The notes under the pieces are model-generated. The model saw only the letters and a program-made list of their open reading frames with translations. It did no database searches and was not told the origin of the DNA. 64,000 nt of DNA, from contig NC_092680.1 in the NCBI RefSeq assembly GCF_964355755.1, forward strand, positions 4,131,001 through 4,195,000, written 5' to 3'. The position numbers and the translations under genes were made by a program. Source of the DNA: Antedon mediterranea (lineage: Eukaryota > Echinodermata > Crinoidea > Comatulida > Antedonidae). Positions 1-64,000 of the stretch are shown one piece after another. Position 1 is the stretch's first letter. Each line of letters opens with the position of its first letter.

Positions 1-483
1 ACGTTAGGTAACGGATGTTGTCGAAAATCACTATTATAGGCCTTGTATTATAAAGAATAGGAAAACTATTATTAGAAACGCATACAGTTACAATTAACAC
101 ATTTAATTTTCGATTATTGTTTGTTTGTAATTAGACACTGGCAACAACATAAGCACCGCGTGTGTGAGAATATATCTGCTTTCACCAACTGTATTCTCAG
201 ACATGATGGATTTGTTGTAACTGGAGAAAATCAAGCGATACATTTTGATTCTTTTTCTGACCATATTATCAAAAAACCAACACTGAACAACGCCAAGCAG
301 CATCGTATTCTGCGTCTGTCTATACACACGGTGATAACACAATTGATGCTCTAATTTCAATTCACGTTATCAGATATTGATATAGAGACTATCTAAGTTA
401 ATATTTTAAATAAACAAATAACATTAGTTATTAAGTGAATTTGTCAACTTTTTAAAATATTACAGGCTTATTACTATATACAG
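1..483. other. No gene recognised at left edge
   Basis: AT-rich sequence. Short open frames on both strands (about 77-85 codons) have no recognisable domain, no convincing splice signals and no codon bias, so I do not call them. Confidence 0.5.
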
Positions 484-830
484 TGGAGCACTGTGGCGCA
501 GTGGTTGGCGCAGTGGTTAGAGCATTGGACTTGCAATCAAGAAGTTGTCGGTTCAAGCCCCGGCTCGGTCACTGTAGTGTTGAGTCCTTGAGCAAGATTC
601 TTTATCCACATTGTTCCTCCCCACCCAGGTGATAGAAATGGGTACCGGTATGTAAAAAGTACTGGGAAGGTAAATCAGACTCGTTTGTGCGGGAGGAGTG
701 GCGTACCCCCCCCCCCCCCCCCCCCACAAACATACACACTTAGTGGAGTCTGGCCCAAACGCTAAGGAAATGGAGATGGGCACCACGGCCGTTAGCATTA
801 GCTTAGGTTTCGACTTTACCTTTTTTACTA
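484..830 (+). repeat. tRNA-derived SINE with poly-C run
   Basis: The first about 90 bases resemble a tRNA: a box-A-like GTGGCGCAGTGGTTAG, an anticodon-arm-like segment around TTGCAATC, and a box-B-like GGTTCAAGCCC. A non-tRNA body follows (cannot fold as a tRNA acceptor stem) and contains a run of 20 C at 706-725. The box A segment is partly duplicated (GTGGCGCAGTGGTT followed by TGGCGCAGTGGTTAG). This fits a SINE with a tRNA-like head rather than a functional tRNA gene. Confidence 0.6.
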
Positions 831-898
831 TATACTCTCTTTATTAGTATAGCCTATCGGCCTACCTCTAATGGAGTGGAACTATCAGAAACAATATT

Positions 899-1175
899 AA
901 AGATATAAATTATTATCCCCCTAAATTTTTTTAATTGAATAAGTCATTTTAATGTCACATATAGTTATTCACCAAAGACTGGATCGGAAAAAAATATTTA
1001 CGTGAAAAAATGATCGAATTGGTTGCCAAAACGGATTTTTGATTGAATTTAACCATTTATTTTGTTATTTTATAAGTGAAACATTATTTTTTAGTTTATT
1101 TCTACGGAAGTGATTAACTTTATTAAAACTAAAAAATAACCTATTTAAGTCTGATTCAATTAATCTTTTTTGGTT
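899..1175 (+). repeat. MITE family D, degenerate copy D1
   Basis: Alignable by eye through most of its length to the intact copy at 7884-8236: both carry an 'ATTTAACCATTTATTTTGT' block and 'GAAGTGATTAACTTTATTAA'. The terminal repeats are eroded, and the right end is missing or decayed. Confidence 0.6.
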
Positions 1176-2267
1176 AAAATTACTGTTATAAATTATTTGT
1201 CTTTTTATAATTATATGATTATTTTTTTGGGGTTTTTAAACAAAAATATTATGTAATGCTCTTATGTAAGTCTGTTATCAAAATAATAATAATTTGCAGG
1301 AACGTTTTGATATAATAAATGTATTTAGTTCATCGTTGCAAAAGGGTTAATTTTAACCGATTTGAAATGTTTTTCTGTGAGTCATGCCCTTGGATAAAAT
1401 GCGCAACATTTAGTAGAACTGTATAATAATATTTCTTTTTTTATGAAGCGCATCGAACTCTGGTGACAGACTAATGAGGTAATGTCATTCAGACTAAAAG
1501 ACAATAAAGGAAGACACATGGTTTTGTCTTTAAACATTTTAGGAGTAGCGTAACGTTACAGTGCGTTCAAACGGTAACACAAAAATCAATGGTGTGTGAC
1601 GTCATAAGTATAAGGACTTAATGCGCGCAATTGTTAACGCTAAAGGTGGTCAAGCGTATACAAGCAGAGTAAAGTACTTGGTTTGACCTATGCATTCATC
1701 TGAGTGCAGTGTGGTGGTCCGGTATTAAGTATTTCACACGCGTCGCGCACACGACTCTTCATACTGGTAAACTCGTTTGTATAGTAATTATATCCGTATG
1801 TCATTGTGTTTTACTGTTGAGTTTGTTAGACACGTCTGTCAGAACCGAACACTAAACAATGACAAACATTATAATATAGGTCAAATCATAAGTTAAACCA
1901 TTTACAACATTATCAGTTGAATCGGTGTGATTAATAATGCTATATATAAAGTACCACGATAAATGTGTGTATATGGCAAATGATGATTGGACCCGAACTT
2001 AAACAGAATATTCAATAAATTAAATCTCAGGTGGCCTAAATATTGGGTAGACTATTTACTGCAATCATTGCTAGATTGAGACTGAGAGGGTAAAAAGTGA
2101 TACACAGTATATTGGAAATCAAAATGTCTGTCTGGGATTTTGTATTTAAACGCAAGGAAAATTAATCCTTAGTGTCATCAAAACTAATGAAGATAAAAGC
2201 ATTGTTAACAAATATTATTAATTGTGAACGACGTACATCTGAGTAGTAGCACCCCGCCTATCCACGG
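1176..2267. other. Intergenic, nothing recognised
   Basis: Unique-looking AT-rich DNA. No exon with matching splice signals and no clear repeat was seen. Confidence 0.4.
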
Positions 2268-2376
2268 GTCACCCGTATTAAGGGACACTTCACAGTAAAA
2301 CGAACAAAGAGCAATGAATATTTTAGCAATACGACACCAACCCTTATTCAGGGGACATCATATTAAGGGGACACTT
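2268..2376 (-). repeat. Dispersed 'AGGGGACA' repeat, copy J1
   Basis: Contains AAGGGACACTTC, CCTTATTCAGGGGACATC and AAGGGGACACTTTTTGG. The same words in reverse complement (GGATGTCCCCCGAATAGG, TGTCCCCTTAATA) occur at 14140-14298, so this is a dispersed repeat of unknown class. Confidence 0.4.
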
Positions 2377-2930
2377 TTTGGAAAAGGATGATGATGACGA
2401 CAACGAGGAGGAAAAGGAATAGGAGGAGGAAAAGGATGATTCCTGATGATGATGAGGATGGAGGGAGAGGAGGAGGAAGAGAAAAAAATGATGCCTGATG
2501 ATGAGGATAACGATAAGGAGGTCGAGGAAGAGGAGGTCGAGGAAGAGGAAGAAGAGAATAGGGAAAAAAGAAGATGATGATGATGATGGTGATGATAATG
2601 ATGAGGTCTGATGATGATGAGGAGAAGGGAAGGGGGAAGAAGAAAAAGAAGTGAAAAAAAGGTTAATGATAATGATGAGGATGGTGATGAGGAGGACGAG
2701 GAAGAGGAGCAAGAGGAGAGAAAAAAAGATGATGATGGTGATGATGCCGGAGGAAGAGGAGATGGATGAGGTGGAAAAAGAAGAAGAGAAAAAAATGATG
2801 ATGATGGTGATGAGGAGGACGAAGAGGAGGATGAGGAAGAAGAAGAGAAAAGAATGATGCCTGATGACAAAGAGGAGGAATGATTGTGAAAAAGAGGAAG
2901 GAGGAAAGATGATGATAATGATGATAATAA
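2377..2930 (+). repeat. Purine-rich GAGGA/GATGAT microsatellite
   Basis: About 550 bases built almost wholly from GAA, GAG, GGA and GAT units on the plus strand, with pyrimidines limited mostly to the T of GAT. All six frames give long low-complexity pseudo-ORFs (Ser/Leu/Phe-rich on one strand, Met/Lys/Glu-rich on the other) that I do not count as genes. Long polypurine mirror-like tracts of this kind can form triplex DNA. Confidence 0.85.
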
Positions 2931-3442
2931 TAATATTTATTTATATTATTTATTTTATATAATAATATATACTGTATATAGTTAATACTATTTGAACAGA
3001 TAACTGTATCAGACATATAAGGCCATTAGGTGAGAAAAATTTAAGATATTTATGGAACAGAAAAACTGATCTTTAGCTCTCATAACAAAACAACAATTGC
3101 CCGCCGACTGAAAAAGACTATAAATATGATATTATTTCAAATCCCAGACAAAATCACATTAAATCGTAAAAATATGTATATGCAGTTGAAACGACAATAA
3201 TCCATCAAATTCCCAGATGTTAATTCAAACGACACGCCCACTTAAAAGACAGCAATAATGTATTAACGTAAAATAGTTCCGGCAGTCAGACGAGACTATC
3301 GAACACAAATTGCATTTTCATTTTATGTTGTGTGTTACTTGGCTAGCTCGTCGATGATGAATGTATCGACATTGTGTTACATCATGTATATACACACTTC
3401 TAACGTACACTATTCTTTACTCTCTAATCTCATTGACTTAAA

Positions 3443-3815
3443 AAATGATGAGAAGGAGGAAGAGGAGGGGAACAGATGATGGTGATAATGATACTGATGA
3501 TGCCTGATGATGAGGATGAGGTAGAAGAAGAGAAAATAATTATTAATTGTTCTATATTATAATGTTATGTTTATGTATTTTTTTGGATGAATAGAGAAAG
3601 AAATAAAAAAAAAAAAAAAAAAAAAGAAGAAGAAGGGGAGGAGAGAGGAGGGTGAGGAGGAAAAGAAAAGAATTATGCCTGATGATGATGATGATAATAA
3701 TTATGATGATGATGAGGAGGAGGAGGAGGAGGTGAAAGAAAAAGAAGAGAAAAGAATAATAATGATGATGGTGGAGGGCGAAGAAGAGGAGGACAAAGAG
3801 AAAAGAATAATGCCT
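3443..3815 (+). repeat. Second purine-rich GATGAT/GAGGA microsatellite
   Basis: Same composition as the 2.4-2.9 kb tract, including the shared word 'ATGCCTGATGATGA' repeated several times in both. It is interrupted by a 50-base AT-rich stretch and a run of 22 A near 3606. The shared internal words suggest the two tracts are parts of one expanded satellite rather than independent microsatellites. Confidence 0.8.
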
Positions 3816-3829
3816 AATCAAATTATTAT

Positions 3830-4925
3830 ATTATATGTTTATTCAACGTATTCAATGACTATATCATTTTGGCTTTTTAATCGATATTATATTTTCTTAC
3901 AGGCTTAAAATATAATGACATTTTAACAATTGTTTCTTGTTGACCACAAGATAAACATATTTTTTACAAGCTGTTACGAATCTCGTGAAAATTGATGTTA
4001 TCTTTGAGTCGATTGATTAAGCATTAGATCAGTCTTTTCCTCTCAAGTCAAGTCGTGAAATCAGACGTAAATATCAAAACACGTTGTGTCATCAGTACGT
4101 GATTTGTATCTGAAAATTAAATTAATTTCATTTATTTTCCAGAAAGGCAACTACAGAACAAATATATTGAATAATGCCAATAAATAAAACTGTTACTACA
4201 GCACCAGTGTGGCAGATTGTGGAGACTGATGAATTCTAACGCAGCTTTGGATGTGATATCATTTCATGTTCGTACACATTTTTGACGGAGAAGCATTTAT
4301 GTTTTATAATGTATAATAATATTTTAATAATGTATAATCCAAATTTAAGCAGCACCAAGAACTACACAAAATACAATAACAAATATCCTGTTTATTGAAA
4401 TTATCCTACGTAGATTAAATTATATTAATTAAAAATATTATTATTACAGATATTGTTTTGTTCTAAACAGTTGCTGGTTGGCAACTGCAAATTATCATAA
4501 GTCAAACATTAATAATATTTAATAGTTGTTTTCTTTACTAACCGGGGCAACCGTACACAACAAACACTCAATATATGGCATTACAGTTATACATGTCCCT
4601 TGTTCTCGCTGTAAAAAAAGCCGAATCTTACAAAGAAATATTATTTTATTATATCTATATTGTACTGGTAGCCAATGACGTCATAGACAGCTGCTATTGT
4701 ATACAGACAAACAAAAAACTTTTCAAAACGTAATAATATTCAATGATAAATTTGTTAGTTGGATTTTTTTTAACCAGCATTTTAAAAGTTTGAATTTTAT
4801 GTGCAATAAGTTCAACGTGTCGTTAACAAGAACTTGAACTTGGACGATCGAAAAATTGCTCTTAAATTCGTTCAAAACAATATCACAGTGGTTACCGTTA
4901 CATAAACGTAATATGGGATATGGGA
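3830..4925. other. Intergenic, nothing recognised
   Basis: AT-rich DNA with no supported exon or repeat. One tract near 4558 (TAACCGGGGCAACCG) is locally GC-richer but has no coding signal. Confidence 0.4.
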
Positions 4926-5580
4926 GAACGTCATCATCATAATAATCACAAACCGCATTATCATTTTATATTGTATTTATTATGGTAACATCATCATACG
5001 TTCGAAATAGACCCTACATCATTTTCATTGTCATCATCATCATCCTCATTTTCATTGTCATCATTATTATCATAATCATCTTCATCATCATCATCATCAT
5101 TATCATCATCATTTTCATCTTCATCACCATTTTCGTCATCATCATCATAATTTTCATCGTCGTCATTATTATAATTGTTATTATAATTTTCATCGTCATC
5201 ATCATTATCATCATAGTCATCATTATTATCGTCATTATCATTTTCATAATCATTATCATAATTTTCATCGTCATCATTATCATCATCATTTTCATCGTCA
5301 TCATTATCGTCATTATCATCATTATCATCATCATTTTCATCGTCATTATTATCAATCATCATCATTTTTATCATCATCACCATTATCATCATCATCATCA
5401 TCATCGTTTTTATTGTCATCATCTTCGTTATTTTCATAATCATCATCACCATTATTATCATCGTAATTATTATCGTCATCATCATGTAAATCAAAATAAT
5501 CATAACAATTACAATAATTATCATATCACCAACATCATCAACATCATCAACATGCATTGCGTCATAATCATCAACATCTA
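4926..5580 (+). repeat. CAT/TTATCATCA microsatellite, about 650 bp
   Basis: Imperfect array of CAT, TTATCATCAT and TTTTCATCGTCATCA units. There is a higher-order pattern in which 'ATTTTCATCGTCATCATTATC' type units of roughly 20 bases recur. The frames give Ile/His-rich or Asp/Asn-rich pseudo-proteins; they are not called. Confidence 0.85.
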
Positions 5581-5599
5581 CATCTTCTAGCACTAAATA

Positions 5600-7883
5600 A
5601 TCGACGTTGTTCCAGCTCCAAATTAGATCTAAATTTAATAAAATACGACCGTTAAAACCTAGGGACATATGGATGTCTGTTTACACTTCCCATAGGGGTA
5701 AACTGTTAACCAGTCCATTTCTGGTGCGCTTCACGTAAGGGTCAATTGATAACCAGTAATTGAAATACGACTTTTACTACTGTATAGATATGCTGTCGGC
5801 GCTGATTAGAAATTAAATCACTTATCAGTGACGAGAAACGACTCATTTTTTAATAACAATTAATAGTGTATTGAATCGCAAATTGCTTAGCATATCACTT
5901 ATCGTCTACAAATCTGCCGAGAGTGGGGTCATATAATATTTCACTTTTGTATTTTCCTATCAGATGTCGAAAATTAATAATTTATGTTGGTTAATCTCAT
6001 CTCAGAGAACAATGCCTCATATCAATGTACTGTGTATATTATCATAAGCAATGATAATTTGTTAAGGAATTGCACAAGAATTTTGCGTGGTCAACATTTG
6101 CAATCATAATGCGTTGATGAAATAAATAATTTAAAAAAACGTTCTTTTACATTACGGATTTAGAAAGGGAGTCGAGTGGAAAGGGAGGGGTGTGCGGATG
6201 AAAAGGATGAGGTGGAGAGGGAGGGTTGGAAAGACGATTATATTATTAAATTATATTGTAAATAAAAGTTAATTTAATGTTCTATCACTTACATTATTTA
6301 CTGAAATGTAGGAGGAGATGTAGTGTGGGGAGGGGGCAGGGAGCGGGGTTTGGTCCGTCTTTGTCATGTTTTCCGCACCTTTTCCACCCTGGGCGTTTAT
6401 AAATTAAATGTACTTGTACATCACAAAACAGGCCTACAAACAAAACAAAAATATACAGATAAAAAGTGGTAAATGCAAAATGGGACCAACCGACATACAG
6501 TAAACTGTTTGAAATCAAAACAAATCTTAAAGTTGACCTAACAACTGTTAATAATCCATTTGCTCAAATGTATACTTAACAAATTATCACCGCAGCAGAA
6601 AACCGTTGGTTTTACTACTGTACTCCTGTCTCCAAGACGCGAACAGACAAAAATCTTTGAGCTCAGTATCGCATTTCTGGATTCGATCGATACTTGTAAA
6701 TATGACAATTGAGAACAAAAAATGGCTGTTAAGAACTGGTGAAAATTGAATGCAAGATCGCGCATCGATTGATAAAAGATTATTAACATACAGGTGCAAA
6801 GATAAAGTCACGTCGCAATGTTTTGTTCTGAATAGGTAAAGTAAAATTTCTTTGTTTGCTCTGCCATTTTCAGTTTCAGTTTAACAACCCACTTTAAGAG
6901 GGGTGTTCTGTGTTCCTCTGTGCATGAAGGAATCTGTTTTTATCGTTTATTGGCGGGACAAGATATCATAATAGTAAATGTTGTCGTAGACATGCTAGTA
7001 GCGACAGCGGAATCGAATGTGTCACTTCTTTTTAAATGTTAACACATAATTACACAGCAACTCGCGGATATTAAACTACAGTATTGATTAACTCAACTAA
7101 ATGATATACATACACTGTATACACTATGGTCCATGGTAATGATGGCTTTTTTTTCGCGTTTGTATATTTTGTCTTATGTTATTATAAATAAATCAATGAA
7201 TTCAATTGAATCTATGAGAAAATAGAAAATCGTGATTTTTTTCGCCTCGTGTAAGAGTCAATGAAGGCATGTATGGCTTGGTTAGGCAGCCGGATTACAA
7301 TTAAGGCTAGTACAATAATATAAAATGTATACCTGTTTACTATCTGTGTTGTTAGGCCTAAAAAAAAAGGCAAATGAAAAATAAAACTATATTTGTCCAT
7401 GACGCCAGAATATGTACAGTAGGCTAACTTGGGCCTACCGTTATTTTAATTGAATGTGTGATTTGAATAATTTGTAAATACAAATTAATTCCTAATTAAA
7501 CAAAATACAGATCAATATATTTATTATGTAATTAAGAACGCCTACATAGATGTTCTCTTTACATACTGTTTCGTAACAATGGATCAACGTATTGTTAATT
7601 ATGAGAGAGGGCGCTACGCATAAATTCTAAAACTACAAAACTTGAGAATGTTGAGTGTAACTTGTGCCTTTTCTTTTTTTTACGAACACACCTATTGTTA
7701 TTATAGAGTGCCACGGATATTATATATATAAACACGTAAGTTAAAGATAAATGATGTCGTCAATCATTAAAGGCACAGTAAATTCGATTTGATTTGTGAA
7801 TATAAGTACTAGCCTATTTTACATTGCCTGAAGTGACCTGCAAAATGTAACACAAAAATTAAACCCAGACTTATGGAAATGTT
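5600..7883. other. Intergenic, short purine-rich patch only
   Basis: No gene seen. A purine-rich patch (GGGAGGGG, GATGAGGTGGAGAGGGAGGG) lies at 6168-6232. Open frames of 62-83 codons between 6294 and 7400 show no recognisable protein features. Confidence 0.4.
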
Positions 7884-8236
7884 AAAGATGTATTGTCCCC
7901 CTAAAAAAATATTTATGAAAGATTTTTTTTTGGAGTATTCCCTTTTAATGTAACATAACAGTTATCCACTTTGACCAAAAATTGGATCGAAAAAAACTGT
8001 ATTTACCTGACAAAATTGTAATAAATTTAAAGCAAAAAATGCTCAAATTGGCTGCCAGCCAATGGATTTTTGTTCGAATTTAACCATTTATTTTGTCATT
8101 TTACAAGTGAAAACATATTTTTTTTCGTTTTTTTTTAACAGAAGTGATTAACTTTATTAAAACTACAAAATAACCTATTCAAAGTCTGATTTAATTAATC
8201 TTCATTTTTCATGTTTTTGGGGGACAATACATCTTT
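7884..8236 (+). mobile_element. MITE family D, intact copy D2
   Basis: 353 bp. The ends are inverted repeats: AAAGATGTATTGTCCCCC at the left and GGGGGACAATACATCTTT at the right. There is no open reading frame of note. Further copies or fragments lie at 899, 34350, 38268, 40143 and 43738, which makes this a non-autonomous DNA transposon family. Confidence 0.8.
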
Positions 8237-8810
8237 AACTATCGCCACGCTACTAAGGTGCCACTCGCGCTTACTAATACATCTTGACTATATAATATAT
8301 AATCCTTCTGTCCTTGATTTCTTTTAACAATATTGACACACTTTCTACGAAATACAAGGTATAATTTAGATGATTCATAATATTCTAAAAATTATTATTC
8401 ATAAAATTATTCAAAAATATCAGGCCCTCAATATTATATATAGGCCTAATTGTATTATAATATAATGAATTACACTATCAGTGCCTCAGTAAAGAATTTA
8501 TTTCCGAAGTGGTTCTTTATTATATAAAGTATCAACATTAACTGAAATTACTCAATGCACATAGCTTAATAAAATGAATATTCAAGAATATGAAGAGTGG
8601 GAATCCGTCCGTGGTAAATATGGTGCGCAAGATATACTCCTGATAGCCTTCTTTTGGAGAATGCATGACGTGTTTCAAATGTACAGAATACAGAATACGT
8701 AAAACAAGGGAAGAGTCTACAAAAATGAAGAGTAAAGAGTTGAAGTAATTTCACTCTTCCCTGGTAAAACTACTTTGGGGTAGAACACAGGTGCTAGCAC
8801 AAATATTGTA

Positions 8811-8969
8811 ATGATGGAAGATCAAGTTAAAAGAAAAAAGATGCCCGAAATTGATTATTTTGTAGCGGTGGATAGAGGCCTTAAAATTGTAGCCTGGCAA
8901 GGGTTAGAAAGTGAAATCACTGTTAATAGTTCACGGATTACAATACAAATAAGAAAAGGCGTGTCTTGA
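8811..8969 (+). CDS. Possible small ORF, 52 aa, unrecognised
   Basis: ATG at 8811 opens a 52-codon frame with a balanced composition: a charged start (MMEDQVKRKKMP) and then a mixed segment with VAVDRGLKIVAWQ. It ends at TGA 8967-8969. I recognise no family, see no clear splice sites and no TATA box at a sensible distance. It could be a chance frame or an eroded exon; it is listed because its composition is less biased than the other short frames nearby. Confidence 0.15.
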   Translation: MMEDQVKRKKMPEIDYFVAVDRGLKIVAWQGLESEITVNSSRITIQIRKGVS

Positions 8970-11314
8970 ACAGGTACTGTAGTGAATTGGCACTGTTAAA
9001 TCATACTCTGTAATATAGTGTAGGGATGGCCTCATAATCATCCTCATAGTATATTATCTAAACTGCTATTTTATATAATATATTTGACCGTTAATCCTCC
9101 TGATTAAGATTAAAATCAGAAGCGCTTTTTAAAAACAATTATTACCTCGAATAATGCACTTTTCAGTGGTCAAGCACTGATGATAATCTACGACACAAAA
9201 GAGCTAAATCCCCGGAAATCTAGCATCAATTGAAAAGTACGCAAGGGTCGAGGTAGCGACGTTGTAGCGAGGAAGTCATGCAGCATCGTTCAGGGCCTAG
9301 ATACCTCTGATAAGGTACCATCGGGTTGATTTGGTATACGGTGTGAATCAGATAAGCTATGTTATACCCAAGGGGTCGAAGACAGAATACAATCGACCTT
9401 AAGTTTGAGGTATTTTATTAGGTTCGATGTCTTTGCTAAACTAGACGCCTAGATGATTTTAAACTAATACTGTTATGTCTTTATGATCAAAATGGAAAAA
9501 TATCTATGAAATAATAAACACGAAATCTGCTTTAGAATTTAGTACCAAGCTATGAATCATTGTTGGCCTAATTCTTTTAAAACTGTACGAGTACTTATAC
9601 ACAAATTTACTTTGATAATTAAACAATGATGATCGATAGGCCTAAAACTCAATACTTCACCTATAAAACTTTTTTTAAATTTAATTTTTGTTTTTGCCTC
9701 CTTATTAAATCAGCGTGCACTTAACAATATTGATAGTAATGTTGTTTTTGCATCTCTGTTATTTCATATTAGAAAAAAGGCATTATTTCACTAATAGTTA
9801 CTAAAAGAAGAATGAAATAATAATATATAAATAATTATATCATTTTATGTTAGTTTTCCTAATATTCGTTCCGTTGTTAATTCTGTAACATTGATACCAA
9901 CACCTGAAGTAACACCCATGAAGTAGAAAAGTTTCCTACGATTGGGGGCTCTATACTAGTTTTTAGTTCAGTTCCCTTACACATTACGTAATATCAGATT
10001 GTGATTTTACTCTTGCCAAGTGGTAATATTATAATATGTAATGCAATTTTTATATATCAGTGTAATTTTGTTCAGTGTTTAATCGAGTCATCGATGGCGT
10101 ACTGATTAATACGCCATAAACCTTACGTCCATATTATACGTACAGATAATAATTATGTTTTTATTTCCATTTCTATGTATATTTATTGCTCTGACTCCTT
10201 ACCCATTCCACGGAGGAATTTCCTCCATACCCATTCCGATTCATCGGGAAAGCCCTGTCGTGGTATTTGGTATGTTAAGGGGTATACGTTTTCCTTTTGT
10301 TGTCATTCGTTTCAGCTATTCATATGTAAATTTGCTATTGTTCTTATTTGTTGTTGTTTTATGAGGTAACCATTTTATGATAACTATGTATATGTACTGA
10401 TAAGACCTCTATATTAGATAGTTTCATACAGTAATAACATAGGTCACAATATTAATGAGAATATATTAATAGCTACGTATTAACACAATCAATGAAGCTC
10501 CATAGAAATCTATTGTGGCCGAAATTATTGTCTGGCCGAAATTTATGCCGATGGGGTTCGGCGGCGGCGGTACCGTCGGAAACCCCTCCAATTTGGTACG
10601 TGGGCTAGAGGTAATGTAACGTAATCTTACCTTTTCCAGTACAGTATTCTCTCTGTAGCCTTGATAGACACAAGTTGTTATTCGCCATTTATTAAAGATA
10701 ATTAAAAATACATTTCAATTTGTTATGAAGTATTTCGCTTCGTGTTACATTGCCAAAGTAACAGGCAGTCATTGTCAGATTTTGATGTGTCGACCACCTA
10801 ATTCTTCTTCATTCAGTGACGCAATTTTACATATATCGAATTGTATTCATCACTAATAAATACGGAGATCTATTAAGGATTCGGAATCAGGTCCGTCAGC
10901 GTGAAGCGTGGTCAACCGAACCGAAGTTGTGGTATAATGGAAGAGCGCCATCATGTCTTGTTATTTCCCAAACTATTCAGTTTAGTAAAGGATGTCAATC
11001 CCAGAATGTTCATTCTTAAAAATCATATTTTTATTGTTAGAGTTGAATCATTCTCTGCAAGTGGTACACTTTATTTTTTATACAAATAAAATAAATAAAT
11101 ATACAATAACACCATATTGAATACCAACAACCAGGAGTGATATTATTTATTAATTTAATTACACAGTTTCTCCAACCTGGTGTAAATGAGTAGTTAATGA
11201 TGCATTCTAAATGTATGATAAGGCTTATGTCACGAATAATTTCTTCCTAAATAAAAAGAAATTATCAGAGAAAAATGATTTCTTGTTAGAGGTTTACAAT
11301 TTACTTATCTGTGG
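8970..11314. other. Intergenic, one GC-rich patch
   Basis: No supported gene. A locally GC-rich segment at 10540-10615 contains GGCGGCGGCGG and a doubled 'GGCCGAAATT' word, standing out from its AT-rich surroundings. A small inverted repeat TGGCGTACTGATTAATACGCC lies near 10095. Confidence 0.4.
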
Positions 11315-11447
11315 GTTGAATTGACCAATCACAAGCGATGGCTTATTCGCTTGTGATTGCTAACTGTCTATAACTTCGCTTGTCATTGGTTAAAACGCGT
11401 GCGTTGCTTTTACGTCCTTGCGTTACCTTCTAGTGGGAACCAAGCTT
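11315..11447 (+). mobile_element. MITE family B, truncated copy B2
   Basis: Matches the right two-thirds of the intact B element at 20913-21092 almost base for base (TTGACCAATCACAAGCGATG, then CTAGTGGGAACCAAGCTTAA at the right end). The left terminal repeat is missing. Confidence 0.7.
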
Positions 11448-11599
11448 AAGAGGTCGCTAAAACATTTATCAATGAAACTACTGCACCAGCAAATGCGGTT
11501 ATAATGTAATTCTCAAAAGGTAACCATTGGGTGACACAACATAAGGTTTGCGAAGGTTAGTGACCAGTTTACTCCGCATTCAAGGTTTACATACCAAAG

Positions 11600-11665
11600 G
11601 ATTATTAATGGATTATGAGTGATTATATGGGTTATGAGTGGATTATGAGTGATTATGTGGATTTC
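11600..11665 (+). repeat. Short tandem repeat GGATTATGAGTGATTAT
   Basis: About four imperfect copies of a GGATTATGAGTGATTATRTG unit in direct tandem. Confidence 0.6.
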
Positions 11666-12285
11666 TGACTCATCCTCTGATCCTCAATTTACTTCGTACT
11701 GATTCAATAAGTTGTATTTTGATCCGTAACGGAAGATATCTAAACATGCTTACGACTTACAGTAAATAACAAAATGCAACAGAAAAAAAAGAAGAAAACA
11801 ACAAGAGAAAAGGCAAAGAAAATAAAGAAAATGATATAAAAAAACTATATGCCTAGTGAATGTGGAAAAGGTTATAGAAAAGAAATTGTTTAATTTAGGC
11901 TATGTGTCTTCAGTCGGGAATTGGAAAGAGGATTTGAAAATGGTGTCAAAATCTTCAAAAAGTTGTGTTGTGGATAAATGGATGAGATCATACTTACACA
12001 GATGAAATCATTACAAAAGAAGACCCTATACACTACTGTAAGCAATGACTTCAACCAAGCATGACCGTAGGTTAATCCTCATCAAATGTTGTTCGTGTGA
12101 TAGAATTTGACTACGTATTTAACGTTACGCCTTTCGTATGGTAACTACTCTTTGTCAGTCTGCTGCTGCTTACAGGATTTTTTAACGGTGTACGTATACG
12201 AACTACCAAAGTAGTTTATTATTATTTCATGTTAGCTGGAGAGTGCATGCGCCCTAGCACTACCCATCCGCCCTTATTAACATTA

Positions 12286-12508
12286 AAGCTTGGTTCCCAC
12301 TAGCGGCGCAACGTAACGCAATCTACGCAACGTAAGCAAATGCCCTTCTTCTAATAATTGTGTTTGCTCCCGCCTGCGCGAAATCAAACCTGCGATGTTT
12401 GCAGCACTATTGCGTCGTCGGTTCGCACTTGTGATTACGCAATACAGCATTTTGCGTCAATACGTCTCTGCGTTGCATTCCGTTGCATCGCTAGTGGGAA
12501 CCAAGCTT
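12286..12508 (+). mobile_element. MITE family A, copy A1, in channel 3' UTR
   Basis: Left end AAGCTTGGTTCCCACTAG and right end CTAGTGGGAACCAAGCTT are near-perfect inverted repeats of 18 bases that continue, imperfectly, into ACGCAACGTAACGCAA. TA or TTAA flanks both ends. Its right end is 42 bases past the stop codon of the minus-strand Cys-loop channel gene, so the channel's 3' UTR must run into or through it. Confidence 0.8.
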
Positions 12509-12550
12509 AATTGTTATTTATCTTTAACGGATTATGCTTAACAAAGCGCA

Positions 12551-15500
12551 TCAAGGATCTCGATAATCAAAACAGTTATGACCTAGACTTTGAACAATAA
12601 GATAAATGCTTGTCGTAATGATGAACACAAATGTGACGGCAGCCAGCACTATGTCCATTCCATTTGCCACAACACGCCAACTTTCGATGCTCTGAAAAAA
12701 AGAAAGAAAAGGTGATACAATTATTTTAATGGTAAAGAGTAATATGCATATTACACCATACAAACAACCGACTAAAAATCTGTTTCACCACCACTGCCAC
12801 CACGTTCATACGCTGCACCTGCTGCGCCTTCGTTTTTCCTAAAAGAGTGGGTGGGGGTGTATTGAGTAAGCTCATGTAATGTGATTCATGTATCATAGGA
12901 CATAACACTAACCATATCATGACACAGGCACAACATAATGATACATTAGTATTAATATAATTTGCCTTATGAACTGGACAAAATGCCATAGTGGAGATAC
13001 AGTGGAGAGAACCGGGAATAACACAACTTGAACTCTACAGTTAGGCATCTATGTATAGATGCGATAGTTATATTATTACCCCTCTGTCTATTCGGTTGTC
13101 GTCAATGAATGTTTGTGTATACGTATTACTTACCGTTTTTATATCTACATTCTCATCCACAGGTAATTTCATAATGTTTAGGCCTATATTATTATCAGAT
13201 ACTATAGAAATGTCACCGACAACCTCTCCTGTTGGAATTCTGCTCGACCTTGCATCATCTTTGTCACTTGCTTTACTTTTATCGTTGTTGTCATCGTTTA
13301 TAAAACATATATAATTCCTGCAAAATTTGGCAACATATCTGATCCAGCGAGGAGCCGGAACACCCCTATTGGTTTTAAACACAAGCCACATTGACACAAC
13401 CGAGGACGGAACGAGCACCACTTGTGCCATAAAGATGCATGTCACGTAAATACCTAATAGAGGGCGCTCTGATACTACTGGTAACGTTTCTTCAACGAAT
13501 AACTGGAATATTAAAACTCCTAACACGAGTGAAATTATGAACGATAGTCGTTCTCCAGATTCAGCCGGAATTAAAAACACAAACAACGCCATTATCATAA
13601 TAACTGACGCAGGCACTGCGATTGTTAATATGTAATAATCGGGTTTACGGCACAGTTCAATTTCGAAAACAACTGACGAAACATCATCTTGGCCGCCTTG
13701 GGAGAAAATGCTTTTGTTATCATCTTCATCTGCAAAAATTCTACCGCTGACAATATTCCACTGCCCGTTCCGGGTCACAACATCAAGAAACACATTTTCA
13801 GGATGGATGACCACTTTCAGAATTGTACGCGGAACCCCAGATGGTCCAATGCGTAATGCGCATGTCTGAAAATCAAAGGGAAAGTGGGAGATGTGGATGC
13901 CACAGAAGGTCACGTGAACAAATGGGAATGTTAACGACACCAATCCACTCGAATCAACTACTGTATCTAAGTAGTCTATGTCATAGGTTCCTATAACTGG
14001 AAAATTACGACTTGCACTGTAACGAATATAATACGTACTGTATTAAGTTCACATAAAATAAGTGATATCGCGCCCTCAATTAACGTGAAAAGAAGGGTTA
14101 TTAATACACACTGGTTGGTATTTGCATAGATTCTAGAATCTATAATGTGTCCCCTTAATATTATGTGTTTCCTCTGAAGATGTTGACCATAATATGTGCG
14201 AAACATAATTCCCTTTGTTTGTTCCACCGAAGTGTTCCCTTAATAGGATGTCCCTCGAATAGGATGTCCCCCGAATAGGATGTCCCCCGAATAGGAGTGA
14301 TCAAAGAGGAGAGCTTTGTACACATCATTTCAGAAAACTTATTACAAAAACATAATCATTTATTTTACAATAACATCTATAGGCCCCTATTTGAAAATGT
14401 ATAACTTTTTTATTTTTACTATTAGATTATGAATTATATGAGTCTATGAATACAGGCATAAACAATACACATTATTTTACATTATACAATAACAATATTG
14501 TATGTGTAACCACTCTTTCTTAACCATGGATTAATAACTACTCCATGGTGATGGCGCTAGTTATACTCCGTCACGCATGATTGATTTAATGGCGAAATGC
14601 ATAAACACGAATGGTTCATTGCGGAGACCAGTGTACGTTATGCTATTGTACAAGCCAGATGTGTTGATAAAAAATTAGGCTGTTGGGCGTCAGAAGATTA
14701 GCTTGGTTCCCACTAGCGACGCAACGTAACGCAACCTACGCAACGTCGGAAAATGCCCTTCCAATAATTGTGTTTGTCCCCGCCTGCGTGAAATCAAACA
14801 TGCGATGTTTGCAGCACTGTTTCGTCGTCGGTTCCAACTTGTGATGACGCAATATAGCACTTTGCGTCAATACGTCGCTGCCTTGCGTTGCGTCGCTAGT
14901 GGGAACCACGCTTTATTGACCGATATGACTTACTCGTTATAAACTATTAGATTTGGCCACCATATTTGGTTCAGTTTTATTACAACTTCTTCAGTACCAT
15001 TATAGTCACGCGGGACCCACATTAGCCTATTGTCTGTCCAGTTCTGAAAATATAAATTAAATGTATATATCTATATAGAACTTTAATTGAATGCACTATA
15101 AGCAATACATTAGTACGGGTTGTTACATCTATCGTAATAATGTTCCCGTTGAATCAATTATTGTATTAATAATTTCTAATTTCATGCAGTTCAATTTTGA
15201 AACAAATTAAGCTATAATAAATCATCTTTAATTACCGATTTATCGATATTTGCAATTTAAAATATTCTTTCAAAATATAACAATTGTGTCAAAGGGAAAA
15301 GATAAGCCAAAACAAGAATGTGTAGCTATATTCTATCATCATACTAATACTATACAGTAAAGTTTACTTTTCTGTGACGCCTCGTTACAACAACAAGTAA
15401 AACATAAAACGGAATTAGTAATTGTGAATGGGCAGATAATCTGTCAATACATATCTCTTTGTAAAGTGCATACAGATGCAGGTATACGATTTTACTTTTT

Positions 15501-17144
15501 CAATATATTATTATTACTATTTAAATTAATTATACAGTAACATTTTGTCTACTCACCATGTGTACCCACGATAATCCGTTAAATATCTGATGACGTTCAT
15601 CCTATTAAAGAAAATATTTCGTCAGTTATACCGACAAGAGTTACGTTGCAAAAACGTTCATAAATTGAGGAGATAATTCGACATAAGCGGCTATTTCTCC
15701 CTTGTGGTGTCACTGTCACTTAAAGGCCCAATGTGATTATTATTATCAAATAAACGTTTTGCTGGTCATTATTTTCTTCGTAAATGTTCCTCCTCTATCT
15801 CCTTCAAACATTTCAAAACAAACCCTGTTGGTTCCTAATTCTTGATTCTCGCTAGGACGCAGAAGGATCAATCACAAGCGATGGATTATTCAAACTGTAG
15901 TTTGTCATTGGTCGCTTACGTCTCGTCCTAAAGCTTGGTTCCCACTAGCGACGCAACGTAACGCAATCTACGCAACGTATGCAGATGGACTTCTAATAAT
16001 TGTGTTTTTCCCCGCCTGCGTAAAATCAAACCTGCAATGTTTGCAGCAACATTGCGTCGTCGGTTTCCATTTGTGATTACGCAATACAACATTTTGCGTC
16101 GATACGTCGCTGCGTTGCGTCCTAGTGGGAACCACGCTTAATGGCAATCACAAGTGACAATTATTGCTAACGTTGCTCCAATGTGCTTGTAATGATGCAT
16201 TTATACTTACCAACTCAACGAGATATCTAAAACGCATTGATAGTTGTACCAATGTTTGTCCACCGGCAATTGATGGCATCGGTCGAATTCCTTTATTGTA
16301 ACTACTCAGAATATTCTCGTGGATGGTTGAAAATGTTTCACTTTGTTGGGCTAAAAAAATATACGATACGGTATATTTACGAGTTTACACAAAGCATGAA
16401 ATTAACATTACTAAATGTTATCAATGCAACTAATGTTATTAATGCGTGGTTCCCACTAGAACGCAACGCAGCGACGTAACGACGTAACGACGCAAAGTGT
16501 TGTATTGCGTAATCATAAGTGGGAACCGACGTTGCAATAGTGCTACAAACATCGCAGGTTTGATTTCACGCAGGCGGGGGGAAAACACAATGATTGGAAG
16601 GGCATTTTCTTCCGTTGCGTAGGTTGCGTTACGTTGAGTCGCTAGTGGGAACCAAGCTTAAAGGACACTTTTCTCCTGGGTACCATGAGACAGAGTTTTG
16701 ACTTAATATTATAGTTAAGATAAGATAAATATTTTGCGCATATGGCGTTTCATACGGGTACTACTTGATCATGTATACTGTATTTAAGACAAACATCGAA
16801 AAGCCTCGAAATAACTACAGACTTGGTGCAAGTCTAAGTGTCTTATTAAATTAGTGTTCCTAGATAGGAATATCTCAGAGGATCCGAGGGGTTCTGAAAA
16901 CTTCGCTGGCGTCTCTCTCTCTCTGACTGTTGGTTTATATTGCTTGATTTAGCCTATATTAACCTTATAAATTATGATTAATTTCTTATTGAGACTAAAA
17001 CTGAAAAAAAAACATGTTCCTTAACATCAATAATAATAACAATAATAACAAGTATAGCAATTATAAACAATTTTCCTTACCTAAACATGAAGATTTGTAC
17101 AAAAAGTTTCCAACGACCAAAATGCTGATTAAGTGACGTAACAT
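12551..17144 (-). CDS. Nicotinic receptor-like Cys-loop channel subunit, non-alpha, 460 aa
   Basis: Six exons on the minus strand: 17081-17144, 16211-16350, 15557-15601, 14934-15043, 13134-14016, 12551-12691. All junctions are AG/GT and the phases agree (1383 nt). The 45- and 110-nt exons are classic nicotinic-receptor exon sizes. Visible features: signal peptide (1-21), ligand-binding domain with WTDNRLMW and IWWPN, a 13-residue Cys-loop between C158 and C172 containing FPFD, four membrane segments (about 248-268, 277-296, 306-330, 427-447) and a short cytoplasmic loop of about 85 residues. SGER before M2 places a Glu at -1', as in cation-selective members. There is no vicinal Cys pair in loop C, so it is a non-alpha subunit. 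The loop-B region after the Cys-loop (GPSGVPRT) lacks the usual WTYD-like tryptophan, so acetylcholine need not be its ligand. Introns carry MITEs A2, A3, A4 and B4. Confidence 0.9.
14140..14298 (+). repeat. Dispersed repeat J2 with 16-bp tandem units
   Basis: Three adjacent copies of AGGATGTCCCCCGAAT (14245-14292, first copy with one mismatch), preceded by TGTCCCCTTAATA and TTCCCTTAATAGG. It lies in intron 4 of the channel gene and shares words with 2268-2376. Confidence 0.55.
14700..14913 (+). mobile_element. MITE family A, copy A2
   Basis: Left AGCTTGGTTCCCACTAGCG, right CGCTAGTGGGAACCACGCTT, followed by TA. It lies wholly inside intron 4 of the Cys-loop channel gene; its right end is only 20 bases from the donor site of the 110-nt exon. 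Confidence 0.8.
15850..15929 (+). mobile_element. MITE family B, degenerate copy B4
   Basis: Contains GCTAGGACGCAG, ATCAATCACAAGCGATGG and TTGTCATTGGTCGCTTACG, matching the internal arms of family B. It directly abuts element A3. Confidence 0.45.
15931..16139 (+). mobile_element. MITE family A, copy A3
   Basis: TA, then AAGCTTGGTTCCCACTAGCG at the left and CCTAGTGGGAACCACGCTT at the right. It sits in intron 2 of the channel gene, 71 bases from the donor of the 140-nt exon. Confidence 0.8.
16442..16659 (-). mobile_element. MITE family A, copy A4
   Basis: Opposite orientation to A3, judged by the internal asymmetric words (GGCGGGGGGAAAAC instead of CCCCGCCTGCG). Ends are GCGTGGTTCCCACTAGAACG and CGCTAGTGGGAACCAAGCTT. 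It lies in intron 1 of the channel gene. Confidence 0.8.
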
Positions 17145-17628
17145 GGGTAAGTATGGCAACTTCTTATTTACACTGTAATATTAAAAGTCAATATAGTAGG
17201 CCTCTACGGTACTATTTTCAGCTCGCGCTGTTGCCTTGATTATGATCGATTTCCTCGTTCAATGCCTACTCCCAGTTTAAATATGAAAATGTATACAAAT
17301 ATGATACCTCATTAACTGACGTTACTGTTCAATTATTCCTCAATTATATTGTAAATCAATGCAAAACAATTAGAGAAGGTTCCCTTGTCATCAATACTAC
17401 CTGTTGAGTGGCACCTAGATAACAAATACACACACATGAGAAATAATACAAGCAAACACGTTAGGCCTACCATTCACTGTAAAATCATCGGTTTTAACTG
17501 AATTATAATATGCCTATATTACAACCTGCAACTTTAATCAAGTTCTTTACTGTAATTCATTTTGCTATTGTTGTGTTGTTTATTTTATTTTTTATCTGAT
17601 GGCTTCCTATACAATTTCGCTTTCACTA

Positions 17629-17765
17629 AGCTTGGTTTCCACAAGGACGCAACGCAAGCGAGTTGACCAATGACAAGCGACAGGTTGAATAATTCATCGC
17701 TTGTGATTGGTGAAGTTCACTACGTTGCGTTACGTCGTTGTGTTGCGTCACTAGCGAACCACGCA
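17629..17765 (+). mobile_element. MITE family B, copy B3
   Basis: Starts AGCTTGGTTTCCACAAGG and ends CACTAGCGAACCACGC, with internal TTGACCAATGACAAGCGA and TCGCTTGTGATTGGT arms. Shorter and more diverged than B1. Its right end is 4 bases from element A5. Confidence 0.65.
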
Positions 17766-17768
17766 GTA

Positions 17769-17963
17769 AAGCGTTGTTCCCACTAGAACGCAACGCAACG
17801 ACGTATTGACGCAAGGTGTTGTATTGCGTAATCACAAGACGCAACATTGCTGCAAAGTTGCAGGTTTGATTTCACGCAGGCGGGGCAAACACAATTATTG
17901 GAAGGGCATTTGCTTATATTGCGTATGTTGCGTTACGTTGCGTCGCTAGTGGGAACCAAGCTT
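17769..17963 (-). mobile_element. MITE family A, copy A5
   Basis: TA then AAGCGTTGTTCCCACTAG at the left, CGCTAGTGGGAACCAAGCTT at the right. Internal GGCGGGGCAAACACAATTAT gives minus orientation. A small internal deletion removes the GGGAACCGACG word kept in A4 and A7. Confidence 0.75.
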
Positions 17964-18048
17964 AAGACAAACACAGGAAATAGCACAAAGGTCATCTTGG
18001 AAAGATCTCATCCGAAACCTTATCAAAGGCAGCTCAGGTGGAGCACTA

Positions 18049-18244
18049 AAGCTTAGTTCCCACTAGCGACGCAACGTAAACGCAATCTACGAAACGTAAG
18101 CAAATGCCCTTCTAATAATTGTGTTTGCCCCGCCTGCGTGAAATCAAACCTATGATGTTTACAGCACTGTTGCGTTGTCGGTTCCTACTTGTGATTACTT
18201 GCGGCGATACGTCGCTGCGTTGCGTTCTAATAGGAACCACGCTT
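18049..18244 (+). mobile_element. MITE family A, copy A6
   Basis: Flanked by TA on both sides: TA|AAGCTTAGTTCCCACTAG ... TAGGAACCACGCTT|TA. Internal CCCCGCCTGCGTGAAATCAA. The clean TA flanks suggest a TA target-site duplication. Confidence 0.8.
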
Positions 18245-19454
18245 TAGTGATCGATTCTATAATGTATAGCTTCAGATCCACGCCCATCAATTGCGTTATT
18301 TGAAGTAGTAGTCATACCCTAATGTACAATTCTAAAGAAAAAAGTACGGTACAAATTGGAAAATAATAGGTACACAATTAAAAATTAAAAGAAAAAAACA
18401 GAGATAAAAAAGAGTGAAGCTATTTGAAACTATCAGTAGTCATACTGTAATGTACAATTCTAAAAAAAAAAATGCTCTAAAGGCTTTCAAACGAAGTGAT
18501 GTATTGAAATAACAGTGTTACGTTAACAACATTTGGAGTATTGGGTGTTAATGGACTGCTAACAACACATTCAGGGTATATAAATCGATAATTAATATAT
18601 TTTGTGAGTTTAATGGTGATCTATTATTTATATCGATGGCTTTATCGTTTGCATAACATTATGTGTGATAAAAATGAATTAGTCTATGATTACACCACCG
18701 CATATAACATTTAGAGGGTGATTTTAACAATATCAAAGATTACATACAACCTGTCCTATTGGTATATAAGTACTCTAGGCGTTGTTTTCTGTTCTGATGA
18801 TGAGAATAGTTTCTCGAAACATGACACATTTTAAGGCAGTTTGCCTAATCATTAAATTTAATGCCTCACTATAGTTATTTATTACTCGAAAGTTTGGTGG
18901 AATCATTCATGATTTATCTAACTACCAAAGAAAAGCGGTGCAAATCGATATTCGTTGATAAAGAAGTTCAATCGTTTCCATAGCATTGTGGGTGTTGTTT
19001 TTAGATAAACATTAATATGATCACACAATCCATTAGTCATCGTTTAGAGGAAGATTTTTTAATAAAACCAAAAGAAAAGCGGTATTCATCAAGGAATTGA
19101 AATTATGTGAATGTAATCGATATTCTCCTCACTTCTCATTGTTTGCAAAACCGTTGAACATTACCGTTTGATTTAATTTTAATATTATTTCATTATTAAA
19201 TGTAATCACTTCTCACACTCCGATGACATATCGATTGACCTAATTTATTAGATCTATAAAGTTTTGTTTTACCATACAAATAACACAATATCTTTATTTT
19301 ATGTGTTCTCTGTGAGTAATATAGATTATAACAGGCTCGTTACGCGAATTCTTAAATGTGAATAATAATTATTTAGGTCCATAAATCACGTGATAAAAAA
19401 CATAATGTACTAACATCATCGAACCTAGAATTAAAATGGTCCTCATCTTGGAAT
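18245..19454. other. Spacer between channel genes, little recognised
   Basis: No exon supported. It contains a duplicated phrase 'ATAATGTACAATTCTAAAGAAAAAA' type segment (18319 and 18451) and a hammerhead-like core at 18794-18820, reported as a finding. Confidence 0.4.
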
Positions 19455-19550
19455 TTATAAATACTCGGAAATACTCGGAAATACTCAGAAATACTCGGAA
19501 CTTATCGGAACTACTGCGAACTACTCGGCAATATTCGGAACTACTCGGAT
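19455..19550 (+). repeat. Tandem repeat of AATACTCGGA, about 9 copies
   Basis: About nine imperfect direct copies of a 10-11 base AATACTCGGAA / AACTACTCGGAA unit. Confidence 0.75.
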
Positions 19551-19665
19551 TAAAAATTTTCTAGGACGAAATTAAGCTAATGTATAATTGAAAATAAAAT
19601 AACATAACAAGCAACCAATAACTAAAGATGGGAGCAAGATGCGGTAGCCTAGCTTGCTATCCCTA

Positions 19666-19875
19666 AAGCGTGGTTCCCATTAGAACGCAACGCAGCGACG
19701 TATCGACGCAAAGTGCTGTATTGCGTAATCACAAGTGGGAACCGACGACGTAATAGTGCTGCAAACATCATAGTTTGGAATTCACGCAGGCGGGGGGCAA
19801 ACACAATGATTGGAAGGGCATTTTCTTACGTTGCGTAGATTGCGTTACGTTGCGTCACTAGTGAGAACCAAGCTT
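19666..19875 (-). mobile_element. MITE family A, copy A7
   Basis: TA|AAGCGTGGTTCCCATTAG at the left and CACTAGTGAGAACCAAGCTT|TA at the right; internal GGCGGGGGGCAAACACAATG. Minus orientation, TA flanks on both sides. Confidence 0.8.
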
Positions 19876-20192
19876 TAGAAAGAACCCGGTTCAAATCGTG
19901 ATAATAACCATTGCTTTTTCACTCAAATGTGTAAAATGAGTACCCTGAAAAAGCGGCGGCGTGGAAAGGAACTGCAGGTCACCCTACTAATGAGCTCTTA
20001 ACATCTCACTCCCCCTATACGTTCCGAATCAAACGGGACGAACCGGGTCCACAGATATGTCAGTCAGACAACTTCCTATTGTACCAATACAGATTCTATA
20101 TTTATTCACAGACTGATTTTAATTGGAAGTTTACACGTTTTCATGGATTGGTTATAACAACATAATCATAATAGAACATAAACACAAGCAAT

Positions 20193-20320
20193 TGAACCGC
20201 TCAATCATTGTGAATATAATCAATGAATTGGATAATCACTCTTACTGATATTTAAATGAACCGTTCAACCATTGTGAAAATATCAACAATTTGAATAATC
20301 AATCTTACTGGTATAAGACT
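20193..20320 (+). repeat. 64-bp tandem duplication upstream of DEG/ENaC gene
   Basis: Two direct copies, starting TGAACCGCTCAATCATTGTG (20193) and TGAACCGTTCAACCATTGTG (20257), each ending AATCWMTCTTACTGRTAT. The second copy ends about 155 bases before the start codon. Confidence 0.65.
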
Positions 20321-20394
20321 TTGATTTAACATGTTTAAGAACACGTGACCACTTACAAATATGAAATTTCTGTGAACGAACATCGTCACGCGTA

Positions 20395-20403
20395 ATTATA
20401 TAA
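20395..20403 (+). promoter_or_regulatory. TATA-like box of DEG/ENaC gene
   Basis: TTATATAAT lies 73-81 bases before the ATG at 20476, a spacing that would leave a 5' UTR of about 45-50 bases. No other core element was seen. Confidence 0.35.
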
Positions 20404-20475
20404 TCAGAGCCAGAGAAGCAGAATCAACTTGACTACCTGTTGTACTTTAAAACAATTCAACTACACAACGTCACA

Positions 20476-23400
20476 ATGTATCATCAAGGTGGAATTAAAG
20501 ATTCAAAGCATTTTGTAGAAGATTCGTTGTTTGTCAGAAGAAACAACGAGATATTTTATAGTAATTGCGATATTCCCGGTTATGTCGGTGCAGCCCCGTA
20601 CAGTGGTGAGAGACATTGGACTAACAGACAGTGGAGAGACGATATGGATATTGCTACAACTGAACACAGAGGAAAGAACTTGGCTCTACAAAGCATGGTA
20701 AATATGCCGATTAAAAGACGCATACGGGACGATGAGGAAGAGGAAGTAAAAGGGAGATGTTGTGGGTCAAGCTTCGATGTCTTCAGTGACGAGACATCAT
20801 TCCATGGCTTAAAACACATCAAGGGAGGAAACAACTGGAGCAGAAGGTAAGTGAAAAGAAGAATATACATGTAAGGTCATATAAAAACATTGCCGATATT
20901 GTTGCTCTTTATAGCTTGGTTCCCACTAGAACGTAACGCAAGGACGTAAACGCAACGCAAGTGAATTGACCAATCACAAGCGATGGCTTATTCGCTTGTG
21001 ATTGCTAACTGTCTATAACTTCGCTTGTCATTGGTTAAAACGCTTGCGTTGCGTTTACGTCCTTGCGTTACGTTCTAGTGGGAACCAAGCTTAAGGTAAA
21101 TTTTATTCGCTCAATTCTGATTTTAAAACTATACAAAATAGTTTGCTTTGACTTATCTTCATTAATTTTGAAAGCGGGCAATACATCTTTATACGTCAGT
21201 GAATCAGTAGGCTTAAGTTTCTGCTATATCACATCTCCTTCGTTGCCTTCCTTTTGTATGTTATCCTTTTACAGCGATGACTTGTCATTCATTATTATTA
21301 AAAACCATTATAACCAATATGTCCTTCTCTTTTTTGTATTTGTATTATCGGGCTCACAAAATATATTTTAAATTCTCCTTTTTTCAGAATATCTTGGTTG
21401 ATAATTCTCATATTGGCTTTGATTGGTCTCACATATCAAATACAACGTTCAGTAAGCAAGTACTTTGATTATCCGAAAAACACCAACTTGGATTATGTTA
21501 CCAAATCATCAGTACCGTTTCCTAAAGTTACCGTGTGCAATATCAATATGTTCAAGTAAGTATTCTGATCGATCCTTGTGTATAAAGCTCTGTTTACACT
21601 ATCAAAGTATGTTGCCACATTTAATTCACGTGGGTTGCGGGTCCTAGCCAAACATAACCAAGGGTTAACATACGGTTCGTAGTACTGTGTCAGTACATTA
21701 TTTTGTTCACGGACGTTTAGGCAAAATCCACTATTCTATACGATGCAAGAGATCCATCTGAAAATAACAAGAATAATAGAACAGGCTACCACCCCTTCCC
21801 ACAATGTACCGCTCACAAACCGAAAAAAGCTTAGACCGAAACAAGCTTAGACCGATCCATATACCATATGATTAAGAAAACAGTTGTGTATCTGTTGAAT
21901 ATAAAGCTCTGTCTACAATCAAACTAATTTGACAACAAAGAATGTGATGTGCCCAAATATGGTAGTGATATACCCAAATATGATAGTGATATGACATCAT
22001 CATATCTATATGGGACATCACATTTTTTATCACATTAAAGTTTTATAGTAGACAGAGCTTAAAGCTCAGGTACAGGCATAAATTTTAAATATAATATCTG
22101 GTTAATTGTACATACAGAATTCAAGACGAAAAAACATGAATTTCCCGTAATATGGTCGAATACGGTACAAAATTTTGCAAAATTCTTCCATAAAAACCAG
22201 GAAGACTTTTGTTTCAGTAGTTAGGTAGTTTACCTAATGTAATAACATGTCTGGTGACTCCCTAGAAGGTGAAAAAAGATGGTGGATATACGGTGGATAA
22301 TTTTTATAACAGAAAATATACTGCATTGTCGAAATTATAACAAAAGTACAAATACAAAATATTAAAAAACTCATTTACCAAAAAAGGAGGTTTTCTTCCA
22401 CGAGTTCTTGATGGTTAGACTAGGCCTACAGTAAGCAATCAGTGTTCTTACTAATTATTGATAATCTTAATTGCAAATATTGATGTCGTCATCTGAGTTT
22501 TTAATCATGTAATGTGTATGATAGTGTTACAAACGAGGTGTTAGTGTCATATTGTTTTTGTAGTACCTAGATATTTCAGGGAGATCACATTCTTCTTGGA
22601 TATTCTTATCTTTTACAAAATTAATTACATTAGAATTACAAACCAAATCGCTTAGCAACTCTATAGAATCTGTCCAACGCAGAGCATGCCGTACCATATT
22701 GGGAAGGGATTTTAGTTCGTATGACAAAGCTCTAAAGGTCTGTAACATCTCATCCCTTACTGATAGGAGAATAGCTCACAGTCTCAAATTTGCCAAGGGA
22801 ATATCTCAGACTGTTCATTCTGCTGATCTTTTACCGGTGACACGGTTTGAAAGTCATGGGAGGTTGCTCCGTAATAGTAATAACATTTCACAATTACCAT
22901 CCAGAACCGCCCGTTTCAGTAACAGCCCAATCCCTTATTTTATCCGCCTGCTTAACGCCTGATTTTCACTCATTTTTGTATAATTTATTATTTTGTATGT
23001 TTCAATTTTGTATATTTTTATTGGTCTAGGTACATGCATGTAAAAGTTACCCACAATCTGGCCTTTGGCCACTAGTGGTAACTTGTGGCATGGTGGTGTC
23101 TAATGTTTTTGATGTTTTATATGAAATAAAGAATAATAATAATAATAACATTACCTTAGTAGAACCAAACAACAACCCACTTATTTGATGATCGGTTAAT
23201 TATGTTGAAAATTATTCTTGGCAACAGACAGAATAAATTTGATTGGTTTTTTTGTGGCTACTGGTGTACAAAAGGTGGTGGAATAATGCGTAGACTCATA
23301 CATCAAAGAAATATATCGACTAAGCCTGTTTTCCACTTAGGCTAATATATTCGTGCGAATCAAACATCCCCGAGTTCTGATTGATTAAGAATAATTGTGG

Positions 23401-26400
23401 CGGGTATTTTTCAAGATGGACATCCATTAGACAGTGTATACCACGATCGGAAAACACCCCTATTTGGGGAAAATCGTTGAACCTAAATTCGTTTTAATCG
23501 TCAATAACTAATTATCTAACTTAATTTCATTAGTAAACAGGGTTACATCAGGTGGTTAAAATCAGTACCGAAAGTACGAACCAACTTTATATACCATCGA
23601 GTAAAAATTCTAGAAGTAAGGCGCGATTTACCGAATTTTGCCTTTACGTAAATTTATATATAGATGGTATAGTGGTGAAACAAGATCGGTACTAAATATA
23701 TAAGAAAGGTTCGAATACTGTTATAGCACCCGATTCTGTGTCTGTCACTATAGACTCTCTGTGCTGGAAGACTGTTGTCAGTCTGCCAGATACCTTCTAA
23801 CTGTACTAAGTATACTTTTAATACACGATATCTCTGTCATTAGGTTCCTATCTAGAGACAATGTATGGGGCTTTGTACGAATCTGTGTTTAAGCTTGCAT
23901 TTTTTTAATTATGTGGAAAAAACAAAATGTGACTTATCTGACTGGGCTGCCTCTCAGAAGCGTTGGTTTTTTTTTTGTATTTCACCACTCTCGGTTTAAA
24001 TCTATTGTAATTTATAGAGAAATAAATGTTACGTTGGACTTGATTTTGACTGTACGTAAATAACGGGTTCTTTAGTTTATGTAAATCTATGTTGATAATG
24101 TAAACCGGATTACGTTATTTCAGATTTGATGAGGTAACTCCATTAATGGGTGGCTTCGTATACTTTTTCATATACGGTCTTCGATACCTTCAAAGTCTGA
24201 CACCTGACGTTGGTATAACTACGGCAGATGACGATAATTGGGTATTAGACGAAACTAAATACCCCGGTGATAAAAATCTACAACAATTTATCAAGTATAA
24301 TGCTCATCGGATGGAAGAAATGCTGCAAGTGTAAGTGTATTCTTTACACAATTGTTTTGACATTTTCTCTTTTTTATGATGGAAATCAGATTCGTAGATT
24401 CTAAAATGGTTAAGCAACATTATTATCACTCATATTTACCTTATACCCGATTCACACGACGTACACACATCTTACAAAAAGTAGCACTTTAACAAAAAAT
24501 GCGTTACCATTTCGTTTTACGTGTGAATCTAAGTCTAGGCTGTATACGGCGATTTGGTTTAATATTCTTAAAGAGAAAAACAGTTTGTTGAAGACACATT
24601 TACAACAAATACAGAGTCTTAAACACCTTAAGTAGATAATATCCGATATTATTGTAAGTAAATTAAATTAATACTGGTATTACCTACTGCAGATGTATGT
24701 TCAATGGTGTTGAATGCGGCCCGAGTAATTTTACGCTAACCTACACAAATTACGGAGCGTGCTATGTCTTCAATCCACCAACTGGCAAGACAAATATAAA
24801 AAATGCAGGTACGGTATGAAACTGTTTAAATTTGTATAGTTATAGTATTCCTTTTTTCCTATTCAACAATACAATTAGGCCTAATTTAATTAACCATATG
24901 ACAGAAAAGGATTCGTTTAAACCATCGTGTATAATAACATTTTGGTTGGATTGTTTCTAACTTTTTTGGATCTAGTTTTCAAGCTTCTACTATCAAACTA
25001 GTTTGACGAAAAAAAAAGGTGTGAAGTGCCAAAATATGGTAGTGATATGAACATATATGGTAGTGATATGACATTATCATATCCATATATGTCACATTTG
25101 TTGTCACAAAGTTTGATAGTGTAGATAAAGCTTTAGACGTAGACATTGTCTTGTCTGGTACGGATGAAACATTATATTAAACCGAGATGAAACGTGGTAA
25201 AAACTTTAATATATTGTTATTCATATTAATATATTTATACTGCATTAGTATCACTAATTTCTGGTTTATGAGTGGTTTCCATTGAGAGAAACAACGCAGC
25301 GAGTTGACAAATGATAAGCAACAGTTAGATTGATCCGTCGCTTGTGATTGGTCAAACCACTTACGTTGCGCTTCCGTCCTTGCATTGCGTCTCATAGTGG
25401 GAACCAAGCAATAACATTAAACTAACCAATGAATTATGTATTCTAGGACAACGCCGTGGACTTAGCATGATACTCAATGTTGAGCACATACAGTACATAT
25501 CGGCTCCGAGAGAAAACGTCGGTTTCAGAATCGCAATTGACGGCCAGAACGACATCCCGGATTTAGAGGCGTCAGGCGTGGATGTCGCCACTGGAATGCG
25601 CGCGTCAATAGGCATACGAAAACAAACTGTAAGTTTAGGAGTCTGCTAAAAATGGAAACAGTGGACCCTTTTTTTTTCAATATGCACGTAAAGCGTTTGT
25701 GCTCTTAAATTAAATTCTTGTAAATTTGTGTTGATTTGTATATCTTGTTCAGTACATTATTTGCTTTAATAATTGGAGAGGACCTCTCTTTAGACTACGT
25801 ACACGACTGTGTAACGAATTTTCGCCCGGAGTACTTTTGGACTTGCTTGAATCACACGAACTCAATTTTTTTAATTCCCCTGTTTTGCCCTTCCCTGATT
25901 AAACTTGGCAAGGGTCTATTTGAAGTTTTCTCAATGTAATGTTCCCAGATAACCTCGTTACCAAAACCACATGGAACGTGTATTGAAAGCGGACATAGGC
26001 AGCTGAAGTACACAAACGATTCGTACACGCAATCTCGCTGTTACCTTGAATGTGAAACTGATTATTTTATGGAGGCGTGCGGATGCCGGACTTACTACGT
26101 ACCTGGCAGTAAGTGAGCTTTAATTCACTTCAAATTTCTAAAATCGTATTGTTTCTTGTATTTGCCACGTAGATTAGTTTGGCCACGTTATGACAAACAC
26201 AAATAATTATATAATGACGGGTTCTGTGTTTGATGTGGTGTCAAGTAATGCAATGGTTTGACTTGTATTGTACAACTTATCCAGCTAGCTGAAATTGTTT
26301 ATTTTAGATGCAGATCAAGTGTTCTGTTCGCCGGCTAACTTAACTGGATGCTACCTCCCAAAATACGGTAAGAAGACCACTCTGAATGTTCTTGTAATCA

Positions 26401-29400
26401 TCTCTATGGCAAAATCAATGTCATCATGAAACTACAAAAAAACATGGTGGTTGAATAACAACCATCTTGGTTGAACTTGTGTAATCATAATAGTAAAACT
26501 CAAACGCGTTGGTTTGTTGGCACTAAAACTGTGGCGGTTCAACAACCATTTCACCCAGTGTCGATAAATTGTGTTTGTTTGTTCTGTTAATATTACAGGC
26601 TGATAACAATATGTTATTCTAACCCATTTACAGTGCAATTATTAAACGTATATCCTGACTTTTCTATTTGAAGTGTGATATATAAATCTATAGTCATTCA
26701 ACAATCACCACTGAAACAGTACTCGTATTTAATTTAATTCTTTCACATTGGTCATCGATTTTTGCTATTTAAACATTTTCAAGTTTATTTAGTAAATTAG
26801 TTGATTGACATATTTCAGAAAGCTATCAACTGAAAATGCAATTAAACAGCTTAAAAGCCGTCATAAAGTGGTAATTAGTGTTGAATATTCCCTTTTCTTC
26901 ATTATTTATGTCAATATTTATTCCGATTTTAAAACTTTTGAAACGAGTGCGTATACTCGTGACAAAGAGAAGAAGATTGATCATTTTATTACATAAGGAC
27001 CTCCGTGTTATTAGGTCTAGTAAGTGATTGTGATGATCAGTGATGATCATAATAATCATTATGATCATCAAACGATAGTATGATCATCAGATGATAATGA
27101 TCATGGTGATCATCAGATGATAGTGATCATTCCAAGTTAAATTACTGGTCTATTCATTTTTTTTTAAATAATTCAATTTGAACTTTTTAACAATGATTTG
27201 TAAGTATTTAAAAATATAAAATAATAATATTTAAAACGTTTTCGGCTTTTTTAAAATAACGATGTAAAGTCGGTTAATGTCCGTTTATACTATCGCACGA
27301 TCAACGACGATACACTTTGTCTACAGAAAACAAATACACTAGAAACTATAAAACAACCCATGATCCATATTGTCATGACGTCACGATCAATAATAACAAC
27401 CTCAATCAGTATATTGTAACGATGTTATTGTTTTTACTGATCATGACGTTATTTTTATTGCATTTCTTTTGTTTTCTGCAAAAAAATGCATATTTTGTCT
27501 ACGGTATCTATCGTCGGTCGTTATTGTCTCAGTGTAAACGGGCCTTTAACTTAGCTTAAGATATATGTATTTGTTATAATAATAATAAATATATTATCTA
27601 TATTTACAGACGAATTTTCTGATCATCGAGAGGAGTACTGTGACTGTAAAGAGGCATGTGACGTTGAAAACTTTCTGAAAACGCCGTCGTATAGTCGTTT
27701 TCCTTCTCGCGGTGTGCCACAGACGTTTGTTGTGACTAACCAGCACAAATACTTTGCACTAGGCCTAGGATTTAAAGTCAAGTAAGTATCTTTATTGTTT
27801 ACAAGCCAAAGGTACCGCTAACACTGAGATAGAGATAGATTTGATCAATAAAACACTGTATTACTGTACCTCTGTTTAAATCTACCCGTATACTTACATA
27901 CGTCCTCTACTAACTTCCAAAACAAAACGTATAGTAACTCATGTATTGCTAAAAACGCATGAAATACCAATATATTGCCATATAGTAATATATAGTTATA
28001 GTATAGATTCATGTTTGAGGCTGATTGATGCAAAAATGTGTTAGACCCATATATTGTTTGAAGGTTTGCATGTTGAAATCAAATGTTGATATAAAGTTTG
28101 CGGTACACCACGTATATAGAACTAAGAACTGTTGCCTTTCTCGAAGTTTCGATCAATATACAGTACTTTGATCGTCCTCAGGAGTGAGAATTCTCAAAGT
28201 ATATTGATCGAAACGTTGAGAAACTAACAGTTCTTCTTAGAACTATATACGTGGTGTACCGCAAACTTGATATCAAAATGTGTTTTTGTTGCTATTCTAC
28301 TACGCATTAAAAGATTTCGTCGTTTTGTGTCTGTATGTTTGGTAAAATCATAAATGGCTATTTCATGATATCTCGCGGAATTCCTGCCAATGGCACTAAC
28401 GCGGAACGACTACGTGTGTTGGGAATTGAATTGAATTGACATCAACGTAAAAAATATCTATTACCCAAAAGTGTTTTGTTTGCTTTTTGTTTCCAAACAG
28501 AAACTGAAATACATTCTTAATAATAACAACGATTAGTTTTTAATCGGTTTTGCTAATTTTTTTAGACGAAGCATGGAGGCAACACGAAACGCCATTTCAG
28601 AACAGTTGCTTGAATCTGTAGGTGACATGGTAGATGAAACGGCCGATGAACTTAACATGCAGGGTGTGTTTGAAGTGGACCAAGAATATGTTGCACAATT
28701 TGAATGGCAATTCTCAATATTTTGCTATGATATGATATTTTATTTGGTCCACATACTCGGCGATAATATATATTACGATGTTACGGCGGCTTTAAGTGAA
28801 GACGACGAGTTTAACAAGACACATACTGGAGTTGATTCCGATTTCTATCAAGAGATTCTAGAAGAAGCTGATAAAGGACTTCGTAACCAGATTGACGCTA
28901 TACACGAAACAATGCTAATCGCCACCAAAGAAACCCCATCGGCGAACTTGACCGAAGAAGACGCAGAACTCTTTACTGACGTATTATTGGGTAAACTAAT
29001 CGTGATTGCTTATCCTCTAGTTTGGGATTCCTGTTTTGCGTTTGGCATACACATTTACACCACCAGTGATATATTGTTCTTAACGCAAGAATACATAGCG
29101 TAAGTTATATACTTTTAAGGTTCATTTATATCAAAATCAAAATGCACATTATTACAGAATATCCATACTCTAGAATGATACCATTATTATGTGGAGATAT
29201 TTTAAATAATTTTTATCATCAACATTTTTCTATAGCCTACATTTAAAAATCGATAAGACTTCTTAGTAAACAACAACAGAATACTAAGCTCCGGAGATCA
29301 AAGTATTTATCTGTGGCTGCGACACGATCGTTCCACGCCCCTAAGAGACACTGCGTGCCGCGGAGAATATGTGCAATACAGGAGTATAGGCTACAGTAGT

Positions 29401-31890
29401 AAAATTGGTATTTTTCGCAGCTAGACAAAGGATCAAAGGACGAACTCAGTGTCCGGTTAGATTTTCTTGAGTAGACCAAGCTCTTCTATTATCTAGTATT
29501 ATGACACAACAGAATAACAGTTACACTAATTTAATTCCATAGTGATAATTTGGCTCGAGTGGACATCTACTATGAAACATTGAACGTCGAAGAGGTAGTA
29601 GAGCAACCGGGCTACGAGTTTTTCTCTATCGTATGTAAGTAGTCCATACGTATCGTTTTCTTATTTATAGATCAGCATCAATAACAATACAAACAAGAAA
29701 GCCACTCCGAGAGTGCATACCTCCGCCTACTGTACAATTCTCCTACTTAAGATTTCTCCGGAAAAAAAAAATATATATATATATATGTGTGCGTGTGTGT
29801 GTGTGTGTGTCTTAATGCTGTTTGTGATTTAGGCTAATTTCACTACAAGCATGCGTATGCGAGTTTGGTGTAATGGTTATGTAACAAGTCTTTCAATTAA
29901 CAATAGCTTCAGTTGACTACCAACAGCAACGCGAAAATCAAAACGAGTGAATTTGAAAAGAAATAGGTTTTTTAAACTATTCGCATCAAAAAAGGACATT
30001 AAATCAAATTATTATTAAATTACAAATCACAAATTATAACTCTTGCCTCTTGTACAAAAATGACGTTTTTTGGACAAGTGTTTCTCGAAAAAATGCTCCT
30101 TGGCGGAGGTAAATAAATGAAGAATTCTGAGCTATAGCTATTTAAATAATACAGTGCTTTTAGTATCTAGATGACTGTCAATAGTCAGAGTCTACCTAAT
30201 GACAGATTCAGAATCAGTTTAATTTGTGGTACGTGTTCAGTTAAAACAACCCAATTGGTTAACGCATAATAACATAGTGACAGATAACAGGTATTAAACG
30301 TATACTTAATACACATAGACTCGTATCTAGATGACTGTCAATAGTCAGTTAGAGTCTACCTAATGACAGATTCAGAATCAGTTTAATTTGTATACATTTT
30401 CAGTTAAAACAAGACAATTGGTTAACGCATAATAACATAGTGACAGATAACATGTATTAAACGTATACTTAATACACATACGCCCGTATTCTTAAACCGG
30501 ACTTTAGTCGTAGTTTGAGCTAAAACTAAAAAAATGACGTCATTTTAATTCATAAACCGAACTTCAACTAAATCACCGACTAAATCAGGCCAACCTCGAC
30601 TAAATCGAGACGGATTTTGATAGATTTTTTTAGTCCTGGAGGGGGCAGACTAAATGGTCGACTAAATGGTTTTTAAACGATGTTTATAAAAAAACGTAAC
30701 AGCCATTGAGTTGTTATATTGGCCAGATATTGAAGAATGAAATATCTATATTTATATTAGCTTAATTAAATATACATTGGTATAAATTATAATAATGAAA
30801 ATCATCTTTATTTACAACTGTATACAAATTACATTATTTTCTTCGCGCAAGTTCGACTTGAGCTACGTCACGCCATAGCGACAATGGGAGATGCGGCAAT
30901 TCACCACGCGATGGAATGTTTAGGGGGCCTAGCGCTTTCTTGTCACGCTATGAAGTGCGTGGTTCGTGGTTCGTGGGCCTAGAAAATATAAAAGTTACCG
31001 TACCGCCATGGTTCCTAAATATATTTTGAAGATTTTATTTGTTGTTAATCAAATATACTTCACTATTAATTAATTAATACTGATATTGTTCTAATAATTA
31101 ACGATTAAAATTATTTTTCATGTATATAGTCCTGATGCGTAAAAAGTGTTGTAAGAAATGGAAAGTGATATCAATGCGCAAAATTTCGTCTGCTCGATCC
31201 TCAAATACTCTCTTGTCATTGGCCAATGTATAGCCTTTGTTACCCAGACGTGTGCAACTCGACTAAAAGCTCGACTTCATTAAGTCGAAGTGCAAACTTC
31301 GATTACTTCGTTTTTGAATCGAATTTGAAGTAATAGCTCGAACTACGACTTTTCCAAGTCGAACTTCGAACTACGACTAAAGTCCGGTTTAAGAATACGG
31401 GCGTTAGACTCGTATCTAGATGACTGTCAATAGTCAGTTAGAGTCTACCTAATGACAGATTCAGAATCAGTTTAATGTGTATACGTGTTAAGTTAAAACA
31501 AGACAATTGGTTAACGCATAATAACATAGTGACAGATAACATGTATTAAACGTATACTTAATACACATAGACCCGTATCTAGATGACTGTCAATAGTCAC
31601 TTAGAATCTACCTAATGACAACTGCAGAATCGGGTAAATTTGTATAGACGTGTACAGTTAAAAAACACAATTGGTAACGCACAGTAAATATAAGTAAGTA
31701 AGTCTGTTGAAAATGAAGTTTGTAACCGATTAACTGCGTCTTATTATGTATTATTAATTTTACTTTTGCAGGCGATCTTGGTGGTGCTCTGGGGCTATTC
31801 TTTGGTGCCAGTCTTGTAGCATTTGTTGAAGCGATTGATTTCTGGCTCATTAAAGGATGCTGTGCACCGAAAAAGAAACCAATGAAATGA
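20476..31890 (+). CDS. DEG/ENaC (ASIC-like) sodium channel, 726 aa
   Basis: Eleven exons: 20476-20846, 21388-21555, 24124-24330, 24693-24808, 25447-25628, 25949-26108, 26308-26367, 27610-27781, 28566-29099, 29543-29634, 31772-31890. All have AG/GT borders and consistent phase (2181 nt). I start at ATG 20476; an upstream in-frame TTG is not used. In order: cytoplasmic N-terminus with the gating motif HG (110-111), first membrane segment (about 125-145), FPKVTVCN, extracellular cysteine-rich finger/thumb (GACYVFN, CYLECETDYFMEACGC, EYCDCKEAC), then a 178-residue exon with no counterpart in ordinary ASIC/ENaC channels, the palm strand VDIYYETLN, and second membrane segment with selectivity filter GAS (699-701) in GLFFGASL. 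Expected to be a trimeric, amiloride-type sodium channel gated by acid, peptide or mechanical force; which one cannot be read from sequence. Length is above the usual 500-600 aa because of exon 9. Introns hold MITEs B1, B5, C1, C2, K, F and a LINE relic. Confidence 0.93.
20913..21092 (+). mobile_element. MITE family B, intact copy B1
   Basis: 180 bp in intron 1 of the DEG/ENaC gene. It begins AGCTTGGTTCCCACTAGAAC and ends TTCTAGTGGGAACCAAGCTT. The terminal repeats extend inwards (GTAACGCAAGGACGTAAACG with CGTTTACGTCCTTGCGTTAC) so nearly the whole element is one hairpin. The outermost 18 bases are shared with family A. Confidence 0.8.
21583..21620 (+). repeat. MITE family C end fragment
   Basis: AAAGCTCTGTTTACACTATC matches the terminus of family C; the remainder is not alignable. 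It lies 28 bases into intron 2 of the DEG/ENaC gene. Confidence 0.35.
21904..22060 (+). mobile_element. MITE family C, copy C1
   Basis: Begins AAGCTCTGTCTACAATCAAA and ends TTATAGTAGACAGAGCTT. The interior has the family words GTGATGTGCCCAAATATGG, TAGTGATATACCC and GACATCATCAT. About 157 bp, in intron 2 of the DEG/ENaC gene. Confidence 0.8.
22600..23148 (+). pseudogene. LINE 3' fragment (reverse transcriptase C-terminus) R1
   Basis: One frame from about 22600 to the stop at 22960-22962 reads as the C-terminal part of a non-LTR retrotransposon polymerase: ESVQRRACRTILGRDFSSY, then ALKVCNISSLTDRRIAHSLK, FARGI-like FAKGISQ, and an ending RLLNA. A 3' UTR follows, with a self-complementary stretch (CTGGCCTTTGGCCACTAGTG) and ends in AATAAAGAATAATAATAATAAT at 23126-23148. 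The element is 5' truncated, in sense orientation inside intron 2 of the DEG/ENaC gene. Its open frame is intact, suggesting a fairly recent insertion. Confidence 0.8.
24458..24536. repeat. Small element with TTCACACG ends
   Basis: ATTCACACGACGTACAC at the left and CGTTTTACGTGTGAAT at the right are inverted copies around an 80-base segment. It is a candidate MITE fragment in intron 3 of the DEG/ENaC gene. Confidence 0.35.
24981..25133 (+). mobile_element. MITE family C, copy C2
   Basis: AAGCTTCTACTATCAAACTA at the left; TTTGATAGTGTAGATAAAGC at the right; interior GTGAAGTGCCAAAATATGG and GATATGACATTATCATATCC. In intron 4 of the DEG/ENaC gene. Confidence 0.75.
25268..25410 (+). mobile_element. 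MITE family B, copy B5
   Basis: Diverged copy: GAGTGGTTTCCATTGAGAG at the left, CTCATAGTGGGAACCAAGC at the right, with arms GTTGACAAATGATAAGCAAC and GTCGCTTGTGATTGGTCAA. It ends 36 bases before exon 5 of the DEG/ENaC gene, so it lies across the region where the branch point and polypyrimidine tract begin. Confidence 0.65.
26998..27130 (+). repeat. GATCATCAGATGAT tandem/palindromic repeat
   Basis: Recurrent GATGATCA / TGATCATCAGATGATA units over about 130 bases in intron 7 of the DEG/ENaC gene. Many GATC and TGATCA palindromes. Confidence 0.65.
27280..27548 (+). mobile_element. MITE K (CCCGTTTACACT-type ends)
   Basis: GTCCGTTTATACTATCG at the left and, inverted, GGCCCGTTTACACTGAG at the right, with a second matching block ACGACGATA near each end. 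About 270 bp without coding capacity, in intron 7 of the DEG/ENaC gene. End sequence of this type is common in hAT-like MITEs, but I see no clear 8-bp target duplication. Confidence 0.6.
28086..28274. mobile_element. Palindromic element G, 189 bp
   Basis: Near-perfect inverted repeat: TTGATATAAAGTTTGCGGTA at the left and TACCGCAAACTTGATATCAA at the right, continuing through CACCACGTATATAGAAC. The centre holds a further hairpin (TTTGATCGTCCTCAGG). In intron 8 of the DEG/ENaC gene. Could be a foldback transposon; no open frame. Confidence 0.75.
28566..29099 (+). other. Exon 9 of DEG/ENaC gene: frame-neutral 534-nt insertion exon
   Basis: Encodes residues 479-657. It starts and ends in the same phase and is a multiple of three. 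Encoded features: an amphipathic acidic start (EATRNAISEQLLES), two hydrophobic stretches (FSIFCYDMIFYLVHIL and LIVIAYPLVWDSCFAFG), two cysteines (one in each hydrophobic stretch), and sequons NKT and NLT. The position corresponds to the short knuckle helix between the CDC..C cluster and the palm strand in ASIC1. I recognise no homologous domain. Confidence 0.85.
29698..30113 (+). repeat. Dispersed repeat I, copy I1, with (AT)n(GT)n
   Basis: Starts CACTCCGAGAGTGCATACCT and ends near TTGGCGGAGGTA; an AT/GT dinucleotide run lies at 29772-29809. The start recurs at 50255 and, more weakly, at 45885, and the terminal GCGGAGGTA at 46056. Class unknown. In intron 10 of the DEG/ENaC gene. Confidence 0.5.
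30162..31690 (+). repeat. 162-bp tandem repeat, 4 copies, split by an insertion
   Basis: Units begin with TATCTAGATGACTGTCAATA at about 30162, 30323, 31412 and 31574 and contain TAATGACAGATTCAGAATCA and TTGGTTAACGCATAATAACA. The second and third units are separated by transposon F (30481-31403); without it the array is continuous. The fourth copy is the most diverged. In intron 10 of the DEG/ENaC gene. Confidence 0.85.
30481..31403. mobile_element. Non-autonomous DNA transposon F, 923 bp
   Basis: Long terminal inverted repeats: CGCCCGTATTCTTAAACCGG at the left and CCGGTTTAAGAATACGGGCG at the right, continuing inward through ACTTTAGTCGTAGTT. The flanks are ATA and TTA, an imperfect 3-base TWA duplication as known for PIF/Harbinger elements, or a simpler TA. 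No transposase frame. The insertion point inside the 162-bp tandem array shows that it came after the array had formed. Confidence 0.8.
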
Positions 31891-32130
31891 TTGTAGCCTA
31901 ATGTGTACAATTTAAAAACATGTTAATGGACCACTTTAAAAATACTATGCCTTTTTAATGTATATAATTATGGTATTAATATTACATATTTACATTGTTT
32001 TATGTTTTAATGTATGCTTTGAGTGGTGGTGTGGCACGCCTTATGGCGACAGTGGTCCTTCGATCTCTTTTGCCACTTCTTGGCACACTCAAAGTTTATG
32101 TATTGTTTTAATGTTGCTCAAATTATTAAA

Positions 32131-32136
32131 ATAAAA
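32131..32136 (+). promoter_or_regulatory. Candidate poly(A) signal of DEG/ENaC gene
   Basis: AATAAA-containing stretch (TAAAATAAAATAATG) about 240 bases after the stop codon, immediately before MITE C3. The 3' UTR also contains a hairpin-forming segment with CTTTGAGTGGTGG and CTTGGCACACTCAAAG (32018-32096). Confidence 0.4.
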
Positions 32137-32137
32137 T

Positions 32138-32263
32138 AATGATGTGCCCATATATGGACATGATGATGTCATATAACTACTTGGGCATATCACTACCAAC
32201 CATAATTGGGCACATCACACTTTTTCTTGTCGTCAAACTAGTTTGATAGTATAGACAGAGCTT
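32138..32263 (-). mobile_element. MITE family C, copy C3
   Basis: Interior GATGTGCCCATATATGGACA and GGGCACATCACAC; right end TTTGATAGTATAGACAGAGC. The left terminal repeat is lost. It begins directly after the likely poly(A) signal of the DEG/ENaC gene. Confidence 0.7.
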
Positions 32264-32820
32264 TAGAAAGTGCAATCTATGTTACAGTCTGAATCGTTGG
32301 ATACTATGGTTTTATCTTTTCCAGCGTACTTGTTCGATATTTAGTGTGCCAGGTGAGATCCAACTCACCCAGTATCCGCCGATGCAAGTATTCAACAATT
32401 TTAATCTTATAGCTTTAAACAAAACAATTGTACAATAAAAATTCCAAAAACAAATTACAATGTGTATATTTATGTTACATTCCAAATGAGTTGTATAAAA
32501 GTAAATGCATAAAGCGATTTAAGCAGCACCAGTCTAAATTAATTAATATGTTATTAATGTGTAAAACTATTAAGATAAATCAAAGAAAAGATCGTTTACT
32601 TTTTCTATTGATAGTATAGTAAATGTGTAAACTCTCCCAACACATTTTTTAAACTGATCTATACGTTGTTTTGTCTGTAAACCAACTTTGTTAACATCGA
32701 GTCAAATTATTATTATTACAATGTAATTAATGTTAATATGTTGTCTGTAGATTCAAAATAGTACTAATACACAGTATAATTGTAATACTATATTATGAAA
32801 AAAGGAAAAAAACTGTAATG
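32264..32820. other. Intergenic, nothing recognised
   Basis: AT-rich; no exon, repeat or signal supported. Confidence 0.4.
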
Positions 32821-32822
32821 TA

Positions 32823-32980
32823 AAGCTCTGTCTACAACTATCAAACTAGTTTGACAAAAAAAGTGTGATGTGCCCAAATATGGTAGTGATATACCCAAAT
32901 ATTGTAGTGGTATGACATCATCATGTCCATGGGCACATCACATTTTTTTGTCACATAATGTTTGATAATATAGACAGAGC
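32823..32980 (+). mobile_element. MITE family C, copy C4 (best preserved)
   Basis: AAGCTCTGTCTACAACTATC at the left; TTTGATAATATAGACAGAGC at the right; interior AGTGTGATGTGCCCAAATAT, GTAGTGGTATGACATCATCA, GGGCACATCACATTTTTTTG. About 158 bp without coding capacity. Confidence 0.8.
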
Positions 32981-33179
32981 ATGTTACTATAGTCATACTG
33001 ACATATACACAGTAAACATTCAATTTATACTTTTACGCTAGGATCAAGGCAAAAATATGCCTTCTTGTTGTAGAAAACAAATCAATTTGGTCACATATCG
33101 TAAACTTAATACAGTATATTAAAAGTAGTGGACGGAATTGTTGCAATAATCAAATGAATGTGATGTCTTTTTGGATGCC

Positions 33180-36100
33180 TCATCTCTTTCTTTTTTTAGA
33201 TGTACTAGATGATGATGATGATGACGAAGTGCCCTGTTCGGAATCAACCTCCATTCCTACAAAAATGAAATAAACCTATAGTTCGGACACTCAAAAATTC
33301 CATTGTCAAAAGGCATACTTGTACTAGCTTAATAGTAATAATCTGGACGAATGTAATAATGTAGTTCACCCTCGAGAACTATTTTCAGTAAAAAATATTA
33401 TTTTCCAGAATTACAATACAATAATTACGCTAAATATTTCATACATCATTATACCATAAACTCACTATTATTTTCTTCATTAAATTACATTAAATTGAAA
33501 TATAACAGTTAAAAAACACAGTGCAATTGCACATTTTTCCTTGCCAAAAGAATTTGTTGTCAGAATTACAGCAAAATGGCAGAGCAGTTATAATTATGAT
33601 ATAGGACCATTCTTGTGATTAACCTGGTAAGGTTGTTAATTCAACCGTAACGCAGTGATCATTGACAGAGGCTGACATTTTTAAAGAGGCATTAAGTTCC
33701 TTTAAGTGTACATGAGCCGTTAAGTGTACACTGAAATTTTTATTTTAAGTCCTTATACGATGGAGACTTGTTCTACCACTAGAAATATGACTGAGGAGTG
33801 TTTTGAACCTATGCTGATATGGCATTGGTTCGCGTTGCCCCTATTTCAAATGCTCAGCCTCTTGATCCGAAGATTATTTGTGACTAATTGGTTGGTCGGT
33901 CGGTGGGTAAACACTAACTTAAATTTGAGCACACGACTGCAGCCATGTATATGGCCTTGTTTAGATAAACTTTCTTCTCCTTTACAAGGCCTACTATAAA
34001 CACTCAGTTTACAGCACTGCTTATTGCTTGGAAATATGGGCTCTGAAACTAAACATTATAACCATTGAATGCTTCTCTTCTACTTACCATTCTCGACTAC
34101 ATACGGCCATTTTGTAGCGCATCCAGGGCACACGGCATTTGGTCGGCCGTGAAACATGTCTCTTGAGCAATGGAAATGCAAACGAACACTACAGTTGATA
34201 TTACTGCAGTTGTTACCCTAAAAAAGATATGAAAACTTTTAAGTAATTTAATAAATTATTAATTTAATTATAGTTTTGTAAGGCTGTTTTCATAACAAAA
34301 TAAATATAATTTACACACAGAATGGATACCCTAATTTAATTGCAAAACTATTTTCCCCATAACAAATATTTTTTTTGGAATTTTTTTTAAAATATGTCAT
34401 TTTAATGTCATATAATTGTTATTCACTTTGACCAAAAACGGGATCGAATAAAAAAGTATTTACCCGAGTAAAATTAAAACATTAAAAATTAAATTGTCTG
34501 CCAGACAATGGGTTTTGGCTAAAATTAACGGTTTCTTTTGTCTTTTTATAAGTGAAATAATTAGTTTTTTTTTTTACAGAAGTGAATAACATTAGTAAAA
34601 CTTTCAAAATGGCCTATTTGAAGACAGATTTTATTAATCTTGATTTTCCCTGTTTTTGATGGACAATACATTTTTAAAAACATAACTTTATGTAAAACCA
34701 CCCTCTAAAAGTTGCGCCATATACGAAATTTGATGTTATTTTCAAGAGGGGCTTATTATAGGCATAGCCTAGCCTCAACTGACAATTCAAATTCGGAATT
34801 GCTCAAATATGGTCTGTTTTTGTCTATAATCATGAACAAACACCGATGTATACAGTAAAGTTGACGTACCTTAAAAACTATGTTGTCGCACAGATTGCAA
34901 ACTATGACATCATCGGGAAAGTGTTCTCGTAGATAGTGTTTTAATTCTAAAATTGATCTGGTGGTCAACGATATCTGACCTTGGTTCTGGAAAATACAGG
35001 AGCATTTTTGGTTAATACATTGATTATTACACTGAAGATACCGTGAATTTAAAAATTTGGTAGTTTGCTCGAGAATCGCACACAATAGACTTACCTATGG
35101 TCATACATTACTTCAGTCAACTACTGTACATCAATATTGGACTACCTGATTACAATAATATTATTTATAAAAATTTTTCTGAGCAACATATATATTTATA
35201 TATACTTCCCAAACGCTGTAAATCTATATTATTAGATTAGAATGGTACAGAGTCTGTATTATGTATGAAAGACGTCCGTCGGACACGAAGGTCAAAAGGA
35301 TCCTTTAATAGAGGTCATACCATCGCTTATGGTCTTTAGCTTAATCACAACTGTATGTCCTTCAGTGTTTTAAACTTAAAATTTCTACTGCTCAAATCTT
35401 TTCTAATGTAATAGTAAATTAAGTTGATGTCTACAAAGACGTCCTTTAAAATCATTTGGGAAAACCACCCTAAAACTAATGATGAATTTCTCCTGTTCTT
35501 AGTTCGTGGCCGAACATCGACCATCTTAATCGTGCGATTCTTTCAGAGGAGAGGATCAAGAGTTTAAAATTACCTCTTTTAACCATTTTTCAGCTACCAA
35601 CTTATCAAGTACTATTTGTTTATCTATCTTTAACAATTTGTGAGGCTGCGGCAACACAACGTTCAGTACATCTGTGGATGATGCCATACCTGTACCATTC
35701 TCAATAATTAGATCAATCTAAAGGGAAAATAAGTAAAGATAAAGCCTATAAAAAAAGCGTCATACCAATGTGTAAATACTGTAATAATACTAATACAGTA
35801 ATGTGATGGTATATGGTTTTAACTTTTAAAGTGCAAAAAAAGTCTTGAATGTGGAAAGTAAAAATTCATGCCAGCAGCCAAAACCTAAGTAAGAAAATAT
35901 GCTTGTGTCGTCGCTAAGAATTAACAATTACTGTGGTTTTGTTTGTATTTGTATATATTTAGGCAAATTGCCAAGGATAACCCAGCCCACATATGGACAT
36001 GATGATGTCATATCACTACCACATTTAAGCATATCATTACAATATTTGGGAACATCACACTTTTTTGTCCAACTATTTGTCAGTGTAGACAGAGCTTTAG

Positions 36101-36529
36101 ATATTCCTTACTATTTTCTGAAAAAGAGCTAGTTCATTTGCTTGATAGTCTGAAATCAACTTGCAAATTTCCGACTCTTCAGTTCGAACCTGAAAAAAAT
36201 ATATATAACCATATTTACTTCTTTATTTTCTTTAACTAGTATTTCATAATTAAATGAATATTAATATTTAAAAATTAAATGTAATTTTTTAGTACCAGAA
36301 CATAAACTTGATTTCCGTCATCTTCATCTTTTGCAACACGTATCTCCATGGAAAATGGTTGGATATTTCTATTTATTCTTTTTACAAATTCATCATGTCC
36401 ATTTTCTACATGGTACACCTGGAATTCTGCACATGCATGGGCATGAAGTCTTATCACCTCCTCGCATGACATCACTCCTTTTGTCATAAATGATTGAAGA
36501 GAAAGACGGTGGGCATCGGTCATTGCCAT
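33180..36529 (-). CDS. NSMCE1, SMC5/6 complex RING subunit, 259 aa
   Basis: Six minus-strand exons: 36296-36529, 36112-36189, 35574-35717, 34870-34986, 34088-34217, 33180-33256 (780 nt, phases agree). It is close in length and sequence to vertebrate NSMCE1 (about 266 aa). NSE1 binds the MAGE-family NSE3 and acts as the RING-like E3 ubiquitin ligase of the SMC5/6 complex in DNA repair. The start reads MAMTDAHR with LMTKGV-type winged-helix sequence; the middle has TGMASSTDVLN; the variant RING is C4HC3 with C182, C185, C195, C200, H205, C208, C221 and C224. The second pair is spaced CSNINC, two residues wider than in human. The C-terminus is a run of eight Ser, then TSKKRKR, a likely nuclear-localisation tail. 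The first exon's donor is GTACTA, a weak one. Head-to-head with VPS28. Confidence 0.93.
33880..33961 (+). repeat. Dispersed repeat H, copy H1
   Basis: TTGGTTGGTCGGTCGGTGGG followed by AATTTGAGCACACGACTGCA and GCCATGTATATGGCCTTGTT. The same order recurs at 43150 and 59098. In intron 5 of NSMCE1. Confidence 0.6.
34350..34675 (+). mobile_element. MITE family D, copy D3
   Basis: Alignable to D2: TTCACTTTGACCAAAAACGG, CTGCCAGACAATGGGTTTTG, ACAGAAGTGAATAACATTAG, and a right end GATGGACAATACATTTTTA. The left end is decayed. In intron 4 of NSMCE1. Confidence 0.7.
35985..36098 (-). mobile_element. MITE family C, copy C5
   Basis: Interior CACATATGGACATGATGATG and GGGAACATCACAC; right end GTCAGTGTAGACAGAGCTTT. 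It is in intron 2 of NSMCE1 with its end 13 bases from the exon-2 donor site. Confidence 0.65.
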
Positions 36530-36639
36530 GGTTTTTTTTATCTAAGTAAACAAAGTAAAAAATATAATAATATATAATGTCAAAATTCCAAACAACTTTC
36601 AAGAACCATGCAATTCGCGTAGTCACTAATTATAGCCTA

Positions 36640-37160
36640 ATAGTAATACTAATTTCCACAATCAAGAGCAAGCATAGGCCTATTGATTCTCAGTACATAC
36701 TTTAGGTAGAATAGGCCTACGTCTACTAGAACTAGAAGATAGGCCTAGCTAGGTAGGCCTCCCTCTCTCTAGACTCTAGCCTAGCTAGCTAGAGTCCTCT
36801 GCTGGCGATTCCCTCGGACTATCTATGTAGCTAGCTAGTAGTACCTAATAGCTAGGCCTAGCTAGGTCCTAAAAGGCGTATAGTAGGGGCTAGCCTACTA
36901 GCTACTAGGGCCATGCCCCTACCTAGGCTACTCCTCCTAGGCTAGTATTAGTAAGTAGGCTAGGCTAGGCTAGGCCTAGTAGGCCCAACCCAAGCAAGTC
37001 TAAGCCTAGCTAGCTTGAGGCCTCTAACTAGGCCTAGGCCTAGCTAGGTAGGCCTAACTAGGGCTAGGCTAGCTAGGCTGGTTTATAAATAAAGCTAGCT
37101 AGGCCCTCTACTAGTAGGCATAGCCTAGATTATCTAGGCCTAGCTAGGCCTAGGCTAGGC
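36640..37160. repeat. CTAG/GGCCTAG-rich low-complexity spacer
   Basis: About 500 bases dominated by overlapping TAGGCCTA, CTAGCTAG and CCTAGCTAGG words, most of them self-complementary. It fills the spacer between the divergent NSMCE1 and VPS28 genes; a second patch of the same type lies at 37555-37760 in VPS28 intron 1 and a weak one near 37960. There is no fixed repeat period. Confidence 0.8.
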
Positions 37161-37298
37161 TTAATGGATTTCTATGATGATTTATGCCTTCATAAATTGC
37201 ATTAATACTAGACCTACACTAACTCTGTGACTAAACACTTCATCCTCTAAACTATTATTACTTTATTTTGTCTTTTCGCGTTCGAACTTCGCTGATTC

Positions 37299-37344
37299 TT
37301 TTCGCGCGAAATTTGGCAATTATTTTGTAGTGTTTCTCTTCCGG
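37299..37344. promoter_or_regulatory. Probable VPS28 promoter side: E2F-like and ETS-like sites
   Basis: TTTTCGCGCGAAA (37299-37311) contains the perfect palindrome TTTCGCGCGAAA, an E2F-type site. CTTCCGGG (37338-37345) is an ETS-type site on the minus strand. No TATA box, as usual for housekeeping genes. The location 120-165 bases before the VPS28 start codon suits a VPS28 core promoter, possibly shared with NSMCE1. This is inference from motif and position. Confidence 0.45.
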
Positions 37345-37464
37345 GTCAAATGTCATGTCATGTCAATTCTGTTGTTGTAGCAGCAGCCGTGATTCATATC
37401 CTTCTGACCGCCGACGATCTTTTTTCATTAAAAACTGTATTTTATGAACAATAATAAGTAAAAT

Positions 37465-40400
37465 ATGTCTATATTCCCAGGTGTGGCTCCCACTAACCAG
37501 ACTAATCAAGGTAAATCTACCATGTATGTACTGTATAATGAAATATAGGATCTATCCTAGGTCTAGCTAGCTAGCTAGGCGGCTAGGCATGCCATATAGG
37601 CCTAGTAGGTAGTTAGGCCTAGCTAGGCTAGGCGGCTAGGCCTAGCTAGGCCTAGCTTTTCTAGATCCTAGCTAGGCTAGCTAGGCCTCCAGGCCCGTTT
37701 TTGGCTGGGCCTAGCTGACTGACACTCAGCCTGCTGAGTGAGTTAGGCCTAGTTAGAGGTTAGGCCTCTGCTGCTACTACTATTCCTACTTTAAGTGATA
37801 TACACCAGTTCCTTGACATTCATTGACAATATAATTGCGCAAGCATATCATCATACTTAGACTAGAGCCTTACTTAGTCTTAGACGACTGTCATCAATCA
37901 ATAGTAATACTGAATCATATATTAATTAATAAATAATGGCTATTACTAAGTAGTAGCCTAGTACTAGGCCTCCTAGTCCTAGTAGTAGTTAGAATGAATG
38001 AATCGAAATTAAAAACAATGAACATTTTATTTTTTATTTAGTCTCTTCATCATCATTTATAAATTATAATACTTTTTTCAAATGTAATATCGCATTTTTT
38101 ATTCAATAAGTTTCTTTTTCAATAAAACAGGGCCTGTTCATCGACCAGAATTATATGAGGTAAGTAATACTCAAATTTCATCAACTTGTCATACTGATGG
38201 CCTCTAGCTTCAAGTTTTTGGAAAATCTGTAGTATTTATTTACAAAAAGAATCAACAGTATTATTAATGAAGATTAATAAAAGCAGACTTTAAATAGGCA
38301 ATTTTGCAGTTTTAATAAAGTTATTCACTTCCGTAAAAAAAAATATTTATTTCGCTTATAAAAAGACATAAGAAACGTTTAATTTTAACCAAAACCCAAT
38401 TGTCTGACAGACAATTTAAGTATTTTTTGCTTTGAATTACATTTTTTCAGGTAAATATATTTTTTTCCCGATCCAGTTTTTGGTCAAAGTGAATTAAAAA
38501 TTTTAGCATATTAAAAAAAAATATTAAAAAAATATTATTTACGGGGACATTATATCTTTAAGTTCACGTAGAAACAGATTTACTGATTTAATTATAATTT
38601 ATAATCTGGAAGTAGATTTCTGGATGCAGACAATTTTAACTTCCTATTGAAATGGTAAAACATTAAGGATATAAAAACTAATCATCTTTTACACTGTTTT
38701 TTTTTCTCCAATACAGGAAGTAAAGTTGTACAGAAATTCAAGAGAACGCGAGAAACATGACAATTCCGCGGAGCTATTTGCCGTAATTAACACAATGCAA
38801 TACCTAGAAAAAGCTTACATCAAAGATGCAGTGTCACCCAAAGAGTAAGATATTCTGTCATTGTTTTCTGAAACAAAGTGATTGTGGACAAGGGGAGTAT
38901 TGAAATCTACTCTGACCATTTGTCTATTTGCAATTCTTTATTTGGTAATCAATGTTTAGAAAATATCACAATTGAATAAAATACATTTGAACAAATAACA
39001 GATTGATTTTAAATTTAAATATGACTTCTAAAATTGTGGTAGTGAAATTCATCATCAAAACAAAAATAGTAACTAAGAAATTATTTTTTTCAATTTTTTA
39101 TCTTTCACTTAACTAACAGTAATACATTATTTTTTGTTATTGTTTTATTTAAAACACATCCAACTTGCCAATTACAGGATAGATAAACTATTTGATAATT
39201 TATTCGTGCTTTAAACTAAGACAATAGAGGGTGGAGTTGAAAGAGTTAGAACCCTGGTCAGGATTGAACCATGGACCTTGGATTGGAAGGCAAGCACAAT
39301 AACCATCAAGCTTCATCTTCATAACAATAGGAATATTATAGGAATTATGATTGATTAACAATTTATACAACATTTATCATTTTGTTTTTGTCAGATACAC
39401 GGCTGCCTGTTCCAAGCTGTTAGTACAATACAAGGCAGCCTTTAAACAAGTCCAATCAGATGAATTTAAGAATGTTGAAGAATTTATGAAGAAGTACAAG
39501 GTCTGTTTCCGAGAATCGGCCATTTTATTTATAATAATAATGATAATTTTATTTATTTTTTTTTAGAATGGTAGTCTTATACAGTATAGCGCCTAGTACA
39601 ATGTTTCTAAGCACTTTACACACAAAAATGATAAAACATCAAGAAAACCAAAAAAAAGAAAAGCAGAGGAACCATTTATACCGCTCCATTCTCCAGCACT
39701 TTCAAGCTCCCATGTGTGAGCCCGCCGGAACAGTATTCACAGGAGCTTGAGTCTATCCTATTCTACCAAAATAATAAGTAAAAAGATGTTGCTTAAGACT
39801 GTTGCTTTAACCCCTTGAAGAACTAGTAAGAAAATGTCACTTCCATTCTCTAACAAAAAAAAGTGTGTGGGGGGGGGGGGGGGCAAGTGCAATGAAGTCT
39901 GGGAAATCGGTTATATAATCATTGTACAAAATTAAGCGTTATAATTGAAAATATTTTGAAAAGGAAAGTTCTGTATTTATGTCACAGTCAATTTTTTGGA
40001 AATTTACTAAAGATTTTGGTATGCTGCCCTCAAACATGAGAAGGAAATAACACGCTATGTCTATTTTTAGCTCAACAATTTGATGAGGTAAAGGGGAAAC
40101 ATGTTTGATTGTTTCTTCAACACATTGTCATTAATACTTTAAAGATATTATTAATATTGATCCCCTCAACAAATAGTTTTTACTTTTGTTGATTGCCATT
40201 TTAATGTCACATAATAGTACTTCATTAGAAAATAATGCTGGTAAAAATGCTGACTATTTAACTTAGATTCATTCATGTAAAGAAAATTCATTCTTGTAAA
40301 GAAAACTATTTCATGTAAATTGGATTGAAAAAAAAAATATCTGATAAAAAATAATGCTGGTAAAAATTCTGACTAATTTAACTTTCATTCATTTATGTAA

Positions 40401-43400
40401 AGACAATTCATTAATGTAAAGAAAATTATCTCATGTTCAAAATCATGTTCAATAAAGTTGAATTCTTATAGATGGACTGCCCCGCAGCACTTGAAAGGAT
40501 AAGAGAGGACAGACCAATTACTATACGAGATGATAAAGAAAACACAAGTGAATGCATTGCACACATTGTATCGGTATGTATAATGATGTATAAAACAAAA
40601 AGTGAAATGACTCTATATAAAGTGTGATTAACCATAACAATAATATGATAATTAAAATTCATAAATTTAAATTCTTTTATTGCAATCAATCAATTGTTTT
40701 CGTTTCTTTTATTTTTCCACTCTTCAAATGATTGTTAAAGAAAAAAGATAACATAAGTGTATGCGAGTGGATGGAGGTCACAGTAAGTTCATTGAACTTT
40801 AAGTCGTGACCCCTGTTTCAGTGTAATAAAAACATGCTATGGAGTAGACTAAAATATATGTTTAAAAATGAGTAAATAAAAATCAATTGTGATTGGATAC
40901 GACAGTATATATTAAAATACAGAATAATGACAAAAATAATTTAAAACAGTTGAGATGGAAGAGTGAGCACTGAAAAAATAAATACAAATTTTCTAATTCT
41001 ACCATTGGTTGAAAACTTAAAGTTGGTGAATTTCTTTTAAAAAAAAATGTGATGTGCCCATATATGGACATGATAATATCATATCACTACCATATCTGGG
41101 CACATTACACTCTTTTTGATAGTGTCGACAGAGTAAAAATATAAATTTAGAAAAAATAGAAACAAATTGCAATGCTTGCAGTTTTTATTTTAATCCAAAA
41201 TAGCATAGTTACATAAATAGAGACAGTAGACATGTTCACAATAGCATAGTTACATATTAATAGCAGGAAAGAGATTCATCCCACACAGTTAATAGTAACA
41301 ATAAAAATGTTCACAATATAGCGTTGGTTCCATAAATACAAATTTACAAAGTGAAAGATAGAATTACGATGTACAATTTGAAACAATAAACAATAAAGAG
41401 AGAAACATGAGACAGGGAAAACTGAAAGTGAACCAAATCACTGTCTAACATACAACAATTACAATATATAACATTAAAAATAATAAATAAACTTTTTTTA
41501 AATATTTTTATCTATGCTCTCCAATAAATCAATTACTAACAGCAACATTACACAATGGCATAAACATATAAATATTATAAATGATTTTATCAGTAAGTGG
41601 AATTCATAAAACATATTTGATAGTGCCGCATAATTATATTTAAAATAGTCTATAAACTTCTTTGAAATTAAATATATTTTACACTCGTAATAATAAGAAG
41701 ATATTAATTTATAAAGCTCTGTCTATACTATCAAACTTTATGTGACAAAAAATGTGATGTGCCCATATATGGGCATGATGATGTCATATCACTATCATAT
41801 TTAGGCATATTACTACCATATTTGGGCACATCACACTTTTTTTGTCAAACTAGTTTACGGTTAAAAGCACTCCAGGTGGGAACCTTTTACAATGTGTCGG
41901 CAACTCAATCAGATTTTAAAACTTAAGGGGAACCCCCTTTTCTATTAAGAGTGGTTCTTAAAAGTGCATGTGATACACTTGGATACACTGGTGCTATGAA
42001 TTCATCTAATTTAGTTTATATTAAAATATTAGTATGATAATTCGTTGACCTTAAATAGCGCTTCACATTATTACCCCAAGTCTGCATACATATTCCTATA
42101 TTATGTTGCAGCCTAATAACATATCATTTAAAATATATTTATACTTTATTATTACTAGAAAATGATGTGGTACTGACAAGAGGAATCAGTCCTATATAAT
42201 AATATTTATTTTAAATCATATGAAATATAATTTTTAATATATTTATATTTTATTATTAGAAAATAATGTAATAGGTACACTGACAAGAGGAATCATCCCT
42301 GTATAATTAATAATATTTATTTAAAATTTATATATATATTATAATTCAATTTAAAAATTTTAAAAATGGAAAAATAATACAATACAGTGTTCCGATTCAA
42401 AATTGCTATAAAGATCAATGAATATAAAGGAACATAATGTATAATTAGTTCATACAGTATTGTATGTTTCTTTGTATAAAGCCTGGTTTCCATAAAATCG
42501 CTACACCGTGTCGCCGACTGCTGTCGCCGACAGAGCGTAGCGATTCTGTGGAAACGCTAAATATTCTTTGGTACACGCATATATGACTCATCGCCGACAA
42601 AATCGGCAAAGTTGAACATGGTTGAACTTTGCCGATTTGTCTGCGATGAATCGGGGAGACCTCCCCGATGCGCGTCGGCGACATCTGCGCGTGTAGCGAT
42701 TTCAATGGAAACCAGGCTTTGCTTTTTAAAAAAGATGTTATAGTTTTTATACGGTGTGTTTCTTTCTATAGATTTTTAAAAAAATGTTTATACTGTGTGT
42801 TTCTTTGTATAGCTTTTTATCACAGTTATGGATAAACTGCGGTTAGACATGAAAGCGGTCGATGAGATTGAGCCAGAGTTACGAGAACTGAATGATACAA
42901 TGAACAGGATGAGCTCATTACCGGACGGCTATGATGGTAAAGAAAAAGTTGCAAATTGGTAAGTAACAAAAATTACTATAAACTAATAACAAAGTAGTTT
43001 GAAATAAATAACTTTAAATAAATTGAATTCATTTTTAAAAATGAATGCTGCCACCATACTGAATTAATAATATTTTTTCTTACATACTGTTGAGCTTATT
43101 GCACAATGCTTCTAAGCGCTTTCCTGGCCATTTTTAGTCTTGTGCAAACGCAACTTTACAGCTCACTGTGTCGGTCAGTTGGTTGGTAAAAACATGTAAC
43201 TCAAATTTGAGCATGAGATTGCAGCCATGTATATGGCCTTGTTTTTTTATCAAACACATGTGGCAACATACTCCCATAATGCAGCTAGTAATCAGCGCAA
43301 AGTTGTGTCTTGATCTATCCGGGTACCCATTTATACACATGGATGGAGAGAGGCAAACATAAGTAAATTGTCTAACTTAAGGATACAAAGAATGCCACAA

Positions 43401-46400
43401 GATTTGGATTTGAACTCATGACCAGTAATCCAACGTCCAAAACACTGCCCCACACACCCTTACATTTCTTGCTGACACCGATTTCTGAGTTCATAACTAG
43501 TTGATCCAATATATCTTGATGAAAACCAGTATCCAACTTTTTTATCTCAACATCCGAATCTCGAAAAGATATATGGTATACTGGTTTTTATAGAAGATTT
43601 AAAAAAATGATTTTATTTAGAAACTTATATTAAGATGCTTTTAATAATTCAACCCAGTCACAGCTTACTGTAAGCAACCTTCCCATAAGCGTAGTTCCCA
43701 TTAGAGACACAGCAACTTGACCAATGATAAAAGAAATGGTTAAATTTAAAAAAAATATATTTTTTTTGCTTTAAATCAGGCTTTTCAAGTAAATAATATA
43801 TTTTTTTCCGGGCTAATTTATGGTCAAAGTGAGTAACCATTACGTGACATTAAAATTGTATATTCCTATCAACAAAATTAAAACATCTTTAATTAATTAT
43901 TTCTTTATTTTCTCACACAATAATAAAAAAAAAATGTACAATAATACTTTATAATAATATATTATAAAAAATAAACATATAACCATTTAACAAAATAATT
44001 ACTTAATTCTACTTTTAGCTATGATCTTATTACTGTATTTTATTTTTATTTTATTTTATTTTATTTTTAATTTAATTTTATTCAATCAAAACCAACAGCG
44101 ATAAATACCGCCACTAACAGGTTTGAAACATAAAACAATACAACATCAAAAACGGTTAACAATAAAATACAGATAAAATATATATATATATATATATAAA
44201 ACATAGATCGGCATGCCATAAACAATTTCAATTAAAACAGGTTATGCAGGCTGTTCAAGAAGTGAACACATAATCGTCCTCTTAAAATAACCAAGTCTAT
44301 CATTGAAAATATCGATATGATTGCTATTTAGATTATTAAATGTATAAGGTAGTCTATGAAAAAGTCCCCTCTTAGTACAGTCGACACGGCTAAAAGGAAT
44401 ATGCAATAAATGTCTATTTCGTGTACGACCAGGAACATTTAAACTAAATAGTGAAATTAATGAACAGTCATATTTAGAATTTAAAATATTATATAAAAAA
44501 ACCATATCAGATATCGTTCGACGATTGCTGACAGAATCAATGGAAAAGGCAAAATTAACACAGTTATAAGACAGGAATCGAACAAACTTCCGTTGAACAG
44601 TGTCGATTCGACGGGCCTGACATGGAGAAATTGAGTTGAAAATTACGGAACAATATTCAAGGTGAGGACGTATAATAGATTTGTATAAAGATAAAAGTGC
44701 CCTGCCGTCGTTCATAAACCTACAATTTCTCCATATTAAGCCTATCATTCTATTAGCTTTTGACAACACATGATTAATATGTGAACAAAAATTTAATTTA
44801 CTATCAATAAAAATACCTAAATCTTTCCATACAGTATTACTGTATGTTATGAAATTATATTGTTTTTGTTTATTATACCATATTTGGGCAACATTTAAAG
44901 GAAATACTGAACATTAATAGACATCATCTGATCATCATCAAGTTGTTTGTTACTTGATTGTCTTTTTGTCAATATTTGTTTGAAGATTTTTAACCTAGTG
45001 TTTGAAGATAAAAATCAAACATCAAAATGAAACAGGAACCCCTTTTCAAATTATTCTTTAATGGATTTAAATATACTATAACCTATTCTAAGATTAAAAT
45101 ACCTAGACAATTAAATCCTTTGTTTTGAAGGTATTTAGTTATCTCTCGAATCTTCATTGGGGACATTTGAATTGTGTATAAGTTACTCTAATTCACTATT
45201 ATTCATATCCAATCCTTTACACATTTTCTTTTTGTATCCAGTCTAGTTCCTGCTATTTTATTACAATATTTTATTCACAAAAAATCAAAAGGCACATTCT
45301 AACTTAATGAGTGATATATTCAAATTATTTCACTTTCTTTTTTCTTTCATTTGTCATCCATTAAATATCAGTAATTGTTCTAAACCTGTATACTTTGACC
45401 TTTATATCCTTAAACCTAATTTTAACCATACAATAGTTAGTGTAATACTTACCATTGAATGGATTATTAGCGAAAGTTGGACTTTATATTTCTTTTTGTT
45501 TGTAGAAATTCATCAAATTTATGTGCGATTTAATTGCAAATAGATAGTTTCAATTTCATTGAAAACCATACACTTGAAATTTACTTTATTACTGTGTTGT
45601 CTACATAAAATACAACATATCCTAATATGGGAATTTAGTGAATTCATTGTAAACCTTAATTCCAATAAAATCGTTTTCTCTCTTTAATTTAACTCAATCT
45701 ATTTATAGTAAAGTAATTCAAATTATTGAAAAACTAGTAAAGATACCCACACTAGATCTTGTACCCCCAAATGGCCTCATCCTCAGTACAATTCCGGTCA
45801 TTCTGATACCCCATGCGTATAGATGCGTTCTTCGGGAAAAATGTGTATAATGAAGAAACTCTCTCATAACTAGAAAGGCACTTAGAGAGTGCAACCCTCC
45901 ACTTAGGAATAGGAAAATGAAATTATATGTTTCCATACAGCTATTAAACCATCCTTTAAAATATTATGAAAATCGGGCAATAATTTTTTGAGTAATCCTG
46001 CTAACAAATATTAATACAAACATGAACATACATGCATGAAAACATAAACTTTTTAGCGGAGGTAATAACATACAAATAATAATAGTATAAAAAAACATAT
46101 TTTCCAAATGCGAAAAGATTTTTTTATTGTACACGAAAAAAGGTATTATTGAGCGACCATTTAATAGTGCGTACTGTTGCACACCATGCGACCAACAATC
46201 GTCCAATCAAATGACAGGAATTTATTTAGTTGTTATATAATATAATATATTGCACATTTTTACTATAAAACAGTTAAAATGATAATTATAATTCTATAAT
46301 GTTCTTCAGGTTGAAGACAATGAACAGTATGCGAGCATCAGATGAATTGGATAGTGAGCAAATTAGACAAATACTGTATGACCTAGAATCTGCATATAAC

Positions 46401-46430
46401 ATGTTTATTCGTGGACTCCAGTCAAAATAG
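37465..46430 (+). CDS. VPS28, ESCRT-I subunit, 225 aa
   Basis: Seven exons: 37465-37510, 38131-38159, 38717-38844, 39395-39500, 40472-40573, 42813-42958, 46310-46430 (678 nt, phases agree). It is nearly the length of human VPS28 (221 aa). VPS28 sits in the ESCRT-I headpiece with TSG101 and VPS37 on endosomes; its C-terminal four-helix domain links to ESCRT-II. Recognisable blocks: [52 protein letters not shown] (core domain, to about residue 120), [17 protein letters not shown], then the C-terminal domain with [18 protein letters not shown] and [14 protein letters not shown]. The N-terminus ([15 protein letters not shown]) is the variable part. The exon-4 donor is GTCTGT, which is weak. Poly(A) signal AATAAA at 46511. 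Introns contain MITEs C6, C7, D4, D6, E and LINE relics. Confidence 0.95.
38268..38560 (-). mobile_element. MITE family D, copy D4
   Basis: Reverse orientation to D2: AAAGTTATTCACTTCCGTAA, TTGTCTGACAGACAATTTAA, TTTTTGGTCAAAGTGAATTA and a right end GGGGACATTATATCTTT. In VPS28 intron 2. Confidence 0.7.
39252..39316 (-). repeat. tRNA-like SINE head S2
   Basis: On the minus strand a box-A-like TTGATGGTTATTGTGCTTGC and a box-B-like ATGGTTCAATCCTGACC are spaced as in a tRNA. No full cloverleaf. In VPS28 intron 3, antisense. Confidence 0.4.
39518..39765 (-). repeat. L2/CR1-like LINE 3' end
   Basis: Reading the minus strand: AGTGCTTAGAAACATTGTAC, AGGCGCTATACTGTATAAGA, then a tail of ATTATCATTATTATTATAAA. 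A CGCTATATAA motif followed by a short simple-repeat tail is typical of L2/CR1-type ends. In VPS28 intron 4. Confidence 0.55.
39869..39883 (+). repeat. Poly-G run of 15
   Basis: Uninterrupted G15 preceded by AAGTGTGTG in VPS28 intron 4. Confidence 0.9.
40143..40215 (+). repeat. MITE family D end fragment D6
   Basis: AAAGATATTATTAATATTGATCCCC and, 40 bases on, CCATTTTAATGTCACATAAT match the left end of family D. Confidence 0.4.
41041..41133 (+). mobile_element. MITE family C, truncated copy C6
   Basis: GTGATGTGCCCATATATGGA, TATCACTACCATATCTGGGC, and an eroded end GATAGTGTCGACAGAG. In VPS28 intron 5. Confidence 0.6.
41713..41857 (+). mobile_element. MITE family C, copy C7
   Basis: AAGCTCTGTCTATACTATCA at the left and TTTTTTTGTCAAACTAGTTT at the right; the last 20 bases of the right terminal repeat are missing. 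In VPS28 intron 5. Confidence 0.7.
42479..42719. mobile_element. MITE E, 241 bp, ends related to families A/B
   Basis: Left AAGCCTGGTTTCCATAAAAT, right ATTTCAATGGAAACCAGGCTT, with further matching blocks (CGCTACAC / GTGTAGCG). The interior has a second hairpin (CGGCAAAGTTGAAC, GTTCAACTTTGCCG-type) and CG-rich TCGGCGACA words. Flanked by TA on the left. In VPS28 intron 5. The end pattern AAGCYTGGTTYCCA is shared with families A and B. Confidence 0.75.
43150..43245 (+). repeat. Dispersed repeat H, copy H2
   Basis: TCACTGTGTCGGTCAGTTGG, AATTTGAGCATGAGATTGCA and GCCATGTATATGGCCTTGTT, same order as H1. In VPS28 intron 6. Confidence 0.6.
43401..43460 (-). repeat. tRNA-like SINE head S3
   Basis: Minus strand: box-A-like TGTGGGGCAGTGTTTTGGAC and box-B-like ATGAGTTCAAATCCAAATC at tRNA spacing. 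No cloverleaf. In VPS28 intron 6. Confidence 0.4.
43738..43896 (-). mobile_element. MITE family D, partial copy D5
   Basis: TTTTTTTCCGGGCTAATTTA, TATGGTCAAAGTGAGTAACC and AAAATTAAAACATCTTT match the left half of family D in reverse orientation. It overlaps a degraded AGTTCCCATTAGAGAC family-B end at 43686-43730. Confidence 0.55.
44038..44905 (-). pseudogene. LINE 3' fragment (reverse transcriptase C-terminus) R2
   Basis: A minus-strand frame ending at 44242 is open back to about 44900 and reads as polymerase C-terminus: [63 protein letters not shown] and [13 protein letters not shown] 200-base 3' UTR with (TA)n follows and ends in repeated AATAAAATAAAAT units at 44038-44085. It is 5' truncated and antisense inside VPS28 intron 6. 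The frame shows no stop over 220 codons, so it is young; this lineage differs from R1 and R3. Confidence 0.85.
45718..46070. repeat. Probable repeat with copy I2
   Basis: CACTTAGAGAGTGCAACCCT near 45885 and TTTAGCGGAGGTAATAAC near 46055 resemble the two ends of repeat I1. The CG-bearing block 45745-45840 is unlike its surroundings but has no recognised family. In VPS28 intron 6. Confidence 0.3.
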
Positions 46431-46510
46431 ATGACGCTGAGATGGATTAATGGTTGTTTGATTGTACGCTTTTTATAGGTTCAATTAAAGTACTTTGTAA
46501 AGTACTGTAC

Positions 46511-46516
46511 AATAAA
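46511..46516 (+). promoter_or_regulatory. Poly(A) signal of VPS28
   Basis: AATAAA 81 bases after the stop codon; MITE C8 starts about 15 bases later, so the cleavage site should fall at or just inside it. Confidence 0.6.
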
Positions 46517-46529
46517 GGGAACAATATCA

Positions 46530-46675
46530 AATATTGTTTGATAGTCAAACTTGATGTGACAAAAAAAGCATGATGTGCCCAAATATAGCAGTAATATGCC
46601 CAAATATTGTAGTGATATGTCCATATATGGGCACATTGCGTTGTCATACAAAGTGTGATAATGTAAACAGAGCTT
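46530..46675 (+). mobile_element. MITE family C, copy C8
   Basis: Interior GCATGATGTGCCCAAATATA and GTGATATGTCCATATATGGG; right end GTGATAATGTAAACAGAGCTT. The left end is eroded. It abuts the VPS28 polyadenylation region. Confidence 0.65.
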
Positions 46676-46676
46676 T

Positions 46677-48404
46677 GTTATATATTGACACATTGAGCAC
46701 ACGTAACCTCACTTCTTCCATAAAATAAAATTTATCTGATTCATATAGAAGAATGTACACTAGAAATGTGTGATCAAATAAAAAATAATTAAATAAAATA
46801 ACCATCTTTAGGGTGCAAAAATTTGCTATACAATTTGGCTGGCTGCACGAGAGTTCTAAAAGTTAGAGCGTCTCCCGTAGAAGTATCACACAATTTATTC
46901 TTTTGATTTGGGGACTTTTTTTCACTGCACAGATTTTCTGTACTGATTAAATGTTATTTATTCTCGAGAAAAATGACCAGGAAAGGCTTTTACAAAAGGG
47001 GATTATTTTAAAAAGTTGAGCAAACATATACCGTAATCTGTGATTGATATAGATATCTATTCCCAGGCATAGTAAAGATAATTTATGCATTACAAACAGG
47101 TTCCTGATGTGACTTTACTGTTGTGCTGCCCGCTGTTTACTGCATGAAATCTAATTAAATGCAGTAGTTTTTATCTTCAAAAACTAGCTTGTCATTTTGT
47201 TTTTTATAAATGTGTCAACATCTGACAGCAGGCACATCACTCCTAAATTGTATGATGTAAAATAAACAAAGCATACCATAGCATAGTTTTTTTTCAGTCC
47301 TGACACAAAGTGGCAGTGCCAGGATTTGAACCATAGATCAGTAAGCAGTCATGTAGGCCACCTACCAGTGCCACTAAACCATGCACAAATCAACAAGTTG
47401 TGAGTAGGCCTATTGTACAGCGCTGGCACTTTGTTTTGTTAAGTCAAGATAGTGCTTAGTGAAAAACTCTTAAGGCAAAATATTTGCTTTCATTTTATCT
47501 GATAGATTTTCCCAAATATTTCAATATTTTAAGTTGCATGGATTAACTATGATTGTACTTTTAAATTCAACTGATTTACACAAACTCGAATTTGAAAACG
47601 GATAAATATAAATTGGATACGCAGTGGATGTTTTGACACTGTTATTAAGCAATCTTGTAAAATACTATTGTTTTAATAGTCAAAAGATTAATAATCTTTT
47701 TTAAAGATTAATATAATTATGTACCAATAACCTTTCCATTTTTTTAAACACAATGTTTCAAATTATTAATGTACATATCAAATTGTGTTTAGTTTTGGTA
47801 GTACAATATGTTGTTGTGTATTAATTAGTGTATATTTTAGGTAATATTTAAAAAATACCTTGTTTTTTTGTTTATTCATGTTATGTATACTATTCTTATG
47901 TAGTTGTAGTGTAATGTAACTTACAATGGCGATGTTAAATTTTTCATAAAATTTGAAATGTCGACATTGTGTATTATTTATTACAATTACTAAAATTAAT
48001 ATGTGTAGTAATCACTGATTGGTGTTACTATTAATAAAGTAATATTTTAGAGGTACAGTTAAATTTGTTTTTGTTCTTCAAGATAGTCACAATTGTGTAT
48101 AGCCTCAAATGTGCTTCCAAATGCGAAGTGTATTGCTAAATTGAACAAGAAATATTTTTTACAAAAATCGCCGCTCATCTCACGATAACAACCGTCTACA
48201 TGCATCTCAATATTTATCTTCAAATTTATTCATAGTCTCTCTTTTCCCAGACGTGCTTTGGGGTGTGCGCATGCTCAGTCCAAGTTTCCAAATACCCATT
48301 TTTTTAGCCGTAGTAAACTATAAGCTATCGCATGCTTCCGTTCTCTTGAATAGAACTGCCTAAAGGAGCGGCGCGGAAAAAAAAAGCTGTATTACTTCTT
48401 CTAC
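46677..48404. other. Gene-poor stretch with one SINE head
   Basis: No exon supported. A tRNA-like head (S4) is listed separately; the remainder is AT-rich unique DNA. Confidence 0.4.
47311..47386 (-). repeat. tRNA-like SINE head S4
   Basis: Minus strand: GCATGGTTTAGTGGCACTGG (box A like) and ATGGTTCAAATCCTGGCACT (box B like). The outer segments GTGGCA and TGCCAC can pair, giving a partial cloverleaf, but the D and anticodon arms do not fold well. Probably a SINE or a tRNA relic. Confidence 0.45.
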
Positions 48405-48812
48405 TTATGAGTTGCGGACTCTCCAGAAGGTGGAGAATTGGGCAGCTCGCTTGGTGATGTGTGCAAAAAAGGACGATCATGTTACACGATGTTACTACCC
48501 GTGGAGTCGCGTGTTCAATTAAGATCCTGCTGCTTGTGTTCCGATGCCTAAATAGTTGCGCTCCCAAATACCTCTCAGAATTACTGACAATCAAGGAGAG
48601 AAAGTGAGAACTAAGATCTAGTCATGAGGTGCTACTGGACATTCTGAGGAGCAAGCATAGTTGGGAATACTTTCAGTATTGCTGGACCTGGACTTTGAAC
48701 ATTAAACAAACATCATTATTGAGCAAACTCAAACTTTTGATATTTTTGGCAGCGCCATGAGCAATGACTGTTGGAATGGCGCTATATAAATCGAACGATT
48801 GATTGATTGATA
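48405..48812 (+). pseudogene. CR1/L2-type LINE 3' relic R3
   Basis: Frame-shifted remains of the polymerase end: LRTLQKVENWAARLVM, a shift, IKILLLVFRCLNSCAPKYLS, ELRSSHEVLLDIL and FSIAGPGL. The 3' end is a short hairpin, then GGCGCTATATAAATCGAACG and a (TTGA) tail, the classic CR1/L2 terminus. Several stops and shifts mark it as an old copy. Confidence 0.85.
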
Positions 48813-48839
48813 CTTTTTAACAAACCAAAATCGAAGAAA

Positions 48840-48968
48840 ATGTAGTTCCCACTAAAACAATACTAAATCAAATTTCCTATAATTATTACCCTTTGTAACG
48901 TACCGACGCAATGTAAGGAAATGTCCAATAATTTAGCTTTCTCCCACCTGCGTGAAATCAAACCTAAC
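48840..48968 (+). mobile_element. MITE family A relic
   Basis: GTAGTTCCCACTAAAACAAT, then TAACGTACCGACGCAATGTA and CCCACCTGCGTGAAATCAAA match the left half of family A. The right end is gone. Confidence 0.5.
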
Positions 48969-49797
48969 TATAATAGTGATAAGGAGTAACATTAAAGAGT
49001 GTAGACTTAATTCGAAACAGTTAGGCCTAAGACAAAATTATTATAAATCAGATTTTAGATGTTAAGAATAATTTAATTTTTACGGAATATCCAGTACTGT
49101 ACTTGTATTATAATCTTATTTACCTCTATGTAACTTATATAAAAGTGAATGTAACAATCATGTCTCGGCTTAATTGGAACCAGGAAAAAAAAATTATATA
49201 TTGTTTATTCTTAAATCCGTTGAGGACCACCAAGTGTTGTTTTTGCAAAATCACATTTAGAATTAATTTTTTTTCGGAAAATCCAATATTTTTATTATAA
49301 ATTTGTTTACCTGTTTTTATATTACTTTGAAACTTTATTTACGTAGGTATTTTTATTTGTATTGCTGAGTTTCAGCGTAATACATAAATCGTTCCAATAC
49401 CGTGTTGTGTTTTAAACGCGTGTTTTTTTGTCGTAACCTACCGGATATACATTATTATTTACTATTGTATAGTATAATTTCAAATCAAAATCAATCACTG
49501 CAACGTGTAAATAGCCTTTGTTTATATGACGTCATGTTTTGTATACGTACGTATTTACAGTCATCCCGCCCATCTTAATTACGAAAAATCAGACATTTAC
49601 CCGATCCATCGTCTGCAAACATTGATGGAGCGAAACACATTACCTACTATGTTTGTATGTTTAAATTCGATCGTCATATCAGAAACTTCAAACCTCTCCA
49701 ATTGAAATCCTCGACGTTATTAGTAACTTATCTATTTTGTATTATTATCTTAGCCTATAAACAATGAAGATGAGAAAATATGTGAGAACGAGAAACT
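48969..49797. other. Intergenic, nothing recognised
   Basis: AT-rich with frames up to 65 codons that show no protein features. Confidence 0.4.
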
Positions 49798-49800
49798 TAC

Positions 49801-49862
49801 CTCGACAGAGATTCGAACCCGGAATTAGAGGGACTTCTTTACCTTTGACGGTGCAGTGAAAG
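49801..49862 (-). repeat. tRNA-like SINE head S5
   Basis: Minus strand: GGTAAAGAAGTCCCTCTAAT followed by CCGGGTTCGAATCTCTGTCG, with a perfect box B (GGTTCGAATC). The T stem is imperfect and the acceptor arm does not pair, so a SINE head is more likely than a tRNA gene. Confidence 0.45.
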
Positions 49863-50249
49863 CAATTATGTCCCAAATGTCCTTACAGACAACAAATTGA
49901 TACGGCTATATCCCATGTAAAGTAAATGTATTCACCAGACGGAGTATACGAAGATGTTTCGCTAGCCAAAAGCATTAACACAAAAGTCGAGACCTACTCT
50001 ATCTCATCTTGAACCGTACATCCGATACTCATGCCTCTGTCAACTTTTAACCATTCGGCCATGTTAGAACTGCAATTTCTCACCAACAATGTGTTTGTTA
50101 GACCAATTTAACTAATTTACATACCATTTCACTCGAACCAAACCACGACCACCTATATGCAAATTAGCAACAACGTAACACACGTTGAATTTTGAGAAGT
50201 ATTGAAAATGGTTATAAAAGTAAGTCAAGTAACGTTGTACACAACCAAT

Positions 50250-50400
50250 AAAGGCCACTCCGAGAGTTCATACCTCCGTCTAAAGTATAATTCCCTACAT
50301 ATGATTTTCCTCGACATTTTAAAAATGTATCTGTGTGTCTTGGTGCTGAGTGTGATTTATTTATTATTATTATTAATAATATTTTTTATTTTTATTATGA
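50250..50400 (+). repeat. Dispersed repeat I, copy I3
   Basis: GCCACTCCGAGAGTTCATAC and CTCCGTCTAAAGTATAATTC match I1 (29698); later GTGTGTCTTGGTGCTGAGTGTG matches GTGTGTCTTAATGCTG. The far end is not recognisable. Confidence 0.5.
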
Positions 50401-50429
50401 ACCTCACGTTACGTTAAAACTGCTCAGTA

Positions 50430-51289
50430 CCAGATCGCCAACCTCTGAAAATTGTCTTCTATCTTAACACTTAACAAAATAATAAAAAGCGGTCCAGAAT
50501 TGGGATCCTGGTCCGGATTGCCTCCAAAATAATAACAATAACTTTTTTTCTCTCTATTGTGGGGATTTCACCCACTTTTATTTCTTGTATAAAATATTAT
50601 TATTATATATCATATTTAATTTTATATAATAAATGTATTTTTATTGTTATATTTAGGCCTATATTCTTCACATGTGACGTGTTCATTAATAATAATGTTT
50701 CTCTACTCTATATTCATACAGGTGTATATAACTGTTCTTACACATTATGACAATACAATAATAATAATAATCATAAAATAACTATAATATTCATAAATCA
50801 TTATAGGCCTAAGTATTTAAACTCATTTCTCACCTATAACGTAGACATATTCATTAATACTTTAAACATTGAAGAAGATTAAAGATTCAATTTTAATTGC
50901 CAATTTAAAATGGAAATAATATGAGTACAATTTTCAAACATTTAAAATTCAATTTAATAAAAATTATTACTATATAAAAATATTCAAGCATTCTTGAGAT
51001 ATATTATTTATAACAATCAATATTTAAAAACAGACGTGAAATACCACAAGGATACTATATTTTTAAAGCAACCTATAAGAACATCAAAAATTGAAAGAAG
51101 TGAGAGTGTCTGCATTAAGTTGATGATGTAGCTAAGTTGTTACACTTGCTATTTATAAACCATCAGTCACACTGATGTCAAATACAATGACGTTTTAATT
51201 AATCATTGAGATTACAAACAAACAAAAACAATGCCAAATAGCAAATAAATATACAAAATAAATAGACATGAAATATTTCTTATTTTTTA
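50430..51289. other. Intergenic, nothing recognised
   Basis: Very AT-rich; no supported exon or repeat. Confidence 0.4.
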
Positions 51290-51405
51290 GACTCGTCTAC
51301 ACTATCAAACTAGTTTGCCAAAAAAAGTATAATGTGCCCAAATATGGCAGTGATGTGCCCAAATATGACATCATCATGTCTATTTATGGGTAGTTGTGCT
51401 TCTCG
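51290..51405 (+). mobile_element. MITE family C, truncated copy C9
   Basis: CGTCTACACTATCAAACTAG, then GTATAATGTGCCCAAATATG and GACATCATCATGTC. Right end missing. Confidence 0.6.
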
Positions 51406-52452
51406 TTTTTTTTTCGAATATAACCTGTTTATAATCAATTATCTCTCTGTTTTAAGAAGTAACAGCGCATCTTTTAATATCGTACGTCGCTGTATATAAG
51501 ATTCGTATTGACGTTAGCGATGCAATAACACGCGCTACTGTATTCTGCAGCAAAAGGGAAATTCCCATTACGTCATTACTAGTAAATATAGCCTCTTGCA
51601 AATAAAGACCTTGTTGACAGAATTGGTGTTCTATTTACCTTAATTTTAATGAGTATAATGTTAATTATAATAACATTATTCACATGACTGTTTATCACAA
51701 AACATATTTATTGTTTTAGTTTTCGATCACAATGACATAATAATGTAAACGCACCATTATTATTGATGCTCATAGAACCAATAATAACAAGAATTGCGTA
51801 GAACAATAACTTGGCACTACTTTGATCCTCAAAAATACATAGGCCTAATATGTGATAATGATAACAAGAAAATTATGACGATGACGTAATGACGATGACG
51901 TAATGGTGATGATAAAGCTTATATCTCAGCAAAAATAATAATTTAAAAAATCGATGACAATGATACAGTAATAGCAATGATGCCTATGACTGTTATTAAT
52001 ATTTTTGTTATCTTGTGATAAATGTTGCAATGGAGAAATATACTTCTTCAACATAATATTTTTAATTTTAATAATCAACAATTTAATCAAGCAAAAAAAA
52101 CATATTAAAAATTTAAATAACTGTTTAATGGTATGTTTCTTCTTGATTTAATTTGTTAATGTTATTATATCATCACTATTAATAGAAATAAATGTTTATG
52201 AAATGAAAACTGATTTATTTATTCGTTCCTTTATTTATTCTTCCATTCGCTAATTTTTTTTTTTTATTCTTCATTAATTTTAAAAATACAATCCTTTTTT
52301 TTTCTGGTATTTAACTGATTCACTACGTCAGGTTAATGTTATGACACCTTCATATCCTTAATTAGTGTAGTGTTTACTCGATGACGTGGTTTTTGTGATG
52401 TAACTAAGTGTACGTTAATTATATATACATTATACTATTTTTTCTAATCCTC
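51406..52452. other. Intergenic, nothing recognised
   Basis: AT-rich. Short direct repeat ATGACGATGACGTA at 51877-51902. No exon supported. Confidence 0.4.
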
Positions 52453-52640
52453 TAAAGCTCTGTCTATACACTATCAAACTTTATACAATCACCGAAACAC
52501 TCTTTCATTTCAAAAATTTGACCAAAAAAAACGTGATATGTCCATATATAGGCATGATGATGTCATATCACTACCATATTTGGTTATATCACTACCATAT
52601 TTGGTTATATCACACTATTCTGATCGTGTAGACAGAACTT
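52453..52640 (-). mobile_element. MITE family C, copy C10
   Basis: AAGCTCTGTCTATACACTAT at the left, GATCGTGTAGACAGAACTTA at the right; 'TTTGGTTATATCACTACCAT' duplicated internally. Longer than other copies (188 bp) because of a 25-base segment near the left end and the internal duplication. Confidence 0.7.
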
Positions 52641-55600
52641 AAGATAACCATCACTCGTATGTCATAGTTTAGGTATTTCCTTTTTCTTTCAATTTAATAT
52701 TCTTTGATCTCAAAATAGTTTGTAAGAGAATGAAGATTAAATTAAACAATACAGTAAATTCCATCAGAATTAAATTGTTTAAAGAAAAGAAAATATACCA
52801 ATTACTTGTATTTGGTATTTCAGAGGAAATCAAGTTCTTATTTAAAAAGTTTATCAAGTTTACATATATAAATGATTATATACGTATTGTATGTATATAA
52901 TTCTCTATTTATTAGCATCTTTAGTGATGGAACTTATAATTAAGGGTCCTCAATAAAACAAACAAAGGCATATAAAATATACAGTATTTGATATTCAAAC
53001 CAAAGGTATATCAAAAGTAAATGTATAATTATAAATAGTATATAAATTAAATAATATAAAACATCAATTAAGTACCTAACTTATCGACTGTAATTAAACA
53101 TATATAATAATATAAGTTATACATTTCATTTCATTTATTTATTCATGGTCAACCACAGTAAAACATTACATTGTTAGGAATTATTTTCGTTTGCTTAAAG
53201 TTAAAAGGTTAAAAATGCTCATAAAAATACAGTATTAGGTTAACATTTTTTAAACATTTTAAAATTTGGTAAAATAAAAATACAATACATTATTTAAAAT
53301 AATACAAAATACAAGCAAGATTGATGTGTGTAAGGGTATAGCATAACATGATCAACGTTTCCATGTTCCATTTAATTACCTCATTGCAATAGCGAGAAAC
53401 GAGTTTCTTATCCTGCTGGTTTTCCATTTGGCTACACTAAACGCCCTGACTTACTAAAGACAAGGTAATGATGGAGAGGGTGATATTCATCCGACATAAT
53501 TACTTTATATTTCTGTTAACTTTGGCGTTCTTTATTTCTATTATTCTGTAAGCTGTTTTCTTTTTAATATGTTTTACAGGTTCATTTTCTTCTGATTTAA
53601 TTTTTACTTAATTAAGATACATTTGGGCAAGATTATGGAAACATTGAGGCGTGACGGGTCACATGACGACAATGCGAAATAGCTTTACGTAAAATAGCTC
53701 GAATTAGCAACCCAGGATCGATCCACGGGAAAACATTCTCGTGGGCGATGTCCGTTTCACGTGATACAAATGGATTGACTTGAATTCATTAATAAATACA
53801 AATTTTCATCTAGATAAGCCAAAATTACAAAATACAAGGAAGAAACGTTGTCATACAATATAGGCATACCAACTCAAATTAAACGAAGGTGTGTTGTATA
53901 ATGTAGGCAATTTAAAAAAAAACACAAATTTAACTAGATCTGATTAGATAAGCCAAATATTTATAAATATATATAAATCCAAAGGCAAATTACTGAAAAA
54001 AATGATAATTCTGTAGGTATCAGTGGCTGGATTTCAATGGAGATAAAAAAAGGGCGAAAATCTAAATAAAAACGATGAAGTAAAACAGCCAGAAAAGTTA
54101 TCAGAGCTTTCTATATATATTATGTTGTATAAAAGCCATGCATATACATACACACACACATCATACATACAAAGTCAAAAATAAAATAAATATATATGCA
54201 GGATCAATTTGGTGATAATATTAGTTGATTTTAGCATAGCACAGTCAATCATGCAATTACTTTGAATTCAAATGTTTTACGCATAGATGAAACAGTTTGT
54301 GAAAAGCATTGATATAACCTGTGAGAAAAGCGAGAAGGTATGTTTTTTTAAATAAAGAAAAAACCTGAATGTTTAATCTGGTGCCACTTGTCAACTGGTA
54401 TATAGCGACAAACTTATGAGCGGGAATTCACCTAATCCTAACGATAACATATCATTCATTACACTTATTTTACAGTGCTAGGGATTTTCCTCCTTTGCTA
54501 AATTGTAAAAACTTCAGCGTGACAAGGACAAACAATAATGCAAGCTTTGATAAAATAGAATATTAGTATTTTACATATAATATATATTTAATAAACATAT
54601 ATAGTATTTCCTCATAGCGTGGTGGAGGGATAATTCCTACATGCTGTAGTCTGTGTTCGATTTAACTTGTTTACAAGCTCGACGCAGTAAGTAGTAGTAG
54701 TAGTACAATATCTAGGATACGTACGTCTAGTACAACTCTCTGCATGGGATGAATAGTAACAAAAGAACTTTACGCTTCAATTGATGTGAACCTTTCTGAG
54801 AGTTGGTTCATTGTTTCTGCTTCAATCCGAGAAATACTGATAGATATTGATACACTATAGTGCTGAATAACTAATAATGATAGAATTTTCAACTAAAATC
54901 AGATCTAAAAGCCAAGTTTTAAATATGTTATTTAGATATTTTAGAACTCCTCTATATTTTTCTCATATGAGTCTTGTACAAAGAAACAGCACCTTACAAT
55001 GTCCTGTCTCCTGTCTATAACCTTTCTCTGAAACCATACCATGTCTCTTTTCCCACACGTTATGTCAATGCTTGTTTGGAAAACAATTCGAAAAGCCAAG
55101 CATTGGTTGATAAATTTATATAAAGATATTTTAGAACCTCTAGGCCTATACATTGCATAATATAATTCCAAACACTATTTATATATAGTGAAAACAGTAT
55201 AAATATGTGATCATTTTTGTGAGAGTTAAAAACAATTTCCAAGTGGGTAAGAGGAAATTCGGTACTCTTTATTTTTACTTCTTAGGCCTACATATTACAG
55301 CATAATCGATTGGTATCTCGTTCGTCTAAAAGTGAGGTGATATTTAAATAAAGCACCATTCAAATTCACACTTAATCAGCAAAAGTATACTTTATCATTT
55401 ATTTGTTTTCCTACATCTTGTTAACGGTTTCTTTCTTGAAGTAAGTAAATGTCACTTTGAAACTGAAACTGATACAATACTATATTTATTTTCTCTCTCT
55501 CTCCCCCTCTCTCTCTCTCTCTCTTTGTTAGTTGCGTCCCACATTTTATTCTTTCCATTTATAAAATATTTTAATACAAGCAAGTTCTTTATATATTAAA

Positions 55601-56489
55601 AGTCATTTCTCGGTATACATAATCCCTGCTTTGGGTTACCCTTTCGGGGATACCACAAGTTAAAAGACCACTGCCATTAAAATAAAACAATTCAAATAAA
55701 ACGAACGATGGGAACAATGCTGACAATTATTAACATTGTTAAGTCACAAAGCAAGTTTTACTTTATAAATTTGTGAAATATTTTGTTTAGAAGAAAATTC
55801 ATTGTGTGTGTATGAATTGCTCAACATTCTACAAAAAAAGGGAAAGATTTATAAGTTGAATCGATCCTGGTTTGATTAAAAATGAATTACACGATAAGCT
55901 AACATTTACGGTTCCTATCTTGGAATAGCTTCGGGTCAGGTAAGCCAGATTTGTCGCTAGACTGGGTATTACAGGTATGGTCACCTGACATACTATAACA
56001 AAAGAAACAGATAAATAAACGCTTGAATGAGCAGGTGTCGGAGTTTCCCTCCTGCTATCATCCTGTTCATTAGCCATTGTAGTGTCAGTCACGAGATATT
56101 TTTCCAAAGTCGTAATTTTTTAATATCTTTATTTCAACATGTATTAAAATAGGTTAGCTTTGTCATGTTTTTGTGAACATAAAATGTTACAAGAGGCAAT
56201 AACAGAAAATGAAATTCCATGATAATAAATAATAGGCACACATTTTTTTTAATATTAAACTTTCACTTTTTCATCAGTGGTACTTAAAAATAGTGGTGAA
56301 GTCAAGCTTGAACTATCCATAAATATCTTAAACTAAACAATATGTCTTACCAGTTACATATCAAACAACATATTTATCTTAAACTAAACAATATCAAAAC
56401 ACACGCAAAAAAACCCCCCAAAACACAAAAAAAGTCAAATGCTAAATAAGATCAATCAAATAATAAATCGAGAAAATAATCAACCAATA
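52641..56489. other. Gene-poor stretch
   Basis: No exon with acceptable splice signals. Contains a possible minus-strand LINE tail at 53120-53165 (CCATGAATAAATAAATGAAA), a CT-dinucleotide run at 55492-55525, and a frame of 92 codons at 55829-56107 (minus) with hydrophobic segments but no recognised family. Confidence 0.4.
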
Positions 56490-56695
56490 CGTCATCAACA
56501 TCGTCATCATCAGTGTCATCGTCATCGTCATAATCATCATTATCATTATCAACTTCACCATCATCGTCATCATCTTCTTCCTCAACATCATCCTCAACAT
56601 CCCCGCAATCACAATTATCAGCCTCATCATCATCCTCATCATCTTCTTCCTCAACATCATCCTCATCATCATCACCACCATCCTCACATTTTATG
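56490..56695 (+). repeat. CATCAT/CCTCAT microsatellite
   Basis: Imperfect CAT, CGTCAT and CTTCTTCCTCAACATCATC units over about 200 bases. The phrase TCATCATCTTCTTCCTCAAC occurs twice, 72 bases apart. The three overlapping pseudo-ORFs are artefacts of the repeat. Confidence 0.8.
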
Positions 56696-56699
56696 GTCA

Positions 56700-57638
56700 G
56701 GGTTTCATTATTAGTTAGAATAAACTTTAAAATTCTATCCATTTACAAAAAAGGGAACAAAATACTGTATAATAAAATAATATCCTTTTATTCAGAGAAG
56801 AGTAAAATTACACTGGTTTTTATTCTACTATTTTAATTTTAGATTAGGATTCACTTTGACAATTTTTTCACAGTATTTAAAAATAAATAGACAAAGTTGA
56901 GCTTATAACGTTAAACCATGTCCACTTTATCCCCCCTTTTCAATATTACTTTTTATACCATAACCATTTTATAATGAAATATAAGTTTATTGTATTTACA
57001 TGTTTATTTCCCAATTTTAACAAGTATATTATATAGACTGTAATCTGAATGTAGCGTATCTAGAAAGAAAATGAAAAACGAGCTGTTCGATCAAGTTATA
57101 ATATTTGATTTTAACACTAATAATCAATAACAACATGCTAACAAAGTGAACGTTGTATTTATACATTTTTGATATTTTAATGTTTAAGAGTCAGCTAACA
57201 CCATGATGACTGGGCTAAGGGTAACATCTGTATGCTATTAAAATTTCTTATTGTAATAATGTCAACGCTTTTTTTGAGTTTTTAAGAAAAAACGGCTACG
57301 TAATAGAGTCAATATTATTCCTGTTAAAAAACACATTCAATTTGGGTACTATATCTTCATGGAATTTGGCTACATAGAATTGTTTATTTGTGTTACCATG
57401 CTTCTGTGATTACAACTTTCAAAATTTTTTGTTGTTTTTGTGAAAGTCAAATTAGACAATTCATTAATTACACTATTTATATAAATACCGCAATTCGTGT
57501 ACTCAGGAACTTGTAACTTATAAACACAAAGTGTGAACACGTTCTTATGTTTGATTTTCTGGTGATTTGAACAAAATCAAAGAAGATTAAGTAACCTGAT
57601 AGTCGAACTACTGATGCTTTACAAAATACAAACTACCT
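56700..57638. other. Intergenic upstream of IL-17 gene
   Basis: AT-rich with nothing recognised before the IL-17 promoter. Confidence 0.4.
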
Positions 57639-57650
57639 GGAAGATTTCCC
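57639..57650. promoter_or_regulatory. Possible Rel/NF-kB-like site
   Basis: GGAAGATTTCCC is a near-palindrome of the GGGRNWTTCC type, 63 bases upstream of the IL-17 TATA box. One base longer than the usual kB site, so tentative. Confidence 0.25.
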
Positions 57651-57712
57651 AGAGGGAAATAAATATATAAGTTATAGTTGTGGAATGTTACCTTAAATAG
57701 ATTATACTGCTT

Positions 57713-57720
57713 TATATAAA
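57713..57720 (+). promoter_or_regulatory. TATA box of IL-17 gene
   Basis: TATATAAA in the context TGCTTTATATAAAGGC, 74 bases before the start codon; the transcription start should be near 57743 with a 5' UTR of about 50 bases. Confidence 0.65.
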
Positions 57721-57793
57721 GGCAAGAAGATGTATTCGAATTAAACATAAACCAATTTGTCTTCTTCCAAGTTAAACTATTAACATAGCCAGG

Positions 57794-60700
57794 ATGAGCG
57801 GTAACAATTTCAAATCGGTGAGTTATTAAAGCGTTTTTATAAAATCTGTTGACAGTTATGAGTTGCTATTAATTCACGATTTAGAAGCATAATTTGGTAA
57901 TGTTAGGCATATAAATAAAGTTCATCTTCTTAGGAAAGGAGGAGAAGGGTTAGGTTCGACAAAAAAAGTAGCCCTACTCTTAAGAAGAAGTTTAATATGT
58001 TTGGGGAGAAATTTGCGACAAGAAACTTGAGTTAGGCCTACTAGAGATTTTGTCGAATGTTGGTTAGGTATCGTTGCTTCCTTTCATTTATTTCAGCAGT
58101 TTATTGTTAGCATTTCTCTCTTCAGTAACAATTTGACTAAACTCGTTAAGTATTGTCCAATCTTTAAGTTCAATTTTTACACAAATCCTATTCAAATGAA
58201 TGAATACTTGTAGGCCTAAGAAAGAAAAACCAACTCACTTTACTTACAAACTATAAATGATTCTTAAAAGTATATTAGCAATTTATATATTAAGAGACTT
58301 TGTTTGAATATTGGTGGGACATCTTTGTTTTTATTCGCAGATTTTTTCCTATATTTGTATTTATTTCACCATTTAAACATGAAATACCTTTTTTTATAAG
58401 TAATATTTCAGACTTATTTCAGTCTGATTTGTTCAATCTGTAGTTTATCTCACTTTATTGTCAGAATAGTTTTCCATAAATCATATTTAAATTGATAAAT
58501 CGATAACACAATTTAAGATACGAGAAGGAACATTTAAAAAAAATCTATATTATAGTATTATAATAAAATATATATATTATAGTAATGTTAATAATGATAA
58601 TAATTTTAGTAATGAGAAATTATCACTTAAAGGAAAATTTGGAAACTATTTATTTGATTTTACCTTTAAAACAAAAGTAGGTCAGCTTTTTGTATCATTT
58701 CACATACTTTTTTATATACGATTATAAGCGAATAATTTTGAGACAAATGCAGGAATTAAAACACGTAAATGTTTTACTGAAATAAATATACATAACCATG
58801 AATTAAAATAGGCAATACAGACAAACAGACAGATAGACAGGGGATTCTTTGATGTTCTATGCGGAGTACAGTTCCATCAATCAAGGTTAAGTCGAATATT
58901 TGACAGACGTCTTCAGACAAGGTGGCAAATTACAAATCCGCTAAGTGAATTATAAGAATAGAAGTTATATAGTTATTAGTTCTACCAACGCCCCTAAAAA
59001 ACTAACAGCATGGTCACACACAATGAAAGCGAATTAGTTCCATTTCATATAGTAAAACAAATAACATTCCTTTGCTTTGCATTTTTAGTTTAGTCTATAG
59101 TTCACTATGTCGGTCGGTCGGTCTGTCGGTCTGTCTGTCGGTCCGGTATCACTATGCGTTTTATCGCTTTTCTGTATTTTTTTAACTGTTTTGATGTACA
59201 GAAAAGTTTTAAAGTACATAACTTTTTGAAAGTTCATTTTTTCTGAGAGCACGCGACTTATGGCTGTTGGCCTTGTTTTTAATAACTTTGATTTATTGAT
59301 AATTCAAAATGTCAAACTGTATGAATTATGAGTTTCTAGTATCTATTAAAACGAATTTACAAATGCAATATATAACATCAGCTTATGTCTATATTAAAAG
59401 AATGCATTTGGTTCTATAGTTAATTCAGATACAGTGATTAAGTTCACTTAGGTTGACCCTGGTCTCCCCAATTTCAGGTTTTTTTTTTTATGTCTATATT
59501 AAAAATACCGAATAAATAATGAAATGAAAGTCAATCCACGTCAATCGTCCAAATTTTATTCAGGTGTACCTAGGCCTATTAAACATCCGTTTCCTTTCGA
59601 TATATTTAAGTAGGTGTTTAAAGTGGCGGCTTTCTATTTTCGAATCTTCCGTTGGAACTTGAAAAATAGTACAACCCATATTCAAAACAATATGATTGTT
59701 GTTTAGATCATTCTTATAGTTTATTTATATTATCTTAGTATCTTTACGGATCTTAAATTTCCATCTTACCAAAACATCCTGCCTGCCGTCTGTCTATGTT
59801 GATATTCTGCAACATTTACTTATATTTTAATCTCATCTTTTCTTTTTCTATAATTTGCTTTTTCGCCCTTCCCCTAGATTCAAAAGAAGGGCGTATTTTA
59901 ATACGAATAATAAACCTATATCTGAAATATACTAGTTTTCTTATCTATTCCTTGCAATAATAGTAAGTAATAAACCATGTAGTCGACTTTTTAAAATTAT
60001 GATAATGAGGTCAGCTAAGATGAGGTCAATCAAAAATTAGGTACGACTTCTACGGCAGATTCTCGTATCGGTGTATTTGAAAATGTATAATGCCAGTAAA
60101 ACAGATGTAGGAGAAAGGTTATAGTCAGCAGACAAGAAACTACGGTCCATGTATAGTCTCTAGACAAGACAGTACGAGATTTGAGTGCTTTTTAAAATGT
60201 TGTCTTACAATTAATATATTGTTTATTATAATTGTTGTTGCTTCAGATCAAACTTCAATTATTCACTGTGATGCTGGTTTGGTCCCAGACAACATATTCC
60301 ACAACAACAGTGTCTTCTCTCTATCCTGTAGGAGATTTGTTCAAAGTCAAAATTCCAAGAAACTATGGCGTCGCACCCGGGTCTCGAGTTAACGGTAAGT
60401 GGTCAATTGTGTAAATAGTGCATTGACAAACAATATTTTTAATCAGACCTATACGCAGAATCGTGATCACAATGTGCGTACTGTATTCATCTTCAACTTG
60501 TATATTAACACGCCATATTGACATTAGACTGCTTCTGAAACATTGTATTTAAGAATGCAAATATTTCAATTTGAAATGATATCTGTGTACTATTTGTTTG
60601 TAAAAGGATATCAGACGTGTGATATACTTCTACAACACACAATTTATAGTTTATAATCATACAAATTATGGGGTTTTTTTTCAGAATCTGAAGCCGATGG

Positions 60701-60956
60701 CGCTTGTCCTTTCCGGATGGAAAGAGATTACGACCCCAATCGGATCCCTGCCACAATCTGGAGAGCTAAGAACCTGACCCGTTTCTGTTTAGACGTCATC
60801 ACCAGTGTTCCAACGAACGAGCTGTGCCATCCATTTGAGATCAAAATGCAGATGTTGAAGAACTCTACCATTCAGGATCACCGTGGTCATTTTTACTATC
60901 GTTTAGAAGAAGAGCGAATTCCCGTTGCGTTCCTTTGTAAGCGGGCAACAGTTTAA
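57794..60956 (+). CDS. Interleukin-17-like cytokine, 147 aa
   Basis: Three exons: 57794-57817, 60247-60394, 60685-60956 (444 nt; AG/GT borders; phases agree). Eight residues come from exon 1, then a hydrophobic signal segment IKLQLFTVMLVW. The mature part has the family signature DPNRIPATIWRAK (residues 74-86), followed by C92, and a C-terminal strand ending FLCKR with C142. It matches the IL-17 pattern DP.R.P..IW.AK with the right spacings. IL-17s are secreted cystine-knot-like dimers signalling through IL-17 receptors in immunity; invertebrate deuterostomes have several. Odd: of the four canonical cysteines only C92 and C142 are kept; positions of the other pair are N87 and F140. Two extra cysteines, C65 and C105, could form another bridge. 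Sequons at N87 and N117. Poly(A) signal at 61174. Confidence 0.88.
59098..59280 (+). repeat. Dispersed repeat H, copy H3
   Basis: TCGGTCGGTCGGTCTGTCGG expansion followed about 130 bases later by GAGCACGCGACTTATGGCTG and TTGGCCTTGTTTTT. It is longer than H1 and H2 and lies in intron 1 of the IL-17 gene. Confidence 0.55.
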
Positions 60957-61173
60957 AGATTTTGTTCTCGTTTGGTATACTTTTACTACGAAAAATGAAT
61001 GCTAACATATCTTTTCTATCCGAATTACAGTTTTTAGTTTTGTAGATTAAGAATCGAGATTTTTTAAGAAATTATTTTTTACAATTATTGAATATATTTA
61101 CACAGTCATATACATTTAGACTCTTTATGGTAAAAAGCTAAAAGATAGTTTGATATCTATATAATATCCAAAG

Positions 61174-61179
61174 AATAAA
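61174..61179 (+). promoter_or_regulatory. Poly(A) signal of IL-17 gene
   Basis: AATAAA 218 bases after the stop codon in an AT-rich 3' UTR. Confidence 0.5.
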
Positions 61180-61464
61180 TGTTTAATATGAATAATGAAT
61201 AGTCCTAAGCAACAGTATAATATTATTATATAATATTAAAAAATATGTAACTTTTAAAAAGTTATTATATGCCATATTTTAAATGTATCGTTATAATAAC
61301 GAATTAGTAATTAATGGTTTTATTAAAACCTCTTGTAATCAAATATTTTGAAAAATAAACTTGTATAATAATGTATTGAAATGCCTTTGTCGTATTGAAT
61401 AAATGAACGTTCGAATTGACATATGAATGAATGAGGTACAACCTACAGTAAAATGAGTATGTTG

Positions 61465-62020
61465 ATAATGGAAAGGGCAATAAGGGGCGGTGACCTGATG
61501 ATGAGTTTGTTGATACAGGAGCTGTCTCAGAAAAGAGGCAATAAGGGGCGGTGACCTGATGATGAGTATGTTGTTGACGAGATAGACTGTCTTACACCAC
61601 AGAGACGGGCTTTGAGGGACTATCTTACACCAGATAAGGGCAATGAGGGGCGGTAACAGATGATGAATACCGTATTTTGTTGAACGACAGACCATCTTAC
61701 ACCAGAAAAGGGCAATGAGAGGCGGTGACAGATGATGAGTACCGTATGTTGTTGAACGAAATAGACTATCTTACACTAGAAAAGGGCAATGAGGGGCGAT
61801 GACCAGATGATGAGTATTTTGTTGAACGAGATAGACTATCTTACACCATAAAAGGGCAATGAGGGGCGGTGACCAGATGATGAGTATTTTGTTGAACGAG
61901 ATAGACTATCTTACACCATAAAAGGGCAATGAGGGGCGGTGACCAGATGAAGAGTATTTTGTTAACGAGATAAATCTTACACCATAAAAGGGCAATAACC
62001 TGATAATGAGTATCAAGATA
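61465..62020 (+). repeat. 70-bp minisatellite, about 8 copies
   Basis: Tandem units with GGGCAATGAGGGGCGGTGAC, AGATGATGAGTATTTTGTTG and AACGAGATAGACTATCTTAC. The period is exactly 70 bases in the inner copies (61801, 61871, 61941); outer copies are more diverged or shortened. The last copy is truncated. GC-richer than the surroundings. Confidence 0.88.
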
Positions 62021-62029
62021 CATGGGCTG

Positions 62030-62740
62030 AATGATTGACTTCAGGAATGAGAGAGTATATTCAATTTATAAAATTATTATTATTTTCTATTTTTTTCTCA
62101 ATCATCTAAATCATTTTAATAAATTAGATCCTATCAGAATGCGTTGACTCATACTTATTGTAGTAAGGAATTTTCCCATATTTAAAGAATATACGATTCT
62201 TTTCCACTTATTTTCCATACTATTTTTAACATAATTTAAATAATATTAATCATGTTTTAATAATAAAACAATCTTAGCAAACAGTGAAATATTGACACAA
62301 ATACTGCATAGGCTTAATATTAGATAATTGCGAAGAATAATAATTACGGTATAACTTAATAATTTAAAAAAAAAAACATTGTATTTTTCCATTTATTTTC
62401 CAATGTGACATTTGCTCTTTTTTTTTCAAAATTGAATAATAATTAAATACATCATTGGCAAACATTAGACTAATATTGCACAGACACTGTAGTAGATTGT
62501 TAGACCTACAATCAACAAGGGATGCTACACTATTAGATAATTATCTAAATATAAAAATACTAATATCATCTTCTTTTTGAGAATTTTCCATTATCTTCCT
62601 ATACAAATATTTTGGCTTAACTCCATAAACTGAATATAATTAAAATAAATTAAATAATAACAGAACATGATCCGATTCTGATTGGCTAAATGTATTGAGT
62701 CGACTAGTCATGCGTGCAATGTAGTCGGGAAAGTACCGCC
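62030..62740. other. Intergenic, nothing recognised
   Basis: AT-rich spacer before the next promoter. Confidence 0.4.
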
Positions 62741-62743
62741 GGC

Positions 62744-62780
62744 ATTACGTCATTCATCATTTAGGCCTAGCCTATATAAT
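62744..62780 (+). promoter_or_regulatory. Promoter of right-edge gene (CRE-like site and TATA box)
   Basis: ATTACGTCATTC (62744-62755) contains TTACGTCA, an ATF/CRE-type site. TATATAAT at 62773-62780 is about 103 bases before an ATG. Both fit a regulated, TATA-dependent promoter. Confidence 0.5.
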
Positions 62781-62882
62781 ATTGGTTGCATGTATTGCCT
62801 AGAACCAAACTAAAACATCAAACCAATACCAACTCATCAACTTTAAAGCATTAAGCTAGGAATCACTAAAGAAACTATAGAT

Positions 62883-62888
62883 ATGAAG
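62883..62888 (+). CDS. First coding exon (Met-Lys) of a gene leaving the window, partial
   Basis: ATGAAG followed by the strong donor GTAAGA. It is preceded by a clean 5' leader without other ATGs after the expected transcription start near 62805. A two-codon first coding exon is common for secreted-protein genes. Reading through the donor gives only 21 codons to a stop, which supports splicing. Confidence 0.45.
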
Positions 62889-63873
62889 GTAAGATATAAT
62901 ATTATCAGTGATTTACATGGCTTGTATTGTAGCATTAGTGCGTATCTGTAGTGAGCATGGCCAGCCTAGTCTGTTTATAATAGGACAGTTTATCTCCATC
63001 CATGCACCACAAAATAATTTAGTCCAACTAAATAACAAGCCATACATTTGTACTTAATTTCTGTTGCACTATTATTATTTCAACCATACTAACGTGAATA
63101 ACATAACTATAAGAAAACAGCATTTTAGACATGAAGAATGAAATAGGTTGTTGTAAATGTTTTATTTTAAAATTTAATCGTTTAGGCCTAATAACAGTAT
63201 TTTACAGAGCCCTATATGGTGTTTTTTTAATCTGCATTTTTAATAGTTATTTAACAGTATTTTAACATTTTAATAGTATTATAACATCGCCTTATGCAAT
63301 TTGATGTATTTTCTTTGTTGTTTTATTGTTTTAATTGCCAAGAAACAAGAATTTCCATTTTAAAGTGGACTAATAAAATGTCTTGAATCTTTATTATAAG
63401 CCCAAGGAAGAGTGAGAAATTTCACTCTTCTCTGATATAGGCCTAATTAACATGTTCTACTATAAGCTTACGCCTACTATACTAATGCTAATAGTTCAAT
63501 TGAAATACATTTTCACGCTAGTGATCACTGTGGTTTGTAGGCCTTGATCAGCCTGTAATTAGCTGTTATAACCCACATACCTTTAGGCCTACTGTAAGTT
63601 GCTGTACTCTAACACATGCTTAAACCACCAAAATCATCGAGATCGTATGTTATTATAGGAGGTGCTGTTTCAATTTATTTATTTTTTTATTTTTTTTATA
63701 TTATAAAATAATTTGCAGTTTGCATCCACAAAATACAGCTTCATACAAATATGGTAGACCTACATAATTTATATTTAAAAAATAAAAAAATTCCTTGTTT
63801 GAATTGGGTATTTGATTATGTTATTGATGATCCATTTGAAACCATTACAACATGTATATTTCTTTCCCTGTAG

Positions 63874-63943
63874 GCCTTTTTATCTGTAAAGTCATCTTCA
63901 TTATCTCTCTACAGAATACATTTTTTTGCAGCTATTGTAATTT
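63874..63943 (+). CDS. Possible second exon of right-edge gene
   Basis: A good acceptor (TTTCTTTCCCTGTAG) at 63873, followed in phase 0 by AFLSVKSSSLSLYRIHFFAA. Joined to Met-Lys this would begin as a hydrophobic, signal-peptide-like segment. The end is uncertain: a possible donor GTAATT lies at 63938-63943, and the frame otherwise stops at 63978. Two alternative acceptors lie within this stretch. No family is recognisable. Confidence 0.2.
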
Positions 63944-64000
63944 ATAATAATGTCACAAAAATGGTTGCAAGATATTGACAATATACGTTAATTTGACTTC

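Follow-up and report, generated by a model that had tools for sequence, protein, structure and literature searches.

An additional exon in the knuckle of at least nine DEG/ENaC channel genes of Antedon mediterranea

A predicted DEG/ENaC channel gene of Antedon mediterranea carries a 534-nt exon (exon 9, positions 28566-29099, + strand) in the knuckle of its extracellular domain, and comparable exons were identified at the same place in at least eight paralogs of the same genome. We consider it probable that this exon encodes an extracellular subdomain, constitutive and glycosylated, that lies between the two knuckle helices, is common to at least nine paralogs and probably shapes gating or the contact with a ligand or the matrix. 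DEG/ENaC channels, all built on one fold, answer to stimuli as different as protons, peptides, force and proteases, which raises the question of how new sensitivities arise among them. The analysed stretch of 64,000 nucleotides (the window) is C11:4131001-4195000 of a 354-Mb assembly with 18 contigs.

The gene spans positions 20476-31890 on the + strand and, as a sequence-based prediction, comprises 11 exons with GT-AG introns throughout and a single open frame of 726 aa. Exon 1 (20476-20846) encodes the cytosolic N-terminus with an HG motif at residues 110-111, and exon 2 (21388-21555) encodes TM1 and the start of the extracellular domain, as placed by phmmer alignment to ASIC1. The gene model and phmmer assign the extracellular core to exon 3 (24124-24330), part of which we take to be the finger region by ASIC anatomy, exon 4 (24693-24808), exon 5 (25447-25628), and the cysteine-rich exons 6 (25949-26108, presumably including the thumb region) and 7 (26308-26367). 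Exon 8 (27610-27781) contains the CDCKEAC cluster, a PS motif, the clade-specific tail GVPQTF..KYFALGLGFKV, which we infer to be the first knuckle helix, and a phase-2 donor. Exon 9, with phase 2 at both ends and the helix-7-like end TQEYI, is followed by exon 10 (29543-29634), whose acceptor lies at a conserved phase-2 position and which encodes the last palm strand DNLARVDIYYETLN, and by exon 11 (31772-31890), which encodes TM2 with the GAS motif and the stop codon.

DEG/ENaC channels typically have an HG motif before TM1 and a G-x-S motif in TM2. Both are present in the predicted protein (HG as above, GAS from residue 699), together with two hydrophobic segments (hydropathy 1.93 for TM1 and 1.91 for TM2) that flank a cysteine-rich extracellular domain. 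The Pfam ASC family (PF00858) matched the protein in two stretches (E 9.3e-90, 302 bits), the first of which begins at residue 103, and the alignment to ASIC1 by phmmer spans both TM1 and TM2. No second DEG/ENaC gene was found in the 64-kb window by tblastn.

Exon 9 carries a coding signal beyond chance. Its 177 codons would be open by chance with P = 3.4e-6 under the trinucleotide composition of the introns, and none of 1208 overlapping intron windows of the same length was open. Its codon score was 0.168 bits per codon, compared with an intron-window mean of -0.106 (sd 0.067, max 0.063), a test that is soft on its own because known exons, each left out of training, ranged from -0.28 to 0.44. 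By direct reading, the acceptor (a T-rich tract followed by AG) and the donor (GC|gtaagt) both look strong. That exon 9 lies outside the mRNA, through an error of the gene model or because the locus is a pseudogene, is hardly credible given the open frame and codon signal, the intact flanking exons, a paralog whose insert exon is homologous (E 1.8e-8) and the selection that acts on inserts elsewhere in the group, described below. Thus, as first proposed from the letters of this DNA, exon 9 is a real, frame-neutral exon of a DEG/ENaC gene.

The same proposal placed exon 9 between the CDCKEAC cluster and the palm strand VDIYYETLN, and this position was borne out (residues 432-438 in exon 8 and 663-671 in exon 10). 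The closest solved relatives are structures of ASIC1 (PDB 4nyk and 3ij4, phmmer E 3e-57), with which the protein shares the order of the core, the CxCxxxC cluster, the helix-7 motif, the palm strand and the GAS motif. Different from ASIC1, it has about 184 additional residues in the knuckle. Alignments by phmmer to ASIC1 and ASIC2 break at query residues 456-457 and resume at residue 652, where TQEYIADNLARVDIYYETLN stands opposite SEQYIGENILVLDIFFEALN; query residue 457 corresponds to about ASIC residues 385-389 and residue 652 to about 395-400, with some variation in chain numbering. Because the alignment resumes inside exon 9, the last residues of the exon belong to the conserved fold, and the boundaries of the additional sequence differ from those of the exon. 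The PS motif and the N of the NL motif are 206 residues apart here, whereas this distance is 22 residues in ASIC1 and 22 or 23 in two insert-less paralogs, and the ASIC type of knuckle with two short helices and a short loop is therefore not found. By this alignment, the additional residues lie between the two putative knuckle helices.

The end of exon 9 resembles the second knuckle helix motif of ASIC (TQEYIA|DN in the window, SEQYIGEN in ASIC), and all nine insert exons end with [YF][IM] and a split codon (TQEYI, TRDYM, TAEFI, ATEFI, VKNYI, AVDYM three times, and TTEYM). Compared with ASIC SEQYI/SEKYI, these ends reached a mean BLOSUM62 score of 9.33, whereas 20,000 null draws had a mean of -3.17 and a maximum of 5.89; the null consists of random 5-mers of the same inserts and ignores kinship, and the nine ends are not independent since the three C8 copies and the pair at 12.62 and 12.65 Mb of C11 are closely related. 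Exon-8 ends scored likewise were negative in five of six cases, with one score of 6. The most economical interpretation is that the old helix-7 end is encoded by exon 9. Skipping of the exon, which joins exons 8 and 10 in frame through an Asn codon (AA|T), as originally predicted, and gives an open protein of 548 aa, would consequently remove an element of the canonical fold as well. The skipped form would have near-normal spacing, with 28 residues from PS to NL versus 22-23, and would lack the helix-7-like motif.

A PF00858 search of the genome gave at least 90 exon-level matches among the best 93 of 217 candidates. A list of paralogs was built by a query with exons 9-11, reading of the loci, and further searches that used the exon-8 peptide or individual inserts as queries. 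Besides the gene in the window (C11, 4.16 Mb), at least eight DEG/ENaC genes with an open insert exon at the same place were identified, at 12.60, 12.62, 12.65, 20.84 and 20.93 Mb on C11 and at 18.499, 18.515 and 18.535 Mb on C8; the total of nine is a lower bound, because scoring in the genome searches was limited to the top candidates. At C11:20.926-20.928 Mb, an exon 31% identical to the insert (the match with E 1.8e-8) is followed by exons for the palm and TM2 that are 64% and 74% identical, respectively. The exon 9-11 query also matched further palm and TM2 exons on C11 and C8. The nine insert exons measure 534 (window), 489, 531, 561, 516, 474, 471, 480 and 480 nt, with 157-187 codons in the eight paralogs. 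All of them are open, with lengths in multiples of three, and show phase 2-2 with the chosen splice sites, which in the paralogs were picked by eye among listed candidates so that the phase is inferred. A homolog of exon 8 was found for eight of the nine genes (not for C11:12.60), and its donor lies at the same codon and in phase 2 in all eight, including the window gene; three of the paralogs have a donor that does not resemble GTAAGT. Other DEG/ENaC genes form large clusters at C8:4.32-4.45 Mb and C5:26.05-26.48 Mb, and four C8 loci read in the former have GLS in place of GAS in TM2.

Ten DEG/ENaC loci without the insert, namely those for which both flanks were read (four of them near-copies from one cluster; L019 and L042 are not counted), contain no insert-sized exon between the CxCxxxC motif and the palm exon, the longest open stretch there being 50-105 codons, a count that an insert split into several short exons would escape. 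The intron before the palm exon lies at the same codon and in phase 2 in each of the eight genes read, namely that of the window and seven insert-less paralogs. In L011 and L018, the CxCxxxC exon extends through the knuckle to this intron, and in L009, L013, L014, L017 and L020 an extra phase-2 intron directly follows the CxCxxxC motif. As phase-2 introns occur on both sides of the knuckle in these paralogs, the 2-2 symmetry of exon 9 does not in itself point to a cassette.

In a tree of 46 palm and TM2 columns, eight insert genes form one side of a branch with support 100/99, which is one of only two well-supported inner branches among the 14 of this short alignment. The tree covers eight of the nine insert genes, all but C11:20.84; its other nine rows are seven paralogs, chick ASIC1 and C2:6.51, for which the presence of an insert was not read. 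The eight insert genes in the tree all have GAS in TM2, a motif also found in L040, L041 and L042 and so not exclusive to them, and the insert-less L011, L013, L014, L017, L018 and L020 have GIS, GMS, GLS or GVS. Comparison of four insert subgroups by hhalign gave nothing significant, the best marginal hit (34% probability) being between the window group and C11:20.84. Because the subgroup sequences are not demonstrably related, the argument for a single origin of the insert is drawn from its place, phase, flanking exons and the tree.

These results bear on the original prediction that exon 9 is an optional cassette, an exon added in an old phase-2 intron that is included or skipped to give a decorated or a plain channel. 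Frame-neutral skipping, the conserved place and phase of the intron between exons 9 and 10, and an exon-8 tail that leaves a near-normal knuckle length would suit such an arrangement. We nevertheless regard it as distinctly unlikely, since each of the nine genes found in the group has the exon, the helix-7-like motif is part of it, phase 2-2 is commonplace around the knuckle, and both splice sites of exon 9 look strong. The presence of a conserved-fold motif in exon 9 corrects the optional reading, and the insert seems to be a permanent, rapidly evolving domain of one channel subfamily and not a splicing option. Two histories may have produced it: a sequence with an intron may have been inserted between helix 6 and helix 7, which the motif favours, or a new exon may have arisen in an ancestral phase-2 intron and its end taken over the helix-7 role, a course that the near-normal length of the exon-8 tail permits and favours.

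The two cysteines (C532 and C635) and two sequons (N562 and N606) noted earlier in exon 9 are present. Cysteines number 0-3 per insert and are not conserved among the nine. The nine inserts contain 33 sequons (including the two of the window gene), compared with 15.1 in shuffles, and none of 5,000 shuffles reached 33, an enrichment to which sequons shared by related copies contribute. The hydrophobic helices also described for exon 9 correspond to a real hydrophobic stretch, with a maximum 19-residue Kyte-Doolittle value of 1.73, and do not extend to the other eight inserts, whose maxima are 0.47-1.21. Extra membrane segments formed by a hairpin of exon 9 that enters the membrane might be imagined from the closeness of 1.73 to the 1.93 of TM1; the low values of the other inserts, together with the distance of the DEG/ENaC knuckle from the membrane, make this highly improbable.

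Searches with exon 9 gave no match in Pfam, none of significance among PDB sequences (best E 0.21), and no similarity to the rest of its own protein. For seven inserts (C11:20.84 and C8:18.499 were not included), the best Pfam results were two single-member matches with E 0.22 and 0.34, and a 7-row profile gave no significant PDB hit (best E 0.12). Pattern searches for relatives outside this genome yielded 81 stretches in genome_contigs and three in viral_contigs, none of them confirmed, and carry little weight since these are not collections of animal genomes. An AlphaFold2 model of exon 9 alone was helical, with a mean pLDDT of 47, too poor for a fold search. An internal duplication was also considered and rejected, as local alignment of the two halves of exon 9 was not significant against 1000 shuffles (p 0.41-0.96).

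The inserts of close paralog pairs are under purifying selection and evolve faster than the pore region. In four pairs, three of which were drawn from the same three C8 genes and are thus not independent, dN/dS of the insert was 0.45, 0.54, 0.32 and 0.32, in each case significantly below 1 (Fisher p 0.0033, 0.0065, 5.6e-7 and 1.3e-7), compared with 0.16, 0.03, 0.06 and 0.08 for palm plus TM2. Insert dN exceeded that of exon 8, palm and TM2 together in three of the four pairs (p 2.9e-13, 1.4e-4 and 4.4e-7); the excess was not significant in the fourth (p 0.06), in which exon 8 had a dN/dS of 0.60 (p 0.23). The pair of window exon 9 and its nearest insert, C11:20.93, yields no dN/dS because synonymous sites are saturated (pS 0.79).

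Fast divergence of this kind would also be expected if DNA had simply turned coding at a length-tolerant loop, under weak constraint and with no dedicated function. A tolerant knuckle is indeed described for the delta-ENaC of hystricognath rodents including guinea-pig, in which exons 11 and 12 of SCNN1D are fused with intron DNA in the knuckle, the added residues lying between the equivalents of Gln-509 and Ala-522 of the human alpha subunit, and the guinea-pig channel with the enlarged knuckle remains functional (PMC8662647). When this enlarged knuckle was swapped, baseline activity and the response to protease were both unchanged (PMC13109204). These guinea-pig findings are a strong counter-case to a role of the insert in gating or in contacts with a ligand or partner. 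The two systems are alike in having extra coding sequence at the knuckle, within the pair of exons that encode it. In delta-ENaC, however, an intron became coding and the exons were fused, whereas here no fusion with a retained intron is seen and the insert is a separate 534-nt exon with its own acceptor, donor and introns, with counterparts in eight genes. Filler without function is further opposed by the retention of 157-187 codons across nine genes, the dN/dS values significantly below 1 in the tested pairs, the sequon enrichment and the conserved boundaries, and we regard it as doubtful.

In the preferred reading of a constitutive subdomain, exon 9 would always be included in the mRNA, and the additional block would leave the knuckle after helix 6 and return at helix 7. 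The insert would not be a removable decoration, because exon 9 would also carry knuckle helix 7. The block may lie at the outer top corner of the trimer, beside the finger of the neighbouring subunit, where by analogy it could form a glycosylated cap with an effect on gating or with contacts to a peptide, the matrix or a partner protein, and its fast divergence might tune each paralog differently. The alpha6 helix of the ENaC knuckle touches the alpha2 helix of the neighbouring finger (PMC7413742), and alpha6 of FaNaC1 forms part of the FMRFamide pocket together with the neighbouring finger (PMC11026163). FaNaC channels are more distant from the protein described here than ASIC1 (phmmer E 7.9e-25 for 7yvb and 2e-19 for FaNaC1 8on7), and the excerpt on FaNaC1 mentions no insert of the exon-9 kind (PMC11026163). 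Nine paralogs with an orphan, fast-evolving block beside the site that binds peptide in FaNaC1 offer a natural series for asking whether insertions in the knuckle give rise to new gating inputs. A bolder variant, in which the inserts form a new class of extracellular sensor domain, diversified over at least nine paralogs in the manner of a receptor family with a different ligand for each copy beside the neighbouring finger, seems unlikely.

Proton gating of the ASIC type is not predicted. The core determinants in mouse ASIC1, a wrist His (H73) and a palm Lys (K211) (PMC10507113), align by phmmer with K and N here (the chick correspondence is our own reading), and these residues are thus not conserved. 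The same paper reports a placozoan channel that lacks those determinants and is still proton-activated (PMC10507113). Most Trichoplax channels are reported to have insertions between the knuckle helices (PMC6827283); these TadNaC insertions are given there as predicted loops, different from the 157-187 codons on a dedicated exon found here. In searches of open-licence full texts, no described DEG/ENaC channel with such an insert was found, in agreement with the original prediction.

Several other features were identified in the window. Intron 8, upstream of exon 9, contains nested inverted repeats at 28076-28286 (53-nt arms 89% and 25-nt arms 92% complementary) that look like a small hairpin transposon, and intron 1 contains a 71-nt inverted repeat (20913-21091, 93% complementary). 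Intron 10 (30153-31741) contains a 174-nt repeat in four copies, with 61-100% identity to the reference copy, arranged as two pairs around a segment that has 39-nt inverted repeats at its ends, as though a repeat array had been invaded by a mobile element. Outside the channel gene, an open stretch on the - strand at 13071-14042 matches the ligand-binding and transmembrane domains of Cys-loop receptors (Pfam E 5.5e-11 and 3.2e-13), a piece of a gene for Nse1 of the SMC5-6 complex lies on the - strand at 36278-36541 (Pfam E 4.1e-8), and an Interleukin-17-like domain is encoded on the + strand at 60657-60953 (Pfam E 1.3e-9).
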